From NCBI RefSeq assembly GCF_000286355.1, contig NZ_AJXN01000006.1, forward strand, positions 1-54,631: a stretch of 54,631 nt of DNA, read 5' to 3'. This DNA comes from Kocuria atrinae C3-8. GTDB lineage: Bacteria; Actinomycetota; Actinomycetes; Actinomycetales; Micrococcaceae. Of this stretch, positions 1-54,631 are shown piece by piece (position 1 is the stretch's first letter; every line of letters starts with the position of its first letter). The notes under the pieces were generated by a model. That model was not told the origin of the DNA. It saw only the letters and a program-made list of their open reading frames with translations, and searched no databases. The translations under genes and the position numbers were made by a program.

Positions 1-26
1 CCCGGACCGATCGGTCCGGGATTTTT
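1..26 (+). terminator. Rho-independent terminator at the window edge
   Basis: A perfect 20-base palindrome (CCCGGACCGA followed by its reverse complement) runs straight into ATTTTT. It probably ends a plus-strand gene that lies outside the window. Confidence 0.8.
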
Positions 27-205
27 CGCTGTCTGACTGATTTTCTGACCCAGGCCTGACCTCAGGCGGTGCGACGCCAATCGCTCCTGGAGCACGCGTT
101 CCTCGAAGATCTCTTCCCGGAACTCGGCAGGACACATCAGAGCGGGGTCTTGTGCCAGCAGTGAACGCTCTGGGGTTGAAACTCCCGGCGTTTTAGGCTG
201 GATCC

Positions 206-586
206 ATGGCTACTGTAGACATCACCCAAGACACTCTGGGCCAGACCATTTCCGACAACGACATCGTCCTGTTGGACTGGTGGGCAGACTGGTGCGGCCC
301 CTGCAAGCAGTTCGCTCCGACCTACGAGGCCGCATCCGAGAAGCACTCCGACATCGTGTTCGGCAAGGTGGACACTGAGGACCAGCAGGGATTGGCTGCC
401 GCAGCGCAGATTTCCTCGATCCCCACCCTCATGGCTTTCCGCGAGGGCATCCTGGTGTTCTCCCAGCCCGGCGCCATGCCGGCCAACTCCCTGGATCAGG
501 TCATTGACGCAGTCAAGGGCTTGGACATGGAAGAGGTCCGCGCCGAGGTCGAGAAGCAGGCCGCCGAGGGCGAGCAGGCCAACTGA
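206..586 (+). CDS. Thioredoxin
   Basis: This is a 126-residue cytosolic thioredoxin-fold protein with the redox motif WCGPC (cysteines at residues 30 and 33) in the usual context after a beta strand (LLDWWAD), and the cis-proline loop SSIPTL. It should reduce protein disulfides using electrons from thioredoxin reductase. The C-terminus carries about 20 extra charged residues, rich in Glu and Ala, beyond the classic 105-residue fold. It is a single gene followed at once by a terminator, and the frame is intact. The start codon lacks a strong Shine-Dalgarno sequence, but the thioredoxin fold begins immediately after it, so the start is well fixed. Confidence 0.92.
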   Translation: MATVDITQDTLGQTISDNDIVLLDWWADWCGPCKQFAPTYEAASEKHSDIVFGKVDTEDQQGLAAAAQISSIPTLMAFREGILVFSQPGAMPANSLDQVIDAVKGLDMEEVRAEVEKQAAEGEQAN

Positions 587-606
587 CCCAGCACAAAGCT
601 TAACCG

Positions 607-648
607 CTCAGGGGCGCTCTCCACGTGGAGACGCCCCTGAGTTTTTTT
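607..648 (+). terminator. Rho-independent terminator after thioredoxin gene
   Basis: A long GC-rich hairpin (CTCAGGGGCG...CGCCCCTGAG, with one bulged base) is followed by seven T residues. It closes the thioredoxin transcript. Confidence 0.85.
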
Positions 649-712
649 ATGAGCTTCTGAACGGACGCACGCTGACACGTCAGCAGCCCACCCTTGACTT
701 CAGCGCAGGCAC

Positions 713-1426
713 TTACGCAGCGGTCACACCGAGCAGCGATCCGATGAGGAACGTGGCGCCGAGGGCCAGCGCACCACCGATGACCACTCGCGTGGCGGCA
801 CGTCCCACGTGCGGTGTGCCTCCCAAGCGTGCGCCGAGGGTGCCCGTGATTGCCAGGGCAGCGAGCACCGCCACGAACGTCACGGGGATCCGCCATTCGG
901 GCGGCGGCAACAGGATCGCGAGCATGGGCAGGAACGAACCGAGCAGGAATGCCAGTGCCGAGGCCCAGGCTGCTGCCCACGGGCTCGGGATGTCTTCCGG
1001 ATCGATGCCCAACTCGGCATCCAGGTGCGCCAAAAGCGCATTGCGCTCGGTGAGTTCCACGGCCACCCGCCGCGCAGTGTCTTCCGAGAGCCCGCGCGAA
1101 CGGTAAATGTCAGTCAGTTCCTGGAGCTCGGCCTCCGGCATCTCCGTGAGCTCGCGTTCTTCCTTGGCAATCAAGGCTTCTTGAGAGTCCTTTTGGCTGG
1201 AGACGGACACGTACTCACCGAGGGCCATGGACAGGGCACCACCGATTACCGCGGCCGAGCCGGCCACCAGGATGGGCCACGAACTGGCCGTTGCGCCGGC
1301 AACTCCGACCACCGTGGCCGCCACGGATACGATTCCGTCATTCGCACCCAGAACCCCGGCGCGGAGTTTATTGAGTTTTTCGCCGTACTTGTCATTGTGA
1401 GGTTCGGCGATCACGTGCTCGCTCAT
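713..1426 (-). CDS. VIT/CCC1-family iron or manganese transporter
   Basis: The 237-residue membrane protein begins with a short acidic segment followed by KLRAGVLGANDGIVSVAATVVG, within which GANDG is the family signature. Two hydrophobic hairpins flank a central charged region (about residues 75-135, with the IAKEERELTEMPEAEL helix) that corresponds to the cytosolic metal-binding helices of the plant VIT1 / yeast CCC1 family. Members export Fe(II) or Mn(II) from the cytosol to a vacuole or, in bacteria, across the membrane. The frame is intact. It converges on the thioredoxin gene. Metal specificity cannot be read from sequence alone. Confidence 0.85.
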   Translation of the reverse strand: MSEHVIAEPHNDKYGEKLNKLRAGVLGANDGIVSVAATVVGVAGATASSWPILVAGSAAVIGGALSMALGEYVSVSSQKDSQEALIAKEERELTEMPEAELQELTDIYRSRGLSEDTARRVAVELTERNALLAHLDAELGIDPEDIPSPWAAAWASALAFLLGSFLPMLAILLPPPEWRIPVTFVAVLAALAITGTLGARLGGTPHVGRAATRVVIGGALALGATFLIGSLLGVTAA

Positions 1427-1454
1427 GCCTCAAGTGTGCTCCGGCATCGGCACG

Positions 1455-1475
1455 TTAGCTAGCTAGGTTAACCAA
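1455..1475 (-). promoter_or_regulatory. Palindromic AT-rich element upstream of the VIT-family gene
   Basis: The stretch TTAGCTAGCTAGGTTAACCAA sits about 30 bases upstream of the transporter start and contains nested palindromes (GCTAGC, GGTTAACC). It loosely resembles half-sites of DtxR/IdeR iron boxes (AGGTTA...TAACC) but does not match the 19-base consensus. A metal-responsive operator is an inference only. Confidence 0.3.
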
Positions 1476-1517
1476 TCCTCAGTTGGTAACGAGCCGACCC
1501 GAATCATGCGAGCGCCG

Positions 1518-2526
1518 TCAGTGCCAGCGGTGATCCGCCGGGGCGAGCCGGGGGCCGAACGATGGTTTGCGGTGACCGCTGGCCTTGAGTAATCGCACCA
1601 CTCGTTGGCGGTGTCCTCGCCACGGTTCCAGGAGTTCTTCCATGCGCTCGTCCGAACCCGGGGCTCCGTCGAAGAACCAACAGACGTAGTCGGCCAGGTG
1701 GTAGTCGCGCACGCTAATGCCGTCAGGGTCCGCATGCGTGCACTGGGTGATTTCCGCCGCGGTCCACACTCCGACCCCACTGAGGGTTTGTAGCTTGGCG
1801 CGCACCACTGCGGGGTCCTCGATCAGTCCCAGCCGTTCAAGGGCACTCGCCCGGTGAACTACTCGCATGACGGTGGCGGAACGGTGAGGATCCACGCCGC
1901 GCGGTGCCACTGCCATGATGGAATCGTGCGCCATCGTTCGGCTGTGGGTGGCACGAACATCCCGGCCGGGGCGGGTCCCGGTGCCGGTTCGCCCGCCAGT
2001 CCGACCAAGTAGCGATAGGCACGGATGGCCTCGATGGCGGTGACGCGTTGCTCGATGATCGCGATGACTGCGCGGTCTGTCACGGCGCCGGTGGCCGGCA
2101 ACCGAAGTCCAGGGTGACGACGCCGCGCCAGCCGCAATTGTTCCGGGAGCAAGTCGTAGGCGGGGGAGCTTTCGAACGCGGTCCAGTCGTCCGCGGCACC
2201 GCACCAATTGGGTGCGCTGCTGATCCACTCGGAGGCGCCGGGACCCCAGGCATCGACCACGATGTCCCGCTCCAACGCTGCCACGTTCGAGCCGCCCGGA
2301 ACTCGAGTGAACCGAGCGGAGACGGCCAGGCCCTGGTGTCTGGCGGTGATCCACACGCACTCGGGCGACAGGACCCGCACGGTGGGGTCGTTCTTGCCCC
2401 GGCCAAGGACCGATAATGTCTGCCCCAGGTGCACCGGCCGCGCGGGGACCACCGGAGCCGAACGGGCTCCGATGCGGAATGCTGCGCGAGAACAGCGGGG
2501 GCTTCCAAGGACATGTTCGTCATCAT
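1518..2526 (-). CDS. DNA-3-methyladenine/helix-hairpin-helix DNA glycosylase (frame broken twice)
   Basis: Three overlapping frames join into one protein of about 336 residues. The C-terminal part shows an HhH-GPD glycosylase core: LQTLSGVGVWTAAEITQC is the helix-hairpin-helix, followed by the catalytic-Asp region DPDGISVRDYHLADYV. The family (AlkA-like) removes alkylated bases in base-excision repair. Two single-base losses explain the breaks: near 1897 (GCGGGCGTG read as GCGGCGTG in gene orientation) and near 2436 (GGCCCGGTG read as GGCCGGTG). The start is set at the MMTNMSLEAP segment because the N-terminal frame continues there; ATG at 2523 or 2514 is also possible. Substrate range is unknown. 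Confidence 0.75.
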
Positions 2527-2686
2527 TGCACGCACCCACGACACGCATAAGCGGGTCCGCCCACGTGGGGTGCCACCCCCGACTGCCACTGGCAGGACCG
2601 CGAAATTAGAGTCGTTTACATGTTCATCTACGTGTTGGATGCCTGGGATATCCTGCCCTCGTCTGTTACCCACGTGAGGAATTCCT

Positions 2687-4262
2687 GTGTCCACTTCGTT
2701 CGCGCGTGCCACACCCACCAGGGGTGGAATGTGGGTTCGGAAGGGTGGAACTAGCAGCCTCACACGTTGGTTGCCGCTCCTGACTGCCCTAGCCTTCACG
2801 CTTCTGTACGCGCTTTTCTCGCTCACGCAGTGGCACCGCTGGGACGTGCCTCGTGGGACAACGCGATCTTCACCCAACTGCTGCAGTCCTACGCCGCCGG
2901 CGAGCCTCCCGTGGTGAACATCAAAGGTCACGGGTTCAATCTGCTCGGCGATCACTTCCACCCGTTGTTGGCGGTGCTGGCGCCCGTCTACTGGTTGTTC
3001 CCCTCCGCCCTGACGCTGATGATCATCCAGGATGGTCTGCTGGGGATCTCCGTGGGGGTCGTCACCTGGTGCGCCGTGAGAGCCCTTCGACCGGCACCCG
3101 CCGCTGCGATCGGGGTGGCCTACGGACTGAGCTTCGGTCTGCAGGGTGCGCTGGCCGTACAGTTCCACGAAATCTCGCTCGCCGTACCTCTCCTGCTCTC
3201 GCCATGAGCGCACTGAGGGAACGGCGGTGGCTCTCAGCCACCTTGTGGAGTGCCCCGGTTGCCCTGGTCAAGGAGGATCTGGGGATGACGGTTGCCGCCC
3301 TCGGCGCGGTGATGTTCGCTCACGCGTTCAGGCCCACCGCGCGGCTTTCGGGCCGGCTGCTGGGCCGGGTGTACGAACCGGCGACCGGGCGCGGGCCGGG
3401 TGCGCGAGCGGCGTCGTCGTCGGAATTCAGTACGGCACTGAGCCGGACGGCGCAGCAGCCGGCCATGCTGGGAGCCCTCCTGATGCTGTGGGGTGTGGGG
3501 CTGAGCCTCCTGGCGATCTGGGTCGTGCTCCCCGGACTCAACCCCAACGATTCGTTCGCGTACGCGGACAAGCTGGACATCGCCGGAATCCTGCGCGACC
3601 CGGCCGGCGCGGTGATTTCCCTGTTCGTTCCTGAACAGAAGCTGGGCACGTGGCTGCTCACGATCGCCGCGGGTGCGGTGATCGTGGTGCGCTCACCACT
3701 GGCCCTGGTCGCTCTACCCACGCTCGCGTGGCGCATGCTCTCACCCAATCACGGCTACTGGGGTCCGGGTTGGCATTACAACGCGGTGATCATGCCCATC
3801 ATCTTCATCGCCCTGGTCGACGCCGTGGTGAGACTTCGCGCCGCCGGCGCAGGGGCCCGTGTGTCGCGGACACTCGCGAAAATCGGCCCCTGGGCCGCCC
3901 TGGTCGTCGCGCTCACCGTGGCCACCCAGCAGCCGCTGTCTCAGTTGGCTACGGAGGAGGCCTGGCGCGACGACCCACGAGCCGGTATCAAGCACGCCAC
4001 GGTTCAGGCTGTGCCGGAAGGTGCATCCGTGGCCACCGACCTGACGCTGATCAACGGGCTGGTGTCCCGAGCGGACGTGCACTGGATCGGAAATCTCGGC
4101 GATCCCGCCCCCGAGTACGTGGTGATCGACCGTGAAGGTGGCACATGGGGAGAGGATCCTCCGCAGCGTCCCACCGAGTACGCGGAGGAACTGTACGGAG
4201 AGACGTATGTCACCGTACGTGACGAGGGGAACATCATTCTGCTCAAGCAGGAGTCTCCGTAA
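2687..4262 (+). CDS. DUF2079 family integral membrane protein (frame broken twice)
   Basis: The restored protein is about 525 residues with many hydrophobic segments and the motifs WDNAIFTQLLQSYA and GHGFNLLGDHFHPLLAVLAP, typical of actinobacterial DUF2079 proteins. These resemble the multi-pass glycosyltransferase-like (GT-C) membrane fold; no function is established. The gene starts at a GTG six bases after GTGAGGA. Single-base losses near 2850 (GTGCCCTCG read as GTGCCTCG) and near 3195 (CTGGCTCTC read as CTGCTCTC) split it into three frames. The 160 bases before it, shared with the divergent glycosylase gene, contain nothing else recognisable. Confidence 0.7.
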
Positions 4263-4418
4263 CGCAACGAAGTGCGCTAGACTGGGGCGTTATCATTCCG
4301 GTTTTTCTGTCCTCATTAAATCGTTTCGCCGTAGCAGGCATGTCGATCAGAGGCACACGCGGTAGGACCGCACGCGCCGGTGTCAATCATTTCCACCCCA
4401 CCGAAGCGAGGTTCACCC

Positions 4419-6420
4419 ATGCCTACTGAATCCACCCCTGAAACTGCTGCAGAGCTTGAGACGACCACTACTACCGAGGCTCCCCAGGACGCTGAAAGCG
4501 CTCCCGAGCCCGCCGAATCCAAGCCCGACACCCCCACCTTCGCCGAACTCGGCGTTGACGGCCGCATCCTGGCAGCCCTCGACGACGTCGGCTACGAGTA
4601 TCCCTCACCCATTCAGGCAGCCACCATCCCCGCTCTGCTGAGTGGCCGCGATGTGGTGGGCCTGGCCCAGACCGGTACCGGTAAGACCGCGGCCTTCGCG
4701 GTTCCGGCGCTGTCCAAGCTGGCGGAACTGTCCGACCTGCACGGCCCGCAGCGCTCCACCCGCGTGCTGGTGCTGGCCCCCACTCGTGAGCTCGCGCTGC
4801 AGGTGGCAGAGGCCTTCGGCTCCTACGCAACGCACCTGGACGACTTCACCGTGCTGCCCGTCTACGGCGGCTCCTCCTATGGCCCGCAGCTGGCTGGCCT
4901 GCGCCGCGGCGCGCAGGTCGTGGTGGGTACCCCCGGTCGCGTGATCGACCACCTGAGCAAGGGATCCCTCAAGCTCGACGACATCGCCTACGTGGTGTTG
5001 GACGAGGCCGACGAGATGCTCCGCATGGGTTTCTCCGAGGATGTCGAGAAGATCCTCAGCCAGACCCCGGAGGAGAAGCAGGTTGCCTGTTCTCCGCGAC
5101 CATGCCCAAGGCCATCCGCCGGATCGCTCAGCAGTACCTGCGCGATCCCAAGGAGATCACGGTCAAGGCCAAGACCACCACGGGAACCAACACCCGTCAG
5201 CGCTTCATGCAGGTCATGGGCCCGCACAAGCTGGACGCCATGACTCGCGTGCTCGAGGTCGAGGACTACGACGGCGTGATCGTCTTCGTCCGAACCAAGG
5301 CCGCCACCGAGGAAATCGCCGACAAGCTCAAGGCTCGCGGTTACACCGCCGCCGCGATCAACGGTGACATCCCGCAGAACCTGCGTGAGCGCACCGTGGA
5401 CTCGCTGCGTGACGGCAAGGTGGACATCCTGGTCGCCACCGACGTCGCCGCACGCGGCCTGGACGTCGAGCGCATCTCCCTGGTCGTCAACTACGACATC
5501 CCCCACGACACCGAGTCCTACGTGCACCGCATCGGCCGTACCGGCCGCGCGGGACGCAAGGGTGAGGCCATTCTCTTCATGACCCCGCGGGAGAAGTACC
5601 TGCTGCGCGCCATCGAGAAGGCCACGCGTCAGCCGGTCGAGCAGATGCGCATGCCGTCCGTGGAGGACGTCAACCGCACCCGCAAGGAGAATTTCGCGAA
5701 CCAGATCGCGGAGACCATCGAGTCCGAGGACCTCTCCTTCTTCCGCGAGCTCGTGGAACAGTACGAGAACGAGCACGACGTGGATGCCGCTGAGATCGCC
5801 GCAGCGCTCGCCGTGATCGCTCAGGCCGGTCGCCCGTTCCTGGCCGAAGAGCTCCCCGAGCTGCCGCAGCGCAAGCGCGACCGTGACCGTCGTGAGGGCT
5901 CTGACGGCCCCGTGGCGGCGGTGGACGTCGCGGCGGACCCGAGGCCGGCATGCGCACCTACAAGCTGGCCGTGGGCCATCGTGACCGCGTGGCACCGGGT
6001 GCCATCGTGGGCGCGCTGACCCATGAGGGCGGATTGAACGGTTCGCAAATCGGTGCGATCGACATTCACCCCAACTTCACGTTGGTGGGCCTGTCCGAGA
6101 ACCTGCCCGCGGGCACCATGGACAAGCTGTCCAACACCCGCATCAACGGCTCCCCGATTCGCATCCAGGAGGATCGCGGACCCGGTGGTGGCGGCGGCTC
6201 CCGCGGAGGTTCCCGTGAGGGTGGCCGGTTCCGCGACCGTGACGGTGACCGCGGTGGTCGTTTCGACCGTGGCGGCCGCTCGGATCGCGGTGGCGACCGT
6301 GGTGGAGACCGCGGAGGCTTCCGCGGTGGTGACCGTCCGCGCAGCGGTGGTTCCTCGTACCAGGATCGTCCGCGCAAGAAGGGCTTCCCCAAGGGCAATG
6401 GCGGCTTCCGCGACCGCTGA
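4419..6420 (+). CDS. DEAD-box ATP-dependent RNA helicase, DeaD/CsdA type (frame broken twice)
   Basis: The restored protein is about 667 residues. After a 40-residue acidic leader it has the Q motif ([14 protein letters not shown]), Walker A (AQTGTGKT), DEAD box ([10 protein letters not shown]), the SAT motif (spanning the first break), and [11 protein letters not shown] DbpA/CsdA-like RNA-binding domain follows ([20 protein letters not shown]) and then a 75-residue Arg/Gly-rich tail with many RGG and DRGG repeats. It should unwind structured RNA during ribosome assembly and cold growth. Breaks near 5087 (GCCCTG read as GCCTG) and near 5911 (CCCCC read as CCCC) fall at the SAT motif and in the linker. 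Start 4419 was chosen over an in-frame upstream ATG because of the GCGAGG just upstream. Confidence 0.92.
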
Positions 6421-6498
6421 TAGACCCCGCTGACCGCCCGATTCAGGGCGGTTGGCACCCCGCGGATACTCTGCGGATTCGGCGAGTTCACCTCGTTT

Positions 6499-6526
6499 TT
6501 GCAACTCGCCGAAATGCTGTTAGAGT
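6499..6526 (+). promoter_or_regulatory. Probable tRNA promoter
   Basis: TTGCAA and TAGAGT are separated by 16 bases and lie 11 bases before tRNA-Thr, a good fit to an actinobacterial sigma-70-type promoter driving the two tRNAs. Confidence 0.5.
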
Positions 6527-6536
6527 TTTCCGCGTT

Positions 6537-6607
6537 GCCCCGATAGCTCAGTGGTAGAGCGCATCTTGGTAAGATGGAGGTCCCGGGATCGATTCCCGGT
6601 CGGGGCT
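6537..6607 (+). tRNA. tRNA-Thr (GGT), one base short in the anticodon stem
   Basis: The acceptor stem GCCCCGA/TCGGGGC, D arm GCTC/GAGC and T arm CCGGG/CCCGG are all present, and the anticodon loop TTGGTAA gives GGT. The anticodon stem reads only CATC/GATG plus an unpaired G, and the total is 71 bases. Restoring one C (GCGCCATC instead of GCGCATC, near 6562) gives a perfect CCATC/GATGG stem and the normal 72-base length, the same error type as in the protein genes. CCA is not encoded. Confidence 0.9.
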
Positions 6608-6658
6608 CTCATGATGAGGGCCTGCGGCTTGTGCAAACGAGCCGCAGGTTCGTTCATG

Positions 6659-6736
<78 letters not shown>

Positions 6737-6740
6737 CTTT

Positions 6741-6775
6741 CAAGGCGTCGTTCCACACGGAACGGCGTCTTTTTC
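6741..6775 (+). terminator. Rho-independent terminator after the tRNA pair
   Basis: The inverted repeat GGCGTCGTTCC / GGAACGGCGTC (one G-U pair) around a four-base loop is followed by TTTTT. Confidence 0.75.
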
Positions 6776-6836
6776 TATCCCGTGCCGGTCGGCCCAGTAG
6801 GCTGAGGGAAATTCTTCCGACCGACCGAGGAGAGCC

Positions 6837-7285
6837 ATGGCCATTTCAGAAGACGTGGTGGGTCGTACGTACCGGCCGCGCCCGCCTATCAGGTGTCCCG
6901 TGAGAAGATCCGCGAGTTCGCCTCCGCGGTCAAGGCCACGGACAGCGTTCATTTCGACGTGCAAGCAGCCCAGGCTGCCGGCTACGACGACCTGGTGGCT
7001 CCGCCCACCTTTGCGATCATCGCGTCCCAGCGCGCCGACGCCGCTCTGATCCAGGACCCGAGCGCGGGTATCGACTTCTCGCGCGTGGTCCACACGGAGC
7101 AGCGCTTCACGCACCACCGCCCCATTGTGGCCGGTGACGAGCTGCTCGCTGCTCTCACGGTGGACCAGGTGCGTCCGCTGGGTTCCGGGGCCATGATCAC
7201 GTCCCGCGTGGAAATCACCACGCTCGGGGGAGACCAGGTGGCCACCACCACGTCGTCGCTGTTGGTACGCGGGGAGGATCAGTAA
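6837..7285 (+). CDS. HadA-like MaoC N-terminal-type dehydratase (frame broken once)
   Basis: The restored 149-residue protein has an FAS1-type dehydratase hot-dog fold (SREKIREFASAVKATDSVHFD, then VAPPTFAIIASQRA, and EQRFTHHRPIVAGDEL). Such subunits lack the catalytic MaoC dyad and stabilise substrate binding in a heterodimer with a catalytic HadB partner, which is the next gene (TAATG overlap). The pair likely dehydrates 3-hydroxyacyl thioesters. One C is lost near 6873 (TACCCGGCC read as TACCGGCC), giving a frame change 12 codons into the gene. The ATG at 6837 follows a strong AGGAGAG. Confidence 0.85.
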
Positions 7286-7759
7286 TGAACATCGCATTCG
7301 ATCAGCTCGAAAAGGGCCAGTCCGTCGGTGAGCGCACCGTGCCGGTGTCCCGTGCGGACCTCGTTAAGTACGCCGGTGCCTCCGGGGACTTCAACCCGAT
7401 CCACTGGAACCAGGATTTCGCCCAGAACGTGGGCCTTCCCAACGTGATCGCCCACGGCATGTTCACCATGGGTGCCGCCGTGGGTTTGGTGACCGAATGG
7501 GCCGGCGACGCGGGCGCGTCGTCGATTACCAAACGCGTTTCACCAAGCCCGTGGTGGTGCCCAACCGTTTCGACGGTGAGGTCGAGCCGAGCACGGCGCT
7601 GTCCGTGAGCGGCGCGATCGGCCTGGTGGATCCGGACGCTCGCACCGTGCGTGTGGACCTCACCGTGACCGCCCCCGACCTGGCCGAGGAAGGTGCGGAT
7701 CCCGCTGAGGCCAAGCGCTCAAGGTCTTGGTCAAGGCTCAGGTTGTTGTGAAGTTCTAG
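7285..7759 (+). CDS. HadB-like MaoC dehydratase (frame broken twice)
   Basis: The restored 158-residue hot-dog-fold protein contains the hydratase 2 motif YAGASGDFNPIHWNQDFA, with the catalytic Asp and His, and IAHGMFTMG. It is the catalytic partner of the upstream HadA-like subunit and overlaps its stop codon. The order hadA-hadB-murB is conserved in many actinobacteria. In a mycolate-less organism the pair probably serves general fatty-acid elongation or a beta-oxidation-like route; that is inference. One G is lost near 7514 (GCGGGGCGC) and another near 7715 (AAGGCGCTC read as AAGCGCTC); the true C-terminus reads KVLVKAQVVVKF. Confidence 0.87.
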
Positions 7760-7776
7760 CACTAGAGTTGTCCATC

Positions 7777-8895
7777 ATGAATGCACCCCGACTGGCCGAT
7801 CTGACCACCACTGCGGTGGGAGGCCCCGCGACTCGCTACCTCAAAGCGGAGACCGAAGAACAACTGGTCGAGGCGGTGACCCAGGCGGACCGCGCGGGGG
7901 AGCCGGTCCTGATCGTCGGTGGCGGCTCCAACATCCTGGCCTCGGACAACGGCTTCCAAGGAACCGTGGTGCACGTGGCCACCCAGGGCATCGACGTGGT
8001 CGACACTGACGGGACCAAGGGCACCCTGGTGGAGGTCCAGGCCGGGCACTCGTGGGATCAGACCGTGCTGTGGAGCGTCGAGCAGCGCCTGGCGGGTCTG
8101 GAGACTCTTTCGGGCATTCCCGGCACCACGGGAGCCACTCCAGTGCAGAACGTTGGCGCGTACGGCACGGAGGTCTCGCAGACCATTGAGAGCGTGCGAA
8201 CGTGGGACCGCCAGACCGGGGAGCAGCGAACTTTCAGCACGGACGAGCTGGAATTCTCCTACCGTGATTCCGTGCTCAAGCGGAGCATGGACCACGGGTC
8301 ACCGCGCTACGTGGTGCTCTCGGTGGCCTTCCGCCTGCTTCCGCAGGACGTTGGCCTCCCGGTGCGTTACGGACAGCTCGCGGGGGCGCTGGGCGTCGAG
8401 ATCGGCGAGTGCGCGCCATTGGACACCGTGCGCGACACCGTGCTTCGGCTGCGTGCGTCCAAGGGCATGGTGCTCAATCCCGAGGACCGGGATACCTACA
8501 GCACCGGTTCGTTCTTCACGAACCCCATCGTGGACGATCCCGCCCGCCTGGAAAGCATCCCGGACGACGCTCCGCGCTATCCCGTGCTCGACGCCGCAGG
8601 CCAAGAGATTCCCGGTTCCACCAAGCTCTCCGCGGCATGGCTCATCGACCATTCAGGGTTCGCCAAGGGGTTCGGATTGCCCGGTTCCCGCAATCAGCAA
8701 CTCGATCTGGATGGCGAATCCGTGGCCGACGGCCGCGCCGCGCTCTCGACCAAACACACGCTGGCCATGACCAACCGCGGCGGTGCCTCTTCCGAGGACT
8801 TGGCAGCCCTGGCACGCACGGTCCGCGACGGCGTGGAGCACGTGTACGGCGTGCGTCTGGTTCCCGAGCCGGTCCTGGTGGGGTTGAGTCTTTAG
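7777..8895 (+). CDS. murB: UDP-N-acetylenolpyruvoylglucosamine reductase
   Basis: The 372-residue flavoprotein reduces UDP-GlcNAc-enolpyruvate to UDP-MurNAc with NADPH in the cytosolic phase of peptidoglycan synthesis. The FAD-binding segment PVLIVGGGSNILASDNGF, the GIPGTTGATPVQNVGAYG loop and the active-site serine in DTYSTGSFFTNPIV are visible, and the Ala-Ala-Trp-Leu-Ile segment near the C-terminus matches type I MurB. The frame is intact. The ATG at 7777 is preferred over an upstream in-frame start because the family fold begins with APRLADLTTTAVGGPA. It follows the MaoC pair by 17 bases, suggesting co-transcription. Confidence 0.93.
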   Translation: MNAPRLADLTTTAVGGPATRYLKAETEEQLVEAVTQADRAGEPVLIVGGGSNILASDNGFQGTVVHVATQGIDVVDTDGTKGTLVEVQAGHSWDQTVLWSVEQRLAGLETLSGIPGTTGATPVQNVGAYGTEVSQTIESVRTWDRQTGEQRTFSTDELEFSYRDSVLKRSMDHGSPRYVVLSVAFRLLPQDVGLPVRYGQLAGALGVEIGECAPLDTVRDTVLRLRASKGMVLNPEDRDTYSTGSFFTNPIVDDPARLESIPDDAPRYPVLDAAGQEIPGSTKLSAAWLIDHSGFAKGFGLPGSRNQQLDLDGESVADGRAALSTKHTLAMTNRGGASSEDLAALARTVRDGVEHVYGVRLVPEPVLVGLSL

Positions 8896-8909
8896 GTGCT
8901 CACCACAGC

Positions 8910-9320
8910 ATGAGCTCCGAATTACACGAGGAGATCCGCCGCGGCGAAGAAGGCGGCCGGATCCATCGCACCGTGCTGCGGGTCAAGGCGTTCTCCCACA
9001 GGCATCCCGCACTGCGCGTGATTCACATGACCCTGGTGACCGTGCTGGGCGCAGTGTTCGTCATCGCGGGCATCATCATGCTGGTGACACCCGGTCCCGG
9101 CTGGTTGGCGATCTTCTTGGGCATCGGGTTGTGGAGCACCGAATTCGCGTGGGCGCACCGTCTCAACCAGCGGGTCAAACGGCTGGCCATCAGGGCCTGG
9201 CGCTGGTGGTCCAACATCGTGGCCGAATGGCGTTTCCGCCGTGCCCGCGACAAACCCCATCACCTAGTCCAAGGGCCGCGACACTTGCGTGTCACGGCCC
9301 CGGAATCGGTCGAGAAGTAG
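8910..9320 (+). CDS. PGPGW/TIGR02611 family small membrane protein
   Basis: This 136-residue protein has two hydrophobic segments, with the signature TPGPGWLAIFLGIGLWSTEF at the start of the second, followed by a basic, Trp-rich C-terminal tail. The family is common in actinobacteria and has no established function. It lies 14 bases after murB and is intact. A hairpin made by GGGCCG...CGGCCC overlaps its last codons and may help end transcription before the convergent asd gene. Confidence 0.75.
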   Translation: MSSELHEEIRRGEEGGRIHRTVLRVKAFSHRHPALRVIHMTLVTVLGAVFVIAGIIMLVTPGPGWLAIFLGIGLWSTEFAWAHRLNQRVKRLAIRAWRWWSNIVAEWRFRRARDKPHHLVQGPRHLRVTAPESVEK

Positions 9321-9327
9321 AACCTAC

Positions 9328-10464
9328 TTATAGCGTGCCGGTCACGATCTTGAGCATGCGGCGCAGGGGCTCAGCGGCACCCCACAGCAGCTGATCTCCC
9401 ACGGTGAAGGCGGAGATGTACTCCGGACCCATGGAGAGCTTGCGGATTCGGCCCACGGGGATGTCCAACGAACCGGAGGCGGCCACGGGAGTCAGATCCT
9501 GCATGCTGGCCTCCTTGGTGTTCGGGATGACCTTGGCCCACTGGTTCTCGGCGTCAATGATCCGCTCGATCTCGTCCACCGGGATGTCTTCGCGCAACTT
9601 GATGGTCAACGCCTGGGAGTGGCTGCGCATCGCGGCGATGCGCACGCACAGCCCATCCACGGGGATGAGGTCCTCGCCGGAGCGGCCCAGGATCTTGTTG
9701 GTCTCGGCCTCGGCCTTCCACTCCTCGCGGGACTGACCGTTGCCCAGATCGGCGTCGATCCAGGGGATCAGCGAACCGGACAGCGGGACACCGAACTGTG
9801 AGGTGTCGAGCTCGCCGGAACGTTGCTTGGCGAGCACGGCGCGGTCGATCTCGAGAATGGCCGAAGCGGCGTCGGCAAGCTGGTCCGAGACCGAACCGTG
9901 GATGTCACCGAACTGCTGGATGACCTCGCGCATGTGGCGGGCACCGCCACCGGAGGCGGCCTGATAAGTCATGGACGTGGTCCACTCGACCAGGTTGTTG
10001 TTGAAGAGTCCGCCCAGGCCCATGAGCATGCAGGAGACGGTGCAGTTACCGCCGGTGAAGTCCTTGACGCCGCGTGCCAGGCCGGCGTCGATCACGTCGC
10101 GATTGACCGGGTCCAGCGGGATGATGGAGGACTCGTTCATGCGCAGGGTTGAAGCGGCGTCGATCCAGATGCCGTCCCAGCCGGCGTCGCGCAACTTGGA
10201 ATGCACGGCCTTGGTGTAATCGCCGCCCTGCGCGGTCACCAGGATGGGCAGCGCGGACAGCGCCTCAATGTCGTAGGCGTCCTTCAGCGTTCCGGTGTCA
10301 CCCAGACCGTCAATGGTGGGTGCGGCACCTCCGGCGTTGGAGGTGGAGAAGAACACGGGATCGAGGCTTGCGAAATCGCTCTCGGCGCGCAGGCGGTCCA
10401 TCAGAACGGAACCGACCATGCCGCGCCAGCCGATGAAGCCTACGGCTGAAGGTTGTGAAGTCAT
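9328..10464 (-). CDS. asd: Aspartate-semialdehyde dehydrogenase
   Basis: This 378-residue NADP-dependent enzyme reduces aspartyl-4-phosphate to aspartate semialdehyde, the branch point to lysine/diaminopimelate, threonine and methionine. It has the N-terminal dinucleotide fold ([14 protein letters not shown]), the catalytic cysteine in [12 protein letters not shown] and the [13 protein letters not shown] loop. These features match the longer E. coli-type Asd (about 370 residues) and not the roughly 340-residue form typical of mycobacteria. It is intact. It heads towards the convergent PGPGW gene. Confidence 0.93.
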
Positions 10465-10506
10465 GCCGCCCAGTCTATCGACCGATAAATAGGGCGCGAA
10501 TCACAG

Positions 10507-10851
10507 TTACTCCTGGTTGCGCGGGTCCGGAGTATCGGCCACCAGGTCCTGATAGCTCGGGAAGCGCTGCAGGTAATCGAGCACGTAGGTGCAGGTGGGG
10601 CGGATCTTCACGCCCTGCTCGCGGAACTGATCAAAGACGAACGTCACCAGGGTGCGCGCGTAGCCCTGGCGGCCGAAAGCCTCGGCCACAATGGTGTGTT
10701 GCACGTCCACGGTTCCGTCCTCGAGGATTTCGACACCCAGGAAGCCAATGAACTGCTGGTCGTCCCACAGGTCGTAACGACCGAGGTCGGGGTTGGCGCG
10801 CAGTTCGAGCGTGGGGCTCTCGTGGATGCTCGGTGTGGGGCCAGTGGTCAC
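10507..10851 (-). CDS. Small GNAT-fold N-acetyltransferase
   Basis: The 114-residue protein shows FLGVEILEDGTVDVQHTIVAEAFGRQGYARTLV, within which GRQGYA fits the acetyl-CoA pyrophosphate loop, and KIRPTCTYVLDYL, typical of the short YjdJ/GtnY-like acetyltransferases. The substrate is unknown. It starts at a GTG and is intact. Confidence 0.75.
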   Translation of the reverse strand: MTTGPTPSIHESPTLELRANPDLGRYDLWDDQQFIGFLGVEILEDGTVDVQHTIVAEAFGRQGYARTLVTFVFDQFREQGVKIRPTCTYVLDYLQRFPSYQDLVADTPDPRNQE

Positions 10852-10936
10852 GGCGGCTCAGTCCTCCAAGGTCGATGTGGTCAAGATCACGCTATCGCAT
10901 GTATCCGGGCCGCTGTGCATCGAGTCGTCCCAAGAC

Positions 10937-11507
10937 TCACGCCCGTGTGTATTCGTCCACGCGGAATCGGGGCCCCTTGCTGGACTCGGCCCAGTCGGCC
11001 AGTTCGCGGCGCTGCCACGAGTCATCCAGTTTCGGGGCCACGGTGTCTCCGCCCACGGGCAGGTCCACGGTGGTCACGTAGGCGCGCGTCAGCGGCAGCG
11101 TCTCGTGGGCGAGGGCGTCGGCCCAGATTCGAGTCCCGCCGATCGCCCAAATATCGCCGTTCGGCTCGGTGAGCAGGGATTGGGCCAGGTCCAGGCTTCC
11201 GCGTACGACGCCGCCGTCCACACGTTCTCCTGGTCGCTCGCCACGGTCTCGGGGTGGCTGGTCACCACGATGTTGGGTCGGGCCGGCAAGGGGCGGAATT
11301 TAGGGGGGAAGGATTCCCACGTGCGGCGCCCATGATGACCGGGTTCCCGGTGGTGGTGATCGAGAAGAAGCGCAGATCCTCGGGCACGTGCCACGGGATG
11401 GTGCCGTCCTTGCCGATTACACCCTGGGGGCTTTGCGCCCAGATACCACCCACGATGGGACGGCCTTGTTTCGCGGCGGGCTCGGGCATTGAATGCGCCG
11501 CGCTCAT
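10937..11507 (-). CDS. folA: Dihydrofolate reductase (frame broken twice)
   Basis: The restored 190-residue enzyme reduces dihydrofolate to tetrahydrofolate with NADPH. Visible motifs are [26 protein letters not shown] (N-terminal strand and Met20-like loop), [14 protein letters not shown] (spanning the first break), [11 protein letters not shown], and [14 protein letters not shown]. One base is lost near 11327 (GGGCCGCCG read as GGGCGCCG in gene sense) and one near 11196 (GCCCTG read as GCCTG). The gene overlaps the upstream thyA stop by four bases (ATGA), so the two are translationally coupled: ThyA generates the dihydrofolate that FolA recycles. Confidence 0.93.
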
Positions 11508-12324
11508 ACCGCCACCGGTGCCTTGATTCCGGGGTGGTGCTGGTAATTGACCACTTCGAAGTCCTCGAACTCGTAGTCGAAGATGGAGTCCGGCTTCCGC
11601 AGGATCTTCAGCTGCGGATAAGGGTACGGATCGCGAGCCAACTGTTTGGTGACCTGTTCCACGTGGTTGTTGTAGATGTGGCAGTCGCCGCCGGTCCAGA
11701 TGAATTCACCGGGGACCAGATCGCACTGCTGGGCCACCATCATGGTGAGCAGCGCGTAGGAGGCAATGTTGAACGGAACACCCAGGAACAGGTCCGCCGA
11801 ACGCTGGTAGAGCTGGCAGCTCAGGCGTCCGGTCCGTCCTCGCGGGGTTGCACGTAGAACTGGAACAGGGCGTGGCAGGGCGGCAACGCCATGTTCTCGA
11901 CCTCGGCCGGGTTCCACGCGGTCACCATGTGGCGGCGTGAATGCGGTGAGGTCTTGATGGACTCCACCACGCGGGCGATCTGATCGATGCTCTCACCGTG
12001 ACCGGCCGGCCAGCTGCGCCACTGCACACCGTAGACCGGGCCCAAGTCACCGTTCTCGTCCGCCCACTCGTCCCAGATGCTCACGCCGCGTTCCTGCAGC
12101 CACCGCACGTTGGACGAACCGGACAGGAACCACAACAGTTCCAGTGCGAGGGACTTGAAGTGCACGCGCTTGGTGGTCAGCAGCGGGAAGGATTCGGAGA
12201 GGTCGTACCGGATCTGACGTCCGAACACCGAGCGCGTCCCCGTGCCGGTGCGATCGGATTTCAGTGCGCCGTCGGCCATGACCTCGGCCAGGAGATCTTC
12301 ATAGGGCGTGGGGATGACAGACAT
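11504..12324 (-). CDS. thyA: Thymidylate synthase (frame broken once)
   Basis: The restored 273-residue enzyme methylates dUMP to dTMP using methylene-tetrahydrofolate. Motifs are [19 protein letters not shown], the catalytic cysteine in [12 protein letters not shown], and the nucleotide-binding IYNNHVEQ. The break near 11825 (GCCCTGAGC read as GCCTGAGC) creates a premature TGA directly after the catalytic domain; the true continuation is [18 protein letters not shown] at 12324 is the family start. folA overlaps its stop. Confidence 0.95.
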
Positions 12325-12412
12325 GGTTTCCTTCGTGCTGAACGCGGCAACGGTGGTGACCCGGATTCGGGGCCGGCCATGGTGACAGCCGGTGGTGCTG
12401 AATCGGCGAGGG

Positions 12413-13360
12413 TCAGTCGTCGAACGGGGTGATGATTTCACAACTCACGGCGCGGTCCTTTTTGTTCCGCGGCATGTGCAGCACCACCATCTCCCCGGGG
12501 GACAGATAGGGGTCCGAATCCGGCAATTCGTCGCTCAGCGAGCTGGGCATGTGGCGGGACAGCACCTTGAAGACCGTGGGTAGCACCGGCCGGTGGGTGC
12601 ACAACACCACGGGGTGCTCGGTGTCGAAGAGCTGCTCCACGATGGCTGCAGCCTTCTTGGGGGAGCGCTTGTGGGAGGCTTCGGTCAGCTGGGAGCGTTC
12701 CTTGACCTTGGCGTTGTACTTCTTGGCGAACGGGATCACCGTGGACATGCAGCGCAACCACGGGGACGTGATGACCCGGCGCGGTTGCCACGCAGCGAGC
12801 AAACGTGTGACGGCCAGCGCCTGTCGCTTACCCGTGGCGGCCAATGGGCGGTCGCCCTCGGCGCGCTGCCACGAGGAGCGTGGCTTCGCCTTGGCATGGC
12901 GCACGATGATGACTGGTCGGGTGGCCAAGTTTCCGTGGCGATGCAACGTGACGAGTTCGTCGAGTGGTTCGCGATCGTCGTCGTTGCTGAGCATTGAGCG
13001 GGCTTTATCCGCAGAAACCCACCGGAGTTCATCCACCTCACCGTGATCCGGCTTGGCTTTCACGGACGGGGCGATCTCGGCAGCCCAATACTTCACCAGT
13101 TTGGATTGGCCCTTGACCTCATAGCGGATGGACGGCAGCGGCACGCCCAGCCGCACGGACAGGCCCACTTCTTCGCGCAATTCGCGGACTGCAGTTTCCG
13201 GAAGGGTTTCACCGTTGTCCTGCTTGCCCTTGGGCCAGGACCAGTCGTCGTAGCGCGGTCGGTGAATGACCAGCACCTGCAGTTCGCCCGCGCTGAGACG
13301 CCAGCACAAACAGCCTGCGGCGTAGATATCGATCTTTCCGGAGGCATTACTTTTCGCCAT
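12413..13360 (-). CDS. MutT1-like Nudix hydrolase fused to a SixA-type histidine phosphatase
   Basis: The 315-residue protein has an N-terminal Nudix domain (about residues 10-135, with RELREEVG in the Nudix box) and a C-terminal histidine phosphatase domain ([14 protein letters not shown], the RHG-like catalytic motif, and a later CTHRPVLP histidine). The architecture matches mycobacterial MutT1, which hydrolyses 8-oxo-(d)GTP and diadenosine polyphosphates, so a role in nucleotide-pool sanitation is the best inference. The frame is intact. It lies upstream of thyA on the same strand with an 88-base gap. Confidence 0.88.
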
Positions 13361-13451
13361 GACCCGCTCTCTGTCTGATGGACCGAGGTGGCACACGCTG
13401 ACCACCCTGTGGGGTGAGGCGGCGCCCCTGACGATGCTATCCGGTCATCCG

Positions 13452-14375
13452 CTAGCCGTTGATCTCGCCCCGGAACATCACGTCAACGTGCCAGCGCTCG
13501 AAGCCGAGCTTTTCGTAGAGGGCCACGGCCGAGGTGTTGTCCCCGTCCACGTACAGCATGACGTCATCGAGGTCCTGCTTGGCGAGGTAGTTGATTCCCG
13601 CTGCGGTCAGCGCCTTGCCGAGGCCCCGGCCCTGTTGGTCAGGGGCGATCCCCACCGCGTAGACCTCGCCCATGGCGGGGGAATCGCCGGAAGACGGGTG
13701 GATCTTGGTCCAGTGGAAGCCCTGAATGTCCTGGGGGTCTTCGGATCGCACCGCCAGTAGGAACCCGGGCGCGTCGAACCAGTCCTCCGACTCTCGCTGC
13801 CGCAGATCATCCAGGGTCATTTTTCCCTGTTCGGGATGCTCCGAGAAGGCCTGCGCATTGACCCTCAGCCACCCGTTCTCGTCCCGATCCACCTCGAAGG
13901 GGCCGATCTCGAGATCCTCGGGCAGTTCCACGGGCAGGGGAAGGTCGGATGCTCCGCGCAATGAACGCTTCAAGCGGTAAAGATCACGCACTGGGTTCAA
14001 GCCGTAGGTTTCCGCCAGCCGCCGGGCACCCGGATGGTCACCGTGGGCCCAAGCCTCCACGGTGCCTTCCACCTGGCCGCGCACCTCACGGGCGAGGGCG
14101 GTTCCGATTCCCGCCCCACGGTGTTCGGGATCCACCACCAGCTCCACCGTGAAGGTCGAGGCCTGGTCCGGGTCCGGGTTGATGACCGCAGCGCCCACCA
14201 AGGCGCCGTCGGCAACGGCCGTGACTGACCGGATTCCCGCCTTGTCCGAGCGCACGTCCACGAGCGTCTGGTCCGAGAAGGGGGGATCGCCGTCGGCCTG
14301 GGCAGCTCGCTGGGCCAAGTCCGTCAGGGCTGCAGAATCGGCAATTCCGTCGTGGCTGAGAATGGTCACGGGCAT
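13452..14375 (-). CDS. mshD: Mycothiol synthase
   Basis: This 307-residue protein is a tandem GNAT: the first domain has the degenerate acetyl-CoA loop VVDPEHRGAGIGTALA, the second VGIAPDQQGRGLGKALTAAG, and the end YVDGDNTSAVALYEKLGFE is the MshD signature. It acetylates Cys-GlcN-Ins to make mycothiol, the main low-molecular-weight thiol of actinobacteria. Length and order (next to a GlnR-type regulator, as in mycobacteria) fit. The frame is intact. It is one of the strongest taxonomic markers in the window. Confidence 0.92.
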   Translation of the reverse strand: MPVTILSHDGIADSAALTDLAQRAAQADGDPPFSDQTLVDVRSDKAGIRSVTAVADGALVGAAVINPDPDQASTFTVELVVDPEHRGAGIGTALAREVRGQVEGTVEAWAHGDHPGARRLAETYGLNPVRDLYRLKRSLRGASDLPLPVELPEDLEIGPFEVDRDENGWLRVNAQAFSEHPEQGKMTLDDLRQRESEDWFDAPGFLLAVRSEDPQDIQGFHWTKIHPSSGDSPAMGEVYAVGIAPDQQGRGLGKALTAAGINYLAKQDLDDVMLYVDGDNTSAVALYEKLGFERWHVDVMFRGEING

Positions 14376-14409
14376 GGCATACCTCCACAGTGAGCGGTTG
14401 TCCGGCGCG

Positions 14410-15093
14410 TCAGGACTCGCTGTCCCGGCCCGCCGTGAAGCTGTACCCCACGTTACGCACCGTGGTGATCAGGTGCTCGTGATCGGCGCCCAATTTCGCC
14501 CGCAGCCGTCGAATGTGAACGTCCACCGTGCGGGTGCCCCCGTAATAGTCGTACCCCCACACCTCGGACAACAGCTGGGCGCGGGTGTAGACCCGCCCCA
14601 CGTTCTGCGCCAGGAACTTGAGTAACTCGAATTCTTTGTACGTCAGGTTCAGCGGTGTGCCGCCGATCTTCACGGTGTAGGAACCGTCATCGATGGTCAC
14701 GTTCCCGGCCCGGATCAGGGTCTCGTCCTGGGATTCCTCGGTTACCTTGGCGCTCGCCAGCCGCAGCCGCGCCTCGATCTCCGCGGGCCCGGCGTTGGTC
14801 AGCACCACGTCCGTGACACACCACGACGCCGCCACGGCCGCCATTCCGCCCTCGGTCAGGGCCATGAGCACGGGGACGGGGTTGTCTCGAGCGGCGAGGG
14901 TTTGCGCGGTGTTGCGCGCGGCCACCATGTTGGAGGTGCCGTCAAGAACCACCACATCCGGTCGCTGCACGCGCTTGAGCGCACCGGGGGAGCTGAGGGG
15001 CACCACTTCTATCTTGTGCGACAGCAGTTCAAGACCTGGCAGGACACTGGCAACCGCGTTCGTTGCATCGCTGAGCAGCACAATCTGGAGCAC
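14410..15093 (-). CDS. glnR: GlnR-type OmpR-family response regulator
   Basis: The 227-residue protein has an atypical receiver (residues 1-110; VVVLDGTSNMVAARN around the would-be phospho-Asp, without the canonical acidic pocket) and a winged-helix domain (LNLTYKEFELLKFLAQNVGRVYTRAQLL, then TRTVDVHIRRLRAKL). This combination is characteristic of GlnR, the actinobacterial nitrogen regulator that acts without a cognate kinase. It precedes mshD on the same strand. A naming alternative is a different orphan regulator, but the segment VLPGLELLSHKIEVVPL resembles known GlnR N-termini. Confidence 0.82.
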   Translation of the reverse strand: MLQIVLLSDATNAVASVLPGLELLSHKIEVVPLSSPGALKRVQRPDVVVLDGTSNMVAARNTAQTLAARDNPVPVLMALTEGGMAAVAASWCVTDVVLTNAGPAEIEARLRLASAKVTEESQDETLIRAGNVTIDDGSYTVKIGGTPLNLTYKEFELLKFLAQNVGRVYTRAQLLSEVWGYDYYGGTRTVDVHIRRLRAKLGADHEHLITTVRNVGYSFTAGRDSES

Positions 15094-15303
15094 GGATCAT
15101 CCCGTTGATGGTGAGGGGAGCCCACCACGGGAGTCCCCGGGCGGCTGTGACGACCATTATAAATAATCGAGAGGCTCGTTAACTATCTCCACGCTCATGG
15201 CGCCTTGAAGCCCGGACCCGGCAATGTGCTGACGAGTTCCCGGCGCGGGGACCGTTAGGCTGATGGGAGCATGCTTTCCCCTGACCGTGCACGAAGGACA
15301 CCC

Positions 15304-15912
15304 ATGAGATACGCGAGGATCATCGGCGCGGCCGCCGTATCGCTGATTCTTGCCCTGGTCGCCAGTGTGCTCGGTGGGTGGCTGCCGTTGATCGTTTCCG
15401 TGGCCATGGCCGTGGTGATCGCTGTGGGCTGGCCGGCTGCAACGGGCATCGAGGCGCGGCGTCGACACAACGTGATCATTGCCGCGGCAGGCGTGGTCGC
15501 GTGCTCCCTGGTCACGTTCGTCCCCGACCAGCAACTGATTTGGCTTCCCGCGGTGGTGGGCGTTGCGTTCATGGCCGTGTGCGTGGCCGAACTCGTGCGC
15601 GGTGAAGGCGCCAAGGGACGGTTGGAATCCACCCTGGCGTCCGTCACGGGCGTGCTCGCCGCTGTCAGCGCTTCCGGCTGGGTCGGCCTGGGGCACGTAG
15701 AAGAACTGTACGGACTGGGCACGTGGGTCACGCTGGCGGGTGTGGGCCTGCCTCTGGCCATCATCATTGGTGTGGTGGGCTTCCGGATCATCTCGGCAGC
15801 ACCCGAAACGCCCAAGCGAAGGGGCCTGTTGACCCTCGGCGTAACACCCGTTGCGCTACTCGGCGTGGCAGCACTTTTTGCCGGTCGGGTGCTGGGCTCC
15901 GTGGTAGCTTAG
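15304..15912 (+). CDS. Conserved integral membrane protein of unknown function
   Basis: I do not recognise a family. The roughly 200-residue protein has about six hydrophobic segments (for example LILALVASVLGGWLPLIVSV and VALLGVAALFAGRVLGSVVA) and a short RGEGAKGRLE loop, so it is a multi-pass membrane protein. The start at 15304 (MRYARIIGAA) gives a normal first membrane segment; an in-frame ATG at 15271 would add a hydrophilic 11-residue leader. It is followed within five bases by a 35-codon membrane peptide gene and then the nitrobindin gene. The 210 bases upstream, shared with glnR, contain an AT-rich patch (TTATAAATAAT) likely holding promoters. Confidence 0.65.
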   Translation: MRYARIIGAAAVSLILALVASVLGGWLPLIVSVAMAVVIAVGWPAATGIEARRRHNVIIAAAGVVACSLVTFVPDQQLIWLPAVVGVAFMAVCVAELVRGEGAKGRLESTLASVTGVLAAVSASGWVGLGHVEELYGLGTWVTLAGVGLPLAIIIGVVGFRIISAAPETPKRRGLLTLGVTPVALLGVAALFAGRVLGSVVA

Positions 15913-15916
15913 TGCC

Positions 15917-16024
15917 ATGCTTGCACTCGAAATCTTCTTCCTCGTCCTGTTGGTTCTGGCCGGTCTCGCAATCGGCGGTATTGCTCTGAAGGTCGTCACC
16001 AGCCTCTTCAAGGGTCAGCTCTAA
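15917..16024 (+). CDS. 35-residue single-pass membrane peptide
   Basis: The ORF (MLALEIFFLVLLVLAGLA, then IGGIALKVVTSLFKGQL) is one strongly hydrophobic helix with a short basic tail. It sits four bases after the stop of the membrane protein gene and four bases before the nitrobindin start, so it fills the gap exactly as an operon member would. I recognise no family. It falls below usual gene-calling cut-offs. Confidence 0.55.
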   Translation: MLALEIFFLVLLVLAGLAIGGIALKVVTSLFKGQL

Positions 16025-16028
16025 ATCC

Positions 16029-16637
16029 ATGCCCGTAGAGATCCCCACCAATCTCACTCCGGAGCTCGTGCCGTTCGCCTGGCTCCTGGGGACCTGGGAG
16101 GGTGACGGCTTCGTCGGTTACGGAGACGCCGAACAGCGTGCGTTCCGGCAGCGGGTCACGTTCGAGCAGCACGGTCTGCCGTTCGTGATCTATCGCGCCC
16201 AAACCACGCTCCTCAATGAAGAGGGCGAACCCCAGCGCGAAGCCACCTACGAACAGGGTTTCTGGGAACTGGCACGCCCTCGCGAAGACGGCGACATCGG
16301 TCCCGGCATGCTGCCTCCAGATCCCGTACCGGTCCTGAAAACCGCACAGGACGTCGAGGATCTGCGCAACGCGGACGGTGGCTTCGACATCTCTGTGTCC
16401 ATGCTGCACCCCGGTGGCATCTCTGAGCTGTACCTGGGGCAGATCAAAGGGCCCCGCGTTGACCTGGCCACAGACGCCGTAATGCGCGCTCAGGGTTCCA
16501 AGGAGTACGCCTCCGGAACCAGGCTTTACGGTCTGGTCAATGGGAATCTCATGTGGGCCTGGGACATGGCCGCCAACGGTCAGGAACTGGCCACGCACGC
16601 CTCCGCCGAACTGAAAAAGGTTGATCCGCAACAGTGA
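16029..16637 (+). CDS. Nitrobindin-like FABP-fold heme protein
   Basis: The 202-residue protein carries GTWEGDGF, the GxWxGxG motif of the nitrobindin/THAP4 beta-barrel (DUF1794), ahead of FWELARP. Nitrobindins bind ferric heme and isomerise peroxynitrite to nitrate in vitro; whether this one binds heme depends on the proximal His, which I cannot place confidently. The frame is intact. Its TGA overlaps the GTG start of ygfZ (GTGA), indicating translational coupling. Confidence 0.82.
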   Translation: MPVEIPTNLTPELVPFAWLLGTWEGDGFVGYGDAEQRAFRQRVTFEQHGLPFVIYRAQTTLLNEEGEPQREATYEQGFWELARPREDGDIGPGMLPPDPVPVLKTAQDVEDLRNADGGFDISVSMLHPGGISELYLGQIKGPRVDLATDAVMRAQGSKEYASGTRLYGLVNGNLMWAWDMAANGQELATHASAELKKVDPQQ

Positions 16638-17855
16638 CTTCCACTGAATCCTCGTACCGATCCGTTCTTCTCTCGCGCCCCGGCGCGGTGGAGGCAGAAG
16701 GCCTGGACGAGGGGGTGGCAGGCCACTACGGGGACCCCGTTCCCGAACAACGCGCCTGGCGCGCGGAACCGGGTACGTGGACCAGTCTCAGCGCGGCGTG
16801 GTGACCGTGACCGGCGCTGATCGCCTCAATTGGCTCACCACGCTCTCCAGCCAGGTACTCACGGGTCTCAAGCCCGGTCAGAGCACCGAAACCATGTTCC
16901 TCAGCATCCAGGGTCGGGTCGAGTTCGCTCCCCACGCCGTGGATGACGGAACCACCACGTGGCTCATCGCCGAAGCAGCGGAAGCTCCCGGACTGGCCGC
17001 ATGGCTCGAGTCCATGCGCTTTGCCTTGCGCGTGGAAGTCGCTGACGTCAGTGACCAATGGGCCGTTATCGCCGCGACCAAGGATCTGAGCGCGGAACTG
17101 GCCAATGCCCGGGAAAGCGAGCAGGCGGCGTCGTCGCCCGTGGTTGTCTGGCGCGATCCCTGGCCCGAAATTTCCCCCGGCGGCTACGCCTACAGCGTGG
17201 AGTCGGAGCACCCCGGGCTGGAACGCCCCTGGTTCGAGCACGTGCTTCCCCTGGCCGCTCTGGACGCCGCCGCTACCGCGCTGGACGAACGAGGCTCAAC
17301 CGGGCCGGATCCTGGGCTGCGGAAGCCCTGCGCATCGCTGCGTGGCGCCCGCGCTGGGGAGCGGAAACGGACGTCAAGACCATTCCCCACGAACTCGACT
17401 GGATGCGCACCGCGGTGCACCTGTCTAAAGGTTGCTACAAGGGCCAGGAGACCGTGGCCCGTGTGCATAACTTGGGCCACCCGCCGCGCAGGCTCACGTT
17501 CCTGGATCTGGACGGCTCGCAGCACACGCTGCCCGCAGCCGGGGCGGAGGTCACGCTCAACGGCAAGAAGGTGGGGCAGGTGACTTCGGCGCGACTGCAC
17601 TACGAGGCCGGGCCCATCGCCTTGGCCGTGCTCAAGCGCAACGTGGACCCGCAGGCCGAGCTGCTGGTGCGGGACACCATTGACAGCGCTTCGACCACGG
17701 CGGACGTCGCGCCACAAGAAGCTGCCGATGACGAAGGCTCTACCGAGCAGTGGTCCGCTGCCCAGACCGTGGTGGTCCAGCCTGACGCGGGTTCCGTGGT
17801 CGGTCGCCCCAAGGACCTCATGCGCGGGCCTCGCGACGGCGGTATGCGCCTGTAG
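16634..17855 (+). CDS. ygfZ: YgfZ/GcvT-like folate-binding protein (frame broken twice)
   Basis: The restored protein is about 407 residues and has the diagnostic KGCYKGQE motif, whose cysteine is essential in E. coli YgfZ, and RLNWLTTLSSQVL near the N-terminus. YgfZ binds tetrahydrofolate and supports assembly or repair of iron-sulfur proteins. The C-terminal 60 residues are Glu/Asp-rich and unlike E. coli YgfZ. Breaks occur near 16756 (GCCCTG read as GCCTG) and near 17294 (one base lost from GAGGGCTC or GAGGCTTC). The GTG start at 16634 overlaps the nitrobindin stop, and a bidirectional terminator follows. Confidence 0.88.
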
Positions 17856-17867
17856 CACTCGTCCGAC

Positions 17868-17917
17868 AAAAAGTGCGGCGGTTCAGGAAAGTTCCTGAAC
17901 CGCCGCACTCTTTTTGC
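17868..17917. terminator. Bidirectional rho-independent terminator between ygfZ and pfkA
   Basis: A stem of about 17 base pairs (AGTGCGGCGGTTCAGGA with its complement) is flanked by AAAAA on the left and TTTTT on the right, so it can stop transcription from both convergent genes. Confidence 0.9.
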
Positions 17918-17985
17918 CTTCTGGAGTTCGACGCCGCGCGTACCGTTCGCCGGGTGGGCGCAGCCACGCCGACGCCGCTGCGAGA

Positions 17986-19016
17986 CTAACGTCCGAAGAG
18001 CACCATGCTTCTTCGTAGCGGTCCAGCGGGACCTCCTTGAGACCGTCGAGGGCCTCGGCGAAGTCCACGCGCACCACGTCGGTGCCGCGCAGCGCGCACA
18101 TCTGGCCCCAATCCTGATCCGCCGCCATGGTCGCGGCGGCCATGCCGAGCCGAGTGGCCAGCACCCGGTCGAAGCCGGTGGGCGCGCCACCGCGCTGGAT
18201 GTGTCCCAGGATGGTGTTTCGAGTTTCGATGCCGGTGATGTCCTCGATCTCGCGGGTCACGTAGTCACCGATACCGCCCAGTCGCGGACGGCCGGATGCC
18301 TCCTGTCCCTTACCGGCAATAGCCTCTTCGTAGCCCTCGGGGATGAAGCCTTCGGCCACGACCACGAGCGGCGAGCGGCCGCGGTCGTACACTTCCTTGA
18401 CCCACTTGGAGACCTGCTCCATGGACACCCCGTACTCCGGGATCAGAATCGCGTGGGCACCGGCCGCCATGCCGGAATGCAGCGCGATCCAGCCCACGTG
18501 GCGGCCCATGACCTCGGCCACCATGCAGCGGTGGTGGGATTCGCCGGTGGTGCGCAGGCGGTCCATGGCATCGGTCGCGATGGACACCGCGGTGTCGAAA
18601 CCGAACGTGTAGTCCGTGGCCTTCAGATCGTTGTCAATGGTCTTGGGAACGCCCACCACGGGCAACCCGGCATCCGCGAGCCGCTTGGCGCCGGCCAAAG
18701 TGCCCTCGCCGCCGATGGCCACGATGGCGTCGATCCCGTTGGCCTCCAGAACCTTGGCGATGTTCTCCGGACCGCCGTTGGGTCCGTCGAACGGGTTGGT
18801 GCGCGAAGTTCCCAGAATGGTGCCGCCCTGGCGTGCGAGGCCACGAACACTCTGGCGGGGGAGTTCCATGATGTCCCCTTCGACCACACCGCGCCAGCCG
18901 TCACGGAAGCCCACGAACTCGTGATCGTAGGACTTGATTCCGTGCAGGACAGCGCCGCGAATCACAGCGTTCAGTCCGGGGCAGTCTCCACCGCTCGTCA
19001 TTAGGCCAATTCTCAT
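17986..19016 (-). CDS. pfkA: 6-phosphofructokinase, group III (frame broken once near the C-terminus)
   Basis: The restored 343-residue enzyme phosphorylates fructose 6-phosphate. It has GGDCPGLNAVIRG, IGGEGTLAGA, the catalytic PKTIDNDL and MGRHVGW. Glycine in GGEGT at the 104-equivalent position argues for ATP and not pyrophosphate as donor, while Lys before TIDND is the mixed state seen in actinobacterial group III enzymes. One base is lost near 18006 (GCCATGGTG read as GCATGGTG in gene sense). The true end is YEEAMVLFGR with a TAG at 17986; the uncorrected frame runs 34 codons further into the terminator. Confidence 0.93.
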
Positions 19017-19199
19017 GCGTGCTTCAGCGCTCCTCGGTGATCGAGTATGGAACCTTCCCTTGCCAGTCTAGTGAGTCGGGAGTATTGCGGATGAAGGCCG
19101 ATACCGCGCCGTGTTCAACAGTCGTTAACCCCGCCAACTAGGATTGATGGCGAGACGTACACAGGGTGCCGCCCGCGGCACGACCCACTAGGAGGACAC

Positions 19200-20111
19200 A
19201 TGACCCCGCAGCAAGAACCGGCACGGGAGAACCTCCGCGAGTTCATCGACAAACTTGTGGAACAGGGGTACACGGTGCGGGACGGTCAGTCTCCGGACCC
19301 TGACCTCATCGATCCAGGTGGAAGCGCGGTTGAGACGTGGCGCGAGGGCTACCCGTACGACGAGCGTATGTCCCGGGAGGACTATGAGCTCGAGAAGTAC
19401 CAGCTCCAGATCGAGCTGCTCAAGTTCCAGTACTGGGGTCAGGACAACGACCTCAAGCACGTGATCGTCTTTGAAGGTCGCGACGCCGCCGGCAAGGGTG
19501 GCACCATCAAGCGCTTCACCGAGCACCTCAATCCGCGTGCCGCACGCACCGTGGCGCTGAACAAACCGTCCGATCGCGAGCAGGGTCAGTGGTACTTTCA
19601 GCGCTACATCCAGCACTTGCCCACCAACGGTGAGATCGTGCTGTTCGACCGCTCCTGGTACAACCGCGCCAACGTGGAACGCGTCATGGGCTTCTGCACG
19701 GACGAAGAGTACGAAAGCTTCATGGTTCAGGCCCCCACGTTCGAGAAGATGCTCGTGGATGACGGCATTCACCTGACCAAGTTCTGGTTCTCCGTGACCC
19801 AGCACGAACAGCGCACCCGCTTCGCGATCCGTCAGATCGACCCGGTGCGCCGCTGGAAGCTCTCGCCCATGGACCTGGCGTCCCTGGACCGCTGGGAGGA
19901 CTACACCGTGGCCAAAGAAGAGACCTTCCGCCGCACGGACACGGACCACGCCCCGTGGATCACCATCAAGTCCAACGACAAGAAGCGCGCCCGGCTCAAC
20001 GCCATGCGTTACTTCCTGAACCAGTTCGACTACGAGGACAAGGACACCTCCGTCGTGTACCCGCCGGATCCGCTGATCGTCCGCCGCGGCCGCGACGCCG
20101 TGGACGACTGA
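19200..20111 (+). CDS. ppk2: Polyphosphate kinase 2
   Basis: The 303-residue cytosolic enzyme has the Walker A motif GRDAAGKGG, the PPK2 lid region and the Walker B-like FDRSWYNRANVERVMGFC. PPK2 proteins use polyphosphate to phosphorylate nucleoside mono- or diphosphates. Length and single-domain form suit class I or III; the class is not resolved here. An AGGAGG lies seven bases before the ATG. It diverges from pfkA across a 183-base region that contains a possible -10 (TAGGAT). The frame is intact. Confidence 0.92.
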   Translation: MTPQQEPARENLREFIDKLVEQGYTVRDGQSPDPDLIDPGGSAVETWREGYPYDERMSREDYELEKYQLQIELLKFQYWGQDNDLKHVIVFEGRDAAGKGGTIKRFTEHLNPRAARTVALNKPSDREQGQWYFQRYIQHLPTNGEIVLFDRSWYNRANVERVMGFCTDEEYESFMVQAPTFEKMLVDDGIHLTKFWFSVTQHEQRTRFAIRQIDPVRRWKLSPMDLASLDRWEDYTVAKEETFRRTDTDHAPWITIKSNDKKRARLNAMRYFLNQFDYEDKDTSVVYPPDPLIVRRGRDAVDD

Positions 20112-20133
20112 CGGTCCAGAGCCTCTCGATACG

Positions 20134-20175
20134 AACGTGGACCCGCACCGATCCGGTGCGGGTCCACGTTTTTCG
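20134..20175 (+). terminator. Rho-independent terminator after ppk2
   Basis: AACGTGGACCCGCACCG and its perfect complement surround a three-base loop and are followed by TTTTT. Confidence 0.9.
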
Positions 20176-20185
20176 TGGCGTTACG

Positions 20186-20571
20186 TCAGGCGATCTCGTT
20201 CAGTTCTTCCTCGGCCCGGGCGAAGTTGTGGCGGTCCACCAGGAACCACGAGGCTGCCGAATTGACGGCCGCCACGGTCAGCACGGAGGGCCACGCACCG
20301 ATCTTCTTGGCTAGCGGGTGTGACAGGCCGAAGCCCGCCAGGTACAGCACGCTCAGGCCCGCGGTGGTGGCGGGGCCCGCAGACTTGTACCAGGTGCGCC
20401 CGGCCATCACGCCGTCGGCCAGCAGAGCCACGCCACCCAGGGCGCGGATCTTGGTCAAGCGGGCCACGGCGTAACCACCGATCAGCCGCTCGCGACCACC
20501 GCCGAACTGGGCATCTCCACGGGGGAGGGCAGCTGCTGGTCCACGTAGTGCAGGGTTTCCTTGAGATTCAT
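20186..20571 (-). CDS. Small protein of unknown function with hydrophobic segments (frame broken once)
   Basis: I do not recognise the family. The restored protein is about 128 residues: an N-terminal hydrophilic part (MNLKETLHYVDQQLP), then FGGGRERLIGGYAVARLTK, then three moderately hydrophobic stretches (ALGGVALLADGVMAG, LSVLYLAGFGLSHPL, VLTVAAVNSAASWFLV). The frame breaks near 20505, where one A of a run (T in gene sense, AGTTTCGGC read as AGTTCGGC) is missing. The ATG lies immediately after the aminotransferase TAG, implying co-transcription with it. Confidence 0.6.
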
Positions 20572-21839
<1,268 letters not shown>

Positions 21840-22021
21840 TCACCCCTCAGTTTAGGCGTGGACCCGTGTGCTTTGCACAGAGGCGGGCGGGCGCGTACCA
21901 TGGCTTGTTGGTGCGTTTACTTTCGCACGCCTGAATTCGGACCGAGTGCCGGATCAGTTGGGCGAAGGTGGTAAGCTCGTGCACCGTGTTCGTGGTCTTG
22001 TGTGAACAAGCCGCAAACTGA

Positions 22022-22094
22022 AGGGCAGTGGCGCAATTGGTAGCGCAGCGGTCTCCAAAACCGCAGGTTGCAGGTTCGAGTCCTGTCTGCCCTG
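22022..22094 (+). tRNA. tRNA-Trp (CCA)
   Basis: The 73-base cloverleaf is complete: acceptor AGGGCAG/CTGCCCT, anticodon stem GCGGT/ACCGC around CTCCAAA, and T stem GCAGG/CCTGT. It lies 61 bases upstream of secE, the standard actinobacterial arrangement. Confidence 0.95.
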
Positions 22095-22155
22095 CTTCAG
22101 ACCTACAACGGCACATAAACCACCGCCGGGAACCAATCCACGCAGGGGAGAGCCG

Positions 22156-22419
22156 ATGTCGCACACCGTTACCGGAGAAACCTCGGACCAACCCGCTGGA
22201 TCCAATCAGCAGCGGGGCTTTTTTGGTCGCATCTGGTTGTTCATTCGACAGGTCATCGGCGAGCTGAAGAAGGTCGTAGCGCCTTCGCGCCGCGAACTCG
22301 TCAACTACGTACTGGTCGTGCTGGTCTTCGTGGCCTTCATGATGTTGCTGATTTCGGTATTGGACCTGGGCTTCGGTCAGGTTGCCATCTGGCTCTTCGG
22401 CAACGGCGACCAGGCCTGA
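22156..22419 (+). CDS. secE: Preprotein translocase subunit SecE
   Basis: The 87-residue protein has a hydrophilic N-terminus, the conserved amphipathic segment [20 protein letters not shown] and a single membrane helix ([20 protein letters not shown]). It clamps SecY in the Sec translocon. It is intact and follows tRNA-Trp, with nusG 44 bases downstream. Confidence 0.95.
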
Positions 22420-22463
22420 GACCACACAATCTTCTAGCCGTCCATAGAAAGCAGGAATCACCA

Positions 22464-23306
22464 GTGACCGACCACGAGCTCGAAAACGAAGCCACTGAGG
22501 CAACGCAGCCGGAGTCCGACTCCGCGGATGCTGCGCAGTCAGAGGCTGCCGAGAGCGTGTCCGCCACTGCCGATCAGGCCGAGCAGGCCCCGGCTGAGAC
22601 CGAGACCGCAGAAGCTGATCCGGCCGACGCCACGGAAGCCCCGGCAGAGGGCGCTGAGGAGCAGGACACCGAGGACGAGGTCGACCCCGTTGAGGAGTTC
22701 AAGTCCAAGCTGCGCCGCCAAGAGGGCGACTGGTTCGTGATTCACACCTACGCCGGTTACGAGAACCGCGTGAAGACCAACCTGGAGACCCGTATCCAGT
22801 CCCTCAACATGGAAGAGGACATCTTCCAGATCGAGGTTCCCATGGAAGAGGTCGTGGAAATCAAGAACGCTCAGCGCAAGACCGTGCGCCGCGTTCGGAT
22901 CCCCGGTTACGTGCTCGTTCGCATGAACCTCACCGACGCTTCCTGGGGTGCAGTTCGGCACACCCCCGGTGTCACCGGATTCGTGGGACAGGACGCCTAC
23001 AACCCCGTGCCGCTGCGCATGGATGAGGTCTTCGACATGCTCGCACCGGTGTTCGAGACCCCGGAGAAGGCGAAGGGCCTGGGTGACACCTCCGGCGGCG
23101 GTGCCGCGGGCGGTGCGGCAGAGCCGGCTATCACCGTGGACTTCGAGGTCGGCGAGTCCGTGATCGTGAAGGAAGGTCCGTTCGAGACCCTCCCCGCGAC
23201 GATCTCCGAGATCAAGGTGGAATCCCAGCAGCTCGTGGTGCTGGTGTCCATCTTCGAACGCGAAACCCCGGTCACCCTGGGCTTCCACCAGGTCACCAAG
23301 ATCTGA
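22464..23306 (+). CDS. nusG: Transcription termination/antitermination factor NusG
   Basis: The 280-residue protein has an N-terminal NGN domain ([18 protein letters not shown] to [10 protein letters not shown]), a Gly/Ala linker and a C-terminal KOW domain ([20 protein letters not shown]). It bridges RNA polymerase to Rho or ribosomal protein S10. A roughly 85-residue Ala/Glu/Pro acidic extension precedes the NGN domain, as in many actinobacteria, making it far longer than the 181-residue E. coli protein. It starts with GTG after GAAAGCAGGAA. The frame is intact. Confidence 0.95.
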
Positions 23307-23441
23307 TCTGGTCTTTAGTTTTCGGACACCCCCGGATGAGCTTTGGTCCGGGGCGTTTCCGTTCGGTCACCGCGCCACGGTGACCACCCGCCGTCGTACG
23401 CTCCTGTGCGGCGGTACGTACAGCAAGCAAAGGACCATCAC

Positions 23442-23870
23442 ATGGCTCCCAAGAAGAAGGTCGCAGGCCTGATCAAGCTGCAGATCCAGGCAGGTGCCGC
23501 TAACCCGGCTCCTCCCGTGGGTCCCGCACTGGGTCAGCACGGCGTCAACATCATGGAATTCTGCAAGGCCTACAACGCGGCCACGGAATCCCAGCGCGGC
23601 AACATCGTGCCGGTGGAAATCACCGTGTACGAGGACCGTTCGTTCACTTTCATCACCAAGACCCCGCCGGCTGCTCAGCTGATCAAGAAGGCTGCAGGCG
23701 TCGCCAAGGGTTCCGGTGTGCCCCACACCAACAAGGTCGGCAAGATCACCATGGACCAGGTGCGTGAGATCGCCGAGACCAAGAAGGAAGACCTCAACGC
23801 CAACGATGTCGAGGCTGCTGCCAAGATCATCGCCGGCACCGCCCGTTCCATGGGCATCGAGGTTGCCTGA
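23442..23870 (+). CDS. rplK: Ribosomal protein L11
   Basis: This 142-residue protein of the 50S stalk base begins [20 protein letters not shown] and carries [21 protein letters not shown], the thiostrepton-region proline-rich helix, and [16 protein letters not shown] near the C-terminus. It binds the GTPase-associated region of 23S rRNA and is needed for RelA-type stringent signalling. It is intact. The 135 bases upstream contain a GC-rich hairpin after nusG (CCCCCGGA...TCCGGGG). Confidence 0.96.
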
Positions 23871-23960
23871 GCGCTCTAGCTAGCCCTCAGTATTAGACAT
23901 TTTCCCGTGGCAGGGCCGAGCGCGGTCCGCAGACCACAACTGCACAAGGAGAACAAGCAG

Positions 23961-24669
23961 ATGGCAAAGCGCAGCAAGGCATACCAGGCGCTGCCGCCAA
24001 GATCGAAGAGGGCAAGTTCTACGCCCCCGCCGAGGCAGTCGCCCTGGCCAAGGAATTGGCCGAAGGCAGCAAGTCCGACCCCACCGTCGAGGTGGCCATG
24101 CGTTTGGGCGTTGACCCCCGTAAGGCCGACCAGATGGTGCGCGGCACCGTGAACCTGCCGCACGGCACCGGTAAGACCGCCCGCGTGGTCGTCTTCGCCA
24201 CCGGTGACAAGGCAGCGGCTGCTGAAGCAGCCGGCGCCGACTACGTCGGTTCCGACGACCTGATCGCCAAGGTCCAGGACGGCTGGGTGGACTTCGACGC
24301 CGCCGTGGCCACCCCGGACATGATGGGCAAGGTTGGCCGTCTGGGTAAGGTTCTGGGTCCCCGTAACCTGATGCCGAACCCCAAGACCGGCACCGTGACC
24401 ATGGACGTGGCCAAGGCTGTTGGCGACATCAAGGGCGGCAAGATCGACTTCCGTGTCGACAAGCACTCCAACTTGCACTTCATCATCGGCAAGGCATCCT
24501 TCGACACCCAGAAGCTGGCCGAGAACTACGGCGCTGCTCTGGAAGAGGTGCTTCGTTTGAAGCCGTCCGCTTCCAAGGGCCGCTACATCACCAAGGCCAC
24601 CGTGCCACCACGTTCGGCCCGGGTGTTCCCGTGGACCCGAACGCCACTGAGGTGACCAGCGAGGCGTGA
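23961..24669 (+). CDS. rplA: Ribosomal protein L1 (frame broken twice)
   Basis: The restored 236-residue protein shows [58 protein letters not shown] and the C-terminal [21 protein letters not shown]1 forms the mobile stalk that assists E-site tRNA release and can repress its own mRNA. One G is lost near 23990 (GCGGCT read as GCGCT) and one near 24604 (GTGGCC read as GTGCC). The frame between them is continuous. Confidence 0.95.
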
Positions 24670-24713
24670 GCCTCGTCCGTGTCCGCATGAGGCACGGTTG
24701 ACGTTATAGAACG

Positions 24714-24754
24714 GAAGGGCTCGGACCATAAATGGCCGGGCCCTTCTGTCTTGC
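24714..24754 (+). terminator. Terminator after rplA
   Basis: GAAGGGCTCGG pairs with CCGGGCCCTTC (one G-U pair) across an 11-base loop, followed by TGTCTT. It separates the L11-L1 operon from the next gene. Confidence 0.7.
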
Positions 24755-24871
24755 CCTAGGCGGCAAGGGTAAACTACGCAGTAAACTTGCTATTTCAATC
24801 GGCTGCAATGGTGCATGATCGATGGTGGGCAGGTGCGTTCCGAACAGCTCGGAGCGTGAAAGGAGTTCCCC

Positions 24872-26026
24872 GTGAGTCAGACATCAGCACTCGCCATTGA
24901 GCTGATGCGCATCCCTGACGAATTCGATCAGGCCGCACAGGATCAGCTCGGTCAAGTGGCCGCACTCGTGCAGGCCTCGCGACGCTACGTGTGGGGAACC
25001 TCCGAACTCAGCAACGATGCTCACGACATCTTCCGGGACCTCAAGGATCCGTACGAACGGGTGAACATCCTGTGCGCCTACCTGGACGGACGTTTGGTCG
25101 GCCGCGCCGAGGTGCGCATGCCACTGATTTCAGACACGGACGTCGCGCAGATCGTGGTGGACGTGGACCCCGACGAGCTCTCCGAGGGGATCGGGCGGTC
25201 ACTTTTGTCCGCGGCCGAGCAGCTCGCGTACGGGGAATCACGTCGCGTGATTCGCCTTGTCACCGAACACCCGGCCTCCGAACTGCGAGCTCCCGCGGGC
25301 CCCGGTGACGGCAGCGTCATGGGTGGCGAGGCAAGCGGTGTGGGCGTCGAATGGATCGAGGCCGCAGACGGCTCCGGAAAGTTGCCTGCGAGCCACCGCC
25401 AAACACGTTTTGCCGAGCACGCCGGTTACGAACTGCAGACGGTGAGTAGTTTTGCCCTGCTGGATGTTCCTTTGTCGGCCGAGCGCACCGAATCCATTGA
25501 GCGTTCGTTGGAGGAGGTCCCGTTCTCGGAGCGCTATGCACTGCGCACCTGGGTCGGGTCTGCCCCCGAGGAACTGCTCGAGCCGCTCGCACGATTGCAT
25601 GCGAGGCTCCCCAGCGATTCCTTCGTCAAGCCGATCGTGACCGATCCGGATCCGTGGGACGCCGAGCGTGTGCGCCGCACCGAGCGGTTACGTGAAGAAG
25701 ACGGGGATCGGTCCCTCATGGCCGTGGCCCAGGACCGTGATGACGGCGAACTGGTGGGCATGACCGAACTCATCCTGGCCCAGCACCGCCCCACCTTGGC
25801 GCTGCAGGACGAAACCCTGGTGATCCGCGAACACCGCGGTCGCAGGCTCGGGATGCGGCTGAAAATGGCCAACTTGCAGCAACTGGCTGAGGTGCAACCT
25901 GAAGTGGACACCGTGTACTCGTGGACCCACACCGGTAACGACCGCATGAATTGGGTCAACGCTCAACTGGGTTTCCAGGACGCAGGCCAGTCCGCCGTGT
26001 GGATGAGGGACTTCCGGGCCGACTGA
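24872..26026 (+). CDS. Tandem GNAT-family acetyltransferase
   Basis: The 384-residue protein has two GNAT-like halves: the first around VVDVDPDELSEGIGRSLLSA and the second around LVIREHRGRRLGMRLKMANL, followed by VYSWTHTGNDRMNWVNAQLG, which resembles the C-terminal CoA-binding helix of antibiotic- and peptide-acetylating GNATs. The substrate is unknown. It starts at GTG, preceded by AAAGGAG. It is intact and monocistronic, convergent with the leftward moeA. Confidence 0.75.
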   Translation: MSQTSALAIELMRIPDEFDQAAQDQLGQVAALVQASRRYVWGTSELSNDAHDIFRDLKDPYERVNILCAYLDGRLVGRAEVRMPLISDTDVAQIVVDVDPDELSEGIGRSLLSAAEQLAYGESRRVIRLVTEHPASELRAPAGPGDGSVMGGEASGVGVEWIEAADGSGKLPASHRQTRFAEHAGYELQTVSSFALLDVPLSAERTESIERSLEEVPFSERYALRTWVGSAPEELLEPLARLHARLPSDSFVKPIVTDPDPWDAERVRRTERLREEDGDRSLMAVAQDRDDGELVGMTELILAQHRPTLALQDETLVIREHRGRRLGMRLKMANLQQLAEVQPEVDTVYSWTHTGNDRMNWVNAQLGFQDAGQSAVWMRDFRAD

Positions 26027-26091
26027 ACCGCGCCTGGCCGGTCAGCCCCGCCGAGCCGACTTCACGTGGCAGAGGTATGCCCACAGGCCAG

Positions 26092-27411
26092 TTACAGAAC
26101 GAGTTCCGCGACCGAAGATCTACCAGGCAGCGCCAGAGCGTCAGTCCTTGCTCCCGCGGCCAAGCCCTCGACCGGGACACACAGGAGCGCCTCAGCGCGG
26201 GACAGCCCCCGTAGCATGTTGGCGCCGATGTCCCGGCAGGGTGACCAAGCGCCGTCGGCGTGCTGGAAGGCCGGAACCAGTCGTTCGCGGCGCCCTCCGC
26301 GAATTTCGTGGGCAACTGTCACCCTGAGCGGGGTGGGCGACGGCCTGCCGAGCATTCCGCGCAGGAACGGGACCGCCAGCAATGTCAGCGCCGTCATGGC
26401 GGCCAAAGGATTGCCGGGAAGCGCGAGCACTGCGGTGCCCGTGCCGCACGCGGCGAACAGCGTGGGGTGACCCGGCTGTAGATCCAGTTCGTCGATGATG
26501 GGCGTCGCGTGCCGTTCCAGGTGTGCGCGCACGTGATCGGCACGGGAGCGAGCCGTGCCACCGGTCGTGATGACCAGAGGCACGCGATCCGCTACGGCAC
26601 GGTGGAGGGCGGATGAAAAAGCCTCCGCATCATCCGGTAAGCGGCGCACGGAATCCGTGTCCACCCGCGCCCCCAGTCCAACGAGGATCGGAGGAAGAGA
26701 CGGCGAGAATGCGTCTCGCACGAACCCGGGAGCCGGGACCCCGGCTGACTGGACCTCGGATCCCGTGAGCAGGAATCGGACGGCCGGGGCCGGAACGACC
26801 GGGACGTCATCCACTCCGGCCACCGCGGCGAAGGCTACGTCGGCCGGGCTCAGAAGGGTTCCGGTGGCCAGAATCGACTCACCTCCCTGACATTCGGTGC
26901 CCGCGGGACGGACATGCCGACCCTCGAGTTCGGAGTGCGGGCAGGATTCGTCGAACCGCAGTTCGTCCCCGGTCAGTAGCGCGTACTCGTCCCGGATGAC
27001 CGTGTCGCACCCCGCCGGAATCACGCCGCCGGTGACCACGGGCACGGCCTGCCCGGGGGCCAACTCAAGGCTCGCGGTGGACGCGGCGTCGTGGACGGCC
27101 GTATCTCCGGTGACCACACGCCACGGACCCGGACCGCGCACCGCGTAACCGTCCATGGCGCTGGACGCGTAGTGGGGCACGGGGCACAGCGCCTGGACAT
27201 CGTGTGCAAGCGTGGCACCGACTGCGGAGGCAAGCGACGCCTGAACGGCGGGAGGCCTGGTCCCGGCCAACGCCCGCCCGAGTTCGAAAGCCGTGCTCTG
27301 CGCTGGAACTCGGCCCGCGTGGCGGACAGGTTCGACCCTGGCCCACCAAGGGCGGGCAGGACGCGAGGGCGCGGCCGAGGGCTCAGCCACCGGCAAAGGG
27401 AGGCAGGACAT
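26092..27411 (-). CDS. moeA: Molybdopterin molybdotransferase (MoeA-like), first copy
   Basis: The 439-residue protein has YASSAMDGYAVRGPGPWRVV, VVTGGVIPAGCDTVIRDEYAL, ITTGGTARSRADHVRAHLE and ALPGNPLAAMTALTLLAVPF, the landmarks of MoeA, which inserts molybdate into adenylated molybdopterin. It diverges from the second MoeA in this window, for instance in lacking the usual GDE loop (here TGSE). Its start overlaps the end of moaD, so both belong to the leftward moaA operon. It is intact. Function as a second molybdotransferase or a specialised form is unresolved. Confidence 0.85.
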   Translation of the reverse strand: MSCLPLPVAEPSAAPSRPARPWWARVEPVRHAGRVPAQSTAFELGRALAGTRPPAVQASLASAVGATLAHDVQALCPVPHYASSAMDGYAVRGPGPWRVVTGDTAVHDAASTASLELAPGQAVPVVTGGVIPAGCDTVIRDEYALLTGDELRFDESCPHSELEGRHVRPAGTECQGGESILATGTLLSPADVAFAAVAGVDDVPVVPAPAVRFLLTGSEVQSAGVPAPGFVRDAFSPSLPPILVGLGARVDTDSVRRLPDDAEAFSSALHRAVADRVPLVITTGGTARSRADHVRAHLERHATPIIDELDLQPGHPTLFAACGTGTAVLALPGNPLAAMTALTLLAVPFLRGMLGRPSPTPLRVTVAHEIRGGRRERLVPAFQHADGAWSPCRDIGANMLRGLSRAEALLCVPVEGLAAGARTDALALPGRSSVAELVL

Positions 27412-27664
27412 CCACCGTGGCTGCGGGGGCGATGGCGGATTCCGGATCCTTGTGCGCCACGCCGTTGACCAGCCAGGAGCACTGTGGCAGCACTTGCGCC
27501 AGGGTCTTCTCGCCCTCTGGGGCCACGGGGTGCAGATTGATGAGCACCTGCTGAAGTTCCGAACGCGTCATGGTCGTGTCAGCGGCCACTTTTTCCTGTT
27601 CGGTGCCTGCGGATGCGGCGGCGGCCGCGAAATATCGAACGAGCACTGCTCTGTCAGCCTCCAA
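27383..27664 (-). CDS. moaD: MoaD/ThiS-family molybdopterin synthase small subunit
   Basis: The 93-residue beta-grasp protein ends in PPFAGG; the C-terminal Gly-Gly is the site of thiocarboxylate formation needed to donate sulfur to precursor Z. It starts with TTG inside the end of moaA (11-base overlap) and its stop lies within the start of moeA, giving a tightly coupled moaA-moaD-moeA unit. It pairs with the MoaE domain encoded by the divergent operon. Confidence 0.87.
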   Translation of the reverse strand: MEADRAVLVRYFAAAAASAGTEQEKVAADTTMTRSELQQVLINLHPVAPEGEKTLAQVLPQCSWLVNGVAHKDPESAIAPAATVDVLPPFAGG

Positions 27665-28729
27665 TGGCGCTCATACTGCGATCGGGCTGGACGTAATCCT
27701 CGGAGTCCAGGCCCGCGTGGTCCATACCGTGGGCGCGGGGCTTGACCCACATGGCGGCCCGCCAACGCTGGGCGATGTCTTGGTCTGTGGCTTCCGAGCG
27801 CAGCAACTGCATCAGGTCCGTCTCGTGGTGGGAGAACAAGCATGAGCGCACTCGGCCCTCGGCGGTGATGCGAGTGCGTGTGCAGTCCGCGCAGAACGGT
27901 TCGGTTACGGAGGCGATGATGCCCACGGTGCCGATGACCTCTGTGCCGCCGCGTTCGCGCACGAGCATCTTTTCCGCGGGTGCGCCGTTGCGCGGGTCCT
28001 GATCCGCACTCAGGTCAAAGTGCTCGGAGAGGTCCTCGCGAATCTCGGCCGCGGTCACCATGTTGGTGCGGGTCCAGCCGTGATCGGCGTCGAGCGGCAT
28101 TTGCTCGATGAAGCGCAATGAACAGTCGTGGTCGAGCGCCCAGCGCAGCAGTTCGGGTGCTTCGCGATCGTTGACACCGCGCATCAGAACGGCGTTGAGC
28201 TTGACGGGGGATAGCCCCGCAGCCTGTGCCGCGGCCACGCCCTCAAGGGTCTCGCTGAGCTTGTTGCGGCGCGCGAGTTTCTTGTACGTCTCGGCGCACA
28301 GGTGTCCAGGGAGACGTTCACACGAGTCATACCGGCCGCGACTAGCCCTTCGGCACGCTGGGCCAGGCCGATCCCGTTGGTCGTCATCGAGACAGGGAAA
28401 TCGGGCAGCGCTTCGGTCACCGCGGCCACGATGTCTTCGAGATCCGGGCGGATCAGTGGTTCGCCACCGGTGAGTCGGAGTTCCTTGACTCCGAATTCCT
28501 CGGCGGCAATGCGGGTGAGCCGCACGATCTCGTCCGTGGTCATCAGCGAAGACTTGGACAGCCAGTCCATTCCCTCCGCCGGCATGCAGTATGTGCAGCG
28601 CAAATTGCACTTGTCGGTGATGGAGATGCGTAGGTCCGTGGCCACGCGCCCAAAACGATCCGCCAAGGGGCCCTGATCAGGCACGTCCTTGGTCGGTAGC
28701 GCTTGTGGAATACCGAGGAAAACGGACAT
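27654..28729 (-). CDS. moaA: GTP 3',8-cyclase (frame broken once)
   Basis: The restored 358-residue radical-SAM enzyme converts GTP to 3',8-cyclo-GTP, the first step of molybdenum-cofactor synthesis. The N-terminal cluster is CNLRCTYCMPAEGMDW and the C-terminal cluster is CADCTRTRITAEGRVRSCLF; the chain ends in Gly-Gly as required for MoaC-coupled activity. GGEPLIRPDLEDI is the SAM-binding GGE motif. One base is lost near 28302 (ACCCTGTGC read as ACCTGTGC in gene sense). It diverges from the second moeA across 44 bases, which must hold both promoters. Confidence 0.94.
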
Positions 28730-28773
28730 GGGGCCAGTCTAAGGCGTGTGTCCAGCCCGCTTAGGGTAGGGGT

Positions 28774-30070
28774 ATGAGCCGCAGTATCGAAGACCACGCC
28801 TCGTCAGTTCGCGCGGTGATAGCCCGCGGGTACGACGCCGCCGCGGCTCGTCTTGAGGTTCCCCTCGCCCGGGCGCGGGGCTCCGTTCTCGCGCGAGACG
28901 TCATGGCGCCCGTCGCCTGCCGCCTTTTACCAATTCGCAGATGGACGGCTTTGCGGTGCGCACCTCGGAACTTCGCGGAACTGCCGACGGGAACGGAAAC
29001 ATCTCGCTTCCCGTGTCCGGAACACAGGCGGCCGGCGCCGCCCCCACTGAACTTCCACACGGCACCGCCATGGCCGTGATGACCGGGGCCGCCTTGCCCA
29101 CCGGGGCCGACGCCGTGATCCCGGTGGAACGAGTTACCCCCTCATCCTTCGACACCGATCGCGTCACCATCACGGCCGAGACCGCCGCGGGCATCGATCC
29201 CGGAACGTTCGTGCGCGCGGAGGGCAGCGACGTCGAACGCGGTTCCGTTGCCTTGCCATCAGGGACCGTCCTGGGGCCCACTGCCCTGGGAGCGTGCGCC
29301 GCCCTCGGTCTGGACGGCACCGCAACGGTGACGGTACGCCGCGGCCCGTCCGTGCTCGTGGTGACGGGCGGTGACGAAGTGCTCGCGGCCGGGCAGCCGC
29401 TCAGGCCGGGCGCCATCTACGATGCCAACGGCCCGCTGCTTGTCTCCTGGCTCGAGGAGGCCGGTGCTCACTCGGTGACAACGCTCAGCGTCACGGACGA
29501 CCCGGACGAATTCTCCCGCAGGCTTCGTGAGGCCGTGGACGGCGCAGCTCCGCAGCTGATCGTCACGAGCGGGGGGATCAGTGCCGGCGCGTTCGAGGTG
29601 GTTCGGGTGACCCTGGAACGCGAAGCGCAGATGTGGTTCGGGCACGTTGCCATGCAGCCGGGAGGACCCCAGGGCTGCGGTCACTACGGGGAAGTGCCGG
29701 TGATCTGCCTGCCCGGAAACCTGTGAGCACGTGGGTCTCGTGCGAGATGTTCCTGCGGCCCGCGCTCGCCGAGGTCTGGGGCTGCTGTGCCCCGCCTCGC
29801 TGGGCCTCCGGGGTCCTCGCCGAGTCGGTGCGCGGTCTGCCCGGGCGCACCCAGCTGCGCCGGGGCGTTCTCGAGCCGGCCGACGACGCCGCTCGGGAAC
29901 CTGCCGTGCGCGGCGTGGGGGGAGCGTCGTCGCACCTGTTGATGTCAGCCGCACGCGCTAACGTGTTGCTGCGGATCCCCGCGGGAGATCAAGAGTTCCC
30001 AGTCGGAGCGCGCATACATGTTTTGCCCGTCAACGGCGGGGCGATCGGACAGGAGACGGCCAATGAGTGA
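28774..30070 (+). CDS. moeA: Molybdopterin molybdotransferase MoeA, second copy (frame broken twice)
   Basis: The restored 432-residue protein has [64 protein letters not shown] and [19 protein letters not shown], all canonical for MoeA. It heads the rightward operon moeA-moaC-mogA::moaE-fdhD. Single C residues are lost near 28917 (GCCCTG read as GCCTG) and near 29721 (AACCCTGTG read as AACCTGTG). The last codons overlap the moaC start (ATGAGTGA). Confidence 0.92.
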
Positions 30071-30544
30071 CAACCAGGATCGGTTGACGCACGTGCGCGA
30101 GGACGGCACAGCGCACATGGTGGATGTGAGCGAGAAGGCCGTGACGTCTCGCGAGGCCACCGCTGTGGCCCAAGTCATCACGCGAACGGACGTCATCGAC
30201 CTGCTGGCCACGGGTGACCTTCCCAAGGGTGACGCCCTGGCCGTGGCACGGATCGCGGGGATCATGGCGGCCAAGCGCACCCCGGATCTGATCCCGCTGT
30301 GCCACCCGTTGCCGCTGTCCAAGGTCACGGTGACCTGGTCCCGGCCGAGGACCGTGTGAACATCAGTGCCACGGTCAAGACCCGTGGCGTCACCGGGGTA
30401 GAAATGGAAGCTTTGACGGCCGCCAGCGTTGCCGGCCTCACCCTGTACGACATGATCAAGGCCGTGGACAAAGCCGCCCAGATCACGGGCGTGCAGGTCG
30501 TGGCCAAGTCCGGCGGCAAAAGCGGCGATTGGAGTAGACAGTGA
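30063..30544 (+). CDS. moaC: Cyclic pyranopterin monophosphate synthase (frame broken once)
   Basis: The restored 160-residue enzyme converts 3',8-cyclo-GTP into cyclic pyranopterin monophosphate. Conserved elements are [58 protein letters not shown] and the catalytic-lysine-containing [11 protein letters not shown]. One G is lost near 30331 (GTGGACCTG read as GTGACCTG). Start 30063 overlaps the upstream MoeA stop. Its own TGA overlaps the next GTG. Confidence 0.95.
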
Positions 30545-31585
30545 CAGACACCCACGGGCCCAGCGATGAGCACGGGGCCAAGGATCACGGTCCCCATCGG
30601 GACGAATCACACGGGGCGAACCTGCTGGGCCGCCGCGCGGTGGTCGTGATCGTGTCCTCGTCCGCCGCACGTGGCACGGCCCAGGATCTGTGCGGCCCCA
30701 TCCTGCACGAGTGGCTCACCGGAATGGGGCTCGCCGTGGATCCGGTGCGCGTGATTCCGGACGGCCCGGAGGTCGAGCAAACCCTGCGCGAACTCACGGA
30801 ACAAACACCGCAGGCCGAACGCCCACGGTTCATCGTGACCAGCGGCGGAACGGGTCTCAACTCTGACGACGTCACCCCGGAAGCCACAGCACGGATCCTG
30901 GAACGGGAATCTCCGGGAATCATGCACGGGCTGTGGAGCCATGGGCTTCAGAAAACTGCCACGGCGGTGATGAGCCGCGGGGTGGCTGGTCAGGTGGGAA
31001 TGACATTCGTCGTGAACCTGCCCGGATCCAGGGGCGGCGTGAAGGACGGCATCACGGTGCTCGAACCGCTGCTGGACCACATCAGCGCCCAACTGGAGGA
31101 CGTGCACGGCCACGGTGAGGATCGGGGTGCGGAATCTGAACCCGTCCCCGCGGCGTCGTCGTCCCGTGTGCTGCACGCGCAGGTGACCAGCGAGCCTTTG
31201 GATGCCGCGCGGGCACAGGCCGCCGTGGCCGCGGACGATTGCGGTGCGGTGGTGGGCTTCAGCGGCGTGATTCGCAACCACGACGGCGGCCGGTCCGGTG
31301 TGACGGGGCTCGAATACAGCGCCCACCCGGATGCGGATACGGTGATCCGGCAGGTTGCGGACGAGATCGCGGCCGAGTTCCCCGCAGTGCGGATTTGGGC
31401 CGAGCACCGCATCGGATCCCTGACCGTGGGGGACAGCGCGCTGGAAGCCGCGGTGGCCTCGGCGCACCGCAAGGAAGCCTTTGCCGCGTGCGACGCCTGG
31501 TGGATCGCATCAAGCTCCGTGTGCCCATCTGGAAACGACAGACCTACACGGACGGCACCACTCGTGGGTCGGGCTGGACGGATAA
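30541..31585 (+). CDS. MogA/MoaB-MoaE fusion protein for molybdopterin synthesis (frame broken twice)
   Basis: The restored protein is about 348 residues. Residues 25-185 are a MogA/MoaB adenylyltransferase-type domain ([48 protein letters not shown]). A 20-residue linker leads to a MoaE domain ([33 protein letters not shown]) ending [17 protein letters not shown]. Combining adenylation and the large subunit of molybdopterin synthase in one chain is compact but known in Micrococcales-like gene sets. Breaks: near 31497 (GCCCTG read as GCCTG) and near 31565 (CGTTGGGTC read as CGTGGGTC, a lost T). It starts at a GTG overlapping moaC. Confidence 0.9.
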
Positions 31586-31591
31586 CTCCTC

Positions 31592-32423
31592 ATGGTCAGC
31601 AGAATTGTGGTCCCAACTCGCGTGCGGAAACTGTCCGCGGACGGTGAGGAATTCACCGGCCCGGACAAGCTTGCAGGCGAGGAGCCCCTGGAGATCCGGC
31701 TCAACGGCGAGCAGTTCACCGTGACCATGCGAACGCCCGGACACGATTTCGAACTCGTGCCCGGCTATCTGCTGAGTGAAGCCGTGGTCCGGCAGATGGA
31801 TCACATCGCCGGGATGGACTACAGCTCCGGCGTGGATCAGGACGGGCACCGGACCTACAACGTGATCGACGTGCGGCTGGCCCCGGGAGCGCCGGGACCC
31901 AAGAAGGGCACCGCGCGCAACGTCTACACGTCCTCGTCGTGCGGGGTGTGCGGGACCTCGTCCATGGAGGAGATCGTCAAACCCAGCTCGTACCCGCTGC
32001 CACCGGTGCGTCCGGTCATGGGAGCGGAACGGCTCGTGCGGTTACCCGATGAATTGCGTGATCATCAGAAGGTCTTCGACGCACCGGGGGAGTGCACGCC
32101 GCGGGCCTGTTCCTGGCGTCGTCGGGGGAGCCGCTGGTGGTTCGGGAGGATGTGGGGCGGCACAACGCGGTGGACAAGGTCATCGGATGGGCATGCACCA
32201 CGACAAGTTGCCGCTCAACGATTGCGTGCTGCAGGTGTCGGCCCGGGCATCCTTCGAACTGGTCAGCAAGGCCGCGATGGCGGGGATCCCGGTGCTCTCG
32301 GCGGTCAGTGCGCCCTCTGCGCTCGCGGTCAAACACGGTCGGGAGCACGGTGTCACCGTGGTGGGATTCAACCGCCGGGGCACGTGCAACGTGTATACGC
32401 ATCCGGAGCGGATCACCGACTGA
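31592..32423 (+). CDS. fdhD: Formate dehydrogenase sulfurtransferase FdhD (frame broken twice)
   Basis: The restored 277-residue protein has the sulfur-relay cysteines in [34 protein letters not shown] and the C-terminal [17 protein letters not shown]. FdhD passes sulfur from IscS to the Mo-bisMGD cofactor of formate dehydrogenase, so a formate dehydrogenase should exist elsewhere in the genome; none is in this window. Losses occur near 32090 (a run of six G read as five) and near 32192 (GCCATG read as GCATG). It begins six bases after the MoaE stop. Confidence 0.92.
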
Positions 32424-32489
32424 CAACCGAGCAGAGCCGGCCGCCCAGGGTGGTCCAATCTGCAGGGTATGAGCGCTTGGGCCTCCGAT

Positions 32490-32705
32490 TTGGCGCCGCT
32501 CGAAATCGTCGGGTACATTGGTGCGTACCTAAGACCGCCGGTCATCACGCGTGCGCAAGCATGTGAGATCGAAGAGTTCTCCGGAAACGGGGAATGGCCA
32601 GCGCAGGTGAACCAGCACGAATCTTTTCAACAGCGTCTCGCGGTGTGAACCGTTTGCGTTGTGTATCAGGTCGAGCCCCGGGCATCTGCGCGGGGCTTTT
32701 TTGTG
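32490..32705 (+). promoter_or_regulatory. Promoter and L10-type mRNA leader of the rplJ-rplL operon
   Basis: The 333-base gap between fdhD and rplJ holds no gene. A possible promoter (TTGGCG, 18 bases, TACATT) ends at 32519. Downstream lie AAGACCGCCGGTC and later CAGCGCAGGTGAACC, which resemble the kink-turn parts of the L10-L12 autoregulatory leader, then an attenuator-like hairpin. The leader identity is by pattern and position, not by a covariance search. Confidence 0.6.
32673..32703 (+). terminator. Attenuator-like intrinsic terminator upstream of rplJ
   Basis: AGCCCCG and CGGGGCT enclose a short loop and are followed by TTTTTT, only about 54 bases before the rplJ start. Its position inside the leader suggests conditional termination when L10-L12 is in excess. 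Confidence 0.75.
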
Positions 32706-32756
32706 TTCCGAAACGGATCACGAGAATCCGGCATACACAAGCAAGGAAGGAGCACC

Positions 32757-33289
32757 ATGGCGAATCCTGAAAAGGCTGCCGCGGTTGCGGAGTTGAAGGA
32801 ATTCTTCTCCAACTCGCACGCTGCCGTCCTGACGGAGTACCGCGGGCTCACCGTGCTCAGCTGAAGACGCTGCGCCGCACGCTCGGTGAGAACGCTGAAT
32901 ACGCCGTGGTGAAGAACACGCTGACCGCGATTGCGGCCAAGGAAGTCGGCATCGACGCGTTCGAGGGCAAGCTCAACGGCCCCTCGGCTATCGCGTTCAT
33001 CTCGGGTGACCCTGTCGAAGCTGCCAAGAGCTTGCGTGACTTCGCCAAGGACAACCCGGAGCTGATCGTCAAGGGCGGTTACCTTGACGGCGTCGCAATG
33101 GACGAAGCGGAGATCAAGAAGCTTGCGGACCTCGAGTCCCGCGAGGTTCTGCTGGCCAAGGTTGCAGGCGCTGCCAAGGCGTCCCTGTCCAAGGCTGCCG
33201 CGCTGTTCCAGGCCCCGCTGTCCAAGACCGTGCGCACCGCAGAAGCCCTGCGTGCCAAGGTCGAGGAACAGGGCGAGAACGCCGCCTGA
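32757..33289 (+). CDS. rplJ: Ribosomal protein L10 (frame broken once)
   Basis: The restored 177-residue stalk protein begins [18 protein letters not shown], with [19 protein letters not shown] across the break and [17 protein letters not shown]. The C-terminal helix ([16 protein letters not shown]) binds L7/L12 dimers. One G is lost near 32855 (GTGGCTCAG read as GTGCTCAG), giving a premature TGA at codon 35. AAGGAAGGAG precedes the ATG. Confidence 0.95.
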
Positions 33290-33414
33290 TCCTCACGGGA
33301 TCCCCTGGGTTTCGGGTTCCGGCTCCGGCCGGATGAACCCGTGTTCTATCACCACGCAAAACCTCGTCAGCGCCCGCGGGCACTGACAACCACGTAAAAG
33401 AAGGAGCCAACACC

Positions 33415-33801
33415 ATGGCTAAGCTGACCACCGAAGAACTGATCGAGGCTTTCAAGGAGCTCTCCCTCATCGAGCTGTCCGAGTTCGTCAAGGCCTTCGA
33501 AGAGACCTTCGACGTAACCGCTGCTGCCCCCGTGGCCGTGGCTGGTGGCGCTCCCGCCGCTGGCGGCGAAGCTGCTGCTGAGGAAGAGAAGACCGAGTTC
33601 GACGTCATCCTCGAAGCCGCTGGCGACAAGAAGATCCAGGTCATCAAGGAAGTTCGTGCCCTGACCTCCCTGGGCCTGAAGGAAGCCAAGGACCTCGTGG
33701 ACGGCGCTCCCAAGCCCGTTCTGGAAGGTGCCAACAAGGAGACCGCCGACAAGGCCAAGGAATCCCTCGAGGCTGCTGGCGCTACCGTCACCCTCAAGTA
33801 A
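33415..33801 (+). CDS. rplL: Ribosomal protein L7/L12
   Basis: The 128-residue protein has the N-terminal dimerisation helix ([20 protein letters not shown]), an Ala/Gly hinge and the conserved C-terminal domain ([20 protein letters not shown], then [20 protein letters not shown]). It recruits translational GTPases. It is intact, with a strong AAGAAGGAG before the ATG, and follows rplJ in the same transcript. Confidence 0.97.
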
Positions 33802-33873
33802 TTCCCCGCGCTTTCGAGCGCAGGTACGGCCGCGTAGCCTGACCCGAACGGGTCGGTAGCGGTACTACCACTT

Positions 33874-33912
33874 CGCAAAGCCCCGCATCGTTTTCGGTGT
33901 GGGGCTTTGTGC
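33874..33912 (+). terminator. Terminator after rplL
   Basis: GCAAAGCCCC and GGGGCTTTGT form an extended hairpin around CGTTTTCG with a short T-rich exit. It ends the L10-L12 operon before the glycine riboswitch. Confidence 0.6.
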
Positions 33913-33960
33913 TGTCCGGGGTTGTGCGAAACTAGGACTGACCATCTTGGCCGTCACAGT

Positions 33961-34190
33961 GCGGCGGGAGAGCATGGCGGGTGCGCAAGCATCGCGCCAT
34001 CGCCGAAGGAGCAAACCCTCCCCGGGAATCTCTCAGGCACCCGAACCGCCGCACCAGGCCACTCTGAAAAGCTCGAACGCGACACTGTGTCGTGGCCGGG
34101 CACCGACGGGGCAGGTCGGTGGGCGCGAGTGATCGCGTGCACCGGCGAAATCTCTCAGGTTGATGTACAGAGCGGGGAGGAACTCACCGG
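33961..34190 (+). ncRNA. Glycine riboswitch, tandem aptamers
   Basis: The stretch between rplL and gcvP contains GCCGAAGGAGCAAACCCTCC and AATCTCTCAGGCACC (first aptamer), then CACCGGCGAAATCTCTCAGG and GTACAGAGCGGGGAGG (second aptamer). These are core conserved elements of the gcvT-type glycine riboswitch, which senses glycine cooperatively and turns on glycine cleavage genes. The region ends 39 bases before the gcvP start. Exact aptamer borders are approximate. Confidence 0.88.
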
Positions 34191-34228
34191 GACTTAGCAC
34201 GCCCTCAAGTAACCCAGGAGACCCTCAC

Positions 34229-37122
<2,894 letters not shown>

Positions 37123-37123
<1 letters not shown>

Positions 37124-38267
37124 TGAGCGAGAAGAAAACTGCCCTGTACGCCACCCACGAGGAACTCGGTGCTCGGTTCACCGACTTCGGTGGTTGGTCC
37201 ATGCCCGTGCGTTACGCGAGTGACACGGCTGAGCACCACGCGGTGCGCCGCGGCGCAGGAATCTTCGATCTCTCCCACATGGGTGAGGTGGAGGTCTCCG
37301 GTCCGCAGGCCGGTGCGTTCCTGGACTTCGCGCTGGTGGGCGTGCTGTCCGCGATGTCCGTGGGCCGCGCCAAGTACTCGGTGATCGTGGATGCGGACGG
37401 GCGCGTGCTGGACGACCTGATCACCTACCGGCTCGAGGAGAACCGCTACCTGGTGGTCCCCAACGCGGGCAATCAGGAAGTGGTCGTGCGCGAGCTGACC
37501 GCTCGCGCCGAGGGTTTCGACGTCGCTGTGACCGACCAGGGTGCCGAGACCTCCCTGATCGCCGTGCAGGGGCCGCGCGCTCTCGAGGTGCTCAAGGCCA
37601 CGGACCTGGACCCGAGCGACGTCGTCGAGAATCTCAAGTACTACGCCGCCGCACCGGCTCGCTGCGCGGGGGTGGAAGTTCTGGCCGCTCGAACCGGATA
37701 CACCGGCGAGGACGGTTTCGAGCTGTACTGCAGCAACCAGGATGCCCCGGCGCTATGGGCGGCGCTCCTTGAGACTGCGGGGGAGCTGTCCACCGAGGAC
37801 GCGCCCGTGTCCGCGGCCGGACTGGCCGCGCGTGACTCGCTGCGTCTCGAGGCCGGTATGCCGCTGTACGGGCACGAGCTGTCCACCGAGATCACCCCGC
37901 AGAGGCCGGTTTGGGCAAGCTCGTGGAGATCGCGCTGCGCAAGAAGGGCGAAGCGGGAACGGACACGGTGGGCCGCGAGGCGCTCGCCACCGTGGTCGAG
38001 ACCGAACCCAAGCGCACCCTGGTGGGCCTGGAAGGCGTGGGCCGCAAGCCGATCCGCGCCGACTACACCGTGGTGTCCGGCGGCGAGACCGTGGGTGTCG
38101 TCACCAGCGGACTGCCCTCGCCCACGCTGGGCAAGCCCATTGCCATGGCCCTCGTGGCCACGGACGCGCTGGCTCGGATCGCCGACGGCGACGTGAGCGT
38201 TCAGGACGCACGCGGCCGTGACATCGAGGTTCAGCAGACCGAGATGCCGTTCTACAAGCGCGGCTGA
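37123..38267 (+). CDS. gcvT: Aminomethyltransferase, glycine cleavage T protein (frame broken once)
   Basis: The restored 381-residue enzyme transfers the methylene group to tetrahydrofolate and releases ammonia. Motifs are FTDFGGWSMPVRY, GIFDLSHMGEVEVSGP, YLVVPNAGNQE, AARTGYTGEDGFELYC and RDSLRLEAGMPLYGHEL. One G is lost near 37899 (CCGGCAGAG read as CCGCAGAG). The stop is followed by a strong terminator, so gcvPT form a bicistronic unit. Confidence 0.95.
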
Positions 38268-38306
38268 TCAGGGCTGTAGAAACACCTTTCAGCAACGGCT
38301 GAACAG

Positions 38307-38355
38307 ACTTCGGGCCGGATACCTCGAACGAGGTACCCGGCCCGAAGTGTTTTTC
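38307..38355 (+). terminator. Strong terminator after gcvT
   Basis: ACTTCGGGCCGG...CCGGCCCGAAGT plus inner TACCTCG/CGAGGTA pairs form a long stem with one irregular position, followed by GTTTTT. Confidence 0.88.
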
Positions 38356-38464
38356 GGATGCGACGCTGTAGGTCAGTGTCTGAATTATTCGCTTGCCATT
38401 TCTCACTTGCCGCTTCTCGCTGGCGGGCGAGCAGGAGAGGGCCGCGGAGTTCAATCCCGAGTGA

Positions 38465-38851
38465 TCAGTCTCGGTCCTTGCGGGGCATGAAGGCCCGCAC
38501 CTTGGCCAGTTTGTGGGAACCGTCGCAGTGCGGGGCAATGCTGGTCATCCCGCACCGGCACAGGGCAATGACCTTCCGCTCGGGTGGCAGCGGTTCGGCG
38601 CCGGGCTCTGCGGCCAGCAGGAAATCTCCACGAACCAACAGAGGGCCCTTGGGACACACCGTGATCACGGGGGATTCCACGGAACCGGGCACTGACCGGG
38701 GTTCCGAAGTAGCACTGCCCCTGGACGGCTCCGAGTCATCCCGGAGGTCTCCCTGAGGACGGGGCAGGGGTTGCTCGAGCGGGGCAGAACGATGGGTGAG
38801 TTCCGTCTGGTCGGCGGAGTGCGTCATGTCGTCAGGCACGTGCGAGCTCAT
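38465..38851 (-). CDS. CDGSH-type iron-sulfur protein
   Basis: The 128-residue protein carries CRCGMTSIAPHCDGSHKLA near its C-terminus, the C-x-C...C-x-x-x-H pattern that binds a labile 2Fe-2S cluster in CDGSH (mitoNEET-like) proteins. An acidic, low-complexity N-terminus of about 55 residues precedes it. The ATG overlaps the stop of the upstream HDO gene by four bases (ATGA), so the two are translationally coupled. The role may be electron or cluster transfer to the HDO partner; this is inference. Confidence 0.87.
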   Translation of the reverse strand: MSSHVPDDMTHSADQTELTHRSAPLEQPLPRPQGDLRDDSEPSRGSATSEPRSVPGSVESPVITVCPKGPLLVRGDFLLAAEPGAEPLPPERKVIALCRCGMTSIAPHCDGSHKLAKVRAFMPRKDRD

Positions 38852-39897
38852 GTGCGGGGTTCCGGGGTGAGCAGCGACGATCGTCCCGACATCCACGCTT
38901 CGAGCATCTGATCGCCGGCGTGCCCGTCCACGTAGAGGCACGCGGCCGCTCCGAAGAAGATGTCCTCGGTCAGCTGGGGTTCGTCGTCCACGAGGTTTCC
39001 CACGAGGTCCCGCGCAGCCAACTGTTCGTGAACGGCGTCGGCCTCGACGTGCTCGTCGAAGTACCACGTCACGTCCTGGCGGTACCCGCGTTTGCGGAAC
39101 GCATTGCCGTAGTGCTTGTTAGGGATCGTCGAGGTCATCTCGAAGGCCGCCAGGTGACCCACGTTGGCTCCGCGCAAGCAGCGATTCAGGCCGAACATGC
39201 TGATCAGATTGGTCGATGCCAGGGTGCTGGCGGGGACCAGATCGAGGTAGGCGTCGGGGGTGTCGTCCAAACCGATGTTGCGCATCGTGCGGGCGAAGAT
39301 TTCTGAGTGCACCTTGTCCGGGTGGCCGCCACCGTATTCGTCCGCCTGGATCTCGACCATTGCTGCCTTGGCTCGTCCCTGTAGCTTCGGTATGGACCAC
39401 GTGTGCGGATCGGCCTCGCGCAGTGTGTAGATGGATCGCTGAATCAAGAACTCACGCAGTAGGTCCTCGGTGGCGTTCTTGGCCAGCCACATGGCGGTGC
39501 TCGGCTTGGCCGCCGGTTGGGTCATGGCGAAGAGTGCTTCCGCGGCCTCCTTGCCGTCGCGGGGGAGCGGAGCGGGTAGCTCGACCTCCGCCCGTAACTG
39601 AGCTTCGAAGCGCTGCTCGATACGACCGCGGATCCGGATCAGGTCCGGGTCCCACTCCCATTCGCCGCGCACGAACTCGGCCGGACCGTAGTGCAGTAGA
39701 TAGAGCAGAAAGAGCGAGAGCTGCAGGTCTTCGTCTGTGAGGAGGTCCTGGGACTCGGCCAACGCGCGATCAGTGGCGGCAGCAAGGTGGGCCAACCCAT
39801 CAGTGGTTTCGTGGTCACCCACCAGAAGCGAGATCAATGCGGAACTCACTGATCCTCTGGCGGTCGGCGCAGCGGTTCTTTCCTTGACTATGGTCAC
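38848..39897 (-). CDS. Heme-oxygenase-like diiron (HDO) redox enzyme family protein
   Basis: The 349-residue all-helical protein fits the iron-containing redox enzyme family (PF14518-like): a Glu in the helix EFVRGEWEWDP, EIQADEYGGGHPDKVHSEIF and YFDEHVEADAVHEQLA supply the Glu/Asp/His residues expected for a diiron site. Characterised HDO enzymes oxidise or cleave small molecules with oxygen; the substrate here is unknown. Start GTG at 39897 is chosen because the longer frame adds a basic non-homologous leader. It is intact and operonic with the CDGSH gene. Confidence 0.8.
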   Translation of the reverse strand: MTIVKERTAAPTARGSVSSALISLLVGDHETTDGLAHLAAATDRALAESQDLLTDEDLQLSLFLLYLLHYGPAEFVRGEWEWDPDLIRIRGRIEQRFEAQLRAEVELPAPLPRDGKEAAEALFAMTQPAAKPSTAMWLAKNATEDLLREFLIQRSIYTLREADPHTWSIPKLQGRAKAAMVEIQADEYGGGHPDKVHSEIFARTMRNIGLDDTPDAYLDLVPASTLASTNLISMFGLNRCLRGANVGHLAAFEMTSTIPNKHYGNAFRKRGYRQDVTWYFDEHVEADAVHEQLAARDLVGNLVDDEPQLTEDIFFGAAACLYVDGHAGDQMLEAWMSGRSSLLTPEPRT

Positions 39898-40250
39898 CGG
39901 TCTCAACTTTCTTCTAACGCAGCGTGGAGAACCCGTCTCCGGCGGATGAACAGGGCGGTGCTCACGTTGTGACACTGCAGGGGGATGAGCCGTCACTACT
40001 ATAAGGCGGCTTAGCCAGGCGTGGGCTGCCAGCTTGCCGCGAAGGCCTGAGCGAACGTCGACGCAACAGCTCAGATACCCGGACAAACGTCAATTAATGG
40101 ACGAATTATTAAAGCAATAAGAAACTAGTCAGTAGGCATACCATTTGCGATGGCCACCGCGTAGCGTGGAATACCACGGGCCCCTTCTTCGGTCTCCGCG
40201 CCGAGGAAGTCGCTCCTGTACCAGGGCATCATGCTCGGTTAGGACATGTC
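39898..40250. other. Intergenic region between HDO operon and ctaD
   Basis: The 353 bases hold no gene. The ctaD-proximal half is AT-rich (CGTCAATTAATGGACGAATT) and probably contains divergent promoters. I can identify no clear operator, repeat or RNA gene. Confidence 0.4.
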
Positions 40251-41974
40251 ATGGCCATCCACGAATACACGGCAACCGAACGCCGTAGCCGCACACAAGT
40301 AGCCGCAGTACCTCGCTCCAAAGGCCGCATGATCGTCGGCTGGCTCACCTCGACCGACCACAAGACCATCGGATACATGTATCTGATCGCGTCCTTCGTG
40401 TTCTTCTGCGTAGGCGGCGTGATGGCGTTGTTGATTCGCGCCGAACTTTTCGAGCCCGGTCTGCAGATTCTGGAGACCAAGGAGCAATACAACCAGCTCT
40501 TCACCATGCACGGCACGCTCATGCTGCTGATGTTCGGAACACCGTTGTTCATCGGATTCGCCAACGTGTTGGTCCCGCTTCAACTGGGGTCCCCGGACGT
40601 GGCGTTCCCCAGACTCAATGCGCTCGCGTTCTGGTTCTTCCTGTTCGGCTCTCTGGTTGCGATGGCCGGGTTCATCACCCCGCAGGGCGCGGCGTCCTTT
40701 GGGTGGTTCGCGTACGCGCCACTCAACAACACGACCTTCAGCCCGGGGGTCGGGGGAGACCTGTGGCTGTTCGGACTTGCGCTTCAGGGCTTCGGCACCA
40801 TTCTGGGCGGCGTCAACTTCATCACCACGATTCTCTGCATGCGCGCACCTGGCATGACCATGTGGCGCATGCCCATCTTCACGTGGAACATCCTGCTGAC
40901 CTCCATGCTCGTGATCATGCGTTCCCGCCACTGGCGGCCGCACTCTTTGCGCTTGGCATGGACCGGCGCATGGGCGGGCACATCTTCGATCCGGAGAACG
41001 GCGGAGCCATCCTGTGGCAGCACCTGTTCTGGTTCTTCGGTCACCCGGAGGTCTACATCATTGCGCTGCCGTTCTTCGGCATCGTGTCCGAAATCATCCC
41101 GGTCTTCTCCCGCAAGCCGATCTTCGGGTACAAGGGTCTGGCCTTCGCGACCATCGCGATAGCCGCGCTGTCGATCACAGTGTGGGCCCACCACATGTTC
41201 GTCACGGGAGCAGTGGCACTGAGCTTCTTCGCGTTCATGTCCATGATGATTGCGGTGCCCACCGGCGTGAAGTTCTTCAACTGGATCGGCACCATGTGGC
41301 AGGGCTCCGTAACCTTTGAAACGCCCCTGCTGTGGGCCCTCGGATTCCTGTTCACGTTCCTCTTCGGCGGGCTCACCGGCATCATTCTGGCCACTCCGGC
41401 CCTGGACTTCCACGTGTCCGATACGTACTTCGTGGTGGCCCACTTCCACTACGTGGTGTTCGGCACCGTGGTGTTCTCCATGTTCGCCGGATTCTACTTC
41501 TGGTGGCCCAAGTTCACCGGCAAGATGCTCAACGAGCGGCTGGGCAAGGTTCACTTCTGGATGTTGTTCATCGGCTTCCATGCGACCTTCCTCATCCAGC
41601 ACTGGTTGGGCGTCAGTGGCATGCCACGGCGGTACGCCGACTACATGCCGGAGGACGGGTTCACCTGGATGAATCAGCTGTCCACGGCCGGTGCCATGTT
41701 GCTGGGGCTCTCGATGATTCCGTTCTTCTGGAACGTATACATCACCCACCGGCATGCCAAGAAGGTTGAAGTGGACGATCCCTGGGGCTTCGGGTGCTCG
41801 TTGGAGTGGGCCACGTCCTGCCCGCCGCCGCGGCATAACTTTGCATCACTGCCGCGCATTCGCTCCGAGCGTCCGGCGCTCGACCTGCATCATCCGGAGC
41901 TTGCGGCCTTCGCCAGTCAGCAATTCGACGCCGGGAAACCGGTGACCGGGGGCGTCGGTCAACGCGGCACGTGA
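40251..41974 (+). CDS. ctaD: Cytochrome c oxidase subunit I, aa3 type (frame broken once)
   Basis: The restored 574-residue, twelve-helix protein is the catalytic subunit of the terminal oxidase. It has [12 protein letters not shown], a heme-ligand His in [35 protein letters not shown] (CuB ligand region, cross-linked His-Tyr), [10 protein letters not shown], and the heme a/a3 ligands in [15 protein letters not shown]. One G is lost near 40919 (ATGGCGTTC read as ATGCGTTC). Subunits II, III and the bc1 genes are not adjacent, so it is an isolated ctaD, as in several actinobacteria. Confidence 0.95.
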
Positions 41975-42106
41975 CGAACGCGATGCGCGGCACCGCCCGC
42001 CGCGGCGCGTCGTCGTACGAGCCGGGATTCGGAACGGAAGTGGAGGCCCAGAACCGTGGGGGCGGGGTATCTTACGACGACTTCTCCCGTCCGTCCACTA
42101 AGGGTG

Positions 42107-42135
42107 TGGACAAAGCCCAAAAAAAGTCCTAGACT
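42107..42135 (+). promoter_or_regulatory. rpoB promoter (TGGACA, 17 bases, TAGACT)
   Basis: The 308-base gap 41975-42282 contains no gene. Near its middle, TGGACA and TAGACT are separated by exactly 17 bases including an A7 run, an excellent primary-sigma promoter. It leaves a roughly 140-base rpoBC leader. No terminator for ctaD was identified with confidence. Confidence 0.75.
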
Positions 42136-42282
42136 GATAGCTTGCGTTGTCCCTTATACATGCGTGCCTTCATATAGCGGTGGGCGCCACCGGGGCGTGT
42201 TGCGCGAACAGCCAGCACCGGCCCCCATTCTCATTCTCGGGAACCTCGCGAATTCACTGCATGTCTGTGGAAGGATCACATC

Positions 42283-45791
<3,509 letters not shown>

Positions 45792-45837
45792 TTCCCCACT
45801 CGTCATCGGTAAGCACGAACAACTTCAGGATTTTTAG

Positions 45838-49742
<3,905 letters not shown>

Positions 49743-49780
49743 TCACACGGGGCGGTAGCTGAGCTGCCGTAGTCCGTACG

Positions 49781-49823
49781 ACCGAAGGCCGGTCCCCACT
49801 CATGTGGGGGCCGGCCTTCGGCA
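49781..49823 (+). terminator. Strong terminator after rpoC
   Basis: CCGAAGGCCGGTCCCCAC pairs with GTGGGGGCCGGCCTTCGG almost perfectly around a four-base loop. There is no T run, as is common for actinobacterial hairpin terminators. Confidence 0.75.
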
Positions 49824-49914
49824 TTGCCCGGGAGACTACGCTGGAGTACAGATCATTCGTGTGCCTGTGACGGTGCAGCATGGGATCTGTGGCACGAGCG
49901 GCGAGGAGCGGGAG

Positions 49915-50675
49915 ATGGCGAATTCGACATCGGGCGATTCTGTTCTCGCTCGCGTGGAACGGATCCTTGCGGCGTTCGGTTCAGAGACCCCGGTGTTGCA
50001 GCTCAAGGACATCGCCAGTTCTGCTCAGCTCCCCACGTCCACTGCACTCCGTTTATTGACAGATATGAAGCAGATCGGCTGGATCGAGTCCGCCCGCGGG
50101 CAGGGCTATCGGGTGGGGACCCGGTTGTGGGAGCTGGCCTCCCGGGCCGCATTGGCAGAGGACCTGGCGTCGGTTGCCATCCCGTTCATGTCGGACGTCC
50201 ACGCGGTGCTTCGACAGCACGTTCACGTGGGAGTCGTGGAAGGCGACGACGTTCTGTTCGCCGAGCGGATCCTCGGCAAGAAGTCGGATGTGCCGCTGCG
50301 CTCGAACGTGGCGGGCAGGTTACCCCTGCACCAATCGGCGGCGGGGCTGGTGCTGATGTCCCAATACTCGGAGTCTTTCGTCACGGAATATTGCCAGCGG
50401 GTGCGCGACGACAGTTTTCCCGAGGGGATTCCTACGGATCGTCTGATGACTGACCTGCGCCGTTTCGCGCAACGCGGTTATGCCCTGCAACGCGGTCGAA
50501 TTGACCAGGAAACCGGTGGTATCTCGGTGCCGGTACGGGTGCACAGTGGCACCGCCCGGTGGCGCTGGGCGTGGTCATGGCGCTCGAGGATATGGGCCCG
50601 GCAGAAGTGCCCGGCGTCGTGCAAACGTTAAGGGTTGCCTCGCACGGAATCTCCCGTGCCATGGGCGCACTGTAA
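49915..50675 (+). CDS. IclR-family transcriptional regulator (frame broken once)
   Basis: The restored 253-residue protein has an N-terminal winged helix (VLQLKDIASSAQLPTSTALR, then LLTDMKQIGWIESARGQGYR) and an IclR effector domain ending ALGVVMALEDMGPAEVPGVV. IclR proteins usually control carbon-source catabolism; no catabolic target gene is adjacent, so the regulon is unknown. One C is lost near 50557 (GCCCCGGTG read as GCCCGGTG), and the uncorrected frame ends in an unrelated Arg/Trp-rich tail. ATG at 49915 follows AGGAGCGGGAG. Confidence 0.87.
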
Positions 50676-50682
50676 CAACTGT

Positions 50683-50713
50683 CAAAGGTTGTCCTTTGTA
50701 GCAGAAACCTTTG
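50683..50713. repeat. Inverted repeat between iclR and the copper ATPase gene
   Basis: CAAAGGTT and AACCTTTG are perfect 8-base complements 15 bases apart, directly after the iclR stop. With the intervening GTCCTTTG it could form a terminator hairpin or an operator; neither can be decided from sequence. Confidence 0.45.
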
Positions 50714-50798
50714 CCGCGTCCTGGATGAATGTCTGTGCGTCCACAGCCGCCGCATATTGAGCGGACGTGAGGGAAGGGCCCGAAGCCCGACCTCATGT

Positions 50799-52920
50799 CT
50801 ACCGGCTGTGGAGCATGTGATCAGTGCTAACTTCCGGGGCCAGGTTGAGACGGCGCAGTAATTGAGCATTGAGTGCCACGACGACTGTCGATGCGGACAT
50901 GAGGATTGCGCCGATGCTCATGGGCAGAACGAACCCGATCGGAGCCAGGATGCCCGCGGCGAGAGGTACGGAGATCAAGTTGTACCCGGCAGCCCACCAG
51001 AGGTTTTGCTTCATCTTCCGAAAGCTCGCACGCGAAAGTTCTAACACCGAGAGCACCGAACGGGGGTCGGAGCTAGCCAGGATGACTCCGGCCGATCCGA
51101 TGGCGACATCCGTGCCCGCGCCGATGGCGATGCCGACGTCGGCCTGGGCCAGCGCAGGAGCATCGTTGACTCCGTCGCCGACCATCGCAACCTTGCGGCC
51201 CTCGCCTTGGAGCTCCGCGACCTTCATGGCTTTGTCCTCGGGGTGCACGCCGGCGAAGACACGGTTGATACCAAGCTCGTCGGCAACCGCTTGAGCCACG
51301 GCCTCTGCATCGCCGGTGATCATGACGACCTGAACGCCTGAGCGTGGAGAGCGTCAACGGCGTCGCGTGACTCGGTGCGGATTGCGTCGGCGAGACGCAA
51401 AGCACCGATCACCTGACCGTCGGAAATGACGTGGAGGATGATCGCACCCTCATTTCGCCATTGCGCTGAGATGGGTAACTCCTTGAAGGAGCGCTGCTCA
51501 AGAAGGTACGGGCCCCCAACTTCGATGACCATGTTGTCGACGGTGGCCCTAACCCCGATGGCGGGGGAGGACGTGAAGTTCCTGGCTCGAGGTGGTTCCA
51601 GACCGCGTTGCTGGGCTGCATGGGTAATGGCACGAGCGAGGGGGTGTTCACTGTCGGACTCGGCCGCTGCCGCTAAGGCAAGCACCGTGTCCTCGGTATG
51701 TACGCCGACAGTATCGACGGCGGTGACCGTAGGTTCGCCCTTGGTCAGTGTGCCGGTTTTGTCGAAGAGGACTGCATCAACGGTGCGCGTAGACTCCAAT
51801 GCGAGCCTGTCTTTGATGAGCACTCCGCCGCGGGCGCGCGTTCGGTAGCGATGGATACTACCAGCGGTATTGCGAGGCCAAGGGCATGGGGGCAGGCGAT
51901 GACCAGGACCGTAATGGTGCGCACGACGGCTTCGTCAGGGAGACCTATTAGGGACCACACGAGCGCCGTAATTACGGCAGCGCTGAGGGCGAACCAGAAC
52001 AACCATCCGGCGGCGGTATCGGCGATCCGCTGGGCACGGGAGGAGGACGCCTGAGCGTCGGTCACAAGCCTCTGGATGCCTGCCAAGGCAGTATCTTCGC
52101 CGGTGGCGGTTACCTCGATCCGCAGCCCCGAGTCTGTGGAGATAGTGCCGGCGACCACGTGACCACCGACCCCTCGGCTGACGGTCCTGGACTCGCCGGT
52201 GACCATCGATTCGTCCATGGACGCGGACCCGTCGATGATCTTTCCGTCAGCTGGCACAGAGGCACCCGGACGGACAATCACGATATCTCCGACAGCAAGG
52301 GCTGTGGGCGCGACTTTCACGACTCCGTCGCCCTCAATCTTCTCGGCTTCATCGGGGATGAGCGCCGCGAGAGAGTCAAGGGCCGAGGTGGTCTGGGCTA
52401 GGGAGCGCATTTCTATCCAGTGGCCCAGAAGCATGATGACCACTAGTAGTGCGAGTTCCCACCAGAAATTGAGTTCATGACTAAGCCACTGCAGACTTGC
52501 GCCCCAAGAGGCGAGGAAGGCTACGGTGATGGCCAAAGCGATGAGCAGCATCATGCCGGGTTTGCGAGATCGGATCTCGCTGAACCCGCCAGTGAGGAAC
52601 GGCCATCCACCCCAGAAGTACATGACCGTGCCCAGGACCGGGGAAACCCACCGCACCCAATCGGCATCTGGGAGTGTGTAGCCGATGAGCTGGGCAAACA
52701 TGTCATTGAATCCCACGACGGGAATCGCGAGGACGAGCATGATCCAGAACAACCGCCGAAACTGTCCGATATGATCACCGTGCCCGCCTTGACCTGCGTG
52801 GCCATGACCACCGTGCTCCATGGGTGCACCCCGCTCCCCGTGTACAGAGTGGTCGTGGTGGCCCGCATATTCGTGGGGGGTAGCCTCGGTTGCCCCGTGG
52901 TGGGTGTGCTGATTGTTCAT
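50799..52920 (-). CDS. Copper-translocating P1B-type ATPase, CPH (CopB-like) class (frame broken twice)
   Basis: The restored 707-residue pump begins with a His-rich stretch of about 50 residues ([20 protein letters not shown]) instead of a CxxC metal-binding domain. It has MVTGES (actuator), [14 protein letters not shown] (membrane metal site), DKTGTLT (phosphorylation), SEHPLARA and [12 protein letters not shown]. The CPH intramembrane motif defines the P1B-3/CopB group that exports copper. Breaks near 51837 (one G in GCGGCCCGC) and 51338 (CAGGGCGTT read as CAGGCGTT). It lies 35 bases downstream of the YdhK lipoprotein gene in the same direction. Confidence 0.92.
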
Positions 52921-52955
52921 GGTCTGTCCATTCCTCGATGCCCGGTTCCTGTTGG

Positions 52956-53531
52956 CTAGGAGTCGGGCTGCATCTCGCTTTCGACAACCCACTTGTGGTT
53001 CGTCATTTCCATCCCGTCGGCTTCGTAGTCAACGACGTAGACGGTCTCGTCGGTTGAAAACGCGATCGTTGCTATTGCTCCGTTCATACCTTCCATATGA
53101 TCGGCAGCTACCTTGACGTCGGTGCCATCGGCCAGGCGCTCGTTACCCGCGTCTTCAAGCTCTTCCTGAACGACCCATTTGTGATCGGTGACGGGGTCTC
53201 CACCCTCGGTGGGCGTGTAGTCGATCGCGTACGTGTACGTGTTGTATGCGCCGACCACGGTCGCGCTGGCACCGTTCATACCTTCCATGTGATCGGCTGT
53301 GAGGGTTACCTCGGTATCCACGGGATATTCCGGGTCGGTGGCTGCTGTCATGCCCTCGGGCACGGGGCCGCCGTCCATTGGGTGATCCATGCCGCCATGC
53401 CCCGCGTGCGCGTTGTCACTCTGGGAAGCCGGCGATGCTGGCTCTTCGTTGGCTGAATTCGAACAACCGGTGAACGCGATTGCTCCGGTGAGCGTCACAG
53501 TGGCTATGAGGGTGCGCGTGCGCTTGTTCAT
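52956..53531 (-). CDS. YdhK-family (DUF1541) lipoprotein
   Basis: The 191-residue exported protein has a lipoprotein signal peptide ending AIAFTGC, a His/Asp/Met-rich linker (NAHAGHGGMDHPMDGG) and two tandem DUF1541 repeats, each with the segment ADHMEGMNGA. The family is repeatedly found beside copper or heavy-metal efflux genes; metal binding by the Met/His segments is inferred, and the biochemical role is not established. It is upstream of, and probably co-transcribed with, the CopB-type pump. It is intact. Confidence 0.87.
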   Translation of the reverse strand: MNKRTRTLIATVTLTGAIAFTGCSNSANEEPASPASQSDNAHAGHGGMDHPMDGGPVPEGMTAATDPEYPVDTEVTLTADHMEGMNGASATVVGAYNTYTYAIDYTPTEGGDPVTDHKWVVQEELEDAGNERLADGTDVKVAADHMEGMNGAIATIAFSTDETVYVVDYEADGMEMTNHKWVVESEMQPDS

Positions 53532-53899
53532 CTGAAGCTCCTTGTCTGACGGGGTGAACTGGAGAGGCGTGGGATTCTTGCAGACTATTGAGTACCCATC
53601 GACGGATATCGAAGTTGATGGCCACCCGTGTGGCTCTTCTGAAGAGCTTGGTTTCAGGATATACCCATGGGGGGTATGGGGCAAGGCTGTTTGCCTCGTT
53701 CTTCAGAGTCCAGCACATGTCAGCACTGGGTCTGTGGTGTTGTCTCGGGTGCGCACACGGGTCTGCCAAGGGGGGTCCACGGTCAAGCGGGCGAGTGCAT
53801 GGAGTCAAAGGGGTTGGCGCGGGTTCAGGGTCGATGGAAACTGCTCCGGTCGGAATAAGATGATGTGTGTACGTGCCAGTTCATTGGAGGAGCACCGCA
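53532..53899. other. Divergent copper promoter region
   Basis: This 368-base spacer between the YdhK and CueP genes carries the CsoR-type operator and presumably two divergent promoters. Short ORFs in it have no recognisable product or ribosome-binding site, so I annotate no gene here. Confidence 0.6.
53661..53677. promoter_or_regulatory. CsoR-type copper operator
   Basis: ATACCC-ATGGG-GGGTAT is a 6-5-6 inverted repeat with the same architecture as the copZA operator of Bacillus subtilis (ATACCC-N5-GGGTAT). On the minus strand it lies between TTGCCC and TATATC, which could be the -35 and -10 of the YdhK-ATPase operon, so bound apo-CsoR would block that promoter until Cu(I) binds. The csoR gene itself is not in the window. 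Confidence 0.82.
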
Positions 53900-54522
53900 T
53901 GACTAAGCTTCAGTCAGGCCGTCGACAGAAGCTGATTCTTGCATCTTCGGCAGTCTGTTTCGCATCCGCTCTTGCACTCTCGGGCTGCACAATATCTGCC
54001 CCTGAGGCAGTGCCTACATCGTCGGGCGACCTTGCAGTAAAGAGTGACCTCTTGGCTAACCATGGCTTGGAAGGACTTGGTGCGGCGGAAGTCATTGAGC
54101 GCTTGGACACTATGCCTGTTTCCAATCGGCCCGCTGGCCTGCAGGCGTCAGTGCAGCCTGATGCGGTCGTGCTTTCTGACACGCAGCAGCGCGAGGCTCG
54201 GCTCCCCCTGCCTGAGGATGGGATGTATGTCTCAATCGCTCCTTACAAGAGCCAGACACACGATTGTTATTTTCATAGCCTGACTACTTGTGTCGGCGAG
54301 CTGGGTAACACGGACGTGCAGGTCAGACTCACGAGCGGCAGCGGTGAGGTTCTTGTCGATGAAGTGCGCAAGACGTACGACAATGGCTTCCTTGGACTTT
54401 GGGTACCGCGTGATATAGACGCCACGCTCAGAATTAGTCACGCAGGTCAGATCGGAACCGCAAGCATCTCGACTAAAAACGAGGACGATCCCACTTGCAT
54501 CACCAACTTGCGCCTCGCATGA
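53900..54522 (+). CDS. cueP: CueP-like metal-binding lipoprotein
   Basis: The 207-residue protein starts after GGAGGAG with a basic signal peptide and lipobox (ALSGC), so it is anchored outside the cytoplasmic membrane. The segment CYFHSLTTCVGEL matches the C-x-F-H-S-x-x-x-C copper-binding signature of CueP, with a third Cys in DPTCITNLRLA. Salmonella CueP stores periplasmic copper and supplies superoxide dismutase; here, in a Gram-positive, a surface copper-buffering role is inferred. The frame is intact and the codon use is visibly less GC-biased than the housekeeping genes. Confidence 0.88.
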
Positions 54523-54631
54523 ACGATTGACGGGCCTGTGTCGCCAGCGGCTTTCGCATGCGCCATTCCATTCAATGGAAGCACTGTGATGCGAGCCATG
54601 TCCGCCACGCATAGGGACTGCTGCACGGTTA

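Follow-up and report, generated by a model that had tools for sequence, protein, structure and literature searches.

The genome of Kocuria atrinae C3-8 encodes a heme-oxygenase-like diiron enzyme (HDO) and, in an overlapping gene, a CDGSH iron-sulfur protein, and the pairing of these two genes among relatives is beyond chance. We tentatively read the pair, with somewhat less than even confidence in the reading as a whole, as an N-oxygenase-like diiron oxygenase that has the CDGSH protein as its electron donor. The HDO superfamily itself is known; what is new is the class of [2Fe-2S] partner with which an HDO is paired here. The conserved pair bears on two gaps, namely the small number of HDOs with known functions or redox partners and the CDGSH proteins that stand without a partner enzyme. 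To our knowledge, bacterial type 4 CDGSH proteins have no partner enzyme that is established. On the HDO side, about a dozen members with known function face more than 10,000 sequences according to a 2026 review (PMC13108848 section 4), the main text of which contains neither the word ‘CDGSH’ nor the word ‘ferredoxin’ (PMC13108848). No paper that brings CDGSH together with HDO-type terms was found in the open-access literature, nor was any established function for the pair, as the preliminary description of this DNA had stated.

The window, i.e., the whole stretch of 54,631 nucleotides that was analysed, carries both genes on the minus strand. The HDO gene (39897..38848; GTG start, 349 aa; Pfam PF14518, E 1e-56) and the CDGSH gene (38851..38465; ATG start, 128 aa; Pfam PF09360, E 4.7e-13) share the four bases ATGA (38848..38851, minus strand), in which the stop codon of the former runs into the start codon of the latter. 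The four-base overlap that the preliminary description had placed within 38465-39897 is exact, and ctaD, a COX1 gene by Pfam that starts at 40251 upstream of the HDO gene, is divergent from the pair, as had also been described. Downstream of the CDGSH gene lies a convergent gene that, from its reading frame, we take to be gcvT. Between these two convergent genes there is a strong hairpin followed by a T-run (38307..38348, plus strand; -37.3 kcal/mol, z -6.5), likely a terminator, which was absent from the matches of a simple scan. The gcvP-, ctaD (COX1)- and rpoB-like genes of the window each span at least two overlapping frames (34160-37123, 40251-41974 and 42283-45791), with Pfam support for the GcvP C-terminal, COX1 and Rpb2 parts; these split frames suggest frameshift errors in the draft assembly. 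The HDO and CDGSH frames, unlike them, are intact.

Among 149 genomes of the host order, 43 carry an HDO gene and 52 a PF09360 gene. The CDGSH gene was found within 1154 bp of the HDO gene in 42 of the 43 HDO genomes (median 180), a count from which a remote second HDO place in one genome (G091, 27% identity) was excluded. The lone exception (G032) has its HDO gene on a 3-kb contig and is a genome without a PF09360 match; CDGSH without HDO occurs in ten genomes of the order. The position of the CDGSH gene in the 42 linked genomes varies, being downstream on the same strand in 18, upstream and divergent in 16 and upstream on the same strand in 8. Given these three differing arrangements, the HDO and CDGSH genes have stayed neighbours through rearrangement. 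Nine genera have genomes of both kinds, and in these CDGSH is present in 18 of 19 HDO-positive and in 0 of 30 HDO-negative genomes, with genus labels taken from the survey listings and members outside these listings uncounted.

A second set was made up of 113 loci, comprising the best 80 of 588 relatives, 20 chosen linked genome regions and 13 of 16 plasmid records. In 107 of these 113 loci HDO and CDGSH are no more than 2.5 kb apart; the set is not an unbiased sample because the 20 regions were picked for being linked and the relatives were the 80 best among 588. The other six loci are L040, in which CDGSH is about 8.6 kb from HDO; L051 and L065, which each lie close to a contig end; L165, where the HDO is partial; and two remote proteobacterial loci, L172 and L173. 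Among the loci inspected, no protein that fuses HDO with CDGSH was noticed. The HDO gene of L165 (7022-7468), from a Gordonia plasmid, is annotated short and has no CDGSH gene beside it, and has thus probably decayed. Overlaps of 4 bp are frequent: the HDO stop overlaps the CDGSH start in 43 of 110 loci and the start of an interposed glycosyltransferase gene in 23 of 110, which makes 66/110 for either kind. The direct HDO-CDGSH overlaps in relatives lend support to the translational coupling proposed earlier for the pair.

On the scale of the phylum (246 genomes), the family profile recognised 45 HDO-family places in 41 genomes. CDGSH is located within 2.5 kb at 28 of the 45 places (27 genomes) and is absent from this distance at the remaining 17; the 14 genomes without linkage include five with CDGSH elsewhere and nine with none at all. 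Adjacency in relatives, the loss of which was to count against the proposal in the preliminary description, is therefore kept within the order and broken at these 17 places, and the unlinked members mean that CDGSH is not indispensable to every member of the HDO family. At 53 other PF14518 places outside the family, no CDGSH gene was found within 5 kb (0/53), in a control that covers 48 tandem or weak CDGSH places too; with 28/45 versus 0/53, the linkage is clade-specific. In a tree of 82 rows, which took every second locus of L032-L111 and had L040 entered as CDGSH-positive though its 17-kb locus has none, the CDGSH label changes 4 times, as compared with 16.5 in shuffles, and 10 of the 14 members without CDGSH form one clade (99/99). 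The glycosyltransferase is retained without CDGSH in L178, L181, L188 and L189 (by sequence; three aligned). No small ferredoxin gene was recognised beside the 14 HDO loci without CDGSH; at one of them (L189), a Rieske-like motif occurs in a 511-aa gene located about 2.2 kb from HDO, and the motif matches in other frames near CDGSH-less HDO loci look like chance. In three related genomes from another class of the same phylum (L182, L183, L184), a CDGSH-less HDO gene is situated beside Ku and LigD end-joining genes, identified by Pfam in L183 only and by similar sequence in L182 and L184.

We give the CDGSH protein about an even chance of being the direct electron donor to the HDO. Against this reading stand the lack of a reductase in the HDO-CDGSH module, the 17 unlinked places of 45 in the phylum and the 9 of 41 genomes without CDGSH. 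Alternatively, both proteins may serve one pathway or stress regulon without contact, the CDGSH protein being a redox or NO sensor or performing some other step, and the linkage would then be one of co-regulation. We consider this fairly unlikely. It would account for Mn catalase genes in 7 of 81 loci, for SigB/SigF factors at a Streptomyces locus, for SpoIIE/STAS/CsbD genes at a Kitasatospora plasmid locus, for KatE beside HDO in 3 Kocuria loci (of 81) and for the often divergent position of CDGSH (16/42), but among the 43 genomes of the order that have HDO, a heme catalase is near it in only one (G100; by eye), SigB-like promoter motifs are weakly enriched (7/96 versus 36/1482) and the 4-bp overlaps imply matched synthesis.

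In the three Kocuria loci (L032, L033, L034) the HDO-CDGSH genes are immediately preceded, on their own strand, by a long heme catalase gene. With 3/81 loci, all from Kocuria, but 1/43 HDO genomes of the order, the heme catalase association was treated as local. A SigB-type promoter was set aside as evidence as well: three patterns matched 5 to 7 of 96 HDO upstream regions and 17 to 36 of 1482 others, at uncorrected p 0.009-0.017, and no SigB-type site was seen by eye upstream of the HDO gene of the window. A stress role of the pair might be suspected at some of these loci.

The CDGSH protein of the window has an unusually long N-terminus, followed by the CDGSH domain at residues 68-114 with a single cluster-binding motif from C98 to H113 (38513..38560, minus strand). 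Its best PDB match is 3tbm (E 2e-8), with other CDGSH-domain entries next. The cluster ligands C98, C100, C109 and H113 are intact in the window protein and do not vary among the 16 partner proteins selected for an alignment, 15 of which have Lys or Arg next to the ligand His on its C-terminal side. Judged by its sequence, with one motif and the CxC...C...H ligands, the protein belongs to type 4 CDGSH proteins and would be expected to hold a [2Fe-2S] cluster. Type 4 predominates in Actinobacteria and Firmicutes, over 90% of its members conserve this Lys/Arg, and RsCISD is a homodimer (PMC3174974, in part).

Distant HDO operons deserve attention with regard to the function of this partner. The remote match in Azospirillum (L173) is an HDO-cupin protein, and the next gene, with a 4-bp overlap, encodes a Rieske [2Fe-2S] protein. 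HDO-cupin genes followed by an overlapping Rieske gene are also present in Gloeothece, Methylobacterium and Pantoea (L174-L176; overlaps of 4, 10 and 20 bp), the cupin match being below the Pfam cut-off in Methylobacterium and Pantoea. All four operons are on plasmids. Those of Gloeothece, Methylobacterium and Pantoea contain an ATP-grasp gene, and the latter two a gene with the annotation of ribosomal protein L11 methyltransferase that scores far below the cut-off of that family; possibly, the four clusters are guanidine-oxidising and have a dedicated Rieske donor. A fifth remote match, in Tistrella (26.5% identity), has no Rieske gene beside it and matched no Pfam family. Among 20 loci drawn from the 53 PF14518 places of other clades, one showed a Rieske-like motif in a search that is not fully sensitive, as it found 3 of the 4 known Rieske genes and missed that of L176, which was seen by Pfam.

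Rieske is a fold known for electron transfer. Differing [2Fe-2S] folds in one operon position are as an electron-donor role predicts, and by this analogy the Rieske protein in the place of CDGSH in four distant operons favours electrons over iron; in the HDO-cupin operons themselves, the Rieske protein probably re-reduces the diiron centre. The iron reading holds that the CDGSH protein donates iron or a [2Fe-2S] cluster and thereby loads or repairs a labile HDO diiron site. CDGSH proteins are able to hand over clusters, which counts in its favour. So does the lability of HDO clusters (PMC13108848 section 4). Besides the Rieske proteins in the equivalent position of the four HDO-cupin operons, it has against it those HDO family members that occur in genomes without any CDGSH, and we regard it as unlikely.

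The HDO of the window has a complete set of predicted metal ligands. These are E161 (codon 39415..39417), E187 and H197 (39307..39339), E253 (39139..39141), and H283, D287 and H290 (39028..39051), all encoded on the minus strand and all invariant in 21 of 21 aligned sequences, i.e., the window protein together with 20 homologues from the host order, each 47-62% identical to it. In phmmer and profile alignments, they fall on E189, E215, H225, E281, H311, D315 and H318 of SznF, where E189 is presumably the additional seventh ligand of a set of three histidines and four carboxylates (3H/4C), and E161 is accordingly a candidate for this role. In a wider set of 11 proteins including the four HDO-cupin proteins, E187, H197, E253, H283, D287 and H290 were again invariant and E161 was present in 10 of 11. 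The six SznF residues other than E189 are metal-binding, and their Ala variants are inactive (PMC11705231, in part). The extra glutamate of the 3H/4C set comes from an auxiliary helix (PMC13108848 section 4), and SznF, an N-oxygenase, was the first case of such a set (PMC13108848). By its residues alone, the window HDO has the set of three histidines and three carboxylates (3H/3C) of the HDO superfamily as well as the extra Glu of the SznF-like one. The Glu/Asp/His ligands, the absence of which would have spoken against the proposal in the preliminary description, are thus all in place, and its diiron-type assignment is supported by the ligands and by the predicted fold.

The AlphaFold model of the HDO (pLDDT 91.2) has the heme-oxygenase-like helical fold of the PF14518 type, in agreement with Pfam, which gives PF14518 alone and no cupin domain for this protein. 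The model is nearest to HrmI (Z 33.9 over 316 residues, 2.5 A, 22% identity), followed by SznF (Z 29.1), RohS (Z 28.2) and FlcD (Z 25.7). CtCADD, BesC, PolF and UndA score Z 18.5 at most over about 205-222 residues, with BesC, PolF and UndA at 17 or less over about 210-220 residues. HrmI and SznF match the model along the whole chain, including the N-terminal helical domain. The modelled architecture resembles the N-oxygenase branch, a resemblance that is no proof of the reaction; HrmI, the closest fold, is 3H/3C, so that fold likeness does not fix the reaction of the HDO.

The enzyme could instead be an oxidase of another kind (desaturase, C-C cleaving or self-modifying), with the CDGSH protein still as its electron donor. 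A shared ligand set does not keep HDOs from diverging (PMC13108848 section 11), and FlcD, at the Z score given above, is near in fold too; the nearest solved structures, HrmI, SznF and RohS, are however N-oxygenases, the whole-chain matches with the N-terminal helical domain are to HrmI and SznF, and it was in SznF, likewise an N-oxygenase, that a 3H/4C set first came to light. On balance, another oxidase seems improbable. A true heme oxygenase that degrades heme with the help of an electron donor, as the Pfam name Haem_oxygenas_2 and HbpS-like genes near HDO in 7 of 81 loci might suggest, is hardly credible in view of the complete and invariant diiron ligand set, the far lower scores of real heme oxygenases (HmuO, Z 13.1) and the restriction of the HbpS neighbours to loci from Arthrobacter or Pseudarthrobacter.

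Several accessory genes were identified near the pair in relatives, as counted from tblastn matches on the 113 loci. A GT2-type glycosyltransferase is present in 37 of the loci and a HemK2/MTQ2-type methyltransferase in 16, which are Streptomyces-, Kitasatospora- and Nocardia-type loci, and the two never occur together (glycosyltransferase in 0/16 methyltransferase loci). The earlier remark that no biosynthetic genes surround the pair holds for the window but not for these relatives; in the host genome (draft, 221 contigs, 79% completeness) no glycosyltransferase of their kind was found. The glycosyltransferase gene lies between HDO and CDGSH on the same strand in 21 of the 37 loci and is also found in other classes of the phylum. 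In the host order, a search with one query at E 1e-15 detected it in 10 of 149 genomes, all ten with HDO (one partial match) and six with the genes adjacent. Its model shows a GT-A-like fold with two long C-terminal helices and is Foldseek-nearest to the archaeal mannosyltransferase PcManGT (TM about 0.57), a likeness from which neither donor nor acceptor follows.

A Kitasatospora plasmid encodes a YbdK ligase, a dimethylargininase and an HDO facing CDGSH and the methyltransferase; this is the only one of the 113 loci with a dimethylargininase neighbour. YbdK/GCS2 ligase genes are near HDO in 13 of 113 loci, at spacings from 98 bp to 7.6 kb, and within 6 kb at no fewer than three places in the order (G005, G024, G091), and the ligase is a possible further accessory. 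The second, remote HDO of G091 (G091:C2:139177-140109; 27% identity) lies ~4.7 kb from the family member, and a GCS2 ligase gene (142032-142874) is located between the two. On a Streptomyces plasmid (L161, 548-4381), HDO, CDGSH and methyltransferase genes are found near a gas vesicle gene cluster. Arsenic chemistry, considered for the HemK2/N6AMT1 likeness and a weak arsenosugar-glycosyltransferase score, was dropped, the match being far below cut-off.

Returning to the pair as an oxygenase with its electron donor, we propose that it may function as a two-component system. The HDO would hold a diiron centre in a SznF-like 3-His/4-carboxylate set. In its diferrous form it would bind O2 and oxidise a small molecule, the most likely target being an amine or guanidine nitrogen in an amino acid or in a conjugate of one. 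The CDGSH protein, as a type 4 [2Fe-2S] NEET protein, would be a dedicated one-electron donor that re-reduces the diferric HDO between turnovers and would itself be reduced by a general cellular reductase encoded outside the locus. The membrane-type GT2 glycosyltransferase in some relatives, or the HemK2-type methyltransferase in other lineages, would act in the same pathway. The fold and the one dimethylargininase neighbour are weak pointers to an amino acid with an amine or guanidine group as the substrate; a common metabolite, as the preliminary description had it, is one possibility; a guanidine or arginine-derived substrate, or even NO-type chemistry via N-hydroxyarginine, we rate as possible and not higher. 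The pair points to an oxidised metabolite and, if the proposal is correct, to an undescribed, possibly glycosylated or methylated, N-oxygenated product, and bacterial type 4 CDGSH proteins would gain a physiological enzyme partner. That hundreds of actinobacterial species possess a diiron N-oxygenase with a dedicated NEET (CDGSH) donor, with no antibiotic cluster noticed and sometimes among stress genes, is conceivable, if doubtful.

Compared with known systems, SznF, the streptozotocin N-oxygenase composed of HDO and cupin, is alike in the HDO domain, in all seven ligand positions and in the N-terminal helical domain, whereas the window protein is without the cupin and only about 20% identical. 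SznF acts after an arginine-guanidino methyltransferase and before glycosylation (PMC11705231, in part); this forms a loose parallel to the methyltransferase and glycosyltransferase of the relatives, in which the methyltransferase is of the HemK2 type rather than the arginine-guanidino type. The plasmid HDO-cupin operons share with the window an adjacent [2Fe-2S] gene with overlapping ends, which encodes a Rieske protein there and a CDGSH protein here. HrmI and BelK are lysine N-oxygenases; HrmI, the best structural match to the window HDO, belongs to natural product biosynthesis, is 3H/3C (PMC13108848) and by alignment has a residue other than Glu at the position of E161. Assays of RohS used PMS/NADH as reductant (PMC10724926, in part). 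MboA-MboB, the mangotoxin acetylenase and its redox partner, resembles the two-component system proposed here in that an HDO has a dedicated [2Fe-2S] partner from the same gene cluster, but MboB is an NAD(P)H flavin-[2Fe-2S] reductase and not a CDGSH protein, and MboA is 3H/3C, desaturates a peptide and needs MboB for the second oxidation (PMC13185094, in part). In 2026, MboA-MboB was put forward as perhaps the first dedicated HDO-redox partner pair to be characterised (PMC13185094, in part). With the RsCISD class of type 4 CDGSH proteins, the window protein has in common the single motif and the ligands of 3 Cys + 1 His. The available part of PMC3174974 gives no physiological partner enzyme for that class, whereas for the window protein such a partner is predicted here, namely the HDO beside which the CDGSH gene lies in 42/43 HDO genomes of the order, in 107/113 collected loci and at 28/45 places phylum-wide.
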